DNA from: a virus
Length of the DNA stretch: 64,000 nt
Reading direction: 5' to 3' (one strand)
Virus record (IMG/VR): IMGVR_UViG_3300037346_000668
Location: 18,936 to 82,935 of that record
Part shown: piece after piece, positions 1-64,000 of the stretch
Layout of the letters: each line of letters begins with the position of its first letter
Numbering within the stretch: position 1 is the stretch's first letter
Position numbers and translations under genes: made by a program
The notes under the pieces: model-generated
Told to the model about the DNA's origin: nothing
Database searches by the model: none
What the model saw: only the letters and a program-made list of their open reading frames with translations

Positions 1-735
1 AGCATTTTGAGATATAGCAGCTACATCAGCTAGCGTTTTATAAATTCCAGTAATAGAATCATCTGACATCATCAGAAGGAAACAAGAAGATAATTGGGGT
101 TTCTTAGTACCTGCATTAAATAATGTAGGGGTTGCATGTGTCATCATGTGATTTGATAAAAGCTCGTAAGTTTTAATAACGCTCTTTATATCCTCACCCC
201 ATATTCCAGTGGCTACTCGCATGTACATGTGCTGTGGTGATTCGCACACTTCACCATTAGTCTTTAATAAATAACTTTTCTCAAGTGTTCTAAATCCAAA
301 ATATTCGAAATCAAAATCCCTTTCATGTATAATTGCTCCGTCAAGCTTCTGCTTGTTTTTCATAACAACCTCATACGTGAGGTCATTTATAATACCAGCA
401 GGTTCATTGGTTTCGGGATTTATATAATCATATAGATCCTGTATGGTCTCAGAGAATTTTTTCTTGGTCGTTTTATGTAATCTTGATACAGCTATTCTTG
501 ATGCTAATATAGAATAATCAGGATGTCTTGGTATTAACGAAGCAGCAGTCTCAGCAGTAAGATTGTCTAATTCCTGAGTTGTTATTCCATCATAGATACC
601 AGCAATAACTTTCTGCGCTACCTCCATTGCATCAACATAATCGGTGTTTAATCCGTATGTCATTTTTCTTATTCTATTCGAAATTTTTTCAAACCTAACA
701 GCTTCTTTCGAGCCATCTCTTTTAGTTACAAACAT
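1..735 (-). CDS. nrdA: Ribonucleoside-diphosphate reductase large (alpha) subunit, N-terminal part, cut by left edge
   Basis: Class I ribonucleotide reductase alpha subunit, which reduces ribonucleotides to deoxyribonucleotides for phage DNA synthesis. The reading frame starts at an ATG at 735 ([19 protein letters not shown]) and stays open to base 1, giving about 245 residues. The first ~95 residues are an ATP-cone allosteric domain (KRDGSKE, then [16 protein letters not shown] and [18 protein letters not shown]). The following part has the NrdA pattern leading to [23 protein letters not shown], which carries the first redox-active cysteine (SSC). The catalytic barrel and the stop lie outside the window. 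It follows nrdB with a 16-base gap and is probably co-transcribed with it and with dUTPase. Confidence 0.93.
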
Positions 736-751
736 ATTTTAGATTAATTTT

Positions 752-1735
752 TTAGAAATCCTCGCCAAAAGCAAAGGTATCGGTATTTTTATTCATTATT
801 CCTGACTTTTGGTAGTCACCAACCTTTTTCTCGAAGAAATTAGTTTTTCCCTGCAAAGCTATATTCTCCATAAAATCGAAAGGACAGGACACATTATAAA
901 CCTTAGAACATCCAAGATCAACTAATAATCTATCAGCAACAAATTCAAGGTACTGTTTCATAAGATCCTGATTCATTCCTATCAATCTAACAGGAAGAGA
1001 TTCTGTTATAAATTCCTTTTCTATCTCAAGCGCACTGAGAATTATTTCTTTTATTCTTTCCTCCGATACTCTATTAGCTAAGTGCTCGTTATGAAGGAGA
1101 ACAGCAAAATCACAATGCATTCCCTCATCCCTAGAAATCAATTCATTAGAAAAACAAAGACCAGGAAGCATACCCCTCTTTTTCATCCAGAAAATAGAAC
1201 AAAATGACCCACTGAAGAATATACCCTCGACAGCAGCAAAAGCTATAAGTCTTTCCTGAAAACTTGCATTTCCTATCCAGTTTAATGCCCATTCAGCTTT
1301 TTTCTTAACTGCCGGTATATTATCAATAGCATTGAATAATCTATCTTTTTCAACTGGATCCTGAATATAGGTATCTATAAGTAGAGAATAGGTCTCGGAA
1401 TGGACATTCTCCATCATGATTTGGAAACCATAGAAAAATTTAGCCTCAGCATATTGAACCTCAGAGAGAAAATTTTCGGCAAGGTTCTCATTAACGATAC
1501 CGTCAGATGCAGCAAAAAACGCCAGAACGTTCTTTATGAAATATCTCTCGTCGTCATTCATTTTATTTCTCCAATCGTTAAGATCAGCAGATAGATCAAT
1601 TTCTTCCGCTGTCCATATTGATGCTTGTTGTTCTTTGTACCTCTCCCAAATATCGTGATGTTCAATTGGGAATATTACAAATCTATTGGGATTATCCGTC
1701 AGAATTGGTTCTGGTAAAGAGTATACGTCTTTCAT
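752..1735 (-). CDS. nrdB: Ribonucleoside-diphosphate reductase small (beta) subunit, class Ia
   Basis: Radical-generating R2 subunit of class Ia ribonucleotide reductase, 327 aa, partner of the adjacent NrdA. All expected diiron ligands are visible: D78, E109, H112, E170, E204 and H207. The tyrosyl-radical position is Y102, in the FFYGFQ context that resembles eukaryote-type R2 ([15 protein letters not shown] follows). The acidic/aromatic C-terminal tail (TFAFGEDF) is the usual docking peptide for NrdA. It lies between the dUTPase (17-base gap) and nrdA. A run of Ts in the leader gives a poly-A stretch before the ATG, with no Shine-Dalgarno site. Confidence 0.96.
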
Positions 1736-1752
1736 TTTTGTTTTGTTTTTTT

Positions 1753-2220
1753 TTAATAATTGTTTTGTTGTCTTCTTCTATTTTCCTGATTTTTACTCAT
1801 ATACATGTTGTACATTTCGGAAGGTGTCATACCTATAGATATTGCGTAGTTCATGAAGAAATGAAGCATATCTATAACTTCAAATTTACATTCTAGTTGA
1901 TCGTCTATAGTAAGATCCGAAAATTTCTTAGATCCATATGTATCATAAGCTAATTTCCATTTTTTCCATATAGCGTTTCCGTTTCCGTCCTTGATACCGC
2001 CAAGTGCATCGGTAGCTTCGTGAATTTCGTCTATCATTGCATGGGTGTTCATATGCCAGAATCCCATAACTTCTCTTAGATTCATTTCCTCAAAATTGTA
2101 GCCATAAACATTCCTCTGTGTATCAGCTTGTAGATTTAGTATGTCCCCGAGGGTGTCACTACTTTTTGAATAAAGATCATCAATATTTAACTCAGAGCAA
2201 CTGTTGTCAATGTTAGCCAT
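1753..2220 (-). CDS. Dimeric (all-alpha, MazG-fold) dUTP diphosphatase
   Basis: A 155-aa protein of the dUTPase_2/MazG-like all-alpha NTP pyrophosphatase group. It hydrolyses dUTP to dUMP, supplying the dTMP precursor and keeping uracil out of DNA. Visible signs: helical [16 protein letters not shown] with the E-x-x-E metal motif, then an insertion ending IWKKWK, then [20 protein letters not shown] (the second acidic E/D motif), then [10 protein letters not shown], which matches the C-terminal K-N-x-x-N-x-x-RQ signature. It opens the nucleotide-metabolism run dUTPase-nrdB-nrdA and has a TTGATATATA element about 55 bases upstream. The exact substrate (dUTP versus dCTP) is inferred from family. 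Confidence 0.85.
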
Positions 2221-2273
2221 TTTATTTAATTTTAGTTAATTTTTAGTTTTTATTACTAGACTCCAGATCGTTC

Positions 2274-2295
2274 TTGGATTTTATATATCAACATC
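2274..2295 (-). promoter_or_regulatory. Candidate phage promoter (TTGATATATA element) upstream of dUTPase
   Basis: Reading the minus strand, TTGATATATAAAATCC lies in the 101-base gap between the polymerase fragment and dUTPase, about 55 bases before the dUTPase ATG. It matches the recurrent T-[TA]-G-ATATATA element seen before many genes here. It would drive dUTPase-nrdB-nrdA. It is the only copy in front of a nucleotide-metabolism gene, so its class is uncertain. Confidence 0.45.
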
Positions 2296-2321
2296 AATTC
2301 GGATCTATTGAGGGTAATCCG

Positions 2322-3728
2322 TTAATTTTTCTCTTTCTGTAATACCTTTTTCAAACCATCTATTTCTAGCTCCAATTCAAGCATTTTATCCTTGGTTTTT
2401 CTTCTTCTTGCATACAGATCCTTAATTATTATCTTAAGTATTGGGTTTTCATCATCATTACCAAAATAAGCTCCAGATGCACACTTAATCCAATTTTCCT
2501 TGGGGTTCAGTAGATTCTTTCCCTTATATGATTCAGGGGAAATCCCCCACTGAACCATTGCGTTAGGATACAGAGAAGCAAAATCATAACATGCTACCCA
2601 ACCATGTAGACCCTTTATGGGATCCTTAACATACCCACCAGCAAATTTGACATGTACTTCCTCCTTTCTCTCCGCAGTAAGAACCTGTTTTCTATCTAGA
2701 AATTTCTTCATCATAAGAACTTCTGTTGACCAAACGGGTGAAAGACATCTGTTTATTTCAACACCAGATATCATGGCAATCTTGAAGAAGGTTTGCATAG
2801 TTTTAAGCTTTTGATCTATATAGTGAACAAGAGCACAATCGACAGCATTATAATAGATAAAATCTTCGAAGTTGGATTGATATAAATCTCTAAGAGTTCC
2901 GTCGTAAGCAATCTTTTTAAACCCAACAGCTTTATCAGCAACATAATCAAGTCTATTACTTTCCTTAATCTTTATAACCCGATCCCACTTTTTATAAATC
3001 TCCAAGTAATCAAACATTAATAAATGTTGAGGTAATTGGCCTTTACCAATCAGTGTTCTTCCTGGAGATATAATTTTGGGATCTATACCAAGTCTTTTAG
3101 CCCTATTCAGGAGATATGGCCAGTCGTATCCTAACCAGTTCCATCCAGTCATTGTTGCCATTTTCGGGCCAAGTTCACGGAAGAAAGTGTACATCATATC
3201 ATATTCGGTTTCGAATTGCTTATACTTAAAGCTCCACTCATCACCGGTTTTTTCGAAGTATTTGTTTATCTTATTAAATATACTTCCCTGCTGTTCTGGA
3301 GTTAGTGGATCTAAACCAAGAATCAATAATTTTCTTTTGTCCGTACCAATCCCTATGGATAGTACACGGTTTTTTGCATTTTCTGTATCAAGTGATGCAG
3401 CCTTATCCTCAGTTATCTCAACCTCTATATCGACAAAGTATTTCTTTGGCTCCTGGTACTCCCATAATGGCTTTGTTAATTCATCAGGAGCTTCCATTAA
3501 AATCTGAGCCATTCTATATTTGTCATATCTCTCGGATTTTACTTTCTTAACAGGTTCTCCCTTCCAGTTTGTCCATTCTTTATCCCTCTTAGGATCTCCT
3601 GGGTTGCACCTTTCCCAATTGAATCTTTCGCTCTCCAGTATGGGCACATGTAGAAATGCAAGTTCTCCCTCAGGACCAAAGTGAGATACGTTTAAGTAGC
3701 TTCCCTTATTCTCTATATCAATAATCAT
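2322..3728 (-). CDS. Family-B DNA polymerase, N-terminal half (exonuclease plus start of palm); split gene
   Basis: The 468-aa N-terminal part of a T4 gp43-like replicative polymerase. The 3'-5' exonuclease is complete: Exo I FVDIEVE (D100, E102), Exo II NWLGYDWPY (N197, D202), Exo III YNAVDCALVHYID (Y293, D297). Polymerase motif A is present at YDFASLYPNA (D382). The protein then runs into the fingers helix (DLYARRRKTKDKM) and stops. Motif B (K-x3-NSxYG) and motif C (DTDS) are absent; a full-length homologue is about 900 aa. The 100 bases downstream and the next gene (dUTPase) hold no remainder, so the C-terminal half must lie elsewhere. Split gene 43 is known in some T4-related phages. The start codon chosen (MIIDIENKGSYLNVSHFG) matches the family N-terminus. 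Confidence 0.93.
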   Translation of the reverse strand: MIIDIENKGSYLNVSHFGPEGELAFLHVPILESERFNWERCNPGDPKRDKEWTNWKGEPVKKVKSERYDKYRMAQILMEAPDELTKPLWEYQEPKKYFVDIEVEITEDKAASLDTENAKNRVLSIGIGTDKRKLLILGLDPLTPEQQGSIFNKINKYFEKTGDEWSFKYKQFETEYDMMYTFFRELGPKMATMTGWNWLGYDWPYLLNRAKRLGIDPKIISPGRTLIGKGQLPQHLLMFDYLEIYKKWDRVIKIKESNRLDYVADKAVGFKKIAYDGTLRDLYQSNFEDFIYYNAVDCALVHYIDQKLKTMQTFFKIAMISGVEINRCLSPVWSTEVLMMKKFLDRKQVLTAERKEEVHVKFAGGYVKDPIKGLHGWVACYDFASLYPNAMVQWGISPESYKGKNLLNPKENWIKCASGAYFGNDDENPILKIIIKDLYARRRKTKDKMLELELEIDGLKKVLQKEKN

Positions 3729-3780
3729 TCAGAAATATTTTAATGTAGATGTTTTACACCATAATAAACATATGTTCCGA

Positions 3781-3795
3781 TTAGATATATAAATA
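3781..3795 (+). promoter_or_regulatory. Candidate phage promoter, almost abutting the start codon at 3798
   Basis: TTAGATATATAAATA ends two bases before the ATG of the plus-strand gene. It matches the recurrent T-[TA]-G-ATATATA element. The 69-base gap also holds the start of the divergent polymerase gene. If this is a -10-type element, the transcript would be leaderless or nearly so. Confidence 0.5.
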
Positions 3796-3797
3796 AT

Positions 3798-4103
3798 ATG
3801 AAAAATTTACAAAAATTCAAAGGTTTCGTTAATGAATGGATCGACTCTCCGGGAAGCGTTGATGTCCCTGGCCAATCATACGAGACAAAGGTAAACAGGA
3901 GAAACTACCAAAGTGCTGATCCAACAATGCCAGAAACAATAGACGCAATGTACGAGTCTTCATATTTCCACGACTTCCTAGATGATGCGGGAAGATCTGA
4001 GGAATTCAATAAATTCATAGGCGAAGATAAAAAATCGGGGTCAGATATAACTGAATATTTAAAGATTTCGTTTCAAGAAAAAAACTCAAAAAAGAAAGAA
4101 TAA
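3798..4103 (+). CDS. Small protein with capsid-targeting-like N-terminus
   Basis: A 101-aa hydrophilic, acidic protein of unknown function on the minority strand. The N-terminus MKNLQKFKGFVNEWID matches the motif shared by several small proteins here (F-x-x-F/W-[IV]-x-E). That motif resembles the T4 capsid-targeting sequence of internal proteins (MKTYQEFIAEA) and would place a cleavage after VNE. A mid-region repeat of S/Y/F/H (YESSYFHDFLDDAGRSEEF) precedes a lysine-rich tail. It is followed eight bases later by a second plus-strand gene with the same leader (KGWINE). I infer a virion-packaged internal protein; no enzymatic domain is recognisable. Confidence 0.7.
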   Translation: MKNLQKFKGFVNEWIDSPGSVDVPGQSYETKVNRRNYQSADPTMPETIDAMYESSYFHDFLDDAGRSEEFNKFIGEDKKSGSDITEYLKISFQEKNSKKKE

Positions 4104-4111
4104 CGGAGAAC

Positions 4112-5077
4112 ATGCAAAATTTTAAAGGGTGGATCAACGAGGCAAGATTGTCAATAAAAGTTGATGTAGAGGAGCTAGAAAAAATATATACACCAGAAAA
4201 CATAGTATTTCCTAACATATTATCAAAATATTTTAATAATATCAGAATAGAGGAAATAAAAAAAGAATGCTCTAAGTTACTTACAGAGGAGTATGATACT
4301 AGGCTAAATGAGAAACTTAAATGGCTAAAATTTTCAGATAAAATAGCAACAGGATATCCAATTATGGAGGCACATTTTAGATTCATGGGTAAATTTTATC
4401 CATTAAATGTTGACATACCCGCGGATTTAAAATCTAATCAACCATCAAAGGAGGGTAATCAAATATACATTCCTATAATTGAAAATATAGCCAGAACGAT
4501 AAAGATATTCAAGGACGAGGAATCACACGAGGAAATAAACAAATCCATAGAATTTCATGCTGGTATAAATAAGGTGAAATATGACGAGGAAAAACTTAAA
4601 TATGTCGTAACAAAACCTAATGATGATTATGGCTACCGAATAGTTATACAAACCGACGGAACTGTTTTAACTGAAGAGGAGTCAAAAAAAATACCAAAAG
4701 ACAAAACTTCAGCATTTGAAGACTCAAAGATACAAAGCTATAATCTAAAAAAAGGTAAGCCTATAAGATTTACATCAAAACTTGGAAGCGATGGGTTTGT
4801 TACAGGAAAGGTATTCAGAATAATTAATAAGAAGTTCAAAAAATTTGGAAGAACAGACAATTGGGCTATATTCGACGATCATATAGAAATGGATCTTGAG
4901 TTTGAAAGAGACGGAAAAACAATGAAGATCCACAAGATGTTCAAACCTAATGATATAATATACCTGCCATTAGGTGAGGATAAGAAATTTGTAAAGTGCG
5001 AGGTTCAAAAGCCCTTCTACGTTTCAAATCCAGTACTTAAGGAACCAATAAATCTAAGGATCAAAGTTCTAAAATAA
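4112..5077 (+). CDS. Hypothetical protein with capsid-targeting-like N-terminus
   Basis: A 321-aa lysine- and glutamate-rich protein of unrecognised family. It begins MQNFKGWINEARLSI, almost the same leader as the gene before it (KGFVNE), with a likely processing site after INE and before A, as in T4 prohead-protease substrates. The C-terminal third is predicted to be beta-rich (KPIRFTSKLGSDGFVTGKVFRIINKK, then an IFDDHIEMDLEFERDG stretch), which could be an SH3- or KOW-like barrel; that is speculative. The start has a GGAG four bases upstream of the ATG, unusual in this genome. Its 3' end overlaps the convergent glycosylase gene by nine bases. Confidence 0.72.
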   Translation: MQNFKGWINEARLSIKVDVEELEKIYTPENIVFPNILSKYFNNIRIEEIKKECSKLLTEEYDTRLNEKLKWLKFSDKIATGYPIMEAHFRFMGKFYPLNVDIPADLKSNQPSKEGNQIYIPIIENIARTIKIFKDEESHEEINKSIEFHAGINKVKYDEEKLKYVVTKPNDDYGYRIVIQTDGTVLTEEESKKIPKDKTSAFEDSKIQSYNLKKGKPIRFTSKLGSDGFVTGKVFRIINKKFKKFGRTDNWAIFDDHIEMDLEFERDGKTMKIHKMFKPNDIIYLPLGEDKKFVKCEVQKPFYVSNPVLKEPINLRIKVLK

Positions 5078-5458
5078 AACAGCATCTAAGTAGGCTCTAA
5101 GCTTACCGTCAGTTGGCTTTATATCGAGATTACCATTAACGAATATTTCCCAGGATTCATTAGCATATATGCCTATTCCTGGAAGTTCGGTAACTCGAGT
5201 AAAGCCTTCTTTGTATGCTCTGCTCATAGCTATTATTCTTCTGGCCTTGATATTATACAAGCCTGTTGTTTTTATGATCGCTGCTAGACGTTCGACGTCG
5301 CAATTGATTGCAGAATGGTAATCAGGAATAATTTCAAATACGGAGTCTAAAATAGGTCGCACCGACCTATTATGGGTCTGGTTCAATAATATACAGCAAA
5401 CTAACATTTTCCATTTATCATTAGGGTAATCCTCCTGTATTAATATCTCTCTATTCAT
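5069..5458 (-). CDS. HhH-GPD DNA glycosylase, MBD4-like
   Basis: A 129-aa base-excision glycosylase-type protein. The pattern follows the C-terminal glycosylase domain of MBD4: WKMLVCCILLNQT, then an I-P-D-Y-x-S-A segment, then GLYNIKARRII, then the helix-hairpin-helix ELPGIGIYANESWEIF, then KPTDGKLRAYLD. D117 in KPTDGKL lines up with the MBD4 catalytic aspartate. There is no Fe-S cluster. MBD4-type enzymes remove T or U opposite G; the phage substrate is unknown. It is a minimal single-domain version. It is convergent with, and overlaps by nine bases, the plus-strand gene, and it contains a perfect 9-bp hairpin at 5351-5371. Confidence 0.82.
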   Translation of the reverse strand: MNREILIQEDYPNDKWKMLVCCILLNQTHNRSVRPILDSVFEIIPDYHSAINCDVERLAAIIKTTGLYNIKARRIIAMSRAYKEGFTRVTELPGIGIYANESWEIFVNGNLDIKPTDGKLRAYLDAVLF

Positions 5459-5499
5459 GGTTATAATTTTTTATCGCAATTTAAAAAAAAATCACGAAT

Positions 5500-5527
5500 A
5501 AAAAAAAATCACCCGATTGAGTGATTT
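5500..5527 (-). terminator. Intrinsic terminator after the Cys-rich gene
   Basis: On the minus strand a 7-bp stem AAATCAC/GTGATTT with an 8-base loop runs straight into a tract of nine Ts. It starts two bases after the stop codon of the gene ending at 5529. The adjacent stretch 5459-5499 is A/T-rich with no gene. Confidence 0.75.
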
Positions 5528-5528
5528 A

Positions 5529-5996
5529 TTATTTCTTTTTCTTTCTATTTTTTTGGACAAATTCCTTGTATGAAATCATCTTCTTCTTACTCCTGCCTTT
5601 TTTATTAGCAGCGTTAGTTCCAGCACTCATCATAGTGAACTTATCACCACTACCAATTTTTGTAGTATCATAAAATCCAGAATTTGTTCCATCGTTGGTA
5701 GGCGCAGTGGGATTTCCCATTCCACCAACGTTTCCTAGTGTAGAAAGACCGGGGGCTGGAGACGCTCCTCCGTCCATATCCTCATCAATCTTTCGGACAT
5801 CGGATTTATTACCATTTAGATAGTTTCTCAATTGCCATTTTTCAACACAATAATCATTCTCGCCCAGCCAATTTTCTATACAATTGCATGACTCGTTACA
5901 TCTGCATGTTTCAAGACAAGAATCAATATTTTTTCTTTCATCATCAATACAAACTAATTTTCTTCCGTTTGTACTATTTCCAGTTGGATAAAACAT
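5529..5996 (-). CDS. Hypothetical Cys-rich, Gly/Asn-rich basic-tailed protein
   Basis: A 155-aa protein with no recognised family. The N-terminal ~50 residues hold seven cysteines, including C-R-C-N-E-S-C-N-C-I, which looks like a small metal-binding or disulfide knuckle. The middle is low-complexity and G/P/N/T-rich (GGASPAPGLSTLGNVGG). The tail is strongly basic (KKGRSKKKMISYKEFVQKNRKKKK). YKEF in the tail resembles the aromatic motif found at the N-termini of neighbouring proteins. It is the last gene of a run of small genes read from 7035 and is followed by a clear terminator. Confidence 0.65.
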   Translation of the reverse strand: MFYPTGNSTNGRKLVCIDDERKNIDSCLETCRCNESCNCIENWLGENDYCVEKWQLRNYLNGNKSDVRKIDEDMDGGASPAPGLSTLGNVGGMGNPTAPTNDGTNSGFYDTTKIGSGDKFTMMSAGTNAANKKGRSKKKMISYKEFVQKNRKKKK

Positions 5997-5997
5997 A

Positions 5998-6225
5998 CTA
6001 TTCCAATATTTCTTTTATATTCTTAGAAAATATTCTTACAACATTTCCAGATTCATTTTTTGTCACATACCCTATTATATCATTATAGGCATCATATATT
6101 GGACTCTGCACTAACAACTTTCTATTCATATTGTCAATAATCCAAGAATTCAATATTCTACTTGTTTCCTTGCTATGAGTCATTGTTCTGATCTCGCTAG
6201 AATTTACTGATCCGCATCCACACAT
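5998..6225 (-). CDS. Hypothetical small protein
   Basis: A 75-aa protein, unrecognised. It begins MCGCGSVNSSE (two cysteines) and ends with a beta-strand-rich part (IIGYVTKNESGNVVRIFSKNIKEILE). It sits one base before the next gene's start and two bases after the stop of the 141-aa gene, so it is part of a tightly packed run of small genes. The packing and plausible composition support it as real; nothing shows its function. Confidence 0.6.
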   Translation of the reverse strand: MCGCGSVNSSEIRTMTHSKETSRILNSWIIDNMNRKLLVQSPIYDAYNDIIGYVTKNESGNVVRIFSKNIKEILE

Positions 6226-6227
6226 AA

Positions 6228-6653
6228 TTATCTATAATCTCCTCTAGCCTCTTTTCTCTTCAGATATTGCCAAAGAAAATTTAATCCCTTAGCATAATCC
6301 TTAGCGGTTTTAAAAGGTTCGCTGAATTTTTTTATATCGTTACCGTTTCCCTCACCAATTTCTTTAGACTTTAATGGGTTATATCTTCTGACCGTTCCTG
6401 ATGGATGTATAGTATAAAACACATCACCATGACCGAGTTCTTTTTGCTTTTTAACTCCTCTAACGAACTTCAACGTGTTGTTTATTTCCTGCTGATGTGA
6501 AGTATCATCATCAAAACCAAGAGATAATATTCTTCTATATTCTCTTGATTTTCTTACCCTATCCAATTCAATTTCTCTTCTATATTCGGTTTTATATTCA
6601 TATTCCGGAGAATATGACTTAAAATCAAGAAGATGTTTCATCTGCTTTTTCAT
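6228..6653 (-). CDS. Hypothetical basic protein, possible capsid-targeting-like leader
   Basis: A 141-aa basic protein rich in R, K, E and Y. The N-terminus MKKQMKHLLDFKSYSPEYE is a loose version of the F-x-x-F/Y-x-x-E leader of neighbouring genes. The central part (EYRREIELDRVRKSREYRRILSLG) is a charged helix; later HPSGTVRRYNPL looks like a small beta element. No family recognised. It is one base from the next gene upstream, so translation may be coupled. Confidence 0.65.
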   Translation of the reverse strand: MKKQMKHLLDFKSYSPEYEYKTEYRREIELDRVRKSREYRRILSLGFDDDTSHQQEINNTLKFVRGVKKQKELGHGDVFYTIHPSGTVRRYNPLKSKEIGEGNGNDIKKFSEPFKTAKDYAKGLNFLWQYLKRKEARGDYR

Positions 6654-6654
6654 A

Positions 6655-7035
6655 TTATTTATTGGAAAGCCAGTCCCTATAATCCTTAAGATTTGATAGG
6701 TTCTTTTTACCTTTTTTTAATTTCTTAGAATCAGTATTCAGAAACGGGACAATATTACTAGGTCCATTAGGATAAAATTTAGGAATCGTTGAAGATCCAA
6801 CAGGTTCCAAAATTACAGGTATGTCCATCTCGTCGACATGATCAGGTAGCTTCTTATTCATATTGCTATATTTCGTAGATGCAAAGGCTTTCAATTCCCT
6901 TTCAGTCATCTCTTTAGACAATCTAACTATCTCGTCTTTATACCTAGGATTAAGTTCAGAAGGTTTCAATTTACCTATCTTAACACCGTAGGCTTGAGCC
7001 ATTAATCTTTGTTGAGCTATACTTGAGGAAGGCAT
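6655..7035 (-). CDS. DUF3008-like small protein
   Basis: A 126-aa protein. Its N-terminal ~60 residues match the layout of the DUF3008 family found in phages and bacteria: MPSSSIAQQRLMAQAYGVK, then LSKEMTERELKAFASTKYSN (family form: M-P-x-S-x-A-Q-Q-R-L, then a helix ending F-A-S/K-T-K-H). The C-terminal half is low-complexity and basic (DSKKLKKGKKNLSNLKDYRDWL). The function of the family is unknown. It lies in the packed run of putative late/cargo genes between 5.5 and 12.2 kb. Confidence 0.7.
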   Translation of the reverse strand: MPSSSIAQQRLMAQAYGVKIGKLKPSELNPRYKDEIVRLSKEMTERELKAFASTKYSNMNKKLPDHVDEMDIPVILEPVGSSTIPKFYPNGPSNIVPFLNTDSKKLKKGKKNLSNLKDYRDWLSNK

Positions 7036-7047
7036 ATCCGATTTATT

Positions 7048-7356
7048 TTATTTTAATTTTTCCCACTCTGGTGTGAATCTATTAACCATGGCTGAATGTA
7101 TTAATTGAGGAACACCCGGTTTATACCACATATCTGCAACATAGATACAGTCACCCTCCTTTCCCCCCTCTATTATCTCAACGACATTATAAGTAGCACT
7201 TCCCATACCTGCTATATTACCAGTTTCGATTTCACCAATAATGGGCATTTTTGTTACGTCACCACCACTATATCTAAGTACTTTTCCAGGTCTTCTTGGT
7301 CCATCCATTAATATATCCTCAGATATAAAATTAGAGAAAGGTTTAACATTTTTCAT
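7048..7356 (-). CDS. Small protein with capsid-targeting-like N-terminus
   Basis: A 102-aa protein starting MKNVKPFSNFISEDIL, a clean example of the F-x-x-F-[IV]-x-E leader with a likely cut after ISE. I chose the ATG at 7356 rather than an in-frame TTG at 7374, because the intervening bases form the TTAGATATATA promoter element. The rest is glycine-rich and beta-rich (GKVLRYSGGDVTKMPIIGEIETGNI, then YNVVEIIEGGKEGDCIYVADMWY), suggesting a small barrel. Unknown function; inferred virion cargo. Confidence 0.72.
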   Translation of the reverse strand: MKNVKPFSNFISEDILMDGPRRPGKVLRYSGGDVTKMPIIGEIETGNIAGMGSATYNVVEIIEGGKEGDCIYVADMWYKPGVPQLIHSAMVNRFTPEWEKLK

Positions 7357-7360
7357 AATG

Positions 7361-7371
7361 TATATATCTAA
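7361..7371 (-). promoter_or_regulatory. Candidate phage promoter directly before the gene at 7356
   Basis: On the minus strand TTAGATATATA ends four bases before the ATG. It sits between an intrinsic terminator (7373-7407) and the coding sequence, so termination of one unit and initiation of the next are packed into about 50 bases. Confidence 0.55.
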
Positions 7372-7372
7372 C

Positions 7373-7407
7373 AAAAAAAAGACTTATAAATATAAGTCTT
7401 TTTTTTT
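7373..7407 (-). terminator. Intrinsic terminator overlapping the end of the preceding gene
   Basis: A perfect palindrome: eight As, GACTTATA, loop AA, TATAAGTC, then nine Ts (plus strand). On the minus strand the stem forms from the last codons and stop of the gene ending at 7384 and is followed by eight Ts. The A and T tracts make it potentially bidirectional. Confidence 0.8.
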
Positions 7408-7644
7408 CTTCTCCCAGTCAGAGTCTGACGTTGGTTTCTTATTAAGATCCCAATTTGTATCCGGATTGATTATCTTCTTTTTCTTCTTTTGCCAATCTCC
7501 AAATGTCCATATAAATCTATTATATGCCTTACCTACGGTAGCAAATCCAGTGTCTCCTGGCTGTATAGCTATGGGGGATTGAGGCGGAACATAGGAATCG
7601 GTATTTGAGGATTTAGATCGAGTCTTCGTATCTTTCTTTGTCAT
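7384..7644 (-). CDS. Hypothetical small basic protein
   Basis: An 86-aa protein rich in K, T, S, D and W, unrecognised. It contains several tryptophan-centred segments (WTFGDWQKKKKK, TNWDLNKK, SDWEKKKKD) and a Q-P-G-D-T-G-F element, so it may be an extended nucleic-acid- or protein-binding tail. Its start overlaps the end of the upstream DUF4494-like gene by 32 bases. No alternative internal ATG exists, so either the overlap is real or the true start is a non-ATG codon. Its 3' end forms half of a terminator stem. Confidence 0.6.
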   Translation of the reverse strand: MTKKDTKTRSKSSNTDSYVPPQSPIAIQPGDTGFATVGKAYNRFIWTFGDWQKKKKKIINPDTNWDLNKKPTSDSDWEKKKKDLYL

Positions 7645-7846
7645 ATATGACTGTTTCTATTTTTGTTTTTGTAACCTGGATGGTTTCAAAGTCTCCTAGA
7701 GTTCCCTCCATATAAGACGCAACTTTCGTTTCAACGTCCAATACAGATTCTGCTGAAACTAGAAATTGTGATATTGTATAAACTGGATCACCATTCTTTT
7801 TAACTTCTCCCGATTCGAATCTTACTTTTGCTAAGTAGTAGCTCAT
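7613..7846 (-). CDS. DUF4494-like protein
   Basis: A 77-aa protein resembling DUF4494, a small family typical of Bacteroidota and their phages. Shared pattern: an N-terminal YYLAKVRFE, then V-x-K-N-G-D-P-x-x-x-I-S-Q-F-L-V-S-A-E-S, a helix (VLDVETKVASYM), then VTKTKIETVIYD near the end. Function unknown. It overlaps the next gene downstream by 32 bases. The match is by eye, with moderate certainty. Confidence 0.6.
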   Translation of the reverse strand: MSYYLAKVRFESGEVKKNGDPVYTISQFLVSAESVLDVETKVASYMEGTLGDFETIQVTKTKIETVIYDKERYEDSI

Positions 7847-7872
7847 GTTATGTTTTTTTTAAAAATTAATAA

Positions 7873-8052
7873 TTATGCTGTTTTGTTCTTAGAGTCCTGA
7901 ACATCCGTTCTTACTTCCTGAGCAAGAGCTTTCAATTCCTGCATAGCTTTTCTAACTCTTGTACCAGCTGCACTGTTACCTTTACTAAAGAATTTTTCAG
8001 CATCACCTTGTGTTTGCTCTAATAGAGCCTTAATTTGTTCGAATTTTTCCAT
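7873..8052 (-). CDS. Hc1/histone-H1-like DNA-binding protein of Bacteroidota type
   Basis: A 59-aa protein starting MEKFEQIKALLEQTQGDAEK, followed by FFSKGNSAAGTRVRKAMQEL, KALAQEVRTDVQDSKNKTA and a stop. It matches the short histone-H1/Hc1-like proteins common in Bacteroidota, whose hallmark is FxxKGNxAAGTRxRKxMQxLKxLAQExR. These are small, helical, basic DNA-binding proteins of the nucleoid. A phage copy could compact phage DNA, be packaged, or act on the host nucleoid. The ATG follows an A/T-rich leader with a TTGATATAATA element. It is one of the stronger indicators of the host phylum in the window. Confidence 0.85.
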   Translation of the reverse strand: MEKFEQIKALLEQTQGDAEKFFSKGNSAAGTRVRKAMQELKALAQEVRTDVQDSKNKTA

Positions 8053-8070
8053 TTTAAATTTAATTTTAAT

Positions 8071-8090
8071 TTATTATTATATCAACGATT
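8071..8090 (-). promoter_or_regulatory. Candidate promoter before the histone-like gene (variant element)
   Basis: On the minus strand TTGATATAATAATAA lies about 20 bases before the ATG at 8052. It has one base inserted relative to the TTGATATATA consensus, so confidence is lower than for the other copies. Confidence 0.35.
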
Positions 8091-8105
8091 TTTAAAAAAG
8101 TTCCC

Positions 8106-8651
8106 TTATCTGCTTATAATTAATGATTTTTCATCCGTACCGTTCTGGACTGCCCAATTTTTACCAAGTTCTGATATACAAATAGACTTCATATATTCTA
8201 TATATTCACCCTTTCCTTTATATTCAAGATTGTCCTGGAGCTCGTCATATATTCTTATCACCTTTGGATTAAGGGAAAGATAATCGAGCACACATCTGAA
8301 TATGTATTCCATTAAGCGGGAAAGCTCGTTACCATCAACCAGGAATTTACTTTCATCAGGAGATGGTATATCCTCTTTATTAATAGCGATATCCTCTATA
8401 ACCTCGTGACCTATTTGATTTATATTAAGTACACAATATGAATTTTTGGCTCCCTCTATAGCTTCATTCTCAGAATACTTCCCTATTATAAGATGGTATC
8501 CCATTTCTTCCTCCCCGTCCTCGCTATCCAATGTGAAAAAATAATGATGAACATCACTAACTTTCTTCATTAAAAAGGACGAAGTCCCAAATCCATCATT
8601 TTCATTTATCGGATTAGTAAATTGCTCAAATGATTCAATAAACTTTTTCAT
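8106..8651 (-). CDS. Hypothetical protein with capsid-targeting-like leader
   Basis: A 181-aa acidic protein, unrecognised. The N-terminus MKKFIESFEQFTNPINENDG resembles the leader of the neighbouring cargo-like proteins, with INE as the putative prohead-protease site. The body alternates beta strands (HHYFFTLDSEDG, GYHLIIGKYSE, CVLNINQIG) with a helical second half (LSRLMEYIFRCVLDYLSLNPK), reminiscent of a small alpha/beta fold. It follows the ligase-NMNAT gene with a one-base gap and is probably co-expressed with it. Confidence 0.7.
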   Translation of the reverse strand: MKKFIESFEQFTNPINENDGFGTSSFLMKKVSDVHHYFFTLDSEDGEEEMGYHLIIGKYSENEAIEGAKNSYCVLNINQIGHEVIEDIAINKEDIPSPDESKFLVDGNELSRLMEYIFRCVLDYLSLNPKVIRIYDELQDNLEYKGKGEYIEYMKSICISELGKNWAVQNGTDEKSLIISR

Positions 8652-8652
8652 T

Positions 8653-10692
8653 CTATTCTTGATTATTTTTTTCTATATTCTGAAAAATTTCACATTCGGC
8701 TATAAGATCAGAATCTACAAAAGTAAGATCTTGATTCTCTTTAATACCTGTTCCTCTCTGTGAATCTATCAATGAATTATAAACATTTGCAACCGCTTGT
8801 GGCACAAGTTTTTTAAATCCAGTATAGTCTTCAGAATCTATTTTTTTCCTAATGTCACTTCCACTGGAAGATCTCTTAGTTTGAATTATTTTTATATCAT
8901 CAGGAAAATCCCCTCCTGCTTTCTTAAGGTATTCAACTTGCTTATTATAATCCTCTATCCTATCATCACCAGCACCTATTACTTTAGGAAGAAATCCATA
9001 TTCCTTAGCCTTTCCGTAAATAGGACCAAGTAATCCCCGATTAACTATAAAATAACCAGATATTTTACCAGGATTATCTCTAACTATTCCTTCCATATAT
9101 CTCGATATTAATTTTTCATCATATGGTGATTTGCCAGATTTGTTATGTCCATGATGGACAACAGCTATTATGCTAGGAAGATCGTTTTCCTTATATAATT
9201 GATCAACCATCTTAAGGTGGCCATTATGGAAAGGCTGGAATCTACCAACTAATAAATTAACAGGCTCCAATTTTTTTACGTCATCGGAAGAGTCCTCTTT
9301 TATTTCCTTTGTCTTATCTTTCTTTGTGGTATCTATAGTTTCTAATGTTGATATAAACTCATTATAGGAATAGAACGGATCGTCAACATCATCAGAGGTG
9401 TCATCCAAATTTTCGGATTCAACTGTAACATAATCTATTTTCTTCGAGGATATATTACTTTTCTTAAAATCCATGAAAGATGGGATAGATTCGGATTCTT
9501 GTATAGCTGGCTTAATCTCCTTGGCAACAACACCCTCTATATCACTTACCACTATATTAAATTGATCTATTATACCAGCAGTTATTATTCCGCTAGCTCT
9601 TTTTCTTATTTTTCTAAATGAGTTAAGCATAAGCTTAAAAAGTGATTCATAAGAATCATCGGTATCCAAATACTTAAGTACTCTTTTATCCTTTATCATG
9701 TTCAAATTCAATCTGAACTCATCCTTTTTTAAATAATCAGGTTCCTGAAAATCAGCACCTCTATATTTATATGCGTATTCTCCAAGGAATTTAACAAAAA
9801 CGTCGGACATGAAGGAGATATATCTTTCATCGTCGCTATCACCGGCAACGTTAAATGACTCAACACCTTCCTCGAGAATATAATTCATTATATCCATTAT
9901 AGTTAGACCCAGAAAATCGCTAGGCTTTTCCTCAGATCTTTTACTATATTTCTCCTTGGCCATCTCAGTAAAAACTGGATCAACCATTTTGGATAATATT
10001 GGTTCCTTACCATTATCTTCCTCACCAAATCTAAAAACTATTCCTTCTATCGGCTTATCAAGGTCATTGTTAAGTGCACTTGTTTTTGAGGAAGGATTAA
10101 GAACACCTATTATGTACCTAACAAAGCTCTTTGTCTTATACTCAGCAACCAGCTGATCGAATGGTGTTCTTAGAAAATCCAATATTTGATTCTTCTGATC
10201 ATCAGTTAGCATGCCCTGAAATACTATAGGTGGTCTTTCGACACCCAGAAGATCCGCCCAATTATTTAATTGTTCCTGATCCTGTATTGTTGATGAGGGG
10301 CTTCCGTTTTCGTTCTTTGTATGGATATATGATAATATTAGATTATTCTTAGGTAATCTATCATAAGCAATCTCAACCGGTTGGTTGTTTGAAAAATACT
10401 CAAGACCAAATCTCCAACCCCTAGGTATATCATTAAGAATATGTGGTGGGAGTGACTCTATATAGTTTATCGGCTTTTCGTAATATTTCATAAGAGTACG
10501 ATCAACAAGAGTTATTGGGTATCTTTGATCTCTTTTATAAAAATTAAATCTACCAGTTTCAGGGTCTCTTTCAAAAACAAAAGCAGAGCCATCCATTTTT
10601 TCATTAATGGTCACATAAGAGTTAAAGAGATTATCAATAAAATCTTTACCTTTTTTGTTATAAATATCATATAAATGACTAATTCCTGCCAT
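8653..10692 (-). CDS. Covalent nucleotidyltransferase (RNA/DNA ligase-like) fused to an NMN-adenylyltransferase-like domain
   Basis: A 679-aa bifunctional-looking enzyme. Residues ~1-250 have ligase/capping-superfamily motifs: motif I EKMDGS with the adenylatable K32, a motif III-like FGLEYF, and motif IV at IEGIVFRFG. Residues ~250-470 are helical and acidic. Residues ~480-640 are a Rossmann nucleotidyltransferase of the NadM/NMNAT type: LLVGRFQPFHNGH (HxGH-type), VHHGHNKSGKSPY, GAGDDRIEDY, and SSSGSDIRKKI (the S-x-S/T-x-x-R motif). Plausible roles are RNA or DNA repair coupled to NAD chemistry, or NAD replenishment during infection. No NadV partner is in the window. It is followed by the 181-aa gene and preceded by a Pol-beta-like nucleotidyltransferase. 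Confidence 0.8.
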   Translation of the reverse strand: MAGISHLYDIYNKKGKDFIDNLFNSYVTINEKMDGSAFVFERDPETGRFNFYKRDQRYPITLVDRTLMKYYEKPINYIESLPPHILNDIPRGWRFGLEYFSNNQPVEIAYDRLPKNNLILSYIHTKNENGSPSSTIQDQEQLNNWADLLGVERPPIVFQGMLTDDQKNQILDFLRTPFDQLVAEYKTKSFVRYIIGVLNPSSKTSALNNDLDKPIEGIVFRFGEEDNGKEPILSKMVDPVFTEMAKEKYSKRSEEKPSDFLGLTIMDIMNYILEEGVESFNVAGDSDDERYISFMSDVFVKFLGEYAYKYRGADFQEPDYLKKDEFRLNLNMIKDKRVLKYLDTDDSYESLFKLMLNSFRKIRKRASGIITAGIIDQFNIVVSDIEGVVAKEIKPAIQESESIPSFMDFKKSNISSKKIDYVTVESENLDDTSDDVDDPFYSYNEFISTLETIDTTKKDKTKEIKEDSSDDVKKLEPVNLLVGRFQPFHNGHLKMVDQLYKENDLPSIIAVVHHGHNKSGKSPYDEKLISRYMEGIVRDNPGKISGYFIVNRGLLGPIYGKAKEYGFLPKVIGAGDDRIEDYNKQVEYLKKAGGDFPDDIKIIQTKRSSSGSDIRKKIDSEDYTGFKKLVPQAVANVYNSLIDSQRGTGIKENQDLTFVDSDLIAECEIFQNIEKNNQE

Positions 10693-10715
10693 AAGTAGCT
10701 TTTTTTTAATGTTTA

Positions 10716-11648
10716 TTATTGTATTCTATTAATCTCAGTAGGTATTTCTAGTCCAACCCTTTGCAAAAATTCCAAAAATCTTTCCTTTATTTCTGGTAAC
10801 TTATCACTTAATTCGAAATCTGACGACATTATTACAGAAAACAGTTGTTCAAAGGTTTTAACATCGTCTATATTATAACCAGGGCCTAGTGCAAAATTAA
10901 TAAATTCCTGAGGATTATTAGTAACAAATCTCTCACTTCCTTCTATTTTTTTAGGATTTTTCAATCTATCTTTGATTTTTCCCCTGTATGATTTTGTATG
11001 CCAATATAAACCATCACTTAAAATAAGGACTGGTGTATTATAATCTAATACCTCGCCTGTATCACCAAGCTCAATTATTTCCTTTCTTGAAGATAATATG
11101 GCTGCTAATAGCCAATTTCTATGAGCTGATTTATATTTGCTTTCCCTTATTTTGTAATTTGGTGAATAGTATATAAAATCTGCCCATTTCATATCTGATA
11201 GAGGTATAAGATCAAGCTGAACTATACCTTTATCTATATTACCATCTATTGGCCACCCAATACTAACTATATTAAGTCCCTTCAAATAATTTATTTCAGG
11301 TCGGAACCCTATAATATCACCAAGATCATTTTTTATCTTATCGTATATAAATCCAGAGCATTCCTTCATTGTTATGCCATTAGTGTCAGAATACCATTTA
11401 GCATCATAGCCAATATCAAGATCACCAGAGGTATCATCAGGATTTTCTTTTTTTCCTATACTTCCTATTATCACATATTGATCATTGATTCTCGATTGAT
11501 CTATACCAAGAATCGGAAAAAGCTTTTCTTTTATCGATAATAGGGTTCCTGGAAATTCATCCTCACGTATTCGTCTAGATGTTTTTATTGCGGATCCTCC
11601 CTCAAACAAGGCTTTAAAATTAGAAAAATTAAGGATACCATTACCCAT
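10716..11648 (-). CDS. Pol-beta superfamily nucleotidyltransferase with capsid-targeting-like leader
   Basis: A 310-aa enzyme. The catalytic signature of Pol-beta-type nucleotidyltransferases is visible: IIGSIGKK (G62-S63), then SGDLDIGYD (D76, D78), and a third acidic residue in IVQLDLIPL (D146). The family transfers nucleotides to proteins, RNA or small molecules; the target here is unknown. The N-terminus MGNGILNFSNFKALFEGG contains the F-x-N-F leader, with E followed by G as a possible cut. If that leader works as in T4 Alt, this would be an enzyme packaged in the head and injected. The stop overlaps by one base with the start region of the next gene's frame, so the two are probably translationally coupled. 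Confidence 0.78.
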   Translation of the reverse strand: MGNGILNFSNFKALFEGGSAIKTSRRIREDEFPGTLLSIKEKLFPILGIDQSRINDQYVIIGSIGKKENPDDTSGDLDIGYDAKWYSDTNGITMKECSGFIYDKIKNDLGDIIGFRPEINYLKGLNIVSIGWPIDGNIDKGIVQLDLIPLSDMKWADFIYYSPNYKIRESKYKSAHRNWLLAAILSSRKEIIELGDTGEVLDYNTPVLILSDGLYWHTKSYRGKIKDRLKNPKKIEGSERFVTNNPQEFINFALGPGYNIDDVKTFEQLFSVIMSSDFELSDKLPEIKERFLEFLQRVGLEIPTEINRIQ

Positions 11649-12199
11649 TATGCTCTCTTTTTTGTTTTTTTATAGTAGGTACCCATTATATCTTTAAGAT
11701 AATCCCTATAAATTTCTTGCTCCTTATCCTTAGGGTTCTGTGGGGTAAAATCATCACCGAAGTATTTTTTACCTCTAAGGACACCCGATTTATAAAATTC
11801 CTCAGCATCACCATCAGTAACTCTTCTATTTTCTATATGCTCACCCTCCCACTTTTTGATTATCTCATCTTTTCTTCTCTTTATCTCTTCCTTATCAAGA
11901 TCCTTCCACGATTTAGTTTCTTCGCCTGGCGAAAGAAAATCTATAAAAGCAGCAGCTCCCTTAGTAAGTCCCTTAACTGCTAAACCTATAACGCTAGAAG
12001 CACTCTTTATGGTTGACATATTAGGGTCAGCGTCTGTATAATAACTACTATATCCGCCGTCTCCAATACCTATATTATTTCCTATTCTTCTAAGCCATCT
12101 CGAGAATGAAGTTTTACCCTCCGCTTCGAGATAGTCAGAATTGCGATAGGATTCCTGAATTTTATAATTATTAAATTCATCAAAAGATTTTATTGTCAT
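11648..12199 (-). CDS. Hypothetical protein, possible virion cargo
   Basis: A 183-aa protein, unrecognised. The start MTIKSFDEFNNYKIQESYR fits the leader theme (F-x-x-F, then a glutamate). A central hydrophobic stretch (SASSVIGLAVKGLTKGAAAFIDFLS) could be an amphipathic or membrane-associated helix. The second half is a charged helix (KDLDKEEIKRRKDEIIKKWEGEHIENRR) ending in KKTKKRA. Its stop abuts the nucleotidyltransferase start. A GATATATA element lies about 12 bases upstream of its ATG, consistent with late expression of this gene and the nucleotidyltransferase. Confidence 0.65.
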   Translation of the reverse strand: MTIKSFDEFNNYKIQESYRNSDYLEAEGKTSFSRWLRRIGNNIGIGDGGYSSYYTDADPNMSTIKSASSVIGLAVKGLTKGAAAFIDFLSPGEETKSWKDLDKEEIKRRKDEIIKKWEGEHIENRRVTDGDAEEFYKSGVLRGKKYFGDDFTPQNPKDKEQEIYRDYLKDIMGTYYKKTKKRA

Positions 12200-12210
12200 T
12201 AGTCGAAAAT

Positions 12211-12230
12211 GTTTTTCTATATATCCTTAA
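12211..12230 (-). promoter_or_regulatory. Candidate phage promoter upstream of the gene at 12199
   Basis: On the minus strand TTAAGGATATATAGAAAAAC lies in the 37-base gap after uvsW and about 12 bases before the ATG. The core GATATATA matches the recurrent element; the preceding base pair differs (AG instead of T-[TA]). Confidence 0.45.
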
Positions 12231-12236
12231 TATAAA

Positions 12237-13778
12237 TTAAAGTTTAACGCTATATATTTTATATTCGAATCCTTCCTTCTTATAAATCTCTATCCTCTCG
12301 ATGCTATGTTTTGCCAAATAGCTTTTATATTTTTTGGTACTGAAGTCATCAACAAAATCTATAACATTAACCTTCTCCTTACCTTCCATCTTACGCATAC
12401 CCCTACCCAAACTTTGTTTTATTAAAATCTCACTCTTGTAGGATTCAACAAGAAATATATTATGCAAATTGTTTATTGATATACCAGTTGAGAATGTTCC
12501 GTATGTCGCAATTAGAACCTTATTAGAGCCAATCGACATTCTTCTCTTATATTCCTCTCTTAATGCCTCACTAGTGTCACCATCAACATAAAACACCTCT
12601 CTATCGCCATTTAATTCTCTCAAAAGGTTCCATATCTGTTTACCATATTCCTCTTTAACAGACTGGAATAAGACAAGTGAATTTTTTGAGGTTTTGTTTA
12701 TAAAATCAGTAACATAGTTTAATCTTTTTTTGCTTTCTATAACTAGCTTTCTCTCAAGATTGTATATCTCGTTACCTTCCACGTTATTATCACTTAATTT
12801 AAGATCAGCTAGTTTTTCCTTATATATAGGATCAAGCCAATCCATAGTAACGACCTTTATAGAAACAGGTGTAGCATATCCATTATCGAAAAGAAAACTA
12901 GGGGGTATCTCCATAACAAGGGGGCCAAGAAATTGCTGTATAGTTAAATAATCTGCAGTTCCTCTTTTAGTTAATGTTCCTGTTAATCCAAATCTCCATT
13001 TAGAGTGCATACATTGGGCAACTATCTTTTTTATCGATGTGCTATTAGTGTGATGTGCTTCATCTATAAATACACAATCCACTTCCTCGAAAAAATCAGA
13101 TTCTCTTTTAACCAAAGATTGGTATGTGCCTATTATTATATCACACCCATCCTTTATTTTACTTCCCCCTCCAATTTGCTGTATCTTAACACCATCAAGT
13201 TTATCAAGTCCATACTCCTCAAAATCATCATTACCCTGAAATACAAGATTGGAATTAGGAACGATCATAAGTATCTTTCTTACCATCCCCCTTGATTTTA
13301 AATAAGCAAATATCATAAACGATATGAGGGTTTTGCCTGATGAAGTTGCAACCTCAGAAACAGAATATCTATATCTTAGTATCTTCCATGCTGTTTCTAT
13401 CTGATAATCCCTAGGCATCTTGTCAGGATTTCCTCCTATACCTCCTTCGAAAAATTCATTAACCCACACAGTAAACTCGTCTAATTTAACATCATCAGTT
13501 ATGACTTCATTTAGGCCTTCTATATTAATATCAATTTTATACTTTTCACCTATATCTAGTAGCTCTCGCCAGAGACCTATTGGTACCTTCCAAAATCCAC
13601 CTCTCTTCTCTATAAAACATATAGATCCATCCCAGATTTTTTTCTTCACGAGAGGATGGAAAAAATGATTATGTATCTTCTGTGTCAAAGAAATTTCAAC
13701 TTGTTTTTTCTCCACCTCGTCGGCTGCTTCTAATAAAAGCATCCACTGTTGGTCGTCAGTTACTCTAAATTTTAACAT
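12237..13778 (-). CDS. uvsW: UvsW-type SF2 DNA/RNA helicase
   Basis: A 513-aa superfamily-2 helicase of the T4 UvsW type, which unwinds branched DNA and R-loops and helps switch from origin-dependent to recombination-dependent replication. The N-terminal ~115 residues form the small UvsW accessory domain. Helicase motifs: Q-motif region MPRDYQIETA, Walker A ATSSGKT (144-150), DEAH at FIDEAHH (239-242), motif III GLTGT, motif V IATYGTFSTGISI, and motif VI QSLGRGMRK. The length is close to T4 UvsW. It is followed by the cargo-like genes and preceded within nine bases by the UvsY-like gene, as in the T4 uvsW/uvsY neighbourhood. Confidence 0.93.
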   Translation of the reverse strand: MLKFRVTDDQQWMLLLEAADEVEKKQVEISLTQKIHNHFFHPLVKKKIWDGSICFIEKRGGFWKVPIGLWRELLDIGEKYKIDINIEGLNEVITDDVKLDEFTVWVNEFFEGGIGGNPDKMPRDYQIETAWKILRYRYSVSEVATSSGKTLISFMIFAYLKSRGMVRKILMIVPNSNLVFQGNDDFEEYGLDKLDGVKIQQIGGGSKIKDGCDIIIGTYQSLVKRESDFFEEVDCVFIDEAHHTNSTSIKKIVAQCMHSKWRFGLTGTLTKRGTADYLTIQQFLGPLVMEIPPSFLFDNGYATPVSIKVVTMDWLDPIYKEKLADLKLSDNNVEGNEIYNLERKLVIESKKRLNYVTDFINKTSKNSLVLFQSVKEEYGKQIWNLLRELNGDREVFYVDGDTSEALREEYKRRMSIGSNKVLIATYGTFSTGISINNLHNIFLVESYKSEILIKQSLGRGMRKMEGKEKVNVIDFVDDFSTKKYKSYLAKHSIERIEIYKKEGFEYKIYSVKL

Positions 13779-13787
13779 TATATAATT

Positions 13788-14231
13788 TTATTTTACAGTA
13801 GAACCCCTTAAGTAGTCCTCCAGTGATATTCTTTGTCTGACACCATATAACATATGATCAACAGTTTGTATTGTTTGGTCTATAAATTTTCTATGATTCT
13901 CAACAAGCTCAGTTTTTTCAGATATCTCGATTAGATCCCCTTCTATTAGAATCATTTTTTCCGTTGCCCCGTATCTGACATTCATTTGCTCTGAATACTC
14001 CCTCATTTTCCTAGCTTTATCTGACTTATATTTAGAATTAAGCTTAGACACTATACCAGCTAATTTATAGCTATATTCCAAAAGTACCTGTCTATAACTA
14101 AACATATCTACCTGTGCTTTAGCTAATGTTTTTATATCCTTCATATTAAGAGAAAGAACTTGTATCTTTTCTTTCCATTCTTCCCTCTCGGTTTCGAAAA
14201 CTTTTACGAAATCGGTTTTTTGTTCAGCCAT
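13788..14231 (-). CDS. uvsY: UvsY-like recombination mediator
   Basis: A 147-aa helical protein. The second half has the UvsY layout: SDKARKMREYSEQMNVRYGATEKMILIEGD, then a helix spaced as in T4 UvsY (EMKTVLSADKDVL followed by a helix ending in AIKSRGFAIKHIQDMR), ending with VDHMLYGVRQRISLEDYLRG here. UvsY loads the UvsX recombinase on gp32-coated single-stranded DNA. Its position directly beside uvsW, primase and gp32 supports the call. Sequence identity is low by eye, so the name rests partly on context. Confidence 0.65.
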   Translation of the reverse strand: MAEQKTDFVKVFETEREEWKEKIQVLSLNMKDIKTLAKAQVDMFSYRQVLLEYSYKLAGIVSKLNSKYKSDKARKMREYSEQMNVRYGATEKMILIEGDLIEISEKTELVENHRKFIDQTIQTVDHMLYGVRQRISLEDYLRGSTVK

Positions 14232-14232
14232 A

Positions 14233-14478
14233 TTAAAATAATTTTGGTTTGTTTTTTGTACCTCTTTTTTTAGGAAGATCTAATACTTTAATTTCATTTT
14301 TATTCTTGGGACTCTGCTTAACCTTTGGCTCATTTATCTTTGGATCCGAAAAATCCAAATTTACATGTAGATCATCGTCGCCAGAAACCACAATAGGGAA
14401 TTTTATTTTGGACTCTTGATTTCTACTTATCTCGCTTTCCCAGTCCTCTATTAGATTTTGTTGATCAATCTTAGTCAT
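14233..14478 (-). CDS. Hypothetical small protein in the replication operon
   Basis: An 81-aa protein starting MTKIDQQNLIEDWESEIS. I chose the ATG at 14478, where ATGACTAA overlaps the primase stop by eight bases, over an upstream in-frame start inside the primase gene. The composition is acidic then basic, ending VLDLPKKRGTKNKPKLF. No family recognised. Location between primase and the UvsY-like mediator suggests a small replication or recombination accessory; in T4, small helper proteins occupy comparable places, but I see no direct match. Confidence 0.6.
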   Translation of the reverse strand: MTKIDQQNLIEDWESEISRNQESKIKFPIVVSGDDDLHVNLDFSDPKINEPKVKQSPKNKNEIKVLDLPKKRGTKNKPKLF

Positions 14479-15535
14479 TAATAAAATATCTGAGGTCAAG
14501 TACATCATTTGTAAAATAATTATCAAGTCTTTTAACTTTCTTTCCTGTTGCTCTTAGATGTATAACGAGATCATTCAAATCCCATTTCCTATTCTTTGTT
14601 ATTCCGTTATCCTCCAGAAATTTACCCCAATTAAAAACAGTTTCGCCCTTACTTAATAAATCCATACTCTTTCCAATTCCTGCTTTATCCCAGTCATAAA
14701 AATATTTCTTATTCTCCACATCAAATGGAAATCTATTTTCTAGTGAACAGAGACCAACGGAATTTGGCCAAAAAAATGAATCCATGGGCCCTTCAAAAAC
14801 GGTTATATCATTAGAGAAATCAAGATTACCAATTCCAAAAACATTTGATATCGGATCCACATCCCTAGCTCTATCAAGGAATTCTTGATCCTTAACGTTA
14901 AGCAGCTTCTCGTATATTCCACTAAGTTTATACGTTAGGTATTTTGAACTACCCTTTATTGATTGCATATTTCTAACCTGCAATCCAATTATTTTCTCAT
15001 CCGGAGTTAGATTAAATAAGAAAAGCCTCTCCTTTTTTGGATCCCATGCAAACTTTATATCAGGTTTTTGATGTCTCCTTGTTACATATCTATGTATGGA
15101 AGAACCAAACACCTCCTGCAATCTGAGCTTCTGCATAAAATCAGATCTTAATATAAGCAGATCACTTATATCATTATCAAAAAAATAGCTTATATCTATT
15201 TTACCTATTGCAGATCTTCTCTTTGTTTTATTTGTATCTATTATTGATCTTAATTCCTCCCTTTCGTCTCCATTGAACTTTCCATAAACTGAAAAATCTC
15301 TGAAAAATGAAATTGAATCCTTATAGATACCACATCCACCATTGTAACATTTGTATGCTAGAGTATCCATATAGAAGTTACCCCTTTTTTTTCTAGCGTC
15401 ATTCGAATCTCCACAATAAGGACACGAGAAATTCAAACGATTACCCGCTTTATAAACTATTTGTTTATTAGGGTCTCTAGCAAATTCCTTTGCTAATACC
15501 TCTCTTACTGTTCTTTCGATTTTTTCTAGCTGCAT
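14471..15535 (-). CDS. DNA primase (gp61/DnaG-like)
   Basis: A 354-aa primase that makes RNA primers for lagging-strand synthesis. The N-terminal zinc-binding domain has C38-x2-C41 and C63-x4-C68 (CPYCGDS and CYNGGCG), as in phage primases. The RNA polymerase/TOPRIM part shows ITVFEGPMDSFF (E248) and YFYDWDKAG (D281, D283), the metal-binding acidic residues. The length matches T4 gp61 (about 340 aa). No helicase domain is fused, so a separate replicative helicase (gp41-like) should be elsewhere. It follows the gp32 terminator and overlaps the next small gene by eight bases. Confidence 0.92.
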   Translation of the reverse strand: MQLEKIERTVREVLAKEFARDPNKQIVYKAGNRLNFSCPYCGDSNDARKKRGNFYMDTLAYKCYNGGCGIYKDSISFFRDFSVYGKFNGDEREELRSIIDTNKTKRRSAIGKIDISYFFDNDISDLLILRSDFMQKLRLQEVFGSSIHRYVTRRHQKPDIKFAWDPKKERLFLFNLTPDEKIIGLQVRNMQSIKGSSKYLTYKLSGIYEKLLNVKDQEFLDRARDVDPISNVFGIGNLDFSNDITVFEGPMDSFFWPNSVGLCSLENRFPFDVENKKYFYDWDKAGIGKSMDLLSKGETVFNWGKFLEDNGITKNRKWDLNDLVIHLRATGKKVKRLDNYFTNDVLDLRYFIND

Positions 15536-15548
15536 CTTTATATAATAA

Positions 15549-15581
15549 AAAAGGACAACCCTTCTAAGGAGATGTCCCTTT
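15549..15581 (-). terminator. Intrinsic terminator after the gp32 gene
   Basis: On the minus strand a 9-bp stem (AAAGGGACA with TGTCCTTTT, one G-T wobble) encloses a loop that itself contains CCTT/AAGG. It is followed by a T-rich stretch (TTTTTTATT). It lies 12 bases after the gp32 stop and before the primase start, so abundant gp32 transcripts can end here, as in T4. Confidence 0.75.
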
Positions 15582-15592
15582 ATTTTTAATTA

Positions 15593-16582
15593 TTATAGGT
15601 CGCTATAAAGATCCTCTAATGAATTTGTTGCACTAGGTGTGCTTGGGGAAGAAGCTGTAGCTGTATTCTCGTATCCACTTACCTTAGTATTACTAACCTC
15701 ATTATAAAGATTATTAGATGGATTGCTTGTTTGCGAAGCTTGTTGGCTCGGAGCAGGTCTAGAAGCCTGTGGTGCTGGTCTAGACGGAGCTGATGCTGAG
15801 CTACCAATGATTTCATTAAGAACTCTTTGCTCCGGTACGCTGTTTCTGATTACATTCATGATCTTATCAGTAAGATCATCGTCCCAATCTTTATAATCAA
15901 AGCTTGTTAGATTCTTAGGTACTGCGTTTAAATATGAAAGAATAACCTCCATATCTTTCTGATTCTTCTCCATCGATTTACCATCAACTTTGATCGAAGT
16001 TTTCTCTCCCACAAAAGAGCATAAATCATAGTTATTCCACTCGCCAACTTTTCTTACACTTACTGAAAATTCCCTACCCTCGAAAAGATCGAAAGGATTG
16101 CACGGAGCTCCGTATTCTGGTTGTAGTTGTGCCTCGATCATATCATTAAGCTTTTTACCAAACTTAAAGATCATAACCTTTCCTTCCAATTCCGGTTTAT
16201 TCTTATCCTGTACAATCTGAACAAGAGAATAGAAATCTTCCTTTCTTGCGAAGTTTTTAGATAACTCCTGGTCAGCAGCAGAATGTGAATTTTTAAGTTT
16301 CCAGAATAAATCCTTTAATATTGATTTTTTACCAACAGTCGAAGGACAATCTGCAGAAAACCCATCACCACTTACTGGATCTTTTAAATACACATAATAT
16401 TTATGTATTTTTGATTTTGCTGGATTCTCTGGATTTGGCAGGAATCTAATTAATGATTTATAAACTCCATCCTTACCATCTTCCGGGTATGGCTTATAAA
16501 AATCATCCTTGTCCCCACCTGTTGTTGGAACTTTTGTTACGAATGCCTCTGCATCCAAATTGAAAATGTCTAAATTACTCAT
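15593..16582 (-). CDS. 32: Single-stranded DNA-binding protein, gp32-like, lacking most zinc ligands
   Basis: A 329-aa T4 gp32-type SSB. The DNA-binding core matches gp32: LEGKVMIFKFGKKLNDMI against T4 NEGKVFKYRFGKKIWDKI, and GEWNNYDLCSF against GFSNYDESKF. It ends in a flexible S/A/P/Q/N-rich linker and an acidic tip NSLEDLYSDL, close to T4 DLDDLLNDL, the docking peptide for replication proteins. T4 gp32 binds zinc with one His and three Cys; here the equivalent region (KIHKYYVYL and SADCPSTVGKK) keeps a His and a single Cys. Its leader is A/U-rich with tandem repeats and an overlapping short ORF, suggesting autoregulation. Confidence 0.93.
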   Translation of the reverse strand: MSNLDIFNLDAEAFVTKVPTTGGDKDDFYKPYPEDGKDGVYKSLIRFLPNPENPAKSKIHKYYVYLKDPVSGDGFSADCPSTVGKKSILKDLFWKLKNSHSAADQELSKNFARKEDFYSLVQIVQDKNKPELEGKVMIFKFGKKLNDMIEAQLQPEYGAPCNPFDLFEGREFSVSVRKVGEWNNYDLCSFVGEKTSIKVDGKSMEKNQKDMEVILSYLNAVPKNLTSFDYKDWDDDLTDKIMNVIRNSVPEQRVLNEIIGSSASAPSRPAPQASRPAPSQQASQTSNPSNNLYNEVSNTKVSGYENTATASSPSTPSATNSLEDLYSDL

Positions 16583-16646
16583 CTTTCTTAAATTTTTTTA
16601 ATTTGTTTTTTAATTTGTTTTTTAATTCTTTAAATTTTACTTCCAT
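16575..16646 (-). CDS. Possible 23-aa lysine-rich leader ORF overlapping the gp32 start
   Basis: An ATG at 16646 opens a 23-codon frame (MEVKFKELKNKLKNKLKKF, then KKDE) that ends in GATGAGTAA. Its stop TAA therefore overlaps the gp32 ATGAGTAA. The same bases contain tandem AAATTAAAAAAC repeats, so the sequence may be an unstructured gp32-binding operator rather than a peptide gene. If translated, the peptide would be a cationic amphipathic helix and would couple translation to gp32. Confidence 0.35.
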   Translation of the reverse strand: MEVKFKELKNKLKNKLKKFKKDE

Positions 16647-16828
16647 TTTTACTTTTGTTTCCTCTAATCTTATAATATTACATTTTTTTTATTTTTATTG
16701 ACCTATTTCTTTAATACCGTACACTAAAATAACACACGAATATATTTATTGTGTGTTATGTTGTATATGTTAAAATTGTGATTGTATGTTCTATGAATTG
16801 GGTAGACCCTGATAAGGTCACAAGAAAA
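16583..16828 (-). promoter_or_regulatory. 246-base intergenic region: gp32 leader/operator and resolvase 3' end
   Basis: This is the longest gene-poor gap outside the leader ORF. It contains a 9-bp hairpin ATAACACAC/GTGTGTTAT (16729-16737 with 16751-16759), followed on the minus strand by TTTTAG, a weak terminator for the resolvase gene. Nearer to gp32 it is almost pure A/T, with two to three copies of AAATTAAAAAAC in the last 60 bases before the start. T4 gp32 represses itself by binding a U/A-rich unstructured leader, so this is the expected place for such an operator. No TATATA late-type element is present. Confidence 0.5.
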
Positions 16829-17545
16829 TTACACCAATTTCTTTGTAGTCTTTTTACTTTTAGATTTCCCTTTAATAACTTCATTATTTCCTCTTAATTC
16901 CTCTTTTAAATACAAATTAATCCAAGTTGAATCAACAACATCGTCTATTGGCTTATTTATTGCCTTAGCTCCTGTTATCCATTCGTTTTTATTCTCTTCT
17001 AATATCTTACAGAATACATTTAAGTTTGTTTCATTCTCCCTTAAATTATATAATGCGTGGTATAATTCATCCTTCTTAAATGTCCCCTTACCAGCAAATT
17101 TTTTAATTGTTGTTGGCGAAAAGACATAAAAATTTTCACTACCTATTTTTTCTATTATTCTCTCTCTTAAAAGCGCCGTTGCCATAGATATATCAACAAG
17201 TGAATTACCATTTGAAGAAAAACTTAGACCCTCCATTGCTACGTAAAATGTATCATCCCCCATAACATCCAGGATAGAGCTCCAAAGTAATTCAACTATT
17301 TCTAGGAAATAACCCATTTTTTCCCTTTCCTTTGCAGAATATTCATCAGAAAATTCCTGCTTCCCTAATATTTTAATAATAAAATTATCATCAGAATCAA
17401 GTATAAAATATGGTTTTTTCTTATTTTTCAATAACGATTCAAATGTTCTATCAGATCTAGAAATTGATCCCCACACATATCTATTATTTTTCAAACAACA
17501 GAAAGAAGGGGAATTTAGTGAAAAATCGATTCCGACTAAATTCAT
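16829..17545 (-). CDS. RuvC-like Holliday junction resolvase (RNase H fold)
   Basis: A 238-aa protein with the RuvC/RNase-H-fold signature: N-terminal GIDFSLNSP (D7), VAMEGLSFSSNG (E105), then helix SMATALLRERI, SPTTIKKFAGKGTFKKDE, and the C-terminal acidic pair in PIDDVVDSTWINLYL (D201/D202, D205). Such enzymes cleave four-way DNA junctions; in phages they debranch DNA before packaging. T4 uses an unrelated endonuclease VII (gp49) for this job. The tail is basic (KGKSKSKKTTKKLV). It lies in the recombination block, 10 bases after a small cargo-like gene. Confidence 0.82.
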   Translation of the reverse strand: MNLVGIDFSLNSPSFCCLKNNRYVWGSISRSDRTFESLLKNKKKPYFILDSDDNFIIKILGKQEFSDEYSAKEREKMGYFLEIVELLWSSILDVMGDDTFYVAMEGLSFSSNGNSLVDISMATALLRERIIEKIGSENFYVFSPTTIKKFAGKGTFKKDELYHALYNLRENETNLNVFCKILEENKNEWITGAKAINKPIDDVVDSTWINLYLKEELRGNNEVIKGKSKSKKTTKKLV

Positions 17546-17555
17546 ATATTTAACT

Positions 17556-17792
17556 TTACTGGTTAATATCCTGTTTTTGTCCGGTCGAACCGGTTGTTCC
17601 GTAAACCTTAGCTAGTTTACTAAAGCATGACTTAACCTGCTCTTCACTAAGACAATCTATAATATCATCTAAAACTCTTCTATCGTTACCACAAGCAGCA
17701 ATTAATAGATTTTTCATATGATCTTTTTCACTATATAGTGGTTGTCCGTATTTTGCCTCGTTTACCTCTTTTAAATTTGAGAATGTTTTCAT
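17556..17792 (-). CDS. Small protein with capsid-targeting-like leader
   Basis: A 78-aa protein starting MKTFSNLKEVNEAKYGQPL. The leader closely parallels the T4 capsid-targeting sequence, with VNE followed by A as a textbook prohead-protease site. The body is a helical bundle-like stretch (HMKNLLIAACGNDRRVLDDIIDCLSEEQVKSCFSKL) and a G/T/Q-rich tail. Function unknown. A TAGATATATAC element 16 bases upstream overlaps the stop of the previous gene, supporting late expression. Confidence 0.7.
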   Translation of the reverse strand: MKTFSNLKEVNEAKYGQPLYSEKDHMKNLLIAACGNDRRVLDDIIDCLSEEQVKSCFSKLAKVYGTTGSTGQKQDINQ

Positions 17793-17810
17793 TTTTAATT
17801 TGTTTGTTTA

Positions 17811-17822
17811 AGTATATATCTA
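17811..17822 (-). promoter_or_regulatory. Candidate phage promoter overlapping a stop codon
   Basis: On the minus strand AGATATATACTT begins within the TAG stop of the tail-tube-like gene and lies 16-19 bases before the ATG at 17792. Matches the T-[TA]-G-ATATATA consensus (TAGATATATA). Confidence 0.5.
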
Positions 17823-18368
17823 CTTTGCTTCCAGAACTATATCGATATAGTTACATTTGAATCCAAGTGTAAATGGTGTAAATTGATTTGTATTTGAAGC
17901 ATAACTAAGCTGTAATTCGGAATATGACGTCAATATTGTTCCCTGAAATGTAACAGACATCACTATATTTCCCTCATTATCCATGATTCTCAATGGGAGA
18001 TCTTGTAGATGTAGCTGCGGATTTTCGAAATTCAAAAAATGAAGTATTGTATCTAACATTATAAAATAGTTTATAAATCCATCAGCATTCTTGAAGCCAA
18101 CAGTAAAATCTTGTGAAAATAGATCCTGAACAGGCGTTGAACTTTTATATGATATTTTCTTCCCAAGATTTCTAACTTGCTCAACCGAATCTATATTCAT
18201 CCCAGGAAATCCGATAGTTTGAATGGTACTGTTCATATAATCATTTATATTATCAAACGGTATGGGCTGTTTTTTAATATATGGCAGGTATTTATCAACG
18301 ACAACAGGTGGGAAGAATCCCCTAGGAAAAACAAAATAAAAACTATTACCTTTCGGATTTAATAACAT
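17820..18368 (-). CDS. Tail-tube-like (gp19-type fold) virion protein
   Basis: A 182-aa protein. The second half has the pattern of contractile-tail tube and tube-like baseplate proteins: DFTVGFKNADGFINYFIMLDTIL, then DLPLRIMDNEGNIVMSVTFQGTI, then YSELQLSYASNTNQFTPFTLGFKCNYIDI. This is an alternation of strand, aromatic helix and strand ending in a F-x-x-x-F-x-Y-N-x-x-D-I motif. It may be the tail tube itself or a related tube-initiator protein; no sheath gene is visible beside it. It heads the structural block and is 22 bases before the next structural gene. Confidence 0.5.
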   Translation of the reverse strand: MLLNPKGNSFYFVFPRGFFPPVVVDKYLPYIKKQPIPFDNINDYMNSTIQTIGFPGMNIDSVEQVRNLGKKISYKSSTPVQDLFSQDFTVGFKNADGFINYFIMLDTILHFLNFENPQLHLQDLPLRIMDNEGNIVMSVTFQGTILTSYSELQLSYASNTNQFTPFTLGFKCNYIDIVLEAK

Positions 18369-18389
18369 CTTCTAATCAATTTTTTTAAA

Positions 18390-20714
18390 TTAAATACCAA
18401 AAATACCTCTTCCACCCAACTTTCTTAGTGTTGCTGGTGCTAATATACCTTTACCTGCTTTAATAACATCAGCCTTGGTTATTTTAGGATATTTGATTCT
18501 TCCTGGTTTTCCAGGATTAAGGAAATAGTTAGTTATCGTTTGATCTGCCCAACCGATAGCTTTATATCCCCGCATTTCAGCACTAAGAGATGCTATCATA
18601 GCACTTCCCATTAGTGTTTGATTTGTTGATACAGATGCTGGAGCTCCTATTCCTTTAATTCCTGAACCTGAGGTAGCAGGAAGTATAGATCTTATTGAAG
18701 GAATAGGCGCATTTAGGGTTTCTAGAATGTCTACACTAGCTCCGGTAGCTCCAGTCGTAGATAAATTAGTAGATCCAGTAGCTCCTGTAGCAAAATCTTC
18801 TTCACCATTCTTTTTCCAATATCCCCAATACATAACGGAGTTTGAATTATTGACAGGTGTTAATATATTATTATGAGCAGCAGTATTAACATAATTGTTT
18901 GCCCCTTTTATATTATTATTTGAATCTCTCCTGTCAGAAATAACATTTTCTATTGTTTTTTCTAAAACATTATTAGTAACACCACTATTAACAGTTACAG
19001 TGCTTTTATCCGTTGCTGAAAGAGATGTTTGGTTTATAGATACACCATTAGTTATAAAGAATCTTCTATCGCTTAGCTGTAGAATCCTACTGGCAGCAGA
19101 TTCATCAATCTTAAATGCAATCTCACCTAATGCTGGACTTGCTATATTATTATCCTTCAGAGATGGCATCTGTATTTTACTTCCACTAAGATATATAAAC
19201 GAGATATTAAATTCACCAGAACTAGTAAGATCTATTGGTACAGGATCTCCAGAGGGTCCGCTTTTTATAAATTTGAATTTTATATAGGTGTCAAATGGGG
19301 ATATAGCTATCGTCAATTTACCAGTGCCAACAGCGGTACTAGTAGAAGCACCTGTATCAACTCTTAGTGAATTATTAGTAAAAGTGAGACTATCCATACT
19401 CGCTGTAACATAGTTCTGATTTATAAAAACGTTAGTATATTTCAATATTTCCCTAGGAGCAGGTGAATTACTTCCCATGTTTATTGATGGCTGTGAGTAT
19501 ATTCTATTGTATATTTTCTGTACCTGTGGGAATGTGCTCAGCTGTATGGGCTTTATTTTTAATCCCCATTCGGAGGGATTACTAGATGAATATGATGATA
19601 TTCTTATAGTTCTACTCTGATCTGCACTGTTAATTAATGTCATAGTATATCTCAAGGTAAAACTTACAGCAACACCGGCATTTCTAACTATTGGTCTATA
19701 ATAATTTGGTGAATCGTATGCAGTTGTTTGAATTGAATCAAAATATGAAGTTCTTATAAGTGAAGCACCTATCTGTTCAAGTACTTCTATCTGATGACCT
19801 ATATAATAAGCATTACCAAGTGAATTTTGAAATAATATAAAATCCTCAATAAATCCCTCATTGTCAGTTGCATAAAATTCAAAGAATTCCCCTCTATCTG
19901 AGGGTCTTATCGTTGCACCTATGTTTGAAAATTGATCCTCCTGTTCAAGAGACAATGTTGCTATCTTTGATGAATCATATTTAGCATAACCTGCATAATC
20001 AACAGTACTCTGAATCTGCCATGCTGATATTCTGATTGGTGCATTATAAACAAAACCAAATCCACTATGACTTATTAAGCCAGCTAGAGTCTGCGGTTTA
20101 AATCCAGGTGATGATGCCTGATATTTATTGTTCATATCCCTAAGATTAGGGATCTTTATTTCTATGTACTTATCATAGATATTTGAACCTATAGTAACAG
20201 GGTTTGGGTTTAGATTATAATCATCATTAGTTCCCTTTTTTATTAATATTTGGGAAACCGTGACCAGAGTTGTATCAACATCTTCATAATCAACGGACAT
20301 TATTAATCCATCAGTATTACCAAGATTATAACCTGCTCTTATGTGATATCTAATAGAATCATAGATAACGAGAAGATTTGAAGGAAAGACCGTAGGTAAA
20401 TTGATACTGTTTGTTAGCTCATCAGAATAGTCATTGAAGGGTATAATAAGATTTGAATCAAGCGTAACAAATGAATTTTCGCCGATCTTAACAACACTAT
20501 TTTGTGTCGTGTTATGAGTTATTTGATAATCATTATTAGGATTGAATATCTGAACCGCACCTGATCTGAACCCATTTATAAGTTTATCGTAACCAACAGT
20601 CGATGGACCACTATTTACGAAATGTGTTTCCGGTTGAGGTTGGTCCGCATACATATACTCCATAAGTAAATATGGTGTTATCTGAACGAACTTAGAAGAT
20701 GTGCTAAATGCCAT
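18390..20714 (-). CDS. Virion structural protein, probable tail/baseplate component
   Basis: A 774-aa protein. I chose the ATG at 20714 (MAFSTSSKFVQITPYLLMEYMYADQ), eight bases after the upstream stop and behind an A-rich leader, over an in-frame GTG at 20744. The sequence is beta-rich, N/S/T/G-rich and without enzymatic motifs. Segments such as PSNLLVIYDSIRYHIRAGYN, RIRTSSYFDSIQTTAYDSPNYYRP and a G/A/T-rich stretch near the C-terminus (TGATGSTNLSTTGATGAS) are typical of large tail appendage proteins. The extreme C-terminus is basic (LRKLGGRGIFGI). The specific role is unknown. Confidence 0.65.
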   Translation of the reverse strand: MAFSTSSKFVQITPYLLMEYMYADQPQPETHFVNSGPSTVGYDKLINGFRSGAVQIFNPNNDYQITHNTTQNSVVKIGENSFVTLDSNLIIPFNDYSDELTNSINLPTVFPSNLLVIYDSIRYHIRAGYNLGNTDGLIMSVDYEDVDTTLVTVSQILIKKGTNDDYNLNPNPVTIGSNIYDKYIEIKIPNLRDMNNKYQASSPGFKPQTLAGLISHSGFGFVYNAPIRISAWQIQSTVDYAGYAKYDSSKIATLSLEQEDQFSNIGATIRPSDRGEFFEFYATDNEGFIEDFILFQNSLGNAYYIGHQIEVLEQIGASLIRTSYFDSIQTTAYDSPNYYRPIVRNAGVAVSFTLRYTMTLINSADQSRTIRISSYSSSNPSEWGLKIKPIQLSTFPQVQKIYNRIYSQPSINMGSNSPAPREILKYTNVFINQNYVTASMDSLTFTNNSLRVDTGASTSTAVGTGKLTIAISPFDTYIKFKFIKSGPSGDPVPIDLTSSGEFNISFIYLSGSKIQMPSLKDNNIASPALGEIAFKIDESAASRILQLSDRRFFITNGVSINQTSLSATDKSTVTVNSGVTNNVLEKTIENVISDRRDSNNNIKGANNYVNTAAHNNILTPVNNSNSVMYWGYWKKNGEEDFATGATGSTNLSTTGATGASVDILETLNAPIPSIRSILPATSGSGIKGIGAPASVSTNQTLMGSAMIASLSAEMRGYKAIGWADQTITNYFLNPGKPGRIKYPKITKADVIKAGKGILAPATLRKLGGRGIFGI

Positions 20715-20722
20715 TTTATTTT

Positions 20723-21571
20723 TTATTTTCCAAATTGAAGCCACTTAGGGGAGTAGCTTATCCCAAATCCTACATAATATCCAGGGTATATACCAGTGGT
20801 ATTTCCATGAAGACCATATCCAACCTGAAGTCCAAGGCCAAAAGGTTTTCTTGCTGCTTTTAAAGCTGCTCTTGTATCAGGATCGTCAGTAATATCGAAA
20901 GAATTAACGTCACTAAAAGTCATGTCTGGAAATGTCGTACTAACTCTAGTCATAAGCCTCTTAGACTTTGGCTCTCTATAAATACCAGTAACTATATCAA
21001 TTTTTTGATTAACCGACAATTCAGTTTCACCTGGAATGACTTTTCCTATATACTTTGTAGAATCCGAAGGATCCCTATTTATCTCCAATCTGTATCCCGT
21101 TTTACCTGCTATTTTAAGCTGATTGTTACCTACTAATTTTGGATTATAAGTAAAAGTTATATATTCATTCCCATTTGGGTCCTTAACTATAGTAGAAGGT
21201 ATGGATTTAAAATTTCCATCATATTGTCCTGTTGTCTGTATAACTATATTAGGCGTCGTACCTCTTCCATTAGACTTCAACCCAAGTTGATGTATAAGTT
21301 CTTTCTGATCGTCGCTTAATTCAGCTACAGTGAGCTCGTACGCGGACTTCTCAACTATAGCGTGATTAAGATCTCTCTTTATAGTTCTAACAGAATCCTG
21401 CGAAGCAAGATAATTATTATGCTGTCTTTTAGCTTCTGCTTTAGCGGCATCAGCAGCTCCGCATTGTTTCAGCAAAGACATTACAACAATTGCAAGTGTA
21501 GCAATAAGAAATATTCTGCTACCCATCACGTCGGTAATTTTTTTAAAATTTCCTCTAGTAAAATAATTCAT
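20723..21571 (-). CDS. Membrane-anchored envelope protein, DUF6808-like
   Basis: A 282-aa protein with one N-terminal transmembrane helix (SRIFLIATLAIVVMSLLKQCG), then a coiled-coil helix (AAKAEAKRQHNNYLASQDSVRTIKRDLNHAI), a beta-rich middle, and a C-terminus of amphipathic strands ending in aromatics (PFGLGLQVGYGLHGN, YPGYYVGFGISYSPKWLQFGK). That C-terminus resembles outer-membrane strand pairs and the family (DUF6808) seen in phages of Bacteroidota. A protein anchored in the inner membrane and reaching the outer membrane could act as a unimolecular spanin in lysis, or as an injection or exclusion factor; this is inference. No lysozyme or holin is recognisable alongside. Confidence 0.6.
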   Translation of the reverse strand: MNYFTRGNFKKITDVMGSRIFLIATLAIVVMSLLKQCGAADAAKAEAKRQHNNYLASQDSVRTIKRDLNHAIVEKSAYELTVAELSDDQKELIHQLGLKSNGRGTTPNIVIQTTGQYDGNFKSIPSTIVKDPNGNEYITFTYNPKLVGNNQLKIAGKTGYRLEINRDPSDSTKYIGKVIPGETELSVNQKIDIVTGIYREPKSKRLMTRVSTTFPDMTFSDVNSFDITDDPDTRAALKAARKPFGLGLQVGYGLHGNTTGIYPGYYVGFGISYSPKWLQFGK

Positions 21572-21577
21572 CTTGAT

Positions 21578-21820
21578 TTATTCTTTTTTCCATGTTAGAG
21601 TAAGTGGATCTAATGATCCATTCCCATATTTTTTGGTTAAATCCTTTATAAAAGATTTCTCAGATTCTCTGCATTTTTCAAGATCAGATATTAATTTGAA
21701 TGATCGATCATCCATAATCTTAATAGATTCCTCTATTTTAAAAATTTCCTGGTGGACTTTTATGAATTTTTTGGATAATCTTAATAATCTTTCCTTTTCT
21801 TGGTCTGTTAGATCTTTCAT
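21578..21820 (-). CDS. Small coiled-coil protein
   Basis: An 80-aa highly charged protein, almost entirely helical (MKDLTDQEKERLLRLSKKF, then HQEIFKIEESIKIMDDRSFKLI), ending in a short S/L/T segment. Unrecognised. It fits exactly between the Hint-fibre gene and the membrane protein (six-base gap), with a TTGATATATA element 11 bases upstream. That supports a real, late gene; it may be a chaperone or accessory for its neighbours. Confidence 0.6.
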   Translation of the reverse strand: MKDLTDQEKERLLRLSKKFIKVHQEIFKIEESIKIMDDRSFKLISDLEKCRESEKSFIKDLTKKYGNGSLDPLTLTWKKE

Positions 21821-21830
21821 AATTTATTGT

Positions 21831-21850
21831 TTTATTATATATCAATTTTT
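21831..21850 (-). promoter_or_regulatory. Candidate phage promoter upstream of the coiled-coil gene
   Basis: On the minus strand AAAAATTGATATATAATAAA lies 11-20 bases before the ATG at 21820, in the 44-base gap after the Hint-fibre gene. Exact TTGATATATA core. Confidence 0.55.
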
Positions 21851-21864
21851 TTATTAATCTATAT

Positions 21865-24800
21865 TTATGGTTCAGCAATGTATAGTATTTTATTATGGAC
21901 TAATATACCATTAGCATAATAGGTATGGTTACCTTCTATTTCTAAATTATATACTTTAATTGGTTTATCATAACTTATTTCAGTAATTCCTTCAATAACT
22001 ACTTGTTTATCAAATTCGTTTAATGCTATGTCACCTTCAATCAATTGAGATACTTCTAAATCATGTAATTGTAGTGAAGTACTTGGATCGAATGAGCTCC
22101 AACCTTTATCAATTATCCAAAATGGATGTTCTGGCGTACATTGTATAGAAGTTCCATCCGCAAAATCTAATAATATAAGATTAACAGCAAATGGTTGTAT
22201 TAAAGCTTTTACTATGCCAATTTCATTTTCTTCGTATTCTTCATTATAAGTTAAAATTTCATTTTTAACTTTAACTTCTTCAATTAACATCTTAATTCCA
22301 TCCGGCAATGTAATGTACGTTCCTTCTACAAAACATCCACCACCATTACTACCGGATGATATAGACTTAGATTGGGCCACGCATGATATATCATAGCTAA
22401 ATCCGCTTTCTATCGTAATAGGATTTGAAAAATTATTAATTGTACCGCTCTCTGTTGTATTACCCGAAAATAAAACGGCAGTAATGCCGGTAGCCAATGA
22501 TGTTCTAGTTATTAGAAGAGATGCATAAATACCCATGTATGTTGAACTACTACCGGAAGAAACCGATGCATATATTTGATCGCCGACAGAATACGAAAGA
22601 GTACCATTACCTGAGATTTCTCTAAGAAGTACCCTATTAATAGTGGAAGTACCATTCTTGAATATATTACAGGATCCAGTTTGATTTCTATTAAATTCCC
22701 ACGTAACAGTAGCACTTTGGCTTGTATTTGTTACTGGCGGTCCAGCTACTGAATAAACTCCGTTACTGCCAAAATCAACATATCCGCTAATACCCTGACA
22801 ATTTTTATAAAAAAGACGGGGAACAATATTAGCTGTGCTTGTTTTCGAAACCCACATAAGATCCACATATTGGCATCCGGTAACACCAGTAGAGAAATTA
22901 ACATACGATGTTACTGCTGTTGGTAATCCGGTATCAAATACCAATCCACTTATATAGCGAAGTTTAGGATCATTACCAGGATCATTTAGGAAAACTCTAT
23001 AATTTGTTGTTGTACCGTCAGTATACACCGGGATATAATCACTGGATAGCGAGGATGGAACCTTAAGGTATACTCCGCCAATAGCACCAGATCCCGAAAA
23101 TATAGTATTTAGAAATCCACCAACATAGGTAAATTTATTATTTACACTATCTAGTAACATTTTTTTGACCAGCCCTATAGGATAGGTATAGCCTGAATTT
23201 ATAGTTCCGGGGCTTACCGGATTATGATATATCGATGCTGTAGTATCAATCATGCCAGTATTAAACAATCTTACATATCCAGGTGTTGTGCTTCCATTAT
23301 AGGTACTAAATCTACCGCCAACATAAACATAATCGTTTGTAAAATCAGTAGTAAAAATAAGATCATTCACAATATCATTAAATCCGGTACCTGTTGAAAA
23401 TGTAGTATCGAGATAAAAGTTAGATGCATTCTCATAATATCTCGCTATTCTGTTTCTTGGTGTTGAATTTATGGAGGTGAATGTTCCGCCTATATATACA
23501 TAATAATCGATAGGGTTATATTTTACAACCGAAATTGCGGCATCGCTACTTATAAATGGTGAGAATGTCATGCTACTAAATCCAGTACTAATATATTTGT
23601 TTGCAGTTGTTGCATTTATTTGTATTAGATTTATTGTCGGAAATGATGTTCCTGTTGAATTATTATAGGTTGAAAAAGTTCCACCTATAATTATATTTCC
23701 TGATGGCATTATATCCAAACAGTATGGTATATTTGATCCTCCAATAAATCCCTGTCCGGAAAGCGAGCAAAATGGGGATATAAGCTGTCCCCTAGTTGCA
23801 CCTACACCAGTTATTTTTACTAATTTATTTCGTGATGTGGTGTTATATGATGAGAAATTACCAACAGCTATTATATTGTTACTTCCATCGAGTATTGCTT
23901 TATTAATAATAGCACCAGAATTGAATCCACCGTTTAAATTACTATTAAATGTCGAATCAATTTCACCATCAAGATTCATTGATATGATTGACCACTTATT
24001 ACTACTGTGCAAAAATGATCCATATACAAATATTTTACTTGTTGAATATGTGCCAGTATTATATAATAATATACCATTAACGCTTAATACTGTATTTATG
24101 CTTATAGCGGAAATATTAGTTCTAAAAGTTGTGTTCAGTGACCCATTAGAATTAATTTTACATATACCTAATACTGTAGTAAGAGAACCGGTTTTAATTG
24201 GTTGTTCGTTATAATATTTGAAGTTACCAACACATATGATGCTACCGTCGGATAGTCTCACTGCATCATTAACTATAGCATTATATTGATTCAATCCAGT
24301 TAAATCCACCTTAAAACCACTACCAAATATATTGAGTGGTGCAGAGTAATTAAAATTCATATCAGTCTCGCCAATCTTATAACTGTTTATAGAATCGCTT
24401 GTTGCACTACCATATGCAGTAGGTGTAGCAATTATATTATCATTTTCCCATGTTGTATTTGATGATAGATCAAACACATCAACAAGATTACTGGTTGTTG
24501 TGGTTAGATATGCTCTAGCACTCAAACTTGTTGTCGATTGTCTTATTTCTTTAACTTTTTTAACATGGTACGAAAAAGGTCCACCGGTTCCACCTGTATA
24601 ACCTCCTGTTGATCCGATAATAGTTTGTGCAAAATTACCACTAGAAACAGATCCACTTGGTTTAGCAGATAGTATAGGATTTCCAGTATAATCATTGAAT
24701 GTAAATGCAGTAGAATTCCCTGATATCACATCAGCAGAAATACCATTTTGATATGAAGGTGATGATGGATTAGAACCCAATATATAGGTCGAACTTAAAG

Positions 24801-25692
24801 GTGATGTTATAGTTACACCGCCAAGATGACTAACAGATCCATTGGTTATTGCAAAATTAGTGGTTAATATATTTAAAAATCCACCAACACCAACAGTAAT
24901 ATTACTGGAGAAACCAAAATCTCCATCACCATGAACAGTAAACCCACCAAGATTGCTCCTCATTGTACAATATTCAGAGGTTATAAGGGTTCTAGCTAAA
25001 TCGCTATCTATTAGGAAATCAAGATTTGTTGTAATATAGAAAGATCCACCACTATCAAACTTTAAATCTGGATTACTGCCAACTGAATTCCAATAAAAAG
25101 AAGGGACGTCGGCTGATATTGCACCATTTTTAGAAAATGCCATTATGGGCCTATCAATCTGATCCAATGTTGACACTAAAACCTTCGAGTTATTTACATT
25201 TACCGTCGATGATGGTAAATATGAATCGTTTATAACTAGTGATGTATCAGCAGATCCTGTTATACCTCCTGGATATTTAAACCCAATAACATATTTATCA
25301 ATGGCTCCACCTGGTCCAAGAATATTGGAATACGATTTGAAATATTGTGAATTTAAAAATGTATAACCACTATCATTCCACGTATTACTAGGAATTGGAT
25401 AATTAAAAACTTTTATATTCCCATCCGTTATTGAATTATCAATCCATACATCATTAGTGTTTGGTGATAATGGCTCTGTTGGCTGCTTATACCAATTCGA
25501 GGCTCTAATACCGGATTCACCGGTTACCCCTCTTTTTCCAGCAGGTCCATATATACCAGTCGCTCCAATAGCTCCCTGATGTCCATCCTGTCCAACAGCA
25601 AAAGATAATATCTGATCAAAATTATAATTAATTTTTTCTGCTATATCTTTTTTGGTGTCTCCCTTAAATATGTATTTAGTATTGAAATGCAT
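21865..25692 (-). CDS. Collagen-like tail fibre with delta-60-type propeller repeats and C-terminal Hint domain
   Basis: A 1275-aa putative receptor-binding fibre. N-terminus: a short helix (EKINYNFDQILSF) shared with the two following paralogues, then collagen-like G-x-x triplets (~34-66), then a W-rich anchor. Residues ~470-850 hold several delta-60-type blades (IICVGNFKYYN, IIAVGNFSSYNTTSRNKL, VYIGGTFTSINSTPRNRI, VYVGGRFSTYNG), which form beta-propellers. C1120 to N1267 is a Hint/intein-like domain: GGGCFVEGTYITLPDG, TPEHPFW, and VYNLEIEGNHTYYANGILVHN, with only KILYIAEP after it. The residue after the terminal Asn is Lys, so normal splicing is not expected; thioester-mediated cleavage or ligation is. 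Confidence 0.85.
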   Translation of the reverse strand: MHFNTKYIFKGDTKKDIAEKINYNFDQILSFAVGQDGHQGAIGATGIYGPAGKRGVTGESGIRASNWYKQPTEPLSPNTNDVWIDNSITDGNIKVFNYPIPSNTWNDSGYTFLNSQYFKSYSNILGPGGAIDKYVIGFKYPGGITGSADTSLVINDSYLPSSTVNVNNSKVLVSTLDQIDRPIMAFSKNGAISADVPSFYWNSVGSNPDLKFDSGGSFYITTNLDFLIDSDLARTLITSEYCTMRSNLGGFTVHGDGDFGFSSNITVGVGGFLNILTTNFAITNGSVSHLGGVTITSPLSSTYILGSNPSSPSYQNGISADVISGNSTAFTFNDYTGNPILSAKPSGSVSSGNFAQTIIGSTGGYTGGTGGPFSYHVKKVKEIRQSTTSLSARAYLTTTTSNLVDVFDLSSNTTWENDNIIATPTAYGSATSDSINSYKIGETDMNFNYSAPLNIFGSGFKVDLTGLNQYNAIVNDAVRLSDGSIICVGNFKYYNEQPIKTGSLTTVLGICKINSNGSLNTTFRTNISAISINTVLSVNGILLYNTGTYSTSKIFVYGSFLHSSNKWSIISMNLDGEIDSTFNSNLNGGFNSGAIINKAILDGSNNIIAVGNFSSYNTTSRNKLVKITGVGATRGQLISPFCSLSGQGFIGGSNIPYCLDIMPSGNIIIGGTFSTYNNSTGTSFPTINLIQINATTANKYISTGFSSMTFSPFISSDAAISVVKYNPIDYYVYIGGTFTSINSTPRNRIARYYENASNFYLDTTFSTGTGFNDIVNDLIFTTDFTNDYVYVGGRFSTYNGSTTPGYVRLFNTGMIDTTASIYHNPVSPGTINSGYTYPIGLVKKMLLDSVNNKFTYVGGFLNTIFSGSGAIGGVYLKVPSSLSSDYIPVYTDGTTTNYRVFLNDPGNDPKLRYISGLVFDTGLPTAVTSYVNFSTGVTGCQYVDLMWVSKTSTANIVPRLFYKNCQGISGYVDFGSNGVYSVAGPPVTNTSQSATVTWEFNRNQTGSCNIFKNGTSTINRVLLREISGNGTLSYSVGDQIYASVSSGSSSTYMGIYASLLITRTSLATGITAVLFSGNTTESGTINNFSNPITIESGFSYDISCVAQSKSISSGSNGGGCFVEGTYITLPDGIKMLIEEVKVKNEILTYNEEYEENEIGIVKALIQPFAVNLILLDFADGTSIQCTPEHPFWIIDKGWSSFDPSTSLQLHDLEVSQLIEGDIALNEFDKQVVIEGITEISYDKPIKVYNLEIEGNHTYYANGILVHNKILYIAEP

Positions 25693-25700
25693 GTTTTATA

Positions 25701-27383
25701 TTAATTTGCTATTGAATTATAAGTTGATATAACACCACATTGTGGTGTTATTAATGTTCCGCCCCAAGCTGAATAATAAACCCTGAACCATCTATTATTT
25801 TGTGAGGTTCCTCCTGATCCAGTCATATTTATTATAGTTATATCGATTGTTGATGCATATCCGTTTAATATAACATCAGATTGATAACCAGAAATAACAG
25901 GCGGGGTTTGTTCGTAATAGTCAGTATTTAAACCTATATATTTGAAACAGCTTCCTGTAGCACCAGGATTGTCGCTATGCACAGTAAAACTTATTGATTC
26001 GTAATTTTCCAGAAGATTTAGCCACCCACCGTTTTCACTATTAAGATATCCACCAGTTGCAGGTGTAAATATAGATATACCTCTATTCCCCGATGCTGCC
26101 AATGTGGATTTTCCTATAATGTGGTTTGATCCATTATTAACATAGTAGCAGCCATTAATAAACCCAGTTGTTGTTATTGATGGTATTACAGATACCCAAT
26201 TAACAACACCGAATGGCGTTGGACTACTTCCACTTTCAGTAAGACTTTGAGATTCCTGGACAGATCTTACTATCTTATCGCTATATGTTATACCATCTCC
26301 AGTTACAGTAAACAATTGGTAATAGGGGGAGCTTTGATAGAAATTCATCAGTACAGCATCGCTCACCCCAGGTGAATTATAAAGGTATCTAAGATTTCCT
26401 GAATTTGTATCGCTGGAAATTAATTTTAATGCATATTCTGTTTCTGTATTTAATGTCTCTATATTTAATGAAGAATTAAAATAAAACTTATCAATATTCC
26501 ATGATGCATTTTTGGTTGAAAATATAACTTTACCAGATCCGAGATTAAAAATTATATCACCACCAGAAACAAACTTTGCTATCTGTGAGGAATTTGAGAA
26601 GTAATTAAAACCCTCGCAATTTACTAGAAAATTGCCGACATTTGATTTTATACTAAAATATCCATCTGAACCAGTGCCTCTCAGATTTACATTCAGTACT
26701 GAATTTTTCCATAATAATCCATAATCACCTCTTTCCGCAGTTGGACCAGGATTCCAAAAAATTCTTGGAGTTCTGCCAGTAAAATTTAGATCGTTTGTAT
26801 GTTCATATTTACTAAATTCTAACAGATTTTTATCGGTTATGTTGCTGCCAGTCGCTATTACAAATTTTGAATACTGCGGATTAACCGCTACGTTTGGTAC
26901 AGTTGAGGAAGTCCCGCTTGAAAGTTGGGCATCACTTATAACTACAGTATAATTTAGAGGGGTCTGTGACGATATGAAATATCCGCTATATAAACTTGGT
27001 CCACTAAGAGTTGATAATGGGCTAAAGACATCAAACAAATCGGTTGATTTTATATTAAATCCATAATATCCCCATCCGCTCGTTGTTGAAAATTGATAAA
27101 CTAGATTTTCGGAATTTGTATCCAGCCAATAATCTCCATTAATAGACGATGCTAATGATGGCTGACAAACGCCAACTGTCCATTTAGTTCCTCTGTATCC
27201 AGCACCACCATATGATCCAATAGGACCAGTTAGTCCTTTCGGTCCAATGGGACCTTTAGATCCTCTTCTGCCATAAGGTCCACCATCAAAACTAATAACT
27301 CTTTCAAAGTTATAATTTACCTTGTCAGTTAGATTTTTTTGAGAGTCGCCGTCCTCTATTCTTAGTAATTTTATAAGAGCCAT
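25701..27383 (-). CDS. Collagen-like tail fibre paralogue 2
   Basis: A 560-aa fibre protein. It shares the N-terminal helix (DKVNYNFERVISFDGG), a collagen-like tract (GRRGSKGPIGPKGLTGPIGS) and the R-G-T-K-W...GDYWLDTNS segment with its two neighbours. The middle is long, S/N/T/G-rich and beta-rich. The C-terminal ~170 residues repeat the same order as in the 509-aa paralogue: a W-x-x-x-x domain, then SDNPGATGSCFKYIGLNTDYYEQT, then a small domain ending WFRVYYSAWGGT. Likely a receptor-binding tip. It carries its own candidate promoter that overlaps the stop of the gene before it. Confidence 0.75.
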   Translation of the reverse strand: MALIKLLRIEDGDSQKNLTDKVNYNFERVISFDGGPYGRRGSKGPIGPKGLTGPIGSYGGAGYRGTKWTVGVCQPSLASSINGDYWLDTNSENLVYQFSTTSGWGYYGFNIKSTDLFDVFSPLSTLSGPSLYSGYFISSQTPLNYTVVISDAQLSSGTSSTVPNVAVNPQYSKFVIATGSNITDKNLLEFSKYEHTNDLNFTGRTPRIFWNPGPTAERGDYGLLWKNSVLNVNLRGTGSDGYFSIKSNVGNFLVNCEGFNYFSNSSQIAKFVSGGDIIFNLGSGKVIFSTKNASWNIDKFYFNSSLNIETLNTETEYALKLISSDTNSGNLRYLYNSPGVSDAVLMNFYQSSPYYQLFTVTGDGITYSDKIVRSVQESQSLTESGSSPTPFGVVNWVSVIPSITTTGFINGCYYVNNGSNHIIGKSTLAASGNRGISIFTPATGGYLNSENGGWLNLLENYESISFTVHSDNPGATGSCFKYIGLNTDYYEQTPPVISGYQSDVILNGYASTIDITIINMTGSGGTSQNNRWFRVYYSAWGGTLITPQCGVISTYNSIAN

Positions 27384-27400
27384 TTATATAGTTTAATTAT

Positions 27401-27418
27401 CTTAGACTATATATCAAA
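27401..27418 (-). promoter_or_regulatory. Candidate phage promoter overlapping the stop of fibre paralogue 3
   Basis: On the minus strand TTTGATATATAGTCTAAG contains the TGA stop of the 509-aa fibre gene within GATATATA and lies about 28 bases before the ATG at 27383. It allows the second and third fibre genes to be expressed separately. Confidence 0.5.
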
Positions 27419-28943
27419 CTACAAAAGATCCTCCAGATCCTCCCGCATTTGTATATGCCTTATAATAAACTGTGGTGTTTCCACCAGTTACTCCTTTTGT
27501 TATGGTAAAATCAACAGCAACAGCGGGAGATGGGAGGGTTGCCTTCAGAGATACGCCTGAGGTTGTTCCTACCCCTATGTATTTAAAGAGACTTTTAGAC
27601 TCTGTTGGTAGATCGGGGCTGCAATATACACTTATGTCTATGGATTGACCTGGCTCAATTGAACCTGGGCCCCACCAAGAATACAGGGGATCATCATAGA
27701 GGCCAATTCCTATAAAATTTCCAGGACCTGGCTCGATCGGTGTTACTATTACTGTATTACCATTCCTAATAACGGTAGATTGTATTGGTGCTCCGTTTCT
27801 TGATATAAAATACCAATTTCCAGACATTGCATTAACTAATGGTGACTGGTAACTCTGGTACGTTACGCCAGATCTTGTTTTTTTGGTTCTTATCTTACCC
27901 TTTGTATTTATATAAAATTCTTTGCTACCTAATGTTTCTAGCGAAACGTTATAAACTGAATTTGATAATGTATTAAATGTATCAGCGGTTCTTTCCGTTC
28001 TTAATCCAGCAGTTCCCCCTATTTTCAATGAGATCGACGGAACAGTTCCTGAAGGGCTACCGTTTAATCCGACATTACTCTTAAATGTTGCATGCCCACC
28101 AGTAATACTTAAATTATCACTAAGTATCGAAAAAGTTCCTGACGGTGAACTTGTAGCTATCTGTATACCGCCGGTAGCTGATATTCCAGATCCTGCGGTT
28201 ACACCATAATTTATATCAACAATATTACCACCTGATGCTTCAAAAGATTGTGAATTTGAATTAAATCCACCAGATGCACCTATCAATAGTGATCCGTCGG
28301 GAATATCAAACTTCAAGGTATTATCAGTAGGCAGACTACTTGCCCATGTTATTATAGGATGTTTAGCATAATCAACGCCAATATTAAGATCACTCTTCAT
28401 AAATTCCAATATCGGTGCCGGATTACCTGAGGTATCTGTTGAGATGAGGAATTTTGCTAATTTTTCATTTATTATCCCAGATTGTGGTGATTTGTCAGAT
28501 ATTATGAATGTATAATTTTCTGGTGAAATCTGATTAAATCTAACGGATACACCGGTCCCCCCATTTGTAAAATTTGATTCAATATCAGAAAAAAGACTCC
28601 CCGATGCAGATAGATTATATCCGGTGTCTGTCCACCCGGAAGGGCCAAATATATTTATTGTACCATCATTGCTATCAACCCAATAATCACCATATATTAC
28701 AGAATCACCAGATCCAGAAGGTAACACTGTCTGTATAAACCATCTGGTTCCTCTCTGACCCTGGTTACCAGTCGGACCTATTTGTCCATTAGCCCCTATC
28801 GGACCTCTATCACCGCTAGGACCAGTTTCACCTATCGATCCACCGTGATATTCAACAACCTCGTCAAAATTATGATTTAGCTTATCAATGGAAAGATCCT
28901 GACCATCGCTGTAATTTATAAATTCTATATTAGTTATTGGCAT
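27414..28943 (-). CDS. Collagen-like tail fibre paralogue 3
   Basis: A 509-aa fibre protein, first of the three tandem paralogues in transcription order. It has the shared N-terminal helix (DKLNHNFDEVVEYHGG), collagen-like triplets (ETGPSGDRGPIGANGQIGPT) and R-G-T-R-W...GDYWVDSNDG. The middle has irregular repeats of ISATGG/SGTFSI-type strands typical of trimeric beta-helical fibres. The C-terminal part has PVEPGPGNFIGIGLY-like and SLFKYIGVGTTSGVSL segments, the latter similar to paralogue 2. It ends in GGSGGSFVV. Its stop is overlapped by a promoter-like element for paralogue 2. Confidence 0.75.
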   Translation of the reverse strand: MPITNIEFINYSDGQDLSIDKLNHNFDEVVEYHGGSIGETGPSGDRGPIGANGQIGPTGNQGQRGTRWFIQTVLPSGSGDSVIYGDYWVDSNDGTINIFGPSGWTDTGYNLSASGSLFSDIESNFTNGGTGVSVRFNQISPENYTFIISDKSPQSGIINEKLAKFLISTDTSGNPAPILEFMKSDLNIGVDYAKHPIITWASSLPTDNTLKFDIPDGSLLIGASGGFNSNSQSFEASGGNIVDINYGVTAGSGISATGGIQIATSSPSGTFSILSDNLSITGGHATFKSNVGLNGSPSGTVPSISLKIGGTAGLRTERTADTFNTLSNSVYNVSLETLGSKEFYINTKGKIRTKKTRSGVTYQSYQSPLVNAMSGNWYFISRNGAPIQSTVIRNGNTVIVTPIEPGPGNFIGIGLYDDPLYSWWGPGSIEPGQSIDISVYCSPDLPTESKSLFKYIGVGTTSGVSLKATLPSPAVAVDFTITKGVTGGNTTVYYKAYTNAGGSGGSFVV

Positions 28944-28945
28944 AA

Positions 28946-31900
28946 TTATATTTTAGTTATTCCTAAATTGAACAATAATGAATACTCGTAATTATTATCG
29001 AGATTATATTCAAATGTATATATTAGATTAGTTACTTTTGTTAATTTAAAGTCGGATTCATTATAATAACCAAGCTGATATTTATCGGAAGTAACTAAGT
29101 CACCTCTAACAAGTATATAGTTATTACTAGAATTTAGATTCGGTACAGCAGTTTTTTTGACATATAAATCAGTAATATCACCCATATAAAGGGGTGCTAC
29201 GTTATTTTTAACATATTCGGAAACATCATCCTCTATAGAATCTGGGTTACCAACGCCAAATTCAGTTATTATATTATCAATAAAAACCTGTTTTATACCA
29301 TCATTAAGGAGATATCTACTAAGCATTCTATCAAGTCTTATTATACCTCTAACCTTATTCACATCGGAAAAATATTGCCATACTAATTCAAGATTAGGAA
29401 ATAGGCCAAGATCCAATTTATCATAATCAACCCCCGAATTATATGGTTCAGATCTTCCTATTCCTGTACCAGAATTTGCGGTATCTATATTCTGTATAGG
29501 TTTAACGAATGAATTTATCTGTGAATTTATAACAGAAACATCTGATGTTCCATAAGTGGTATTACCCCTGATTACCTGCATAGTTATATAATTATCAAAT
29601 TCAAGAGGATCCGGGGTTTTCATAATTTTAGAACCTAGAAATCCCCTGTATTCTTTCATAGATCTGGTTCCTGCAACCTTATCATAGACAAGGGGACCAG
29701 TGAATCTATAATAATAACCAGGATCCCAAGAGGAGGAAAATACATTAAAGTCCTTTCTCCATATGGGTGACTGTCCAACGAGAGGATAAACAGGACCCTC
29801 TGGTAAATCATGACTTAATGAAAGTATATTTTTATCCGGTGAAACCTTAGTGAATGATAAATTCCTTGATATTCCAAAATATCTTTTATCCGGTGAAAAG
29901 TTACAATTTCTAAACGATAAATCAAATAAAGGGTATTGAGATATGGAATCATTTTTATCCCTATCGAAATGTAATATTTTTCTAAATATCGGTTCATATC
30001 CTCCCGAATATCTAAGAAGTGTGGAAGGTAGATTCAAATCACTATCTATAGTATAAGCAGTAGGTACCGATTCACCCAAAGTTTGTGGACCTCCATAATA
30101 CTTATCAGATTTAGATCCTCTAGATTTTACTATTCTGGAAGGTCTATCCATATGTAGTTCAAAATCATTAACAATCACATCAGAATCCTTATACGTTTCA
30201 TATATAATATACTTTGAACCAACATTAACTCTATCAGAAATACCGGATAGAGATATTCTCTGTAAAATTGAGCTATAATAACTAAATCCTCCGGATTTTT
30301 GGAAAACTGGTTTATTTCTATAAACTGATTGAGGCCCAGCAGGTACAACGACAGGATTAGCTGTAGAAAAGGGTATAGAGAAACTATATTCAGGTCTAGG
30401 TGAAAGATCGACTATCGTTCCAGATGGAACTATTTTAGCAAAATCTAAATAGTCGGGACCAACCCCTATAGGCCAAGGATATGTTACCAACGAAGAAAAC
30501 TGGTTAATATAAAAACTTCCCGGACCTGTTGCAGAAGGTCCAGATGTTGCACCGCTTGAATTCTGACTAAAAAACGTATGTACTTCCTCTCTAAGATCGG
30601 TGTCGTATAATGAGCTAGATATTATTCCGATTTTTCCTCCCGTATTTGTATTAACAACAGACCCAGATCCAACAGAAATATCTAATGCTGCACTTAATTT
30701 AATATCAGATATCTCATAAAGAAATGATTCGTCTACTAAAGGATATCTTAATTTCTCCTTGCTATTAACTGAATATAATAGTGTATAATCCAATATAGGA
30801 TCTCCGCCGGTTCCTCCTGTATATCCAACACCCAATGATTTATAATCTCTCATCACGACATCACAAACAAATAATATGAATCTTTGATTCTGATTTTCTA
30901 TTATTCTATATTTAACTGGCTCCTGTATATAGGAATCGTCCTCCGCAACAGGTCTTAATATTGCAGCAAATTTATAATCCTCATAATTTCTATATTTAGG
31001 TATATACTTATCTAGTGAATTTTCGACACTATTTGAGAGATTTGATCTTTTTTTAAGTACAACCTTAGCACCTCTAAAAAGAGTCTCGTAGAAGCCACTA
31101 GATTTGTTATACGTAAAAGTAGTAAACAATTCTTTAGTATATGCACTATCATCCCTAAATTCAGGACTATAATCAGATGGTTCGACAGTAAAATATGATG
31201 CAAGGTAATTCCCACTCGTATCTATAGCAGAAGATAAATTTATTTTCCCAGAGAGGTAACTATTTTGATCCTTCATCGAGTCAATAGGGAAATCCCTAGG
31301 TGGTTGTTCCAGAAGAAACCATTCATGGGTAAGATATCTTGAATCCGAGCTATTTTTATCAAAGCTAGGAGAAAAATTAGTTGGTGTGAATGCAGGACTT
31401 GAATTTAATCTATATTGATTTCCTCTTGCATCGGTACCGTCAGTGTATCCCCATTTATTTATAAATGGTACAATTCTAGAAACATTTGCAACATCAGCAT
31501 TATAATTCTCATTTAGGTATTCATATTCAGTTGACAGCTTGCCTCTATTAAATATTTCTATTTTGGATGCATTAGCGGAAACTGGATTAGGAGATAAATC
31601 CTGGATCCCTATAAATCCATTAAATGTATCCAAATCGTTATTATATCCTATCTGAAATTGGGAGGGACCTGTAGTTCCACCGTATATAACATTAGGAAGC
31701 ATACTATAATAAATATCAGAATATTCAGCAGGCATAACTACAAGCTCCTTAAAAAGATCCGGGCTTGCGTTTTTTATAGATGTTGATCCGCTAACGCCAT
31801 AAAAAAGATTTGATGTTATTGCAATAGATGCTGAGACCTGTGGATATACAACGCCGTTATATTCAGCCTGTCCCTGCTTAACTATATATGGCACATTCTC

Positions 31901-34504
31901 ATGTATCACCCCAGTTACATCGGTTGGTATCTGAAAATATTTATATGTTTCTGGTGTCGGTGTATATGCATAATCGGAGCTCCAAAAATCAAAATCAAAT
32001 TCTTTAACATCAAAGAAACTAAAAACCCCAATTGACATTTTCGCTGACTTATATACATTAAACGATCTATCATATCCTAAATCAATAACTATATTATCGT
32101 CTATATTTAGAACCGCACTATATGTAAAATTTTCAAATCCTGTAATTTTTGAACTTATTGGATCTATCTGTGGACTGTCCACATATTTTGTTAATGAATT
32201 TATCTTAGTATACCCAGACTTAGTATTTATAAAATCACCAGGCTTTATAAAATCAAGATATTCTACAGGAAAAATTAATCTACTATCAGCTTTTTTTGTA
32301 CCGCCTATAAATTTGGCAGGTCCATCAAGAGATGATGCATCAGTACCATTAATTTTCAGATATCCATCATTAACAAATGTAGCATATATCACCCAATTTG
32401 TAGATGATGTAGCATCATTGGGTGGATAATATGAAGGGGAAGACGTATTAATAGCAGAATAATATATTCCCATATACATAACGACATCGGAAGTATTATA
32501 TGTCTTGCTATTTGACCATTCGCCTCTAAATTTAGATACAAAGTATTCATAGTCATCAAATACACCAATCGAATATACATTATTTCCATATTCGCCATAA
32601 TTCCTAAGTCTTATTATAGTAGAATTCAGATTTACACCAGCATCCCATGTTACCGTATCAACTTCACCAAGTACACCAGAAAAAGCTGTAGCAATGTCAC
32701 TATTCTGCCCAGCAGCAGCATTAAAATAAAAGGAAGACCCAGTTGAATAATACGAACCGTTAATCCAAACTAGCACAGCAGAGAGATCAGCAGAAGATAT
32801 TATATCATATTTCTTTGTCCCCTCACTATTATTACCATTTGGCCAGTAAAGTTTAAATACTAGCGGTTTAGGTTTATCGTAATTTTTAAGAAACTCTATC
32901 TCAACATATGCTCTACCAGGAGTAGTTGCACGGGTTGCAGGAACTGTTGATATCTTTTCAGTTATACCTGTAAAATTAAGAAGATCAACTTTTGTATCAT
33001 GAAGTACAAGACTACCCTTAGCCGATACGAAATTGGATCCAGTTGTTCCAAACGCTCCTGATGTTTCATCGTATGGCCCATATGTATATTTTGGCGAGTT
33101 ACCGCCAAATTCAGTGTATCCTTCATCTCTTTTAAGACTATAGAAATTGTCATTCTTGTCAGTTATATAATAAAGCTTTTCCGAATCTAATATATTGACA
33201 TTATCAGATCCCGGTAACAATCCAGGGCTAGCTCCATCTGCAATATTCTTCTCATAAAATAATCTAACACCAGAATCAGCTGTTATACCATAGCTATCAT
33301 TACTATAATAATATCCAACTGAATCTCTAGTAGGTTTAGGCAGATTTTCATTTCCATCAAGATCCCTAAATTTATAATAAAATTCACCATTAGATCTAAA
33401 TTCGTTTATATCATTTCTGGAAACATACATACCGAAATATCTGTTTATTGAATACATTTCAGCATCCTCATCATCAAAAAGAAATTCAAGATTCAATATA
33501 TTAGGAGGAATTATACCATTTCTTGAGAATCCACCAGTCATATAGGATTCGAAGTCCAACATTCTATCAGATGCATCACTAGAAAAATAGCCTGAAAGTA
33601 TTTCCCCCTTTTTGGTGTATATTCCTTCAGCTACAGAAACCCCGTTATAATATGTGTATGAATCCGGACCCCAATTTACATCAACCGGTGAATTTGTAAA
33701 GTTTTTATCAGCTACTATATTTCTTATGTATTTACCAATTTTAGATTTCTCAGTAAGGTTAAAGGTTTTTACTACTGAGCAATTAGGTAATATTTTATTT
33801 TTGAATGTTGTCGAAACGTCATCAACTAAATCTATGTTATATAGCTCATCAAATACGCAAACTATACCAGATCCACTAATAATATCATATGATGAATATT
33901 CACTGCTTCCAATAAATACAGATCCGGAATTTATAAATATAGGCTCGCCAGATCCGGTTTTTCCGTAGGATATTATAAAATCGGAATCGCTATCATAATA
34001 CTTAACAATCTTATAGTTTACACCAGGGTTTATAATTGTTTCGTTTTTTGAATATACATAACTAAGAGGTCCGGGAACTCTGAATATAACAAAATAGTCA
34101 GGTATCTCATTTTTTATCCATAGCGGTGCAAAATAACTGAAAGATTCGCTATAATTTTTATCAACCAAAGCCGATGCTCCGCTTCCATAGAAAAAATCAT
34201 ACTGATCGGAAAATATTCTGGATACTTCCCTATCACCTCTAGTAAATCTTACAGTATCAAATATTATATTACTTGCTAATTTACCCTTATCGAAAAAATT
34301 AAATACGTCAAGTGCAAATGAATTCTCACCAGTTATATTAAAATTTTTAAATCTGTCGTTACTAAGAGTTTGATTAGCATCCATAGAATTAAAAGAAACC
34401 TTACTTTCCGAATCCACGGTTATCCTCAGATTTCCAGTTATTTTAGGATTTGTTCTTATAACAGAAAAGGAAGAATTATAATCAAAAAGTTTTGATTGAG
34501 ACAT
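28946..34504 (-). CDS. Giant virion structural protein with a carbohydrate-binding-like module
   Basis: A 1852-aa protein, the largest in the window, rich in Y, S, N, G and D, with no enzyme motif. Around residues 655-710 a module reads FRGEWSNSKTYNTSDVVMYMG, then YYSAINTSSPSYYPPNDA, ending TNWVIYA. That is the W...Y..GD.V.Y.G..Y.A....P......W layout of small CBM5/12-type carbohydrate-binding domains. The N-terminus (FDYNSSFSVIRTNPKITGNLRI) and many Y-F-x-I-x-R strands suggest stacked beta-domains. It is followed by the collagen fibres, so it may form their tail-side anchor or a large baseplate ring. The role is inferred from position only. Confidence 0.65.
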   Translation of the reverse strand: MSQSKLFDYNSSFSVIRTNPKITGNLRITVDSESKVSFNSMDANQTLSNDRFKNFNITGENSFALDVFNFFDKGKLASNIIFDTVRFTRGDREVSRIFSDQYDFFYGSGASALVDKNYSESFSYFAPLWIKNEIPDYFVIFRVPGPLSYVYSKNETIINPGVNYKIVKYYDSDSDFIISYGKTGSGEPIFINSGSVFIGSSEYSSYDIISGSGIVCVFDELYNIDLVDDVSTTFKNKILPNCSVVKTFNLTEKSKIGKYIRNIVADKNFTNSPVDVNWGPDSYTYYNGVSVAEGIYTKKGEILSGYFSSDASDRMLDFESYMTGGFSRNGIIPPNILNLEFLFDDEDAEMYSINRYFGMYVSRNDINEFRSNGEFYYKFRDLDGNENLPKPTRDSVGYYYSNDSYGITADSGVRLFYEKNIADGASPGLLPGSDNVNILDSEKLYYITDKNDNFYSLKRDEGYTEFGGNSPKYTYGPYDETSGAFGTTGSNFVSAKGSLVLHDTKVDLLNFTGITEKISTVPATRATTPGRAYVEIEFLKNYDKPKPLVFKLYWPNGNNSEGTKKYDIISSADLSAVLVWINGSYYSTGSSFYFNAAAGQNSDIATAFSGVLGEVDTVTWDAGVNLNSTIIRLRNYGEYGNNVYSIGVFDDYEYFVSKFRGEWSNSKTYNTSDVVMYMGIYYSAINTSSPSYYPPNDATSSTNWVIYATFVNDGYLKINGTDASSLDGPAKFIGGTKKADSRLIFPVEYLDFIKPGDFINTKSGYTKINSLTKYVDSPQIDPISSKITGFENFTYSAVLNIDDNIVIDLGYDRSFNVYKSAKMSIGVFSFFDVKEFDFDFWSSDYAYTPTPETYKYFQIPTDVTGVIHENVPYIVKQGQAEYNGVVYPQVSASIAITSNLFYGVSGSTSIKNASPDLFKELVVMPAEYSDIYYSMLPNVIYGGTTGPSQFQIGYNNDLDTFNGFIGIQDLSPNPVSANASKIEIFNRGKLSTEYEYLNENYNADVANVSRIVPFINKWGYTDGTDARGNQYRLNSSPAFTPTNFSPSFDKNSSDSRYLTHEWFLLEQPPRDFPIDSMKDQNSYLSGKINLSSAIDTSGNYLASYFTVEPSDYSPEFRDDSAYTKELFTTFTYNKSSGFYETLFRGAKVVLKKRSNLSNSVENSLDKYIPKYRNYEDYKFAAILRPVAEDDSYIQEPVKYRIIENQNQRFILFVCDVVMRDYKSLGVGYTGGTGGDPILDYTLLYSVNSKEKLRYPLVDESFLYEISDIKLSAALDISVGSGSVVNTNTGGKIGIISSSLYDTDLREEVHTFFSQNSSGATSGPSATGPGSFYINQFSSLVTYPWPIGVGPDYLDFAKIVPSGTIVDLSPRPEYSFSIPFSTANPVVVPAGPQSVYRNKPVFQKSGGFSYYSSILQRISLSGISDRVNVGSKYIIYETYKDSDVIVNDFELHMDRPSRIVKSRGSKSDKYYGGPQTLGESVPTAYTIDSDLNLPSTLLRYSGGYEPIFRKILHFDRDKNDSISQYPLFDLSFRNCNFSPDKRYFGISRNLSFTKVSPDKNILSLSHDLPEGPVYPLVGQSPIWRKDFNVFSSSWDPGYYYRFTGPLVYDKVAGTRSMKEYRGFLGSKIMKTPDPLEFDNYITMQVIRGNTTYGTSDVSVINSQINSFVKPIQNIDTANSGTGIGRSEPYNSGVDYDKLDLGLFPNLELVWQYFSDVNKVRGIIRLDRMLSRYLLNDGIKQVFIDNIITEFGVGNPDSIEDDVSEYVKNNVAPLYMGDITDLYVKKTAVPNLNSSNNYILVRGDLVTSDKYQLGYYNESDFKLTKVTNLIYTFEYNLDNNYEYSLLFNLGITKI

Positions 34505-34524
34505 ATGCCATTTATTATTTATTA

Positions 34525-37500
34525 TTAATTGGTACTAAGACCGCTATCGAAATTAGGAGCTACTAGAGTGTCATTTTTATAAGATCCTGTAACCTGTATA
34601 TCAAATGAGAATGTATCCTCATTTTGTACCTGTATATCAACACCGATTTTTTTAGTGTATGTTATATTTGATAAATTTCCGGATTTTCTCCACCCCCCAA
34701 TATATCCAAGTTTATCTACTGCTCTAAATTGAAATATTATAGGAACATTTATAGCGTTAGTTTCTCCAGTTCCCAGTGATAATGTTGATAGTGCTGTTGA
34801 TCCCGATACTTGTAGGGATGAGGCTGATTGTGGTGCAAGATATAAATATGCTCCACATGAATACTTGCCTATAAGAAATTGATCATTAACGGTAAATCCT
34901 AATTTATCAGAATACATCATATCAGTTCTAGCGTCGGTTGAGGTCTGAGCAAAATTAACAGGTTCCCTATATGATTGTTGAACCCAATAATAATTCAGTG
35001 TTGTATCTCCCCAGAAAGTTTGGGTGTGTCTGAATGGAGGATAAACCTTACCGCCAGAAACGAAAGGTTTAACCATTTTAGAATAGCCAATATAACCGAA
35101 AGTATTACCGATATTAATCAGATATGGATGGTCTTTATGTATACAGAATTCAGTTATATACCCACCACCATTAGGTGCTCCTCCAGTACCAGATGAATAT
35201 GTCCCGTCCCAGATTGCACTATTTACCGGTCCAGATTCTGGAGGTGGTTGATTAGAGGTTGGGTCATACGGTATCATACAAGATCCACTCTGTGGATAAG
35301 TTGCTGCCGGTGTACTTTTAGTAACACCAAAATTTGTTGCAGAAACACCGCTGTATGAATCGTTCTGTCCTGGATTTGAAAATAATGTTGCTATATTAGG
35401 ATCACTCTGATATAGCGGCTGGTCGTAACCAACTGTTTTATATCTAGGATATACATACTGGGAAAATGCATTGGCGGAAGCAAATGGAGGAGCTTGTCTG
35501 AAAGATTTGTTGTTTACTATTGAAGGATCCGCTAATGTTAATGCAGTTATTGAGATTGGACAATCACCATATTTAAGATTATCGTTATATCCAACAGGAT
35601 AAGCTGCGCTTGTAGTTGAAGGAGCTCTCTGTGCTAGTCCACCAGGTATAATTGAAGCAAGTTCAACGCTGGATGCCTGTTGATTAAAAAGCTGCAAATT
35701 ATAGGTGAATGAAGCAGTTTTACCTGCATCAAACCCAAGCGAATCTGAAAATATATCGGCATAGAATCCAGCAGTTATTTTAACAGTTGATCCCTTAGAA
35801 ACTTTAATTTTATTATTATTGGAATCAAGTATATAAACCTCCAAAACCCCCTTGGCTTTAGATATCTGAGATGTTAGAAGTGTTATTTGATTCTGTAGAT
35901 CTGTTATCTTATCAAATAGACTTATTACCGTACCTGCACTAGTAAAAAACCCACTGGCTATACCAGTAGTATCATGATAATATGTGTTATCTCCAGCAGT
36001 AAACTGCTGCGAAAGATGCGAAGGTAAACCTTGTGAATCAAGACTTCTTTGCATTTTAACTACTGCAGCGTCCTGTGTATTTGCATTAAGTGTAGCTGCA
36101 ACGCCAGTAACGCTTAGACTATCTGGGAATTGTATGATAACGGACTCCGAATAATCAGAGACAAGTGGATTTTCTGGCCAACCAGCCTCGGATATGGATG
36201 ATATTTGAATTTCAACCCTTTCACCCTTTGTTATTGCTATGTCTAACTGATTGACGTTCTGAATATTAGCATCCGATGTTACTTCAGCAGACCAAACGTA
36301 TATTCCTCTTGTTTCATCATATACTTTTTTTCTAATGTCAGTTTTAAACTCAGTCCAGTTTGAGAATGCAGCATTCTTTTTTGCACCGTCATTATCAACA
36401 AATTCTATCTGTTCAGCTGGCTGAGATGCTCCGCCATTACTAAGATATCTATATTTAATATTGAATTGTATAACCTCCTGTGGTCCCGTTGTTTGATCTA
36501 CCTTAGGAGCAGGGAATGGCCAAAAACCTCTAACCCTATATTTTGGTGCTTCTATTATCTGCGGAACGTCCTTTACAAGGACATTAACCTCATCAACGAG
36601 AGAAGCATACAATTGTGATTTTTTTGTTCTTTCGTCAATTAGACTGTTTAGATTAGCTTTTATGGAAGAAACATCAACGCCAGGTGGTGTTGTTATATTG
36701 CTATTATTTATAATATAATCAAAATTTCTATTAGGTACATTTATACCATTATCCGACGAATTACCATAATCACTGGAAGATTCTAATCTAGGTCTTTTTC
36801 TGTTACCGGTAACACGTCTGGATAGACCAGCATTAAGTTCAAGTCTAGTTTCTGCTATGGCCTGATCTAATGCATCAATTTCGCTTTTTAGAGTGGTTTT
36901 AAGGTTCAATTTATCCTCAACCACTTTAACCGATGTTGAATCAGTAACCTGTTTGTTTATCTGAACGACCTTGAAGCTATTAGCAGTAACAAGCGGAGCA
37001 TCCGGACTGAGTCCTTGTATTGCTGGTATTTTATTTTCCTTAGCAGTACCAAGAAAAACCTTACCTAGATCAGAAACTTCGTTTAAATAATAGGTTTCAA
37101 GAGTTACTAATTCACCATTTGAATTTTTAGTTTTTAGCTCATTACTCCAGAATACAATTCCAGTTGACCAATCAGCGCTAACTATATTAAAATTATCGTC
37201 TATAGTTTTGAAAAATATACCTTGTCTCTCATTATAACCAACATTAACCTGAACATATCTAGGACCAAAATCAGTAGATGATATCGATATACTATTTGCT
37301 CCAATCTGTATTGGCTGATAACCAGAAACTCTTTTAGCCTGTATAGAAGCCTGATCTTTATTAACAGAGGTTATCTGATATAAACTACCATCTTGTGTTG
37401 CTATCTTATCATTAAGATCTAATGTTCTACCATTCTTAATATTGGTTAATGTGTCTGTATATGCTAACTTATCAAGTTTATAATTTCTTCTAGTCTCCTG

Positions 37501-38202
37501 GAAAGAGTTACCGTTTTGATCGGTCGTTGTAACAGAATCATCATAATAGCTTATAACACCAAAATTACCAATATATCTTATACTTCTCAGAGGCAGTTGA
37601 ACTATATCCTCATCAACAAAATATCCTATACCATTATCGCCTAATATTTTTAAATATTGGTTATATGTTAGGTCATTTCTTCCCTTTATATTTGCGTCGA
37701 AATATGCTTTCTGATCATCAGTCTGAGTATTTGCTATTACTCTTTTAACTACAATTCTATCAGCAGAATCAGATATTTGGCCAGTTACATTTATGTTTAT
37801 ATAAAGCAGTGGACTTAGAAAACTTTCAAAGAACCAATTATCCTTAACTGAAAACGTGCTAGGTATTGCAAGATTAGACAAGCTAGGTGGATTTTTCAAG
37901 GTCTCAACTTTAAAAACCTGAGAATAAGTACCATCTGGATTTCTGACCGTCGATGATGAATCACCTATACCTGCAAGTGATTTTATATTGGTGTCAAGTC
38001 TATCTATTTCGCCTCTAAGAAACCCATATGATGGTATATTTGCGATTTTTGGTAATCCCTGCTCGTCAAGTACTTCTATTGATACAGTATTATTTGTAGA
38101 TACAGCAACCTGATTTAAGCCATTGATGATCTCGAGTGAATTCTTTTGGAGTCTTAAAAACTGAGCTACTAAAGAACTTATTGTATTTTGTGTTCCTGCC
38201 AT
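34525..38202 (-). CDS. Large virion structural protein with coiled coils and Fn3-like segment
   Basis: A 1225-aa protein. The N-terminal ~100 residues are helical (SSLVAQFLRLQKNSLEIINGLNQ). A coiled coil follows at ~440-470 (LKTTLKSEIDALDQAIAETRLEL), then a basic loop (RRVTGNRKRPRLESSS). A segment beginning FNIKYRYLSNGG and ending SISEAGWPENPLVSDYSES has the feel of a fibronectin-III domain. A second coiled coil (LFDKITDLQNQITLLTSQISK) precedes a C-terminal Y/G/P-rich globular part ending in a SFDIQVTGSYK strand. Probably a long tail-appendage or baseplate protein; no homologue recognised. It sits 14 bases before its neighbour in one operon. Confidence 0.65.
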   Translation of the reverse strand: MAGTQNTISSLVAQFLRLQKNSLEIINGLNQVAVSTNNTVSIEVLDEQGLPKIANIPSYGFLRGEIDRLDTNIKSLAGIGDSSSTVRNPDGTYSQVFKVETLKNPPSLSNLAIPSTFSVKDNWFFESFLSPLLYININVTGQISDSADRIVVKRVIANTQTDDQKAYFDANIKGRNDLTYNQYLKILGDNGIGYFVDEDIVQLPLRSIRYIGNFGVISYYDDSVTTTDQNGNSFQETRRNYKLDKLAYTDTLTNIKNGRTLDLNDKIATQDGSLYQITSVNKDQASIQAKRVSGYQPIQIGANSISISSTDFGPRYVQVNVGYNERQGIFFKTIDDNFNIVSADWSTGIVFWSNELKTKNSNGELVTLETYYLNEVSDLGKVFLGTAKENKIPAIQGLSPDAPLVTANSFKVVQINKQVTDSTSVKVVEDKLNLKTTLKSEIDALDQAIAETRLELNAGLSRRVTGNRKRPRLESSSDYGNSSDNGINVPNRNFDYIINNSNITTPPGVDVSSIKANLNSLIDERTKKSQLYASLVDEVNVLVKDVPQIIEAPKYRVRGFWPFPAPKVDQTTGPQEVIQFNIKYRYLSNGGASQPAEQIEFVDNDGAKKNAAFSNWTEFKTDIRKKVYDETRGIYVWSAEVTSDANIQNVNQLDIAITKGERVEIQISSISEAGWPENPLVSDYSESVIIQFPDSLSVTGVAATLNANTQDAAVVKMQRSLDSQGLPSHLSQQFTAGDNTYYHDTTGIASGFFTSAGTVISLFDKITDLQNQITLLTSQISKAKGVLEVYILDSNNNKIKVSKGSTVKITAGFYADIFSDSLGFDAGKTASFTYNLQLFNQQASSVELASIIPGGLAQRAPSTTSAAYPVGYNDNLKYGDCPISITALTLADPSIVNNKSFRQAPPFASANAFSQYVYPRYKTVGYDQPLYQSDPNIATLFSNPGQNDSYSGVSATNFGVTKSTPAATYPQSGSCMIPYDPTSNQPPPESGPVNSAIWDGTYSSGTGGAPNGGGYITEFCIHKDHPYLINIGNTFGYIGYSKMVKPFVSGGKVYPPFRHTQTFWGDTTLNYYWVQQSYREPVNFAQTSTDARTDMMYSDKLGFTVNDQFLIGKYSCGAYLYLAPQSASSLQVSGSTALSTLSLGTGETNAINVPIIFQFRAVDKLGYIGGWRKSGNLSNITYTKKIGVDIQVQNEDTFSFDIQVTGSYKNDTLVAPNFDSGLSTN

Positions 38203-38215
38203 TTTTGGTTATTTT

Positions 38216-40432
38216 TTATTGATTATTTGTTAAACTCTTTCCTATTACATCAACCTGGAATTTAAGATTATTTGCATCTATGCAAACTATATCGAAAACA
38301 GGTTCATATTCATGGGAAGCAAATATAGCATCGTCAAAAGATATTATAGTTGTTGAATATGGGGACATTGTTGGATTTGAAATAGGATATTTACCAAGTG
38401 AATTAGTAAGAACCTTCATTATATAACTTCCAGGATATATCTTATCGCCAAATGATAATCTAAATCTTTGTCCGTTTTTCCAATTAATAACACCATCACT
38501 GATTCTTATTGTCAAATCCCCAGTTAGTGTTAATGGGGTTGAATTATTTACGTGCTTATAATAATTGGAAAAATCCAAAAGGTTTATTATATTGTCGCCA
38601 TTCTGTGTAAATGTACCAACACCTAATGTGTCCAGCATATTAAAGTCCTGGCTAGAATTAACAATAGTAACCTGATTCGGTGTCGATCTATCTAATATAA
38701 CTCCAGATCCTTGTTTTAGAAGATCCAAATTATAGGAAACTTCCACGCTTGTTTCGTTATTAATAACAGCTCTTATTAAATCATAATTTTGATTTATAAG
38801 ACCCATAACTGCTTGTGTATTATTAAAAAGAGCCTGATTAGCTGCAAATGCTTGTTCTAGCTGGAATATTCTTCTATCTATATTTGTTGTGGTCGAAGAC
38901 GATAATGTTATATTTTCCAGATTAGTAACTCTATTACTAAGATCTATAAATTCGGTTGCAGCATTATTCAATGTTGAGCTTGCATCTTGTAGCACATTCA
39001 TGGAGTCCATAAACATCGATAAAGAGAATGGAGAATAATCATTTATTGCTTGCTCGACACCAGTCTGATCTATGTCTGTATCGAATTTAAGATTTATTTT
39101 AAATCCATATGAATTACCATTCAGTTTGGTTACTGGATTAGGCCTATATTTATCAAGTCTCGGTATAAATACATCACCACTGGAGCTGTTAACATCATCA
39201 AGGAATAATACACCATATAAATTCGTTGCTGCTGTTGCCGGTGTTGCTGGATCATATACATCATAATATATAAGGATAGCGTTAAATTCAAAGTCAGTAG
39301 AATCTGCTGTTGCGTTAAATTCTTCGAGTGTAGATATATTAGGATTACTGATTATACCTTGATATGAGCTTGGATCAAAATCTATACCAATCGAATCAAG
39401 CTTACTTCTAACATATGTTACATCTATAAGACCAGTGGATTTATTTATAATATAATTTGATGGATCGGTAAAAGCTGATTGCGAGTCAGTAAAATATGTA
39501 TTTGCGGTATCCCTTGGTGAATACCAATTACCTGCATATCCTGTTCCTGTATATGTGTCAATATATGATGAGGTTGGTGAACCAAGTACATCATCATCAA
39601 ATATAGCAAGATTAGTAAGTCCGCTAGGATTAGTTTCATCATAGTTTCTACCAAATAAATACTCATCATTTAAAGGATTTGATGGATTGTTTGTCCATTG
39701 ATAATCCGGGTAATAGTTTGTATCGACCACATTTTTAAATAATACTGTTGGTGAATTACCATCCTTGGTTGGTATATACACATAAACTTCCGAATATGTA
39801 TTGGTTGAATTTTTTACTGAATTCACAATATCGAGACTACCGACATATTGTACAACCCTATTATATCCAGCACCAGTCATACCATAAGATCCAGTTGTTC
39901 CCGCGGGAGCATCACCTTCAACATACCTTTTCTGCGTTACTGGTAATCCTGCAGAATCATAGGTTACATTCGTCTGATTCAATGATCCGGAAACCTCGGT
40001 TGGATTTGCATTTCTCCATCTGATAGCTCCAATCTCCTTTAGCCATTTAAAGAATATTCTTTCCGATACATTTTGCTTAAGAGTGGAATCGTATTCATCA
40101 GTTCCTGTTATGGTAGATTCTACATTCAAACAATAGCTTTGAAAACTCTGGGAAAAATCTATATTTCCATTTCCTGTTATAATTATACCGGTAGTATTTG
40201 CATAATCAAGGAATGCACTATCCGGTGCATTCAATTTAACATAATTAGAAAATCCACCAGTAGTACCAGTACCGTCATCAAAGTTAGGTATATTTAGAAG
40301 TGCAAACTTAGAAAATCTAAATTTATTGGATGTATTATTAAACGTGAAAGAAAGATCCTCAGCAGAGGAAGAAAAACTGTAAAATGTACCACCCTGTACC
40401 TGGAGTGGTCTGATAAATGGGGTTTTTGCCAT
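38216..40432 (-). CDS. Virion structural protein with central coiled coil
   Basis: A 738-aa protein. It starts MAKTPFIRPLQVQGGTFYSF and has a beta-rich N-terminal two-thirds (LSFTFNNTSNKFRFSKFALLNIP, and many Y/D/T/G-rich loops). It then has a coiled coil at ~480-555 (LNNAATEFIDLSNRVTNLENI, DRRIFQLEQAFAANQALFNN) and a C-terminal domain with RFRLSFGDKIYPGSYIMKVL. The order globule-coiled coil-globule is typical of trimeric tail appendages. Function beyond structure cannot be said. It is separated from its neighbours by 13-18 bases. Confidence 0.65.
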   Translation of the reverse strand: MAKTPFIRPLQVQGGTFYSFSSSAEDLSFTFNNTSNKFRFSKFALLNIPNFDDGTGTTGGFSNYVKLNAPDSAFLDYANTTGIIITGNGNIDFSQSFQSYCLNVESTITGTDEYDSTLKQNVSERIFFKWLKEIGAIRWRNANPTEVSGSLNQTNVTYDSAGLPVTQKRYVEGDAPAGTTGSYGMTGAGYNRVVQYVGSLDIVNSVKNSTNTYSEVYVYIPTKDGNSPTVLFKNVVDTNYYPDYQWTNNPSNPLNDEYLFGRNYDETNPSGLTNLAIFDDDVLGSPTSSYIDTYTGTGYAGNWYSPRDTANTYFTDSQSAFTDPSNYIINKSTGLIDVTYVRSKLDSIGIDFDPSSYQGIISNPNISTLEEFNATADSTDFEFNAILIYYDVYDPATPATAATNLYGVLFLDDVNSSSGDVFIPRLDKYRPNPVTKLNGNSYGFKINLKFDTDIDQTGVEQAINDYSPFSLSMFMDSMNVLQDASSTLNNAATEFIDLSNRVTNLENITLSSSTTTNIDRRIFQLEQAFAANQALFNNTQAVMGLINQNYDLIRAVINNETSVEVSYNLDLLKQGSGVILDRSTPNQVTIVNSSQDFNMLDTLGVGTFTQNGDNIINLLDFSNYYKHVNNSTPLTLTGDLTIRISDGVINWKNGQRFRLSFGDKIYPGSYIMKVLTNSLGKYPISNPTMSPYSTTIISFDDAIFASHEYEPVFDIVCIDANNLKFQVDVIGKSLTNNQ

Positions 40433-40449
40433 TTTGTTTTTTTATTTTA

Positions 40450-41355
40450 TTATGCTGTTATATTACTAGATCCAAGAACTATCCAAGATCCATTTTGCGA
40501 CGTTTGTCCTTTACCAACTCTAGGCTCCCATTGAAGAGATATAGAAGATCTATATGCCTTACCGGCAGGAGAAGTTATACCAAGTGAATTAAATCCACCA
40601 TATAGAGCGGACGTATTAAATCCTGTATAATAACTAGTAGATCCAGTAACACCAGTTACAATATATCCAGCGGATGCTGATGTGTTAATAATCGTTATTC
40701 TTGTTCCTGCAGCTATATTAGGAACTGTTCCGCCTACAGGCGAAACACCATCACAAACTTTCATATAAAACCCAGGGGAAGCGCAATTAGCATATATAAC
40801 GTCCTCCAATCCGGTTATTGCATAAGGCGCATTCACACTGGAAACTACACCACCGCCACCTGACGCGTTATTAGGAAATAACTGACCAACAGTAGCACCA
40901 TTAACAAAGGTTGTATTTTGGCTTGTTATTCTACCTTGTGGACCTAATAAAAGAGCACTATTTACTCCTAATTGACCATTATAAGATGCAGTTCCCCCAA
41001 TAATAAAAACTGAGCCAGATCCAAATGTAACAGTTCCGTTTGCGACTAAAGTCCCCGATGCTGTAAATGTTGTTGTTTGAATGCTTGCAAATGATGCCGC
41101 TCCTGTGCTATTAATAGAAGCTGTTGCTGTTCCACTCGCAGGTAACGATAATGAATCAAATCTTCCTATCTTTGCTTGTACTTTACCAGTAGATGCAGCG
41201 GAAAGATCCAATATTCCATTCGTTGTGTCTATACCAAAAACACTAACATATCCGTTTATCCAATTTTGGAGTGTAAGAAAGTTAGAATTTAGGGTTACTC
41301 TTGATCCCGAAATAGCATCGGATCCTAAGATTTCATTAATGTTTACTGTTGCCAT
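40450..41355 (-). CDS. Tail fibre/structural protein, Gly-Thr-Ser rich
   Basis: A 301-aa protein starting MATVNINEILGSDAISGSRV, then a helix (NSNFLTLQNWINGY) resembling the start of the collagen-like fibres. A repetitive beta-region follows (ASGTATASINSTGAASFASIQT, FTASGTLVANGTVTFGSGSV), like the shafts of trimeric phage fibres. The C-terminal domain has VIYANCASPGFYMKVCDG and ITIINTSASAGYIVTG, ending in SWIVLGSS. It is the first gene of the long minus-strand structural run (transcription start side), with a TAGATATATA element about 25 bases upstream. Confidence 0.65.
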   Translation of the reverse strand: MATVNINEILGSDAISGSRVTLNSNFLTLQNWINGYVSVFGIDTTNGILDLSAASTGKVQAKIGRFDSLSLPASGTATASINSTGAASFASIQTTTFTASGTLVANGTVTFGSGSVFIIGGTASYNGQLGVNSALLLGPQGRITSQNTTFVNGATVGQLFPNNASGGGGVVSSVNAPYAITGLEDVIYANCASPGFYMKVCDGVSPVGGTVPNIAAGTRITIINTSASAGYIVTGVTGSTSYYTGFNTSALYGGFNSLGITSPAGKAYRSSISLQWEPRVGKGQTSQNGSWIVLGSSNITA

Positions 41356-41380
41356 TTTTTTTTTATTTGTTTTTTAAGTG

Positions 41381-41392
41381 AAATATATATCT
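41381..41392 (-). promoter_or_regulatory. Candidate phage promoter for the fibre/structural operon
   Basis: On the minus strand TAGATATATATTT lies about 26 bases before the ATG at 41355, in the 68-base divergent gap with phoH. It heads a run of minus-strand structural genes. The same TATATA core could be read in both directions. Confidence 0.5.
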
Positions 41393-41468
41393 ATATTCAA
41401 ATCAACACTGCAATTAAACTTCGATGTTATTTGAAAAAGTTCTTATTAAACAAAAAAACAAGAAAAAG

Positions 41469-42242
41469 ATGCCAAGAAAAAAAGCAAAAAATGAACAGAT
41501 CCAGGTTAAAGTTGAGAAAAACCAAGCTAAATCAACAAAGGTTGTAAAAGCAGAGGGTTTACCAAAAGGACCAATTCTTCAGAAGGATGATTTCAATCAC
41601 ATTAAATTCACAGATTCTCAGCTAAAGTTTTTTAGGACAATAGAGAATAACTTTCTAACAGTTTGCACAGGTCCAGCAGGGACAGCAAAAACATTTGTGG
41701 CATGTTATGCAGCTCTTGATCTAATAAGAAAGGGTGAGCATTCAAAAATAATTCTGGCAAGACCAGCTGTTGAATCTGGTGAGAATTTAGGGTTTCTACC
41801 AGGATCCGTTGACGAGAAAATAGCTCCATATATGGAGGGTTATATTTCCAATATGGAAAAAATACTTAAAACTAAGGAAAAAATAAAGTTGATGACAGAC
41901 ACGAAAACTATCGATATGCAGCCCTTAGCCTTTATGAGAAGTAGAACATTTGATGATACGATATTAATCCTGGACGAAGCACAAAATGCAGATCTTAGAC
42001 AAATAATGCTTGTATTAACAAGGATGGGACACAATTCACGTATAATTATATGTGGTGATATAACACAATGGGATTTAAAAGCAAGAAAAAAGGACCTACT
42101 TACATTTTCAGAAAAGGTAGCAAAAGGAGTAGGTCAATGTGATTCTTTTGTTTTCACCAGGGAAGATATAGTTAGAAATCCAATACTTATAGAGCTTACT
42201 GATAATTATGAAAAATACAAGGAGGAAAACAATTTGGATTAA
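41469..42242 (+). CDS. phoH: PhoH-like P-loop ATPase
   Basis: A 257-aa PhoH-family ATPase/putative RNA helicase-like protein, common in large phages, usually linked to stress or RNA metabolism, precise role unknown. Walker A is GPAGTAKT (68-75), Walker B/DEAQ box is LILDEAQNADLRQ, followed by VLTRMGHNSRIIICGD, which is PhoH-typical. Also typical is the early ARPAVESGENLGFLPGSV. I chose the ATG at 41469 (MPRKKAKNEQ), which follows an A-rich leader, although an in-frame ATG at 41424 would add 15 residues. It is on the minority strand, with its stop directly abutting the convergent tail gene and its probable terminator inside that gene. Confidence 0.93.
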   Translation: MPRKKAKNEQIQVKVEKNQAKSTKVVKAEGLPKGPILQKDDFNHIKFTDSQLKFFRTIENNFLTVCTGPAGTAKTFVACYAALDLIRKGEHSKIILARPAVESGENLGFLPGSVDEKIAPYMEGYISNMEKILKTKEKIKLMTDTKTIDMQPLAFMRSRTFDDTILILDEAQNADLRQIMLVLTRMGHNSRIIICGDITQWDLKARKKDLLTFSEKVAKGVGQCDSFVFTREDIVRNPILIELTDNYEKYKEENNLD

Positions 42243-45200
42243 TTATTTATCATCTCTAAATGTTGCATCAGGATTATTATATACAGTAAATTCAGCTCCA
42301 AAAGGAATAACCCCATCTCTAAGTATGGCAGCTTGCTCAGCAGCAAGATCCTTGGATAATTTATGAACCTGATAATCTCTTCCAGGAAAAACTTCTGGCT
42401 CACCATAATCAAAAGAATTAACAAAATCCGGACGTCTATCGTCCGGATTTTTTTGTTTATGATCTATAACTTCTATATAGCCAGGATTTGTCTGTATGTA
42501 CACGTTACCTGCCGCGTCCTCAACGCTATTATAAATTGTATAGTTACCAGGGGTTGTGAAAGTATAGATGAAATAAGGTGTGTTCTTTACGTTTAAAATC
42601 TCATCCCCTGTTATAGAATTACTAAGTATCCACTTATTATTTTGTTTTCCATAAATGTTTGAAGCATAATTATTAAAAACCACAGTGGTCATAAGAGGTA
42701 TTTGCATCCCACTGTCCGTTGAATGAACATCGCACCATGTCCATGCCCCCGATCCAGGTCTGGATATGATTTGTCCCATATTGAGTCCAAGCTCAGCTTT
42801 ATATTTTTTACTTAATAAACTAAAACCAGTATTTGATGGTAAAAAGATATAGCTATCACCCTGAACATCCTCATAATTAGCATAATAACCAGACATAAAA
42901 AGATTTCCACCCTCATCAGAAGATAGCGTAAATGATGTAACATCGGCTTCACCAAAATTAATAGCATTTAATATTATTCCATTCAAATCAGTTTTTATAA
43001 CATGTCTATATGCGTCTATGAATTGAGGGGCATCAGACCTTCTATATGCTATATAATATTGATCATCACCAGATAGAGCAACATCGGTAAGATATGTGGT
43101 TGATGATGGGATATCAATAAATGTAGTATAGAATGTTTTTGGTGTTCCCTGCTCTGTTATACCTGACGTTAAAAAATAAGTTCCTTCTGTTGACGTATCT
43201 GCAACGAAATTGTTTCCGAAATAACTACCTGATGCACCAAATTCAGTAGTTATATAATATATTGATTGATTATTGGAAACTTTTGGTAGATACAAAGATC
43301 CGGTTTTACCGTTCAGATACCCACCGGTTAAACCAGTTCCTGTACTGTCAACTATTAAATAAAACTGTGTATAAGTATTCTCAGTAGCAATGAAATCAAC
43401 ACCACACATATTAAAGGATCTATTAGAGTTCCCGGTTATTAATGTACTCGAATCATTATGCATCGATTTGGTACTGCTTATATTTTTAATCGATTGTATA
43501 GAAGCTCCTGTCTGATAGGTTGTTGAATCGGCAGTGGTCATTAGTGATAGATCCTCAGCCGACAAACGAACATAGGATAAAACGCTGTCACCAGACCAGG
43601 TTTGTGATATATTATAAGGGACACCTAATATTTTTTCAGATGTATAATAGTCATCATTACTTCTTTTCCATAAATTCTTCAGTGTAGAAACATCCGCAGT
43701 TTGTATGGCTGGCCTACTGGCTGATAAGTTGATGTACGATTTGATGATGAGGTTTATTGAATACTTAGTTATATCAATTTTTGTTTCCTTCAAATCGGTT
43801 CTTCTTGATTCATATTTTGCTGGAAAATGACGAAATCCTAATCCTCTATATGATTTTCTAATATCGCTAAGATAATTAGAATTAATTCCTAGACCTGTAA
43901 ACGATGTAGTATTCCCAAGATCTCTACCAATTTTAGCAACAAATGGACTGTTACAAATTATCAAACTGGTATCCCAGTATTGTGTTCTTGTATTTAATAA
44001 ACTAACGCTCGGAAAAACACCGCTCTTTGTAGAATAGAAAAGAAAATCTGAAACATCACCAATAGTGGGTATAAATGATCCTGTTGCACCTGATGCATAA
44101 CTAACATTGAATTTAAGTCCAGAAATACCAATAATACTCTCAATAGATTCTATAATATAGGAAACCCCACCAACAACACTTGTTATACTTATAACGTTTC
44201 CAGTAACAAAATTCTGGAGTTGTAATGCTTGATTGCCATTAATGTCGATATAATTGAATGTTATTGAAGCAACATCCTCAAATGTTTGATTTGGACCCTG
44301 AGCTATAGAAAAACCTGCTGATATAGGTGGATATGCGGTTCCAAATTCCCACGAGCCACCTGTTATCACACTATCCAAAGATACCCACGGGAATTCAGAG
44401 GCATATTGATTATAATAATTGACATTTGTTAGCCCAGCTGGAGCTCCGGTCGGGCCACCTCTTGATATATTTTCACTCTCTAATGAATCCCAAATATATG
44501 GGCCATCCTCGATAAATCTTGAGAAATATCCAGAAACCGCTACAAAATTATCATTCTCAGAAGGAGCTATATCTTGTACATAAGTTCTATATCCTCTAAA
44601 TGGTAGCATAGTATCAACCGCTCCATATTCATTATAACAAACAACAAATCCCATTACACCATAATCAAGAGAGCTTAACCCAGCACTCGAATAATATGTC
44701 TTACCTCCCAGAGTTGGATTTAGATTTTTTAAACTTGCTGGATTCCCATTATAATCATATCCAAATATTGCTTCAACATTTCCAGTTAAATTACCACCAA
44801 TATAATATTTTATTCCATGTCTCGTTTTAATAGTAGTCGAGCATGTTATGGACATACTCCCTGGACTAATCCCGGTAAATGGATTAGGCGGAGAAAATTT
44901 ATTTAATTGTATCTGTTCATTAAAATATGGAGAATCTATATTATCAGAAAGTTGCTTTTCCTCAAAAGTTTCAATTGGCCAATTGTTCCAATATGGTTGC
45001 TTTCCTGCGCTACCGTCAGCTATATCGCTAAGCTTAGTTGTAAGGAAAAGGTTTCTTTCATCCAAACCCGGGAATTTTGTAGTCAAATAAGAATCCTGAT
45101 ATACTCTCCATTCAGGGTAATCCCACGTATATTTATTAACCTTTGGTATTGGAGCATTATTAAGAAAAGCTGTTTCATTAAAATTGGTAAAATTCCAGCC

Positions 45201-46349
45201 TGTTGCCCCTGCATATTTAGAGCTACCATAAACATGTGGTTGGTCATAATTAAAGGAAGAGAGAGCATTATAGCAAAGAACCCATAAGGAATTCCCATAT
45301 AATTTAAGATCAACTTGCTTAGTATTGTGTTTTATTAATTTAATATCCAGTACATTATTATTTTGAATATAAGTCTGTGAGGAGGGTGACATTATTGTTC
45401 CATCAGTAAATTGTGTCCATGTTGACCCATTAAAGTGCCAAAGACCAGTACCATCGTTTAACTCACCATCACCAATAGTTAAAAAAACATGTCCATTAGG
45501 TCTTGCAACAACTTTAGTTACTGGTCCTGGCGAAATTATTCCGGTATCCGTTGTGTAAAAATTCCAGAATTTCTTACCATTAAAGAAAGAAAGACCCAAA
45601 TCCGTTCCTATCCAAAGATTACCATCCTCATCAAGATCCATTGAATAAATATTATCTGATATTATATCTGATGTCTTCGTATTATAAACTTCAGCCTGTT
45701 CAATAATCTCACCGCCGCCGCTCAGATATTGGACTTCCTGCGATCCATCAGGTATCGAAAATAATCCCTCCGATGTTGCTATATAATAAAAAAAATTCTT
45801 TCCGTCATATCCTTTAGCTTTTATGTCGTATATATGAGGCCAGTTATACCCGGGTACAATTTCTTTCCATTTGTCTATTTGCTTGTAATAATTGAAAAGC
45901 CTTCCACCAGTTACACCATTAACCTCCGTATATCCAGTAGTACCTGTACCTCCTATACCATTCAGTGGCGTAGAAAAAACAAGGACGTCATCACCAAACG
46001 GACACGAATAAACTAACGATATCTCCTGTGGTTCATTAAATACACCTAGATCCGAGAACTTCCATGATCTTCCTTTCGAAACATCATTAGTATCAAGAGA
46101 GAAAACAGAAAACTCATTAAGCCCAGCAGTCGGTCCCTGAGCGACACCTGCCCATAGGATATCCTCATTATCAATGTCTATACTTCTTGTATCAAGAAAA
46201 TATGGAAATCCACTGGGAACAGCGGAGTTAGTATAATCATAGTATTCCCATGATTCACCATTAAATCTTCTGATATCCTGACCACATCCCCACACATAGA
46301 ATTCACTATCTATGGATATTTGATTCATTATTAAACCGTAACTTGCCAT
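42243..46349 (-). CDS. Large beta-propeller tail protein with Reg_prop-like and PKD-like segments
   Basis: A 1368-aa virion protein. The N-terminal ~400 residues contain repeated propeller blades of the two-component-regulator (Reg_prop) kind: SDNIYSMDLDEDGNLWIGTD, then LGLSFFNGKKFWNFY; TKVVARPNGHVFLTIGDG then GLWHFNGSTWTQFTDG; and RSIDIDNEDILWAGV. Such propellers are sensor domains of Bacteroidota hybrid two-component systems. Near the C-terminus NTPYFIYTFTTPGNYTIYNS, then VEDAAGNVYIQ looks like a PKD/Ig-like domain. The middle is G/S/T-rich. I infer a host-glycan-facing adhesin. The last ~65 codons contain a strong hairpin that serves the opposite strand. Confidence 0.7.
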   Translation of the reverse strand: MASYGLIMNQISIDSEFYVWGCGQDIRRFNGESWEYYDYTNSAVPSGFPYFLDTRSIDIDNEDILWAGVAQGPTAGLNEFSVFSLDTNDVSKGRSWKFSDLGVFNEPQEISLVYSCPFGDDVLVFSTPLNGIGGTGTTGYTEVNGVTGGRLFNYYKQIDKWKEIVPGYNWPHIYDIKAKGYDGKNFFYYIATSEGLFSIPDGSQEVQYLSGGGEIIEQAEVYNTKTSDIISDNIYSMDLDEDGNLWIGTDLGLSFFNGKKFWNFYTTDTGIISPGPVTKVVARPNGHVFLTIGDGELNDGTGLWHFNGSTWTQFTDGTIMSPSSQTYIQNNNVLDIKLIKHNTKQVDLKLYGNSLWVLCYNALSSFNYDQPHVYGSSKYAGATGWNFTNFNETAFLNNAPIPKVNKYTWDYPEWRVYQDSYLTTKFPGLDERNLFLTTKLSDIADGSAGKQPYWNNWPIETFEEKQLSDNIDSPYFNEQIQLNKFSPPNPFTGISPGSMSITCSTTIKTRHGIKYYIGGNLTGNVEAIFGYDYNGNPASLKNLNPTLGGKTYYSSAGLSSLDYGVMGFVVCYNEYGAVDTMLPFRGYRTYVQDIAPSENDNFVAVSGYFSRFIEDGPYIWDSLESENISRGGPTGAPAGLTNVNYYNQYASEFPWVSLDSVITGGSWEFGTAYPPISAGFSIAQGPNQTFEDVASITFNYIDINGNQALQLQNFVTGNVISITSVVGGVSYIIESIESIIGISGLKFNVSYASGATGSFIPTIGDVSDFLFYSTKSGVFPSVSLLNTRTQYWDTSLIICNSPFVAKIGRDLGNTTSFTGLGINSNYLSDIRKSYRGLGFRHFPAKYESRRTDLKETKIDITKYSINLIIKSYINLSASRPAIQTADVSTLKNLWKRSNDDYYTSEKILGVPYNISQTWSGDSVLSYVRLSAEDLSLMTTADSTTYQTGASIQSIKNISSTKSMHNDSSTLITGNSNRSFNMCGVDFIATENTYTQFYLIVDSTGTGLTGGYLNGKTGSLYLPKVSNNQSIYYITTEFGASGSYFGNNFVADTSTEGTYFLTSGITEQGTPKTFYTTFIDIPSSTTYLTDVALSGDDQYYIAYRRSDAPQFIDAYRHVIKTDLNGIILNAINFGEADVTSFTLSSDEGGNLFMSGYYANYEDVQGDSYIFLPSNTGFSLLSKKYKAELGLNMGQIISRPGSGAWTWCDVHSTDSGMQIPLMTTVVFNNYASNIYGKQNNKWILSNSITGDEILNVKNTPYFIYTFTTPGNYTIYNSVEDAAGNVYIQTNPGYIEVIDHKQKNPDDRRPDFVNSFDYGEPEVFPGRDYQVHKLSKDLAAEQAAILRDGVIPFGAEFTVYNNPDATFRDDK
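42423..42454 (+). terminator. Intrinsic terminator for phoH, lying inside the convergent tail gene
   Basis: Plus strand: an 11-bp perfect stem AAAATCCGGAC/GTCCGGATTTT with a 7-base loop, followed by a run of seven Ts. It is about 180 bases past the phoH stop and encodes KQKNPDDRRPDF on the minus strand. The stem is unusually G/C-rich for this genome. Confidence 0.8.
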
Positions 46350-46369
46350 TTATTTATTTTTTATTAATT

Positions 46370-48244
46370 TTACAATTCTCCGCCTATTCTCCACCCTCTA
46401 AAATATGTACTTTCTGATGAAGCAGGAACAGTTATTTTTGAGGGTAATCCCGTCCATGATGCCATGTCAGCTCCATTCTGCTTAACATCTGACGCAAAAG
46501 GAACAGCTGGAAAATCCAGGTGGTCGATAATTGCACCATTTATAAAATCAGACATCTGACTTCCCCATCCTATTTCAAGTGAATGTATGTATTTATTACC
46601 ATAGGTCGCACTTGTCAATGGATCCTTTATAGACATCTTAAGAGCTCCGAACATTTCATTTGCATAAAGTAATTCTGCACCACCATCAGCATATGGGCAT
46701 AGATTATAATTAACCTCAAATATTATATTATCTGAAAGACCACCCGGTTGTGCTGCTATTTCCGAATTTATTAATTTTGCTATACCAGATTCAGAGCCAA
46801 ACGAAGTGTCTGCCGCGCAGATTAAATACTTATCCGGGCTATTACCCATATTGCCCCATGGCGAAGCTTTAAATTCAAAATCAGCAATTTCGGATTCACT
46901 AGAATCTCTGAGTGTTATTCTTATATCAACATCAACAGCACTAGGAAGGTCGTATTTTTCCTCCAATAATGCACCAGTTGGTATACATACACCGTGGTAA
47001 TATTTTTGTGGATTAACATATCCGTCATATTCCCACCATCCACCGTCCCATGCATACCCAGTATAGTTTTCCTTGTAACCTATGCCAGATGCAAGATCAG
47101 CAAACGGGGGTCTAGTAAATGTCATCGTAAAATCATCATATACTTTTCTATATCCTGCAATCTCTATAAATTTACTGGAACCAGAAAGATAATATTTATT
47201 GCTAACAAAATCATTAACAGCATCAGTGTTCCATTTTCTTAACCCATCTATTAAATTAGTAAATATGGAGCCTGTACCGTTATCAGTTATATAGAATCTA
47301 TTATCAAATTTGGAGGAAACGTCATTGGGAATTATATAATTACCAAGCATAATTCTATTCATTGATGAATATCCACCAGTAACACCAGCAGCAATCAATG
47401 CAGTACCAGTAAGAACCATATTTGTTTTTATCGGGGAATAAGATTTGGATATATCTGGACTGTTAACACATAAATAAACAGCCTCCTGAGTCGAATGAAA
47501 ACTTATATTATCCCATCTTGGAGAATATGGGCCAAGATCTATTTTAAGTACTATATTATTTCCGGACAAACCAATGGCTGACGTTCTCAGAGAAAGTGTA
47601 GAAACATTATAATATTTACCACCAGTAGCATAAGTTCCTGGTGACCAATAATTAATATTCTCATCAACTCCGATTTTTCTAAAATTAATATTCTTATTTA
47701 CTACTGCTCCATTGTCAACAACTGAAGAAAAACTAAGAATAGCATTAGAAAGATATGATGAAGCAGGTGCTCCCATATAAGTCCCGGTTAAGGAGTACCA
47801 ATCGGTACATGAATAAGTTACGGAGGATAATAATGCTCCAGATGTAGGTCCTAATTGAGGAATATCCCAAAAATGCGAAGCATATCCACTGCTTACTGTT
47901 CCTGCCGCTGTATATGTTACAGGACTACTCATTTTACTGATGGGTGGATCGTATGCAATAACATCAAGGGTCTGTGTTATTTCTATATCAGGCGAAAAAA
48001 TTTCGGGATAAACAACTATTATATTTGATTTGAAAGCTGCTGCAGTTATACCACCAGCACCGGTTATAACTAATTCTGTACTATATCCAGTATAATTAAC
48101 ACCATAATATTTAATATCTGGTCCATAAGCAGTACTAGTGCTTGGTGTTCCTCCCTGGAAAGTCCATTCTCTGGATACTGCACCTGTGCTAAGATCATAA
48201 TAATATATGGAATCTCCCTGATTTATACCTAATTGTTCTGACAT
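46370..48244 (-). CDS. Tail/adhesin protein with N-terminal PKD-like domain
   Basis: A 624-aa protein. Residues ~10-80 read as a PKD-type domain: YYDLSTGAVSREWTFQGGTP, then YGPDIKYYGVNYTGYSTELVIT. The remainder is beta-rich and Y/S/G/N-rich, with segments such as ALLSSVTYSCTDWYSLTGTY and SEIADFEFKASPWGNMGNSPDK. No catalytic residues stand out. It sits directly upstream of the propeller protein (20-base gap) and downstream of a glycosyltransferase gene. Probably a surface-exposed tail appendage. Confidence 0.65.
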   Translation of the reverse strand: MSEQLGINQGDSIYYYDLSTGAVSREWTFQGGTPSTSTAYGPDIKYYGVNYTGYSTELVITGAGGITAAAFKSNIIVVYPEIFSPDIEITQTLDVIAYDPPISKMSSPVTYTAAGTVSSGYASHFWDIPQLGPTSGALLSSVTYSCTDWYSLTGTYMGAPASSYLSNAILSFSSVVDNGAVVNKNINFRKIGVDENINYWSPGTYATGGKYYNVSTLSLRTSAIGLSGNNIVLKIDLGPYSPRWDNISFHSTQEAVYLCVNSPDISKSYSPIKTNMVLTGTALIAAGVTGGYSSMNRIMLGNYIIPNDVSSKFDNRFYITDNGTGSIFTNLIDGLRKWNTDAVNDFVSNKYYLSGSSKFIEIAGYRKVYDDFTMTFTRPPFADLASGIGYKENYTGYAWDGGWWEYDGYVNPQKYYHGVCIPTGALLEEKYDLPSAVDVDIRITLRDSSESEIADFEFKASPWGNMGNSPDKYLICAADTSFGSESGIAKLINSEIAAQPGGLSDNIIFEVNYNLCPYADGGAELLYANEMFGALKMSIKDPLTSATYGNKYIHSLEIGWGSQMSDFINGAIIDHLDFPAVPFASDVKQNGADMASWTGLPSKITVPASSESTYFRGWRIGGEL

Positions 48245-48260
48245 CTACTTATTTTTATTC

Positions 48261-48280
48261 GGAATATATATCTAAATAAA
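48261..48280 (-). promoter_or_regulatory. Candidate phage promoter upstream of the PKD-like adhesin
   Basis: On the minus strand TTTATTTAGATATATATTCC lies 17-36 bases before the ATG at 48244. Exact TAGATATATA core, in the 49-base gap after the glycosyltransferase gene. Confidence 0.55.
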
Positions 48281-48293
48281 ATAGGTACAAAAA

Positions 48294-49256
48294 CTATTGG
48301 GTATTTCTTTTCTCCTTTGCGTACAATATTGCTTGTACATAATTATAAGTATTGTGCTTATCGTCAATTTTGCTAAAGTCTGCCTCCCACGGAGATTTAT
48401 CTATAAATTCACCCTTGTAAAAAAATTTACCACCAGCATTATCGACAACACCAGCATTATGCATTATCTTATGTCTTTTCCATTCACCTGTTCCATAAAA
48501 GGATCCCCAGCTAAATCCAAGCTCCTCAGATATTTTAACCTGATTACCTCTCTTAAGACCACACCATAAAACAGCCCACATATCTGCGCACCATTTTTGG
48601 ATCGGATTATATGACGGGATCTGTAATTCATCCAATGTGGATCTTTCAGAAGCTTCCCTCTCGCTCATATATTTATATAGATCTAGCGAAACGAATTCAA
48701 CCCCTTTCCAAAATTCGCTGTCTATACCCTTCATTAGATATTGAGCCCCTCCTGAATTTTTATTATTATCGGATACAAGATCTGGATCGATACCTGCAAT
48801 ATTGCACATTTCAATAAAAAGATCGTCAGATTTTGATTTTATATAATCAGAACCTATATAGGAAACAGTATCACTAAGATACCAAAAATTATCATTTGTT
48901 AATGCATCAAAATCTGGAAGTTCTCTAAATATTATATCGGAATCATGGTAAAATATATTTTCATTGGACAGTTCAGGATAAGCAGCAAAATGTTTAGAAA
49001 GTATATTTGGTCTAATAACTGGGATATAGCCATAATCATTTATATTATCCTTCTTATAGAAAAATACTCTAACATACGGATATCTTCTAGCAAGATCCAT
49101 ACCCTCCGACGATGGCATCACGTCATACCCAAAAACTATCTCTATCCAGTTTGGATTTATACCATTTTTTATGGCATTGTTTATAAATACTTCAACCTGC
49201 CAATGAAAATATGGAACATCTGGTTGTGCACATATAAAAACAACTTTATTTTGCAT
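48294..49256 (-). CDS. GT-A-fold glycosyltransferase-like protein
   Basis: A 320-aa protein with features of a nucleotide-sugar-dependent glycosyltransferase: N-terminal beta strand and loop (KVVFICAQPDVPYFHWQVEVF), a conserved DXD-type metal motif at FYHDSDIIFRELP (D105, D107), then NFWYLSDTVSYIG, SGGAQYLMKG (donor/acceptor loop) and KWCADMWAVLWCGL. The C-terminus has HKIMHNAGV, whose His may be a metal ligand, as in GT-A enzymes. No signal peptide or membrane helix. It lies between PKD-like and poly-threonine virion proteins. It may glycosylate them or modify a host surface glycan; the substrate is unknown. Confidence 0.7.
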   Translation of the reverse strand: MQNKVVFICAQPDVPYFHWQVEVFINNAIKNGINPNWIEIVFGYDVMPSSEGMDLARRYPYVRVFFYKKDNINDYGYIPVIRPNILSKHFAAYPELSNENIFYHDSDIIFRELPDFDALTNDNFWYLSDTVSYIGSDYIKSKSDDLFIEMCNIAGIDPDLVSDNNKNSGGAQYLMKGIDSEFWKGVEFVSLDLYKYMSEREASERSTLDELQIPSYNPIQKWCADMWAVLWCGLKRGNQVKISEELGFSWGSFYGTGEWKRHKIMHNAGVVDNAGGKFFYKGEFIDKSPWEADFSKIDDKHNTYNYVQAILYAKEKRNTQ

Positions 49257-49304
49257 TATGTAGAATTTATAAATTATACGTTAGCACTAAACTATTGTTT
49301 CGGA

Positions 49305-50219
49305 TTAGATAAGACATTCAACATAATCATTGGAAAGTGTTGCAAGGTTGAGATAAATATTAAAAGGCGTACTAGTAATAGTACCATAATTATAAGTTCC
49401 TGGGCCTATGTATGCCCCTCCACATCCGCCAGACGTAACTGTAGGTGGTAGATCCTGGCCGCAGTAGTAGAAATCATTAAGACAACCATCACCCGCAGAG
49501 AATCCTCTAGCAAAACTTAATGGATAAGGTGCTCCGTTTCTTATGACACCAACTAAAAGGGGTGAACCAATAATGAATACTGTTAATGCCTTAAGGGTCA
49601 TCGTTGTTGTTAATGATCCAGTAGCAACAGAAGTCCATGTCGATCCACCATCCTGACTAATAGTTATCTCCATATCATTATTTCCTATGGATACACTACC
49701 ATTCCTTTTAGCATAAATATTAATAGATACACTATCAAAACAAGGAGAATCATATGTAAGATTAACAGTGTCCCAATACCAAACGTCAGAGCCATCTGAA
49801 TAATAACCAGCCCCCGATATCAAGGTACATCCAGTAGGGAATGTTTGATCAAAAAGCAATGTGCCATTCCACTGATAATTTCCAGGATAATTAGAATAAT
49901 TAGAACAAGCAGCGACAGGATCAAATTCATCAAATCCATAAATAACGCTTATACAAGCCGTTGTTGTTGTGGTCGTACTAGTTGTAGTTGTCGTGATTCC
50001 TGATATACTTAAAAATATTTCGCTCGTACAGTTTACGTTATTAGATTTTACCTTAATCGTTGTTGCACCATTAGGTACTGTTGTAGCATTATATCCACTA
50101 ATAAGTGAAGCTCTAGATACACCGCTCTGAAAAGGAGCAGCATAGGAATCAATATTTGAATATAAATCAAATGGTCCAGTATCCAATCCTGGCGATGTTA
50201 ATGTTATTGTTACTGTCAT
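49305..50219 (-). CDS. Virion protein with poly-threonine linker
   Basis: A 304-aa protein. The N-terminal ~75 residues form an Ig-like or fibre-attachment domain (MTVTITLTSPGLDTGPFDLYS, later NGATTIKVKSNN and EIFLSISG). A linker of almost pure threonine (ITTTTTSTTTTTTA) follows. The C-terminal domain has several cysteines (SGGCGGAYIGPG, GDGCLNDFYYCGQ) and a beta-rich fold with a W-x-W motif (DGSDVWYWDTVN). It is 12 bases downstream of the giant 1603-aa protein, which has the same Thr-rich style, so the two likely work together at the tail tip. Confidence 0.65.
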   Translation of the reverse strand: MTVTITLTSPGLDTGPFDLYSNIDSYAAPFQSGVSRASLISGYNATTVPNGATTIKVKSNNVNCTSEIFLSISGITTTTTSTTTTTTACISVIYGFDEFDPVAACSNYSNYPGNYQWNGTLLFDQTFPTGCTLISGAGYYSDGSDVWYWDTVNLTYDSPCFDSVSINIYAKRNGSVSIGNNDMEITISQDGGSTWTSVATGSLTTTMTLKALTVFIIGSPLLVGVIRNGAPYPLSFARGFSAGDGCLNDFYYCGQDLPPTVTSGGCGGAYIGPGTYNYGTITSTPFNIYLNLATLSNDYVECLI

Positions 50220-50231
50220 TTTTTATTATTT

Positions 50232-53200
50232 TTAAGTTATCTGTATAGCATATCCAAGTTGAGCATTAGGTGAAGTTACATTAATAGTAGCAGTATATTT
50301 ACCAGAACCAAAAGTAAAATTGACTGGGCCTGCTATAGATCCAGCAGTTAATCTTGCTTGTCTGGATGTAGTTATCCCACTTCCTGGTGTAAATTCTATC
50401 CTAAATGTACCGGTCCTAGGTGGACTAAATGTATTATTCATAGGTAGTGTTGCAAAAGTATTGTTAGGTATAGATGCATATCCAGTAAAAAAATCATTAT
50501 AAGGTACGCTATTTATAAATATATTCCAGGTACCAGCTATTAATGAACCACTTTGATTAGACACACTAAATGTTCCATAAGGATTAGCAGTTGTTGTAGT
50601 GGTTGTACTTGTACTTGTTGTTGTACTCGTTGTTGTAGTTGGTGGTACATAAACCACTGCACTACCACCAGGTAAGCTACAATCAAACGGTGAGAATGTC
50701 GTAGTTGTTGTAGTTGTAGTAGTAGGAGCTAATGTTGTTGTAGTTGTCGTACTTGTTGTACTCGTTGTTGTACTCGTTGTTGTTGTTGTGCTAGTTGTTG
50801 TTGTACTAGTTGTTGTTGTAACAGGAGCACCACCAGTATACCCGAATTCAGGCAAAAGAAGTCCACTTCCACCGATCAATGAAGGTGGTGGATAGTATGG
50901 ACCATTAACTAAACCAATGCTGCCAACATCAACATTTATAGGTCCAGTTGTTGTTAATAATGAACCAGAATCATCAGGAATCACTCTATAATAAAAATTT
51001 GTTATGTTGGAATCGCCATTATTTAATTGTTCTGCTGCTCCTGAAAGTGTCAATTGATTATTAAAAGGACCTGTAACACCATAAAAAACAAGAGTACTTG
51101 GAAATGGATACGTTTCATTTCCTGTTGAGATTGATAGGTTATCAAATGTAAGAAGCGAATGCAATTCATATCCACCGAGCCAATCGTTATTGAATTCGTA
51201 ATCATACCATGAATGTGCATACCCATCATCCCATGTGCTTTCATTGAATATTTGCCAATTTAATCTTTTGGTTCCCCAGTATTTTAAATTAGGGTTAGGA
51301 TAATTTTTCATTTCCTCCTCCCAATAAACATAATAATCCATAGGATTAACCCCACCAGTTAATGACGGAGTAACAAATAACAAATCTATAGACCCGCTTT
51401 CTTCCGCTCTTAGCTCAATACCATTTTGATCAGCACCAAGTTCACTAGGTGCATATATTGTAATTGTCACAGGATCAGCCTGTGGATTTTCACAGGAAGC
51501 AAAATAATCAGGATATGTTCTAAGTGAATTCACAGAGGACGTTATCTCATTTGCAGTATTATATAAGCTATCGCCAGTCTGACTATATCCTATTAATCTA
51601 TTGTTAACATAGATTGATAGACTTCCTCCTCCCAGAACCCTCTGTGAGTTATATATAGATGTATTAACATAGAGTTTTTTAGGGGATAGCATTTGAAGCA
51701 GAATCCCACCCCATAAAAATTCAAGGGTAATTGGTATATTGAATGAATAAGAATCTATAATTGTTGCTGGCCATCTACCATTAATCTGAGGTATACTACC
51801 AGTTATTGTTACATAATCATCATCACTAAGATCATGAAGACCTGTTGTAGTGATCACAGAATATCCATACTGACCACTAATCCCTGCAATTTCAAAAGAT
51901 TCAACGCTTGCAATATTAAGGGTTATTTGGGTAATTGTTATATCACCATATGCACCAACCGATGACTCTGTTGTTCTAACATAAAGATCCTGGCCGTCGT
52001 CAGCCTTATTTCCATAAGTTGCAAAGTCTAGTATCTCCGAAGGTATTGTTTTTTTGACTTCATCCACGGTTGAACCTTCGGAAGGATACTCCCATATGGA
52101 ATCATACTCCTTCCATTCCCTATCAACATTCTCCCATAAATAATTCTCAACCTCTCTATATCTAGTCCAGGAATCGATATCCACGGTTTTAGGGTCGACA
52201 AATATAGAAGAATTCTTAATAACGCTGGTCTTTGCATTAAAGGCATCATACGTGTTACATATGACCTGATATTCTCCAGTGTAAGGTAAGAAGTGCGCTA
52301 GCTTATAATAGTCCACTATGGATCCTCTAAATTCGAAATGATAAGGTGTACCCGGTTGAGTTGCTGACTTATTTAGAATCCACTCAATTTCCATCATGTT
52401 AGAGAAATCAATATTTTTCCAATTCAGCATCGTATAATTCTGTGCAGTGGAAAAAATCTCATTCTCACCAAAGGTTCCACTAGTTGAATTATCTAATGCA
52501 ACATCATATTCACCGCTACTATAATAAACAGCAGTAACAGTACCAAATACACCGCTAGACTTAACTTTAACCCTATCACCAGGTCTATATGTAGGTATTA
52601 ATAACGCATCCCAGTTTATATTTAATTCGTTCCATTCCCATCTATCGGCAGAGATTTCAAGTATCACTGGCATACCAACTGGAGTATTATACATTTTTCC
52701 TGTTACAGGATCCGTATATGCGGGAGGATCAAATCTACCATCGCCAAGTTCGGCGATCTTTCCGTTCTGTTTAAGATCATAAAAATTACCAATAGCAGTC
52801 AATAATGAATTATTCTGTGCTGGTGTATAGATTTGTTGGGAATCCAATGGATTTATTATATTACCAAGATCTGATAACGTAGATGAAATTATTTCTATGG
52901 TGCCTGATAGCAAAGATGGATTATAATTGGAATAATAATGTATTACACCAGATGCTTCAGGAGCTATATACCATTCCAGTGAATTCCCACCAGTTGCCCC
53001 ATTATTAATTATTCCAGTTGGTACATTGCTTACCCACTGAAAGGAATTGCCACTTGGAAATCCGGGGAAAGAGGTAATAGAAAGATCAATTCCATATCCG
53101 GAAGGATCGTTGACGCTAAAGACATATTTTTTTCCTGCCTCTAACCTTAAAATTGGGTTATTCCCAGTAATTCCGTATGGTATATCACCAACAAATTTAA

Positions 53201-55043
53201 CGGCACTCCCAGTACCACCAGGAAAGGTAACATTCAGAGAATATGAATTGTTATAAGAACTAGGTGTCTGTATATAATTAGGATTTGGTCTTATATTGAA
53301 ATTTCTAAGATCCTCTATAAATCCAAAATCTGGATTGGGGAAAAATCCAAAATCATATCCTATGTTTATATCAGATCTAATCATCTGATCAGTCCATGAC
53401 CTGGTATTCTGGATCATAAAATAAACACCCTCACCTGTTATATCTATTATTCTTGCATTTAGAGGAAGATAATCCCTCTTAAGTCTCTCCTTTAATGCAA
53501 ATATTTTTATAAGGACCTCCTCCTGTGTAAACTTAAATGCATCAACAACCACTGGATATCCGTATTCATCAGTGTCATTGGTAGTCTTATTCAAATCATA
53601 ATAAAGACCAAATAATGATGTTTTCTTTATAGTTTTACTAGGAAGCTGTGAATTTTCAGATGTTACGTTAAGAACATAATTTCCCTTATTATCAGGTCCA
53701 TATGTCTGCGTAAGTTTATATTTTCCAGAATTCTCGTTATCCAAAACGTCACCAATATTATAAGACTGCGAATATCCATTGGCAGCTTGCTGAGTTTTTA
53801 TTTTATTAAGAAATGTCTGGTTTTGTTGTAGCGGAGATTCTAATTTTAAATTCTTATAATTCAGATTAAGCCAATACTCCTTTATTCTCATGTCCTGGTA
53901 ACCGAAGAACTTAAGTGCATTAATAAGACCCTTATAACTACCTATATAAGGAAATATATCATCACCAGCTATAAGTAGTTCTTTTCTTTTCTCGTTAATT
54001 TCAAGAAAGTTAGGAACAGGCTCAGCAGGATCATGGTCCCTCAATATTATCGAATCAGTATTATAGAATGATCTTCCAATATTTTCAAGTAGTACCTTAA
54101 ATCTTTCATCCTCTGCTATAGTTTGACCATAGAAATCTATTTCTATAACTTTTTGTGGTGTCCCTGTGGTTATATCTTCAACTATAAGTTTTCTCTCATA
54201 AACATTCTCAAGTTCAGCCGATGAGTTTAACGCAACATTTATTGCTATTGCGTCAGAAGTTACATTATTACTAACAATCAATCCATGGTCATAATAATCA
54301 GTTACATCCGAATCAACGGGAATAAGTATATTTGGATAGCTAACTATTAAAGGCTGACCGTCCCCTCCACTTAACTGATCCTCTATAACATACGTAAATA
54401 TAATTTCAGATACATCTACCTCCCCATAATTATCATTATACCATCTAGTTCTCCATTTTGCACCGGTGGAACCTATATTAGATGTATGCGGTAAACCATA
54501 TTCAAGCCCACCAGTAGTTACAAATTCCTGTACTACGAAAACCTGCTCATTCTCATAAAGACCAGTAGATATAGGATCAAAGTAAATATTACCTTTAAAA
54601 TAACCACCAGGTCTATTATCATAACTAGTTTCAAAATATACATTAGTGTCATAGCTTATTATACTTTGACCAAGAAAATTACTCTTGGGAAGGGTAAGCG
54701 AAAATGTCGAACCTATATTATATACCAGAGATATTTTACCCTTAAAATTGGTATTAGCTGTTGGAATATAACCATTAAGGTAAACAGTTGCACCTTTATC
54801 TATGAAATCATTTACCTCTATACACCAGGTATAAAGATTAGTACTAGTCGCATCCGATATATTGAAGGTAAGAATATAATCATCATTAGATTCTATCCAT
54901 TCAAAATATCCAGGGATATTAGCGGAATTACTCATTATATACGAGGATCTAACATCAAGGGGAGTTGGTCCCGTTGGTCCTATATAATCGAAATTTAATG
55001 GATTACCACTTTTATTATAAAAATTGAGATTTAGATTTGTCAT
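50232..55043 (-). CDS. Giant baseplate-wedge-position protein (gp7-like position) with poly-Thr tail
   Basis: A 1603-aa protein directly downstream of the gp6- and gp25-like genes, where T4 has gp7. The middle contains FPYIGSYKGLINALKFFGYQDMRI, typical of baseplate/tail-protein attachment regions of contractile phages. A Tudor/KOW-like segment YRPGDRVKVKSSGVFGTVTAVYY lies near residue ~830. The C-terminal 150 residues alternate Thr-rich linkers (TTTTSTTTTSTTTTT, APTTTTTTTTT) with small domains, ending in a domain with SGSLIAGTWNIFINS. It is far longer than T4 gp7 (1032 aa); homology to gp7 is positional, not proven. It may carry a fibre or adhesin extension. Confidence 0.6.
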   Translation of the reverse strand: MTNLNLNFYNKSGNPLNFDYIGPTGPTPLDVRSSYIMSNSANIPGYFEWIESNDDYILTFNISDATSTNLYTWCIEVNDFIDKGATVYLNGYIPTANTNFKGKISLVYNIGSTFSLTLPKSNFLGQSIISYDTNVYFETSYDNRPGGYFKGNIYFDPISTGLYENEQVFVVQEFVTTGGLEYGLPHTSNIGSTGAKWRTRWYNDNYGEVDVSEIIFTYVIEDQLSGGDGQPLIVSYPNILIPVDSDVTDYYDHGLIVSNNVTSDAIAINVALNSSAELENVYERKLIVEDITTGTPQKVIEIDFYGQTIAEDERFKVLLENIGRSFYNTDSIILRDHDPAEPVPNFLEINEKRKELLIAGDDIFPYIGSYKGLINALKFFGYQDMRIKEYWLNLNYKNLKLESPLQQNQTFLNKIKTQQAANGYSQSYNIGDVLDNENSGKYKLTQTYGPDNKGNYVLNVTSENSQLPSKTIKKTSLFGLYYDLNKTTNDTDEYGYPVVVDAFKFTQEEVLIKIFALKERLKRDYLPLNARIIDITGEGVYFMIQNTRSWTDQMIRSDINIGYDFGFFPNPDFGFIEDLRNFNIRPNPNYIQTPSSYNNSYSLNVTFPGGTGSAVKFVGDIPYGITGNNPILRLEAGKKYVFSVNDPSGYGIDLSITSFPGFPSGNSFQWVSNVPTGIINNGATGGNSLEWYIAPEASGVIHYYSNYNPSLLSGTIEIISSTLSDLGNIINPLDSQQIYTPAQNNSLLTAIGNFYDLKQNGKIAELGDGRFDPPAYTDPVTGKMYNTPVGMPVILEISADRWEWNELNINWDALLIPTYRPGDRVKVKSSGVFGTVTAVYYSSGEYDVALDNSTSGTFGENEIFSTAQNYTMLNWKNIDFSNMMEIEWILNKSATQPGTPYHFEFRGSIVDYYKLAHFLPYTGEYQVICNTYDAFNAKTSVIKNSSIFVDPKTVDIDSWTRYREVENYLWENVDREWKEYDSIWEYPSEGSTVDEVKKTIPSEILDFATYGNKADDGQDLYVRTTESSVGAYGDITITQITLNIASVESFEIAGISGQYGYSVITTTGLHDLSDDDYVTITGSIPQINGRWPATIIDSYSFNIPITLEFLWGGILLQMLSPKKLYVNTSIYNSQRVLGGGSLSIYVNNRLIGYSQTGDSLYNTANEITSSVNSLRTYPDYFASCENPQADPVTITIYAPSELGADQNGIELRAEESGSIDLLFVTPSLTGGVNPMDYYVYWEEEMKNYPNPNLKYWGTKRLNWQIFNESTWDDGYAHSWYDYEFNNDWLGGYELHSLLTFDNLSISTGNETYPFPSTLVFYGVTGPFNNQLTLSGAAEQLNNGDSNITNFYYRVIPDDSGSLLTTTGPINVDVGSIGLVNGPYYPPPSLIGGSGLLLPEFGYTGGAPVTTTTSTTTTSTTTTTSTTTSTTSTTTTTTLAPTTTTTTTTTFSPFDCSLPGGSAVVYVPPTTTTSTTTSTSTTTTTTANPYGTFSVSNQSGSLIAGTWNIFINSVPYNDFFTGYASIPNNTFATLPMNNTFSPPRTGTFRIEFTPGSGITTSRQARLTAGSIAGPVNFTFGSGKYTATINVTSPNAQLGYAIQIT
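50587..50840 (-). repeat. Imperfect triplet repeats encoding poly-Thr/Ser
   Basis: Two clusters (50587-50643 and 50699-50820) of GTT/GTA/GTC triplets on the plus strand, read as ACN threonine codons on the minus strand with occasional Ser. Length changes by slippage stay in frame. A shorter cluster is at 49954-49996 in the next gene. This is a coding repeat, not a CRISPR. Confidence 0.75.
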
Positions 55044-55049
55044 TTTAAA

Positions 55050-55580
55050 TTAGAAAACTCTTTTATTGTTTCTTTTAACTGTATAATTAACAAAGTTCTT
55101 TATACCCTTTGTTGATTCTATTAGCCCATACACCACTCTTTCAAAATAGCTAAGAATTCCTTCCTTCATTGGATCTTTGTATATAATATTAGATAAACTT
55201 CTTCTAAGAATTTGATCCTTGTAATTAAAGCCATTGTACAAATTATCATTCTGTGAGTCCCTAATATCATATAGATTCTGATCCTGGTCAAAATCATAAT
55301 ACCTTCTCTCAACATTTTCTTTAGACATCTCCTTCATTATTTTCTTATAATCAGCGGAAGAAGAACAAGGGCCAAACATATACGAGCCATTAGCATTTGT
55401 TGTAATAGCACGATAGCCAGAACATCCCATATTATAAGCACGATTGGTAGCAAGTTCTATTGTCATATATAAATCTTTTGAATTATAGAAAGTAGTATTG
55501 GTTGTTTTTGGAATTAACCCTTTAACTGTATAATTAACACTAAGATCCTGTTCCGGAAAAAAAGGTGAATATGATTGCAT
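55050..55580 (-). CDS. Hypothetical baseplate-operon protein
   Basis: A 176-aa protein, six bases from its upstream neighbour gp6 and seven from the giant protein. It starts MQSYSPFFPEQDLSVNYTVKG, has YNMGCSGYRAITTNANGSYMFGPCSSS (two cysteines) and a charged helix (KKIMKEMSKENVERRYYDFDQDQN), and ends in a basic TVKRNNKRVF. It occupies the place of a baseplate wedge component. I compared it mentally with T4 gp53 and saw no match, so I leave it unnamed. Confidence 0.65.
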   Translation of the reverse strand: MQSYSPFFPEQDLSVNYTVKGLIPKTTNTTFYNSKDLYMTIELATNRAYNMGCSGYRAITTNANGSYMFGPCSSSADYKKIMKEMSKENVERRYYDFDQDQNLYDIRDSQNDNLYNGFNYKDQILRRSLSNIIYKDPMKEGILSYFERVVYGLIESTKGIKNFVNYTVKRNNKRVF

Positions 55581-55585
55581 TATTA

Positions 55586-57310
55586 TTATTTATTTTGTGC
55601 TGCTAATTGACTCTTAAGTTCGGTCGTTAGTCCGCTTCTAAAATTTCTAGGAACTATGGAGGAAACTGTTATATTAAGGGGTCCAGGTTTACCTGCTACT
55701 ATACTATCAGTAAAGAATGTTCCATTCCTATCCGACCATCCGCCTCTAAGTATAACAAGCTCATTTCTTCCTATTAATATATCACCAAAATTATCCATTC
55801 CTATAACCTCAGAGTATTGTGAATCACTAACGTTAGAAAGATCCTTTATTAACAACTGATTTGCCTCATTTTTTTGTCCAATAAAAAATAAAGAAACTGA
55901 ATCAACACCTTCTATACCCTCGACTATTGCTATAAGATCAGATTTTGGAATTTTATCTCTTCTTTTATTATTTAACATATAATCAGAAAATCTCTTTCTG
56001 ATTGTTTGCTTTATTGTCTCAGGATCATTTCCCTCAAAGATCGATATCACTACATTAACAACATATTTAGCTATAATAGGCTCGACTATTTTAACAACAG
56101 TAGTAGCTATCATTGATCCAGAGTCCTGTATAAGATTTATTATTTTTGTTTTTTGCTGAATAGTTAAAAGAAAATCTGCATCAGGTACACTAAAATAATC
56201 CTCATTTGTTGTAAGATTTAATGTTATATCAGGAACTAGGTAGAGATATACTATATTATCGTCATCCAAATAATCATCATCAAAAGTTGAAAATGCTTGT
56301 ATTTGTGAGAACACGCCGAATTTACTTAGAAATATCTCATAATTTTCAGGATTTGCAAATACAAAAGATCTACTTGTCTTTGGAGCAATCAATCTTATAA
56401 GAGCTATACTTTCCGGATTCGTACCAAATGTTGGATCTATATTATTTTTAATGTCTATATAAAGATTCAAATCAACCTCACCACCAAAAAGATCAGTACC
56501 AGTTGTTACAAATTTATACGTAAGTGGGGTTTCTTTTGTTGAATTCGTATTTCCACTTATACCACTAGTTTGTAAATATTCTATTCTTATCACAGATCCA
56601 CTAGGAGGAACCATACCGAAATTTGAATTACCAAAATAAAGATCTATACCCTCCTGTATACCACTTCTAACAAGGTAACCCTTACCATTTAATGGAATAT
56701 CATAAAGCGAATCATATCTTTTCCATTTTTCCTCATTTACATAAACATCAATATAGAATTGATCTATAAAAGCTCCTGATGTGGATGGAAGATTATAACT
56801 CTGAAGAGCTATACCAGTTCCAGTAACGGTAGCGGTCTCAAAATTTCCCTGGACTAGCTTAGTAGCTATTGAATTTCCTCTTACCAATGGCATAGTAACT
56901 TCATTGCTTCCAAATCTAAGAGAATAGATTTTACCATTCTGTAAACACCTTATCTGCGAATTATTCTTTATTATAACAGCACCGCCAGAAACGTCACCTT
57001 CCCTAGTATTCCATGAGATAGAAACCTCACCCTGAGCTGCTGATGCTCTTCCGGGATCATAGCCTGCAATTCTGGCTAAACTTCTTACAGAATAGTCCCT
57101 TGTTGCTTCCTGCATATTTAATTCTGTTATGGAATCCTCTATAAAATAGAGTATAAGCTGGGAAAGGTTTTGTAAAACGAAAAGTATTTGTCCCCATGCA
57201 GAGGCAACAGTAAAAACATTTGCTGTTTGGTTATACGTGGTTTGAAGAAAAGAAAAGGTATCACCCAATAATCCATCAATAAGTATATTATTTTTTTTAA
57301 ATATATTCAT
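55586..57310 (-). CDS. 6: Baseplate wedge protein, gp6/J-like
   Basis: A 574-aa protein of the baseplate J/gp6 group, which forms the wedge ring around the hub. N-terminal helices (SWGQILFVLQNLSQLILYF, then NMQEATRDYSVRSLARIAGYDPGRASAA) lead into the typical beta domain. Later IVAIVEGIEGVDSVSLFFIG-type sequence (DLIAIVEGIEGVDSV) is the hallmark of the J-like C-terminal half, in the context of a long helix with KQTIRKRFSDYM. It is followed by gp25, as in T4-type baseplates. T4 gp6 is 660 aa, so size is comparable. Confidence 0.85.
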   Translation of the reverse strand: MNIFKKNNILIDGLLGDTFSFLQTTYNQTANVFTVASAWGQILFVLQNLSQLILYFIEDSITELNMQEATRDYSVRSLARIAGYDPGRASAAQGEVSISWNTREGDVSGGAVIIKNNSQIRCLQNGKIYSLRFGSNEVTMPLVRGNSIATKLVQGNFETATVTGTGIALQSYNLPSTSGAFIDQFYIDVYVNEEKWKRYDSLYDIPLNGKGYLVRSGIQEGIDLYFGNSNFGMVPPSGSVIRIEYLQTSGISGNTNSTKETPLTYKFVTTGTDLFGGEVDLNLYIDIKNNIDPTFGTNPESIALIRLIAPKTSRSFVFANPENYEIFLSKFGVFSQIQAFSTFDDDYLDDDNIVYLYLVPDITLNLTTNEDYFSVPDADFLLTIQQKTKIINLIQDSGSMIATTVVKIVEPIIAKYVVNVVISIFEGNDPETIKQTIRKRFSDYMLNNKRRDKIPKSDLIAIVEGIEGVDSVSLFFIGQKNEANQLLIKDLSNVSDSQYSEVIGMDNFGDILIGRNELVILRGGWSDRNGTFFTDSIVAGKPGPLNITVSSIVPRNFRSGLTTELKSQLAAQNK

Positions 57311-57319
57311 TTCTTTTTG

Positions 57320-57691
57320 TTATGTTAATTTTAGTGTCACTAATGGACTTAGTCCACTATCAGATTGTATATTAAAATCAAGTGTTGCTACATCTCTTTG
57401 GGTACCAACATAAAATTTCAATTCGTAAGTTCCACCTAATGCTGCAAAAAGAGGAACATAGACCTTAAGATTAAGATCAAGTTCCTTTTTTATACTATAT
57501 TCGGAAAGCTCTAAATTGAAAATAAGATCCTCTAAATTTAAACCAAATTTAGGATCACCTAATACTTCACCCTTATTAGTAAGGAGTAGCATTTTAAGTT
57601 GACCGGTACAGATCTCTATTGGATCTGATACCTCTAATTGGTAAGGATTGTACTTTGGATCATTTGGATCTCTATTATAAATTTCTCTCAT
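57320..57691 (-). CDS. 25: Baseplate wedge protein gp25-like
   Basis: A 123-aa protein of the gp25/TssE-type family, which starts sheath polymerisation on the baseplate. The key stretch is LKMLLLTNKGEVLGDPKFGLNLEDLIFNLE, matching gp25 (L-L-x-T-x-x-G-E-x-x-x-x-P-x-F-G). The usual E-P-R is altered here. The length is near T4 gp25 (132 aa). The ATG sits just after a perfect 16-bp palindrome and 15-30 bases downstream of a TTGATATATA element. Confidence 0.9.
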   Translation of the reverse strand: MREIYNRDPNDPKYNPYQLEVSDPIEICTGQLKMLLLTNKGEVLGDPKFGLNLEDLIFNLELSEYSIKKELDLNLKVYVPLFAALGGTYELKFYVGTQRDVATLDFNIQSDSGLSPLVTLKLT

Positions 57692-57707
57692 AGGGAATTA
57701 ATTCCCT
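57692..57707. repeat. Perfect 16-bp palindrome in the gp25 leader
   Basis: AGGGAATTAATTCCCT is fully self-complementary and abuts the gp25 ATG. It could fold into a leader hairpin that limits gp25 translation or be a protein-binding site; neither is proven. Confidence 0.5.
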
Positions 57708-57720
57708 TTATATATCAATA
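57706..57720 (-). promoter_or_regulatory. Candidate phage promoter upstream of gp25
   Basis: On the minus strand TATTGATATATAAAG lies 15-29 bases before the gp25 ATG. Exact TTGATATATA core; the transcript would begin within or next to the palindrome. Confidence 0.55.
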
Positions 57721-57760
57721 AAAGAACAGATAGTGATATTCGAAATAATCTATTAATTTT

Positions 57761-58540
57761 TTAATTCCACTGAAGAAAATAAGAAGGAGTATTTTCTCCA
57801 TTAATCATATCCATGACCTCCTGTAACTCTGTATTACCCTGTGTTCCTATCTCAGAAGCGTTTATAGTAACACCACCAGGAAGATTATAGGTGAACACAC
57901 TAAGCATCTGCGAAAGCGCTATTTTGGATTTAGCTATGCAATATCTTACAAAAAGTTCATCGTCAAAAAGATATTCATCGGGAATAGCTACGTGACATCT
58001 AACAGAAACATCCATACCGCCAGCTCCAAATCCCTGAGCGAGTTGACCACCCTTACCCGATCTATTTGGATCTCTACCTAGTATAGTTAGTGCTTTTGTG
58101 TTTTTATTATATTTGTATGCAAAAGTATTTAACATGTATGCTTTTGCAAGATCGAAATATGAATACATAACAGTTCTATAAACCATATTATCTCCCATAA
58201 AAGGAGAAAGTAATAATTCAGAACCAAGTAATTTTGAATCACCGAAATCCCTATCAGGCGTACCCGATAGTCCAGATCCTCCAAGTTCTCTAACCTCGTA
58301 AACTCCAATTATAGATGGTGGAAGAACTATTTGTCTAGTTCTTTTAAATTCAGGATGTGCAAATATGGTATTTGTTATAACAAAAACTCTATCTTCTACA
58401 GCATACTGATAATTATCATAAAACCAAGCCTTGGCTCTTTTTATAATTCTTTCCATTTCTGTTGCATTCAAGCTATATGGTAATGCACAACTAAAATTTA
58501 ATGCATCTCCAATTTCTTGTACTAGTTCGTCTTGTGTCAT
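57761..58540 (-). CDS. Conserved virion/neck-type protein, function unresolved
   Basis: A 259-aa protein starting MTQDELVQEIGDALNFSCALPYSL. The N-terminal helices (EMERIIKRAKAWFYDNYQYAVEDR) and following strand (RQIVLPPSIIGVYEVRELGG) with a G-S-G-L-S-G-T-P loop resemble tail-connector or head-completion proteins of large contractile phages. The C-terminal half has DVSVRCHVAIPDEYLFDDELFV and LSQMLSVFTYNLPGGVTINASE. I could not match it to a named T4 protein. It is 16 bases from the upstream amidoligase gene and 70 bases upstream of gp25. Confidence 0.55.
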   Translation of the reverse strand: MTQDELVQEIGDALNFSCALPYSLNATEMERIIKRAKAWFYDNYQYAVEDRVFVITNTIFAHPEFKRTRQIVLPPSIIGVYEVRELGGSGLSGTPDRDFGDSKLLGSELLLSPFMGDNMVYRTVMYSYFDLAKAYMLNTFAYKYNKNTKALTILGRDPNRSGKGGQLAQGFGAGGMDVSVRCHVAIPDEYLFDDELFVRYCIAKSKIALSQMLSVFTYNLPGGVTINASEIGTQGNTELQEVMDMINGENTPSYFLQWN

Positions 58541-58555
58541 GTTAGGTTTTTATTT

Positions 58556-59962
58556 TTAGTAGTTCATATTTCCAAATTTAGAACCACCATATTGATCATT
58601 AAGATTCTTAAGTCTGCTATCGGTAACAAATCTAGTCATTCTAACATCCTCTGGAGCTTTTACTTTCATAGTTTCTTTACTTACATCAGAATTATCACCA
58701 AGTATTCCACCCCTAAAAACACCGCCGACTATCTTACAGTTTATGTTCTTATTCTCACAATCTATAAAACAATCCTTAAGCTCGTTGCCATAATCAACTA
58801 TAGTAGCTTTTATTTTGGATGAGATTATTTTAGTACCTCCAAAGATGAAAGAATCTTCAACACATGATTTTTTTATAGAACAGTTATAAATATTACAATC
58901 TCTGACTGTTGCATTTTTTATGTCACATAATATAAGATCAACCCCGCTTATTTCGAATGCTCCTCTACTTCTGGCTTCCTTAACCTGACATCTACCAGTC
59001 GTAGTATCATAGTTAAAATAACATGAAGTTATATTACCATCAACTATAAGATCAAATATCTTATCTCTTATGGAGAAAAAGTAGGTTTTAACATTTTCGT
59101 CCCATCCTTTAAGATCTATAAAAATATGAAAGTCCGGGTAATTTCTAAAAAATATATCAGGATCGCTGAAAGATCTAACAACTTTAGAATATTTATTCAT
59201 CATCATCTGAAGAGTAGCAAGATCCTGCTTGTTATATCCGGAGATTCTTCCACTTAACATATCATAAAGATAAAGAATAATATAATCAATTATCTCTCTT
59301 ATATCCTTAATTTTTTTCTGATAATCTCTATTACCAAGATATCTGAATTCTATATAGCCTTTTGGTATTTTAGTAAAATTTACTCCATAGTACTTATCCT
59401 CAGGAACTTTGTACATTTTTGGGTCTATGGTAGTAATATTTTCAAGTATGGAGAATCTATTTCTAGGTAGTACCTTTTTAACAGATTTAGCATAGACGTT
59501 CTTTTCCCTGGAGCCAAACTTAGAATATATTAGGCCCTCGTCCAGACCTAATACAAACTTAAGTTTATCTATTGTCTCAATTTTATGCTTTACGTCTCTT
59601 CTGTTTTTATCGAAGCTGACTGAAAACTGGAATGCACATCTATCATTAGTCCATCCGTTTTCGTCTATCCATTTTAATATCTTTATTAAAATTGGAATTG
59701 CCTCCATGTATGGAAGTGGTCCAGTAATAAGTTCAACCATCTTATTGCCACCAGAATAATCTGGCTCCAACTTGAAGTTGTTTGCGTCTACTGGAGTTTT
59801 TGAGTGATATTTTTCAGAAACTATAACTTTTTTTTTGACAAGCTGGGATAATGCTTTAGCAGCCTTACCTTTTAAAAGGTCGGTATAAAATTCAAATTCA
59901 AATCCTATTACGGAGGAACTGAGTGCATTAAGCTTGTCAAAATGTGTTCTATTATCCGGCAT
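58556..59962 (-). CDS. Amidoligase-like protein with C-terminal beta-helix
   Basis: A 468-aa protein. Residues ~15-260 resemble the amidoligase (glutamine-synthetase/GCS-like COOH-NH2 ligase) fold: GFEFEFYTD with E22 and E24, then KLEPDYSGGNKMVELITGP (the D-x-S and V-E-L-x-x-x-P signatures), then a region where family members have the C-G-x-H-V-H-V strand but here reads CAFQFSVSFD (histidines missing), then YGVNFTKIPKGYIEFRYLG (the V-N-x..I-E-F-R motif). Residues ~310-430 are a Cys-rich right-handed beta-helix (LILCDIKNATVRDCNIYNCS). Amidoligases form peptide-like bonds and can modify proteins or build metabolites. Location inside the baseplate operon suggests action on virion proteins. Loss of the H-x-H strand leaves activity open. 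Confidence 0.7.
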   Translation of the reverse strand: MPDNRTHFDKLNALSSSVIGFEFEFYTDLLKGKAAKALSQLVKKKVIVSEKYHSKTPVDANNFKLEPDYSGGNKMVELITGPLPYMEAIPILIKILKWIDENGWTNDRCAFQFSVSFDKNRRDVKHKIETIDKLKFVLGLDEGLIYSKFGSREKNVYAKSVKKVLPRNRFSILENITTIDPKMYKVPEDKYYGVNFTKIPKGYIEFRYLGNRDYQKKIKDIREIIDYIILYLYDMLSGRISGYNKQDLATLQMMMNKYSKVVRSFSDPDIFFRNYPDFHIFIDLKGWDENVKTYFFSIRDKIFDLIVDGNITSCYFNYDTTTGRCQVKEARSRGAFEISGVDLILCDIKNATVRDCNIYNCSIKKSCVEDSFIFGGTKIISSKIKATIVDYGNELKDCFIDCENKNINCKIVGGVFRGGILGDNSDVSKETMKVKAPEDVRMTRFVTDSRLKNLNDQYGGSKFGNMNY

Positions 59963-61112
59963 CTACTACTTTAACGAATATTTTTCCCGAGATCGTTTCA
60001 ACCTCGTAGACAATAACAGTAACATCGTCTCCGACTCTTATGTTATTTCCTTTCTTACCCAGTTTATCCTGGGGAATTAATGCTAAAAGTCCAAGACCCT
60101 GTATTTCTACCAAAGCACCATTTTTCCTTTTATGTTTAACCTTTGCTTCCATAGGTTCAACTGTTCCGTCATTTACCTGCGATTCCAGATCTTGTATAAT
60201 AACATTTCTCTCCAATGGCTGATCCAAGGTAAGTGTCAATCTATTATTGTCCTTTATCTCCTTAACATAGAATTCTATTTCTATTCCTGGCGAAAGAGCA
60301 GCTAAACTATTACCTTCAGCAAATTCAGTTTTATGTATAAGACCAGTGTAAATATCATCCCATTCGACAAAAACCCCAAAATCGCTTTTTCCTGTAACAT
60401 ATCCCTTATATTTTTTAGTAAGATCAAGCTCCTGTATTTTAGAATCCATGATCCTATTAAGATACTTTTTATACGAAACGATAAAGATATCTTTGGCTTC
60501 CACATATCCTTCAATCATAACATGCATTTCCTTACCTATATAAGATTCAAAATCCGTTATCTTATTTGCAGCTGCTAATGATCCAGGCATAAAACATTTA
60601 ATACCAGATAATTCAGCAATATAACCGCCCTTATTAATACTAATAATCTTAACAAGATAGGCATTGCTTTCCTTCTTAATTTGCTCAAATAACTCAACTC
60701 TAAGACTCTGTATATAGTATTCAATTATGGAACCGGAGTAGCTTCCATTCATTTTTCTAACTCTAGCCTTAAGCTCCTCTCCCGGATAAAAACCTATCCC
60801 AGTTATATTCAATTTTTCTGCATCTCTTCTTTCCCTTTTGAGATCGATATAGATTGTTTGACCAGAATCAGTTTGAGCTAAAGCTTCATCAGCTTTAACA
60901 CTTATGATCGTACATGTATAAACTCCTCCATCAGAAAGATCCTTCGATCCGCCCTCAAACTTGTCATTACTTGCAAAATAGAGTTCCGCTAGCTCCTCAG
61001 CGTAAGGTTCGTGGCAATATATTTTAGATCCTGCCGGGGATTTGACTTTAGAATTGATAGATAAACCGTTAGGTAAGTCCCATTCAAAATTTTCTAAGTA
61101 ATCGAGATTCAT
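59952..61112 (-). CDS. S1-domain protein (ribosomal protein S1-like), four repeats
   Basis: A 386-aa RNA-binding protein with four S1 (OB-fold) repeats, at ~62-125, ~148-215, ~231-300 and ~318-386. The third is clearest: KGYVTGKSDFGVFVEWDDIYTGLIHKTEF, then GIEIEFYVKEIKDNNRLTLTL. The others: VYTCTIISVKADEALAQTDSG; AYLVKIISINKGGYIAELSG with CFMPGSL; and AKVKHKRKNGALVEIQGLGLLALIP. S1 binds A/U-rich mRNA leaders and brings them to the ribosome, which suits a phage with A-rich, Shine-Dalgarno-free leaders. Its 3' end overlaps the amidoligase start by 11 bases. A GATATATA element is about 40 bases upstream. Confidence 0.85.
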   Translation of the reverse strand: MNLDYLENFEWDLPNGLSINSKVKSPAGSKIYCHEPYAEELAELYFASNDKFEGGSKDLSDGGVYTCTIISVKADEALAQTDSGQTIYIDLKRERRDAEKLNITGIGFYPGEELKARVRKMNGSYSGSIIEYYIQSLRVELFEQIKKESNAYLVKIISINKGGYIAELSGIKCFMPGSLAAANKITDFESYIGKEMHVMIEGYVEAKDIFIVSYKKYLNRIMDSKIQELDLTKKYKGYVTGKSDFGVFVEWDDIYTGLIHKTEFAEGNSLAALSPGIEIEFYVKEIKDNNRLTLTLDQPLERNVIIQDLESQVNDGTVEPMEAKVKHKRKNGALVEIQGLGLLALIPQDKLGKKGNNIRVGDDVTVIVYEVETISGKIFVKVVDAG

Positions 61113-61150
61113 TTTTTTTAGTTTTAGATGATTATACTTTACTATTAATT

Positions 61151-61168
61151 ATACTATATATCATATCT
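61151..61168 (-). promoter_or_regulatory. Candidate phage promoter upstream of the S1-like gene
   Basis: On the minus strand AGATATGATATATAGTAT lies about 39-56 bases before the ATG at 61112, in the 82-base gap after the 583-aa gene. GATATATA core preceded by AT. Confidence 0.45.
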
Positions 61169-61194
61169 ATAGTTTCTTTAAATTGCAGGTTTTT

Positions 61195-62946
61195 TTAGTA
61201 AACCAATGGTATAAATCCAATCATAGGAATAGGACCATTAGGACCAGGTATACCTCCACGATAAATAAATTTTAGTTCCAATAAATGCATAGAAAAAGAA
61301 TAGGCAAGAGCAGATGCTACCATTTTGGCGGCAATTTGTTTTTCATAGGGTTTTGTGAACCTTTTACCAGTATTAAAAGCTCTCTTTATATTATTACCCA
61401 GCATGGTTTGGCTTCCAAGATATATAGGAACATAAAGTCCACCCTGCGGGGCTGAAAATAAACAAGGGGGAGCACCTGGTTCATTGGTTAGCGGTTTCTG
61501 TGCACACGATTTCCAATAATCAATAACACCCTTAGCCATCATATTATAAGCATCATCTGGTTTGTCGGGATCCTCATTTTTTCTTGCTGCTTCAGCTATT
61601 TCATTTATCCATCTTATTTTAAGTTCTCTATATCTTTCCTCCTCTATTGAATACTGATTTATTTTATTCAAATCATGTCGTTCCTTTATCCGCCGAAGAT
61701 TAAATGTATTACCGCCAAAAACGCTATTAAAGGCATTACTATAATTGGAGCTAAATATACTTTTTTTGGAATTTTTAGAAAATAGACCAACAATCTCATC
61801 AGCATACTGATAGTTATTATTAAATTCCAGTTCTGCCTGATCTATAATGGTATCCGAATAATTTTGTTGCTTTAACATAGCTCTAAGATAGCCACCATCA
61901 TATTTCGAATATGTAAAATGTGTTACGAAATTAGCGGTTAGATAATCGGGTATTTTATTTGGATTACTTTGATGCTGATCCTGAAGAAGCTGATAAGTTA
62001 TATTAACGGATGGTAAATTATCGGAGATATCCTTTACTGATATTTTTCTATTGATTGTATCTGGCATCAATTCCTTAATGAATGTTCTATTGTATTGTTT
62101 ACTAAAATATGAGACCATTATTTTCGGAGAACCCGAAGAAGTAGCAACTGATATTATTTTACCATCTACTAGATCACCCTTCCAATATCCATCTTTCTCG
62201 CCTCCAGATAATCCCGCTCTATAAGTATTACTTTTTTCCTCTGTATTATCAATATTAATATCTCCCTTAGATTTAGAAAAAGCATCAGATTCCAGATCTC
62301 TATAAGTCTCAGTTTTATTCTTATATTTAGCATATCCCCTCACAAGATCACCTGGCTGCAGAGGTCTATTTGTCTCAATCTTTAATAAATTAATAACCTC
62401 ATTCATTATCAAATTTCCCCAATCTGAATATGAGCCAGTTCTTAAAGAATACATCCACTGAAGATATGATCCTGTCCCATCGAATTGGTGCAGTATCTTC
62501 CTTGCTATTTCTGTGACCGCTTGTTTTTTATCAGCTGGAAAATTTGGATACTGAGAAAAAAATTGGGAATAAACAAATGGCGGTATGGTTGACTTATTCT
62601 CCTCTGTCCAATCTCTAAAATCAAGGTCAACTTGATCAGCAGCTCCTGATATATCAATTTCGGGAGGCTGTACATCAAGATCTGCATATTCTGGACTTGT
62701 TTTTTTTTCATCAAAACTTAAATCACCATTCTCATATAGTATTTTAAATCCCTTCTTAAATCCATTAAACATAACATCATCCTTACCCTTTATATGAGTT
62801 TGACTATATGGGGATGCAGCTTTACCGACAGTCGCAGAAATGTATTCCTTTCTAAGAAAATCTGCCATCTCCTCATAGGACTTAATAGACTGAGATGTTA
62901 ATTTATCACTAACATTAGTTACGAATGTTCCCCAATCTGCTGCCAT
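61195..62946 (-). CDS. Virion structural protein of the baseplate region
   Basis: A 583-aa protein. The N-terminus MAADWGTFVTNVSDKLTSQSIKSYEEMADFLRKEYISAT is helical. The middle has a SGGEKDGYWKGDLVDGKIISVATSS strand-rich segment and a long charged helix. The C-terminal ~100 residues are hydrophobic and G/P-rich, ending FIYRGGIPGPNGPIPMIGFIPLVY. No enzyme motif. It follows the gp5-like hub gene with a two-base gap, so it is likely a hub-associated protein or a tape-measure-region component; identity unknown. Confidence 0.6.
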   Translation of the reverse strand: MAADWGTFVTNVSDKLTSQSIKSYEEMADFLRKEYISATVGKAASPYSQTHIKGKDDVMFNGFKKGFKILYENGDLSFDEKKTSPEYADLDVQPPEIDISGAADQVDLDFRDWTEENKSTIPPFVYSQFFSQYPNFPADKKQAVTEIARKILHQFDGTGSYLQWMYSLRTGSYSDWGNLIMNEVINLLKIETNRPLQPGDLVRGYAKYKNKTETYRDLESDAFSKSKGDINIDNTEEKSNTYRAGLSGGEKDGYWKGDLVDGKIISVATSSGSPKIMVSYFSKQYNRTFIKELMPDTINRKISVKDISDNLPSVNITYQLLQDQHQSNPNKIPDYLTANFVTHFTYSKYDGGYLRAMLKQQNYSDTIIDQAELEFNNNYQYADEIVGLFSKNSKKSIFSSNYSNAFNSVFGGNTFNLRRIKERHDLNKINQYSIEEERYRELKIRWINEIAEAARKNEDPDKPDDAYNMMAKGVIDYWKSCAQKPLTNEPGAPPCLFSAPQGGLYVPIYLGSQTMLGNNIKRAFNTGKRFTKPYEKQIAAKMVASALAYSFSMHLLELKFIYRGGIPGPNGPIPMIGFIPLVY

Positions 62947-62948
62947 TA

Positions 62949-63626
62949 TTATTTAGTTTTGGATACTTGACTTAGATGCTGTTGATCAGTCATCGGTACA
63001 ATTGGTGTTCCTGATGGGCCAACACCGGTTGGATGCGTATGTGAATTAAAATATGTTAGAAATGTGCTACCTTTGACCAATTTTTCCACCGCACCTTCAC
63101 CAAGCTCGATATTATTACATTTAACTATGACTTTACTCTGCTCCATTCTTATTTCATCTTCACCCATTTTAACAAGTATTCGAAGTTCGCCACCATTTTG
63201 TGTATCTAATTGGACCTTAGCATCGCCCAAAGATATAACGAGCCCGTTTTTTCTGGTGTATATTATCTTTAGAGTTCCAGGTAATGCCTCTCCATCATAA
63301 AGTAAAGCTTGTGTTCCCTCGTACGAATTTTCTTCTTGCAGCTCTCTAGTAAGATCTGGTGATTGCTCCTTGATATAATCGTAAGTTATCTTATAGTAAT
63401 TCTCCTCTTCAAAATGTACAGAAACAACAGATCCTAATCTGGGAATAGATATATTACCACCACCAAATTCGGAGCCAAAAGACAATCCAGAATTTTGCTC
63501 CGCCCATGGTATATTTTCAACAGCAAGGTCATCAAACAATCCGAAAACCGCAACCCTTGCTCTTCCTTGTTTAAGAGGATCGTTAATATCTACTATTTCA
63601 CCAAGGTATGTTTTTTCACTAGGCAT
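62949..63626 (-). CDS. 5: Baseplate hub protein, gp5-like OB-fold/spike, without lysozyme domain
   Basis: A 225-aa protein. The N-terminal OB-fold matches the gp5/VgrG-type entry: YLGEIVDINDPLKQGRARVAVFGLF, then PWAEQNSGLSFGSEFGGG and SIPRLGSVVSVHFEEEN. After ~110 residues comes a beta-prism-like part (LKIIYTRKNGLVISLGDAKV, MEQSKVIVKCNNIELGEGAVEKLV) and a PAAR-tip-like ending HTHPTGVGPSGTPIV. T4 gp5 (575 aa) has a lysozyme domain between OB and spike; none is here. Central baseplate puncturing device. Gene start is three bases from the previous gene's stop. Confidence 0.85.
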   Translation of the reverse strand: MPSEKTYLGEIVDINDPLKQGRARVAVFGLFDDLAVENIPWAEQNSGLSFGSEFGGGNISIPRLGSVVSVHFEEENYYKITYDYIKEQSPDLTRELQEENSYEGTQALLYDGEALPGTLKIIYTRKNGLVISLGDAKVQLDTQNGGELRILVKMGEDEIRMEQSKVIVKCNNIELGEGAVEKLVKGSTFLTYFNSHTHPTGVGPSGTPIVPMTDQQHLSQVSKTK

Positions 63627-63628
63627 AA

Positions 63629-64000
63629 TTATATAAAATCATTTTTATCGGAATTGAATCCATCCATACTTATATTGTATTTATCGGTAGGTTTTAAGTT
63701 CCCAAGATTTAGAGGTTTTTCTAATGAAAAATCACCACTAGTTGGAGGATAAACTTTATCCATGTCACCTCTTGATATAGTATTGGTATTGATTGGTGGC
63801 TGACTATAGACGCTTCCTGGTTGTTGTTGAAAATTACTATTAGTGTTTATTTGTTGTCCGATATCCAAGGCAACACCTTGATTTGGATATACATTCTCAT
63901 TTACACCGCTATACATCCTAGCAGGAGCACCTAAATCAGGTCCTGGTGAAGTTGGGTATTCGTCACCACCAGGTGCAGAATACATCCTAGCAGGAGCACC
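63629..64000 (-). CDS. Partial Gly/Pro/Asn-rich virion-region protein, running off the right edge
   Basis: The frame is open through base 64000, so only the C-terminal part is seen (an internal Met is at 63985). The sequence is low-complexity and repeats GAPARMYS (63912-63931 region and again at 63977-64000). It is N/Q/P/G/Y-rich (NTNSNFQQQPGSVYSQPPINTN) and ends in DKYNISMDGFNSDKNDFI. It sits two bases upstream of the gp5-like hub gene, so it is in the baseplate operon. No function can be assigned. Confidence 0.6.
   Translation of the reverse strand, partial: GAPARMYSAPGGDEYPTSPGPDLGAPARMYSGVNENVYPNQGVALDIGQQINTNSNFQQQPGSVYSQPPINTNTISRGDMDKVYPPTSGDFSLEKPLNLGNLKPTDKYNISMDGFNSDKNDFI

Follow-up and report, generated by a model that had tools for sequence, protein, structure and literature searches.

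A predicted amidoligase-fold protein with a pentapeptide-repeat-like beta-helix is encoded beside baseplate genes in huge phages

Introduction

What does an amidoligase-like protein do among the baseplate genes of a huge phage? We addressed this question for a 468-aa coding sequence (58556..59962, minus strand, ATG start) in a 64,000-nucleotide stretch of viral DNA, hereafter the window, which comes from a virus fragment of 82.9 kb recorded in IMG/VR. The predicted product joins an amidoligase domain to a pentapeptide-repeat-like beta-helix and a disordered tail. The amidoligase fold and class are already known in phages, and Iyer et al. 2009 is said to be the founding amidoligase paper. Our literature search returned no paper on a huge-phage amidoligase that is fused to a beta-helix and tied to baseplate genes. 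If the protein is active, these phages would perform ATP-dependent covalent protein modification within virion assembly; if it is dead, it would plainly exemplify how an amide ligase can be taken over for a structural role.

Conservation and distribution of the gene

We compared the 468-aa ORF with its three closest relatives (L001-L003, 91-94% identical) and obtained a dN/dS of ~0.03, a value that is approximate because synonymous sites are near saturation. This value points to strong purifying selection on a genuine gene. It contains the motifs quoted in the first-pass annotation, namely GFEFEF (residues 20-25), MVELITGP (75-82), QFSVSF (112-117), YYGVNF (191-196) and YIEFRYLG (203-210).

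Two contigs, 430 and 434 kb long, carry close relatives, and a scan with the family alignment detected relatives in at least 459 IMG/VR stretches. The same kind of protein was present in full length in six INPHARED records of uncultured huge phages (462-735 kb), two of which are identical in length and match. Full-length genes occurred in genomes of 634-735 kb that correspond in length to the four largest curated ones of the survey by Al-Shayeb et al. (634, 636, 642 and 735 kb; Mahaphage clade, predicted Bacteroidetes hosts; PMC7162821). The full-length gene has thus been retained across highly divergent huge phages. Among isolated phages, the enzyme domain only was found, in Agrobacterium phage Atu_ph07 and, weakly, in Salicola phage SCTP-2. 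When genomes of 84,980 bacterial and archaeal species were scanned, no relative was confirmed.

The N-terminal domain is predicted to have an amidoligase fold

From an alignment of 64 sequences, AlphaFold produced a model of the window protein with a pLDDT of 86.2 and a pTM of 0.79. Residues ~17-310 (59033..59914, minus strand; pLDDT mostly 77-98) are modelled with the glutamine synthetase/gamma-GCS/amidoligase fold, including the amidoligase barrel, together with C-terminal helices. Foldseek matched the model to dozens of viral models named 'Amidoligase enzyme' (E 1e-13 to 1e-4). In the PDB, the best match was glutamine synthetase (4e-4), with gamma-glutamylcysteine synthetase further down (4e-3); whole-chain TM-scores to the PDB matches were low because the core alone is common to them. 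These best PDB fold matches, glutamine synthetase and the E. coli gamma-glutamylcysteine synthetase (PDB 8fbp, 1v4g), differ from the window protein in their accessory domains and free amino-acid substrates, and are only ~10% identical to it.

At the sequence level, the window protein scored 19.2 bits (E=0.0012) against Pfam Amidoligase_2 (PF12224), which is just below the gathering score of 22. It matched no family in a PHROGs search and nothing among the PDB sequences in a phmmer search. Window-clade relatives from two ~430 kb genomes scored above the PF12224 cut-off (26.1 and 24.8 bits). The family profile also found AUZ94978 of phage Atu_ph07 (500 aa; E 5.6e-20), which is named 'Amidoligase enzyme' in UniProt (A0A2L0UZM1) and itself exceeds the cut-off with 30.2 bits. 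AUZ94978 shares the amidoligase domain with its GxExE, DxS, E, HxN, R..N, Y..N and ExR motifs; unlike the window protein, it has a long insert in its N-terminal part, lacks the beta-helix and retains the His. We also aligned the family profile by hhalign with a profile of ten LUZ24-type phage amidoligases (PF12224; LUZ24 gp18, phage tf amidoligase). The match (E 9.6e-6, probability 83%) covered residues 58-230 and paired the DxS, E, HxH, R, Y..N and ExR motifs. LUZ24-type proteins thus resemble the window protein in fold and motif order, but they are distant, carry HxH instead of QxS and lack the beta-helix.

Because the window protein alone falls below the Pfam cut-off, one could suspect a chance or low-complexity likeness in an ordinary tail beta-helix protein. 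This is highly improbable, as it is refuted by the confident model, the structural matches, the profile-profile alignment spanning the motifs and the relatives above the cut-off. On the same grounds, including the score of AUZ94978, homology to Amidoligase_2 is secure. Profile comparison with LUZ24-type amidoligases and the Foldseek match to gamma-GCS therefore bear out the amidoligase fold proposed in the first-pass annotation. As the best explanation of the model and the sequence comparisons, the window protein would belong to an offshoot, specific to huge phages, of the Amidoligase_2 branch within the glutamine synthetase/gamma-GCS fold.

The C-terminal part is predicted to be a pentapeptide-repeat-type beta-helix

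The model continues with a right-handed beta-helix (residues 324-385) and a capping beta-hairpin (394-421), together encoded at 58700..58993 (minus strand), and is disordered past residue ~437. DSSP placed strands at residues 324, 331, 337, 341, 347, 352, 357, 362, 367, 372, 378 and 383 of the AlphaFold model. The modelled helix is right-handed and repeats its strands at five-residue spacing, as in the pentapeptide-repeat (Rfr) fold. Pfam Pentapeptide_4 (PF13599) was matched by 53 of 64 relatives, the window protein not being among them, and when PDB sequences were searched with a profile, the helix stretch matched pentapeptide-repeat proteins, AlbG, MfpA and Qnr among them. Repeat pitch and helix type are as in these proteins; in the window protein, by contrast, the array is short and fused to an enzyme fold.

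The Cys-rich right-handed beta-helix described earlier was thus recovered and refined to the pentapeptide type, with nine Cys within residues 314-434. Two of these positions are widely conserved (C346 in 141/146 and C356 in 138/146 sequences), and R417 and G422 at the helix end are each found in 145/146. The entire architecture was matched by A0A6J5PQ40, an unnamed BFVD entry with no assigned function from an uncultured Caudovirales phage; across 439 residues the TM-scores were 0.82/0.87, at 27% identity.

Active-site motifs are retained except on the HxH strand

We counted motif conservation over 146 family sequences. E22 and E24 of the GxExE motif (GFEFEF, residues 20-25; 59888..59905) and D68 and S70 of the DxS motif (EPDYSGG, 66-72; 59747..59767) were present in all 145 sequences that cover them, and E77 (VELITGP, 76-82; 59717..59737) in 146/146. 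In R152-x-x-N155-x-Y157 (59492..59509), Arg and Tyr were found in 146/146 sequences and Asn in 145/146. Y191 and N195 (KYYGVN, 190-195; 59378..59395) as well as E205 and R207 of the ExR motif (EFRY, 205-208; 59339..59350) were invariant in all 146; all of these motifs lie on the minus strand. E142, like R152, was also kept in essentially all 146 sequences. LUZ24-type proteins conserve GxExE, DxS, E, HxH, E, R, Y..N and ExR, and the huge-phage family has all of them at corresponding positions with the exception of the HxH strand. In this comparison, E22/E24 were equated by motif order and the Atu_ph07 alignment, and the motifs from DxS onward were aligned directly by hhalign.

The exceptional strand is CAFQFSVSF (residues 109-117; 59612..59638, minus strand), which reads HxH in LUZ24-type proteins, HxN elsewhere in the family and Q112-x-S114 here. 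The first-pass annotation had stated that the usual His-x-His is replaced by QFSVSF. The window protein does have Gln-x-Ser in place of the His-x-His of PF12224, but the wider family already departs from the latter: HxN occurs in 91/146 sequences and also in Atu_ph07. His-x-His is therefore typical of PF12224 and not strict, as Atu_ph07 exceeds the cut-off with HxN, and only the first step, from His to Gln, is special to the window clade. In this clade the second position is mostly Ser (overall, Q in 55/146 and S in 52/146). The His on this strand is, we assume, the one that serves as a second-metal ligand in glutamine synthetase and gamma-GCS.

The maximum-likelihood tree required two His-to-Gln changes, as L096 acquired its Gln separately from the window clade. 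A single origin of Gln112 was rejected by an AU test (p-AU 0.00025) in which the motif columns were taken out and the long-branch rows Atu_ph07 and L067 omitted. L096 itself still sits on a long branch, so that the rejection is good but not absolute. With this reservation, His-to-Gln arose at least twice and constitutes a natural test of the role of that His in the fold.

A loss of the presumed metal-ligand His raises the possibility that an ancestral amidoligase became catalytically inactive and was turned into a structural or scaffolding component for the tail or baseplate, possibly still binding nucleotide or metal. We consider this doubtful, though it is the main contender. It would agree with the His-to-Gln change in two independent lineages, with the fusion to a repeat rod of a type that usually serves binding and with the tight linkage to virion genes described below. 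Most relatives, however, keep the His, and none of the 53 Gln-clade sequences deviates at the acidic, Arg or Asn/Tyr motif positions. All 12 motif residues outside the HxH strand are unchanged in these 53 sequences, which by random draw from the domain (109 invariant columns within 310 residues) would occur with a chance of ~2e-6. Such constraint on the active site speaks against mere decay of the enzyme, yet not against retained ligand binding.

The gene adjoins baseplate genes in several arrangements

The baseplate-operon setting noted earlier was found again; the genes given below with coordinates are on the minus strand. Upstream, an S1-domain gene (386 aa; 59952..61112; PF00575, E 7.7e-12) overlaps the start of the amidoligase gene by 11 bp, and the two adjoin in almost all window-clade loci. 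Past it lie a 583-aa gene and then a gene for a gp5-like baseplate hub OB-fold protein (62949..63626; phrog_430, E 1.8e-12). Downstream, a 259-aa gene that is weakly head-tail adaptor Ad2-like (57761..58540; phrog_211, E 5e-4; distant homologue in L070, 1.6e-10) is followed by genes for a gp25-like (57320..57691; phrog_261, E 2.6e-4) and a gp6-like baseplate wedge protein (55586..57310; phrog_219, E 4.4e-34). The order gp5 - 583 - S1 - amidoligase - Ad2-like - gp25 - gp6 - 176 - 1603 is stable in the window clade. Outgroup L064 retains the order gp5, S1, amidoligase, Ad2. The 1603-aa baseplate-side protein (50232-55043, minus strand) has long Thr/Ser low-complexity stretches (TTTSTTT) near its C-terminus.

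In other lineages, the amidoligase gene has been relocated and lies beside a module that contains homologues of the window-clade genes of 618, 197 and 512 aa (E 3.9e-33, 1.9e-19 and 1.8e-46, respectively). The 197-aa gene matches PHROGs of baseplate wedge and tail-sheath proteins. We also tried to match the 130, 625 and 160 aa neighbours of distant lineages to the gp25, gp6 and 176 aa genes of the window, which failed. The 625 and 160 aa neighbours and an adjacent tail-protein family instead correspond to the upstream window-clade genes of 618, 197 and 512 aa; the predicted structure of the 625 aa neighbour (pLDDT 45) was too poor for use.

We then counted recognised tail or baseplate families in the 58 representatives with at least 4 kb of flank on each side. 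Of these, 52 had such a family no more than 6 kb from the amidoligase gene, as did 42 of the 48 outside the window clade; the link was missing in six of the 58, the 735 kb phage among them. The 52 cases are not independent events because of shared ancestry, yet several arrangements vary in order and strand.

Atu_ph07 is the nearest isolate. With its GenBank order calibrated against three landmark genes, those for the portal (gp198), the prohead core (gp204) and the major capsid protein (gp215), AUZ94978 is gp196; it lies close to the portal gene among virion genes. The virion proteins of Atu_ph07 identified by mass spectrometry are mostly encoded in three clusters, one of which, CDS 170-215, includes the position of gp196 (PMC6102473).

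Possible functions

The fold, the motif constraint and the genomic linkage together favour an ATP-dependent amide-forming enzyme that acts in or on the tail or baseplate. For such an enzyme, with a part in virion morphogenesis, a beta-helix that directs it to its target and an altered metal site in the window clade, the sequence and model evidence leaves us at about an even chance. We infer catalysis, acyl-phosphate chemistry, a docking role and a virion substrate as follows. A late-expressed, ATP- and metal-dependent enzyme would activate a carboxylate as an acyl phosphate and then join it to an amine, during assembly of the tail or baseplate or on the assembled structure. The pentapeptide-type beta-helix would be a rigid arm that docks the enzyme onto a partner polypeptide, most likely one of the virion. 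In the window clade, the change of the metal-ligand His to Gln would have altered the metal site, with the remaining active site retained.

A stronger version of this proposal is a virion-embedded, ATP-driven protein ligase that forms isopeptide or terminal amide bonds on tail or baseplate proteins in assembly, the His-to-Gln variant having a distinct metal or substrate preference. We regard this version as distinctly unlikely.

An active amidoligase could also modify a host component, such as a translation or transcription factor or the peptidoglycan stem peptide, or a small molecule; its site among tail genes would then reflect late expression or virion delivery. LUZ24-type amidoligase genes lie outside structural regions; instead of tail genes, their neighbours are genes for a glutamine amidotransferase, ATP-grasp proteins and a COOH-NH2 ligase. 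Some members of the present family are away from recognised tail genes, and an asparagine-synthetase-like enzyme is encoded ~17 kb upstream in window-clade phages. Nearness to the same hub and wedge genes nevertheless survives several rearrangements, and the LUZ24-type partners PF14395 and gamma-glutamyl cyclotransferase were not found in window-clade records. PF14395 had no match in ten huge-phage records, a weak result since the controls were silent too, and gamma-glutamyl cyclotransferase (GGCT/GGACT) was detected in three of the ten, none of them in the window clade. A host or small-molecule target thus appears unlikely, and the virion-associated amide-forming enzyme remains our preferred reading.

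The asparagine-synthetase-like enzyme (G001; L184:5512-6918; 468 aa) is encoded in a late gene region and matches Asn_synthase (E 4.7e-39) as well as a class II GATase domain; the latter match was also obtained in three relatives of ~320-434 kb. As a partner of the window protein it was considered but set aside, since it is 17 kb distant and has no recognisable similarity to the LUZ24 amidotransferase.

Further observations at these loci

Gamma-glutamylamine cyclotransferase-like genes (L177, L178, L179, L180) in three other huge phages of the family, all outside the window clade, were not close to the amidoligase gene. Two loci have one more ORF between the Ad2-like and gp25-like genes (L001:8263-9594, minus strand, 443 aa; L038:6839-8044, plus strand, 401 aa); both ORFs belong to one protein cluster (cluster 6) and are possibly a mobile or homing element. 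In 32/73 representatives, a 571-aa family that is weakly DHH phosphoesterase-like (cluster 3; L109:7383-8843 and relatives) was encoded, on either strand, no more than 6 kb from the amidoligase gene. Elsewhere in the window, a family B DNA polymerase ORF (2322-3728, minus strand) encodes 468 aa only, comprising the exonuclease and the start of the polymerase domain; this polymerase may be split or interrupted.
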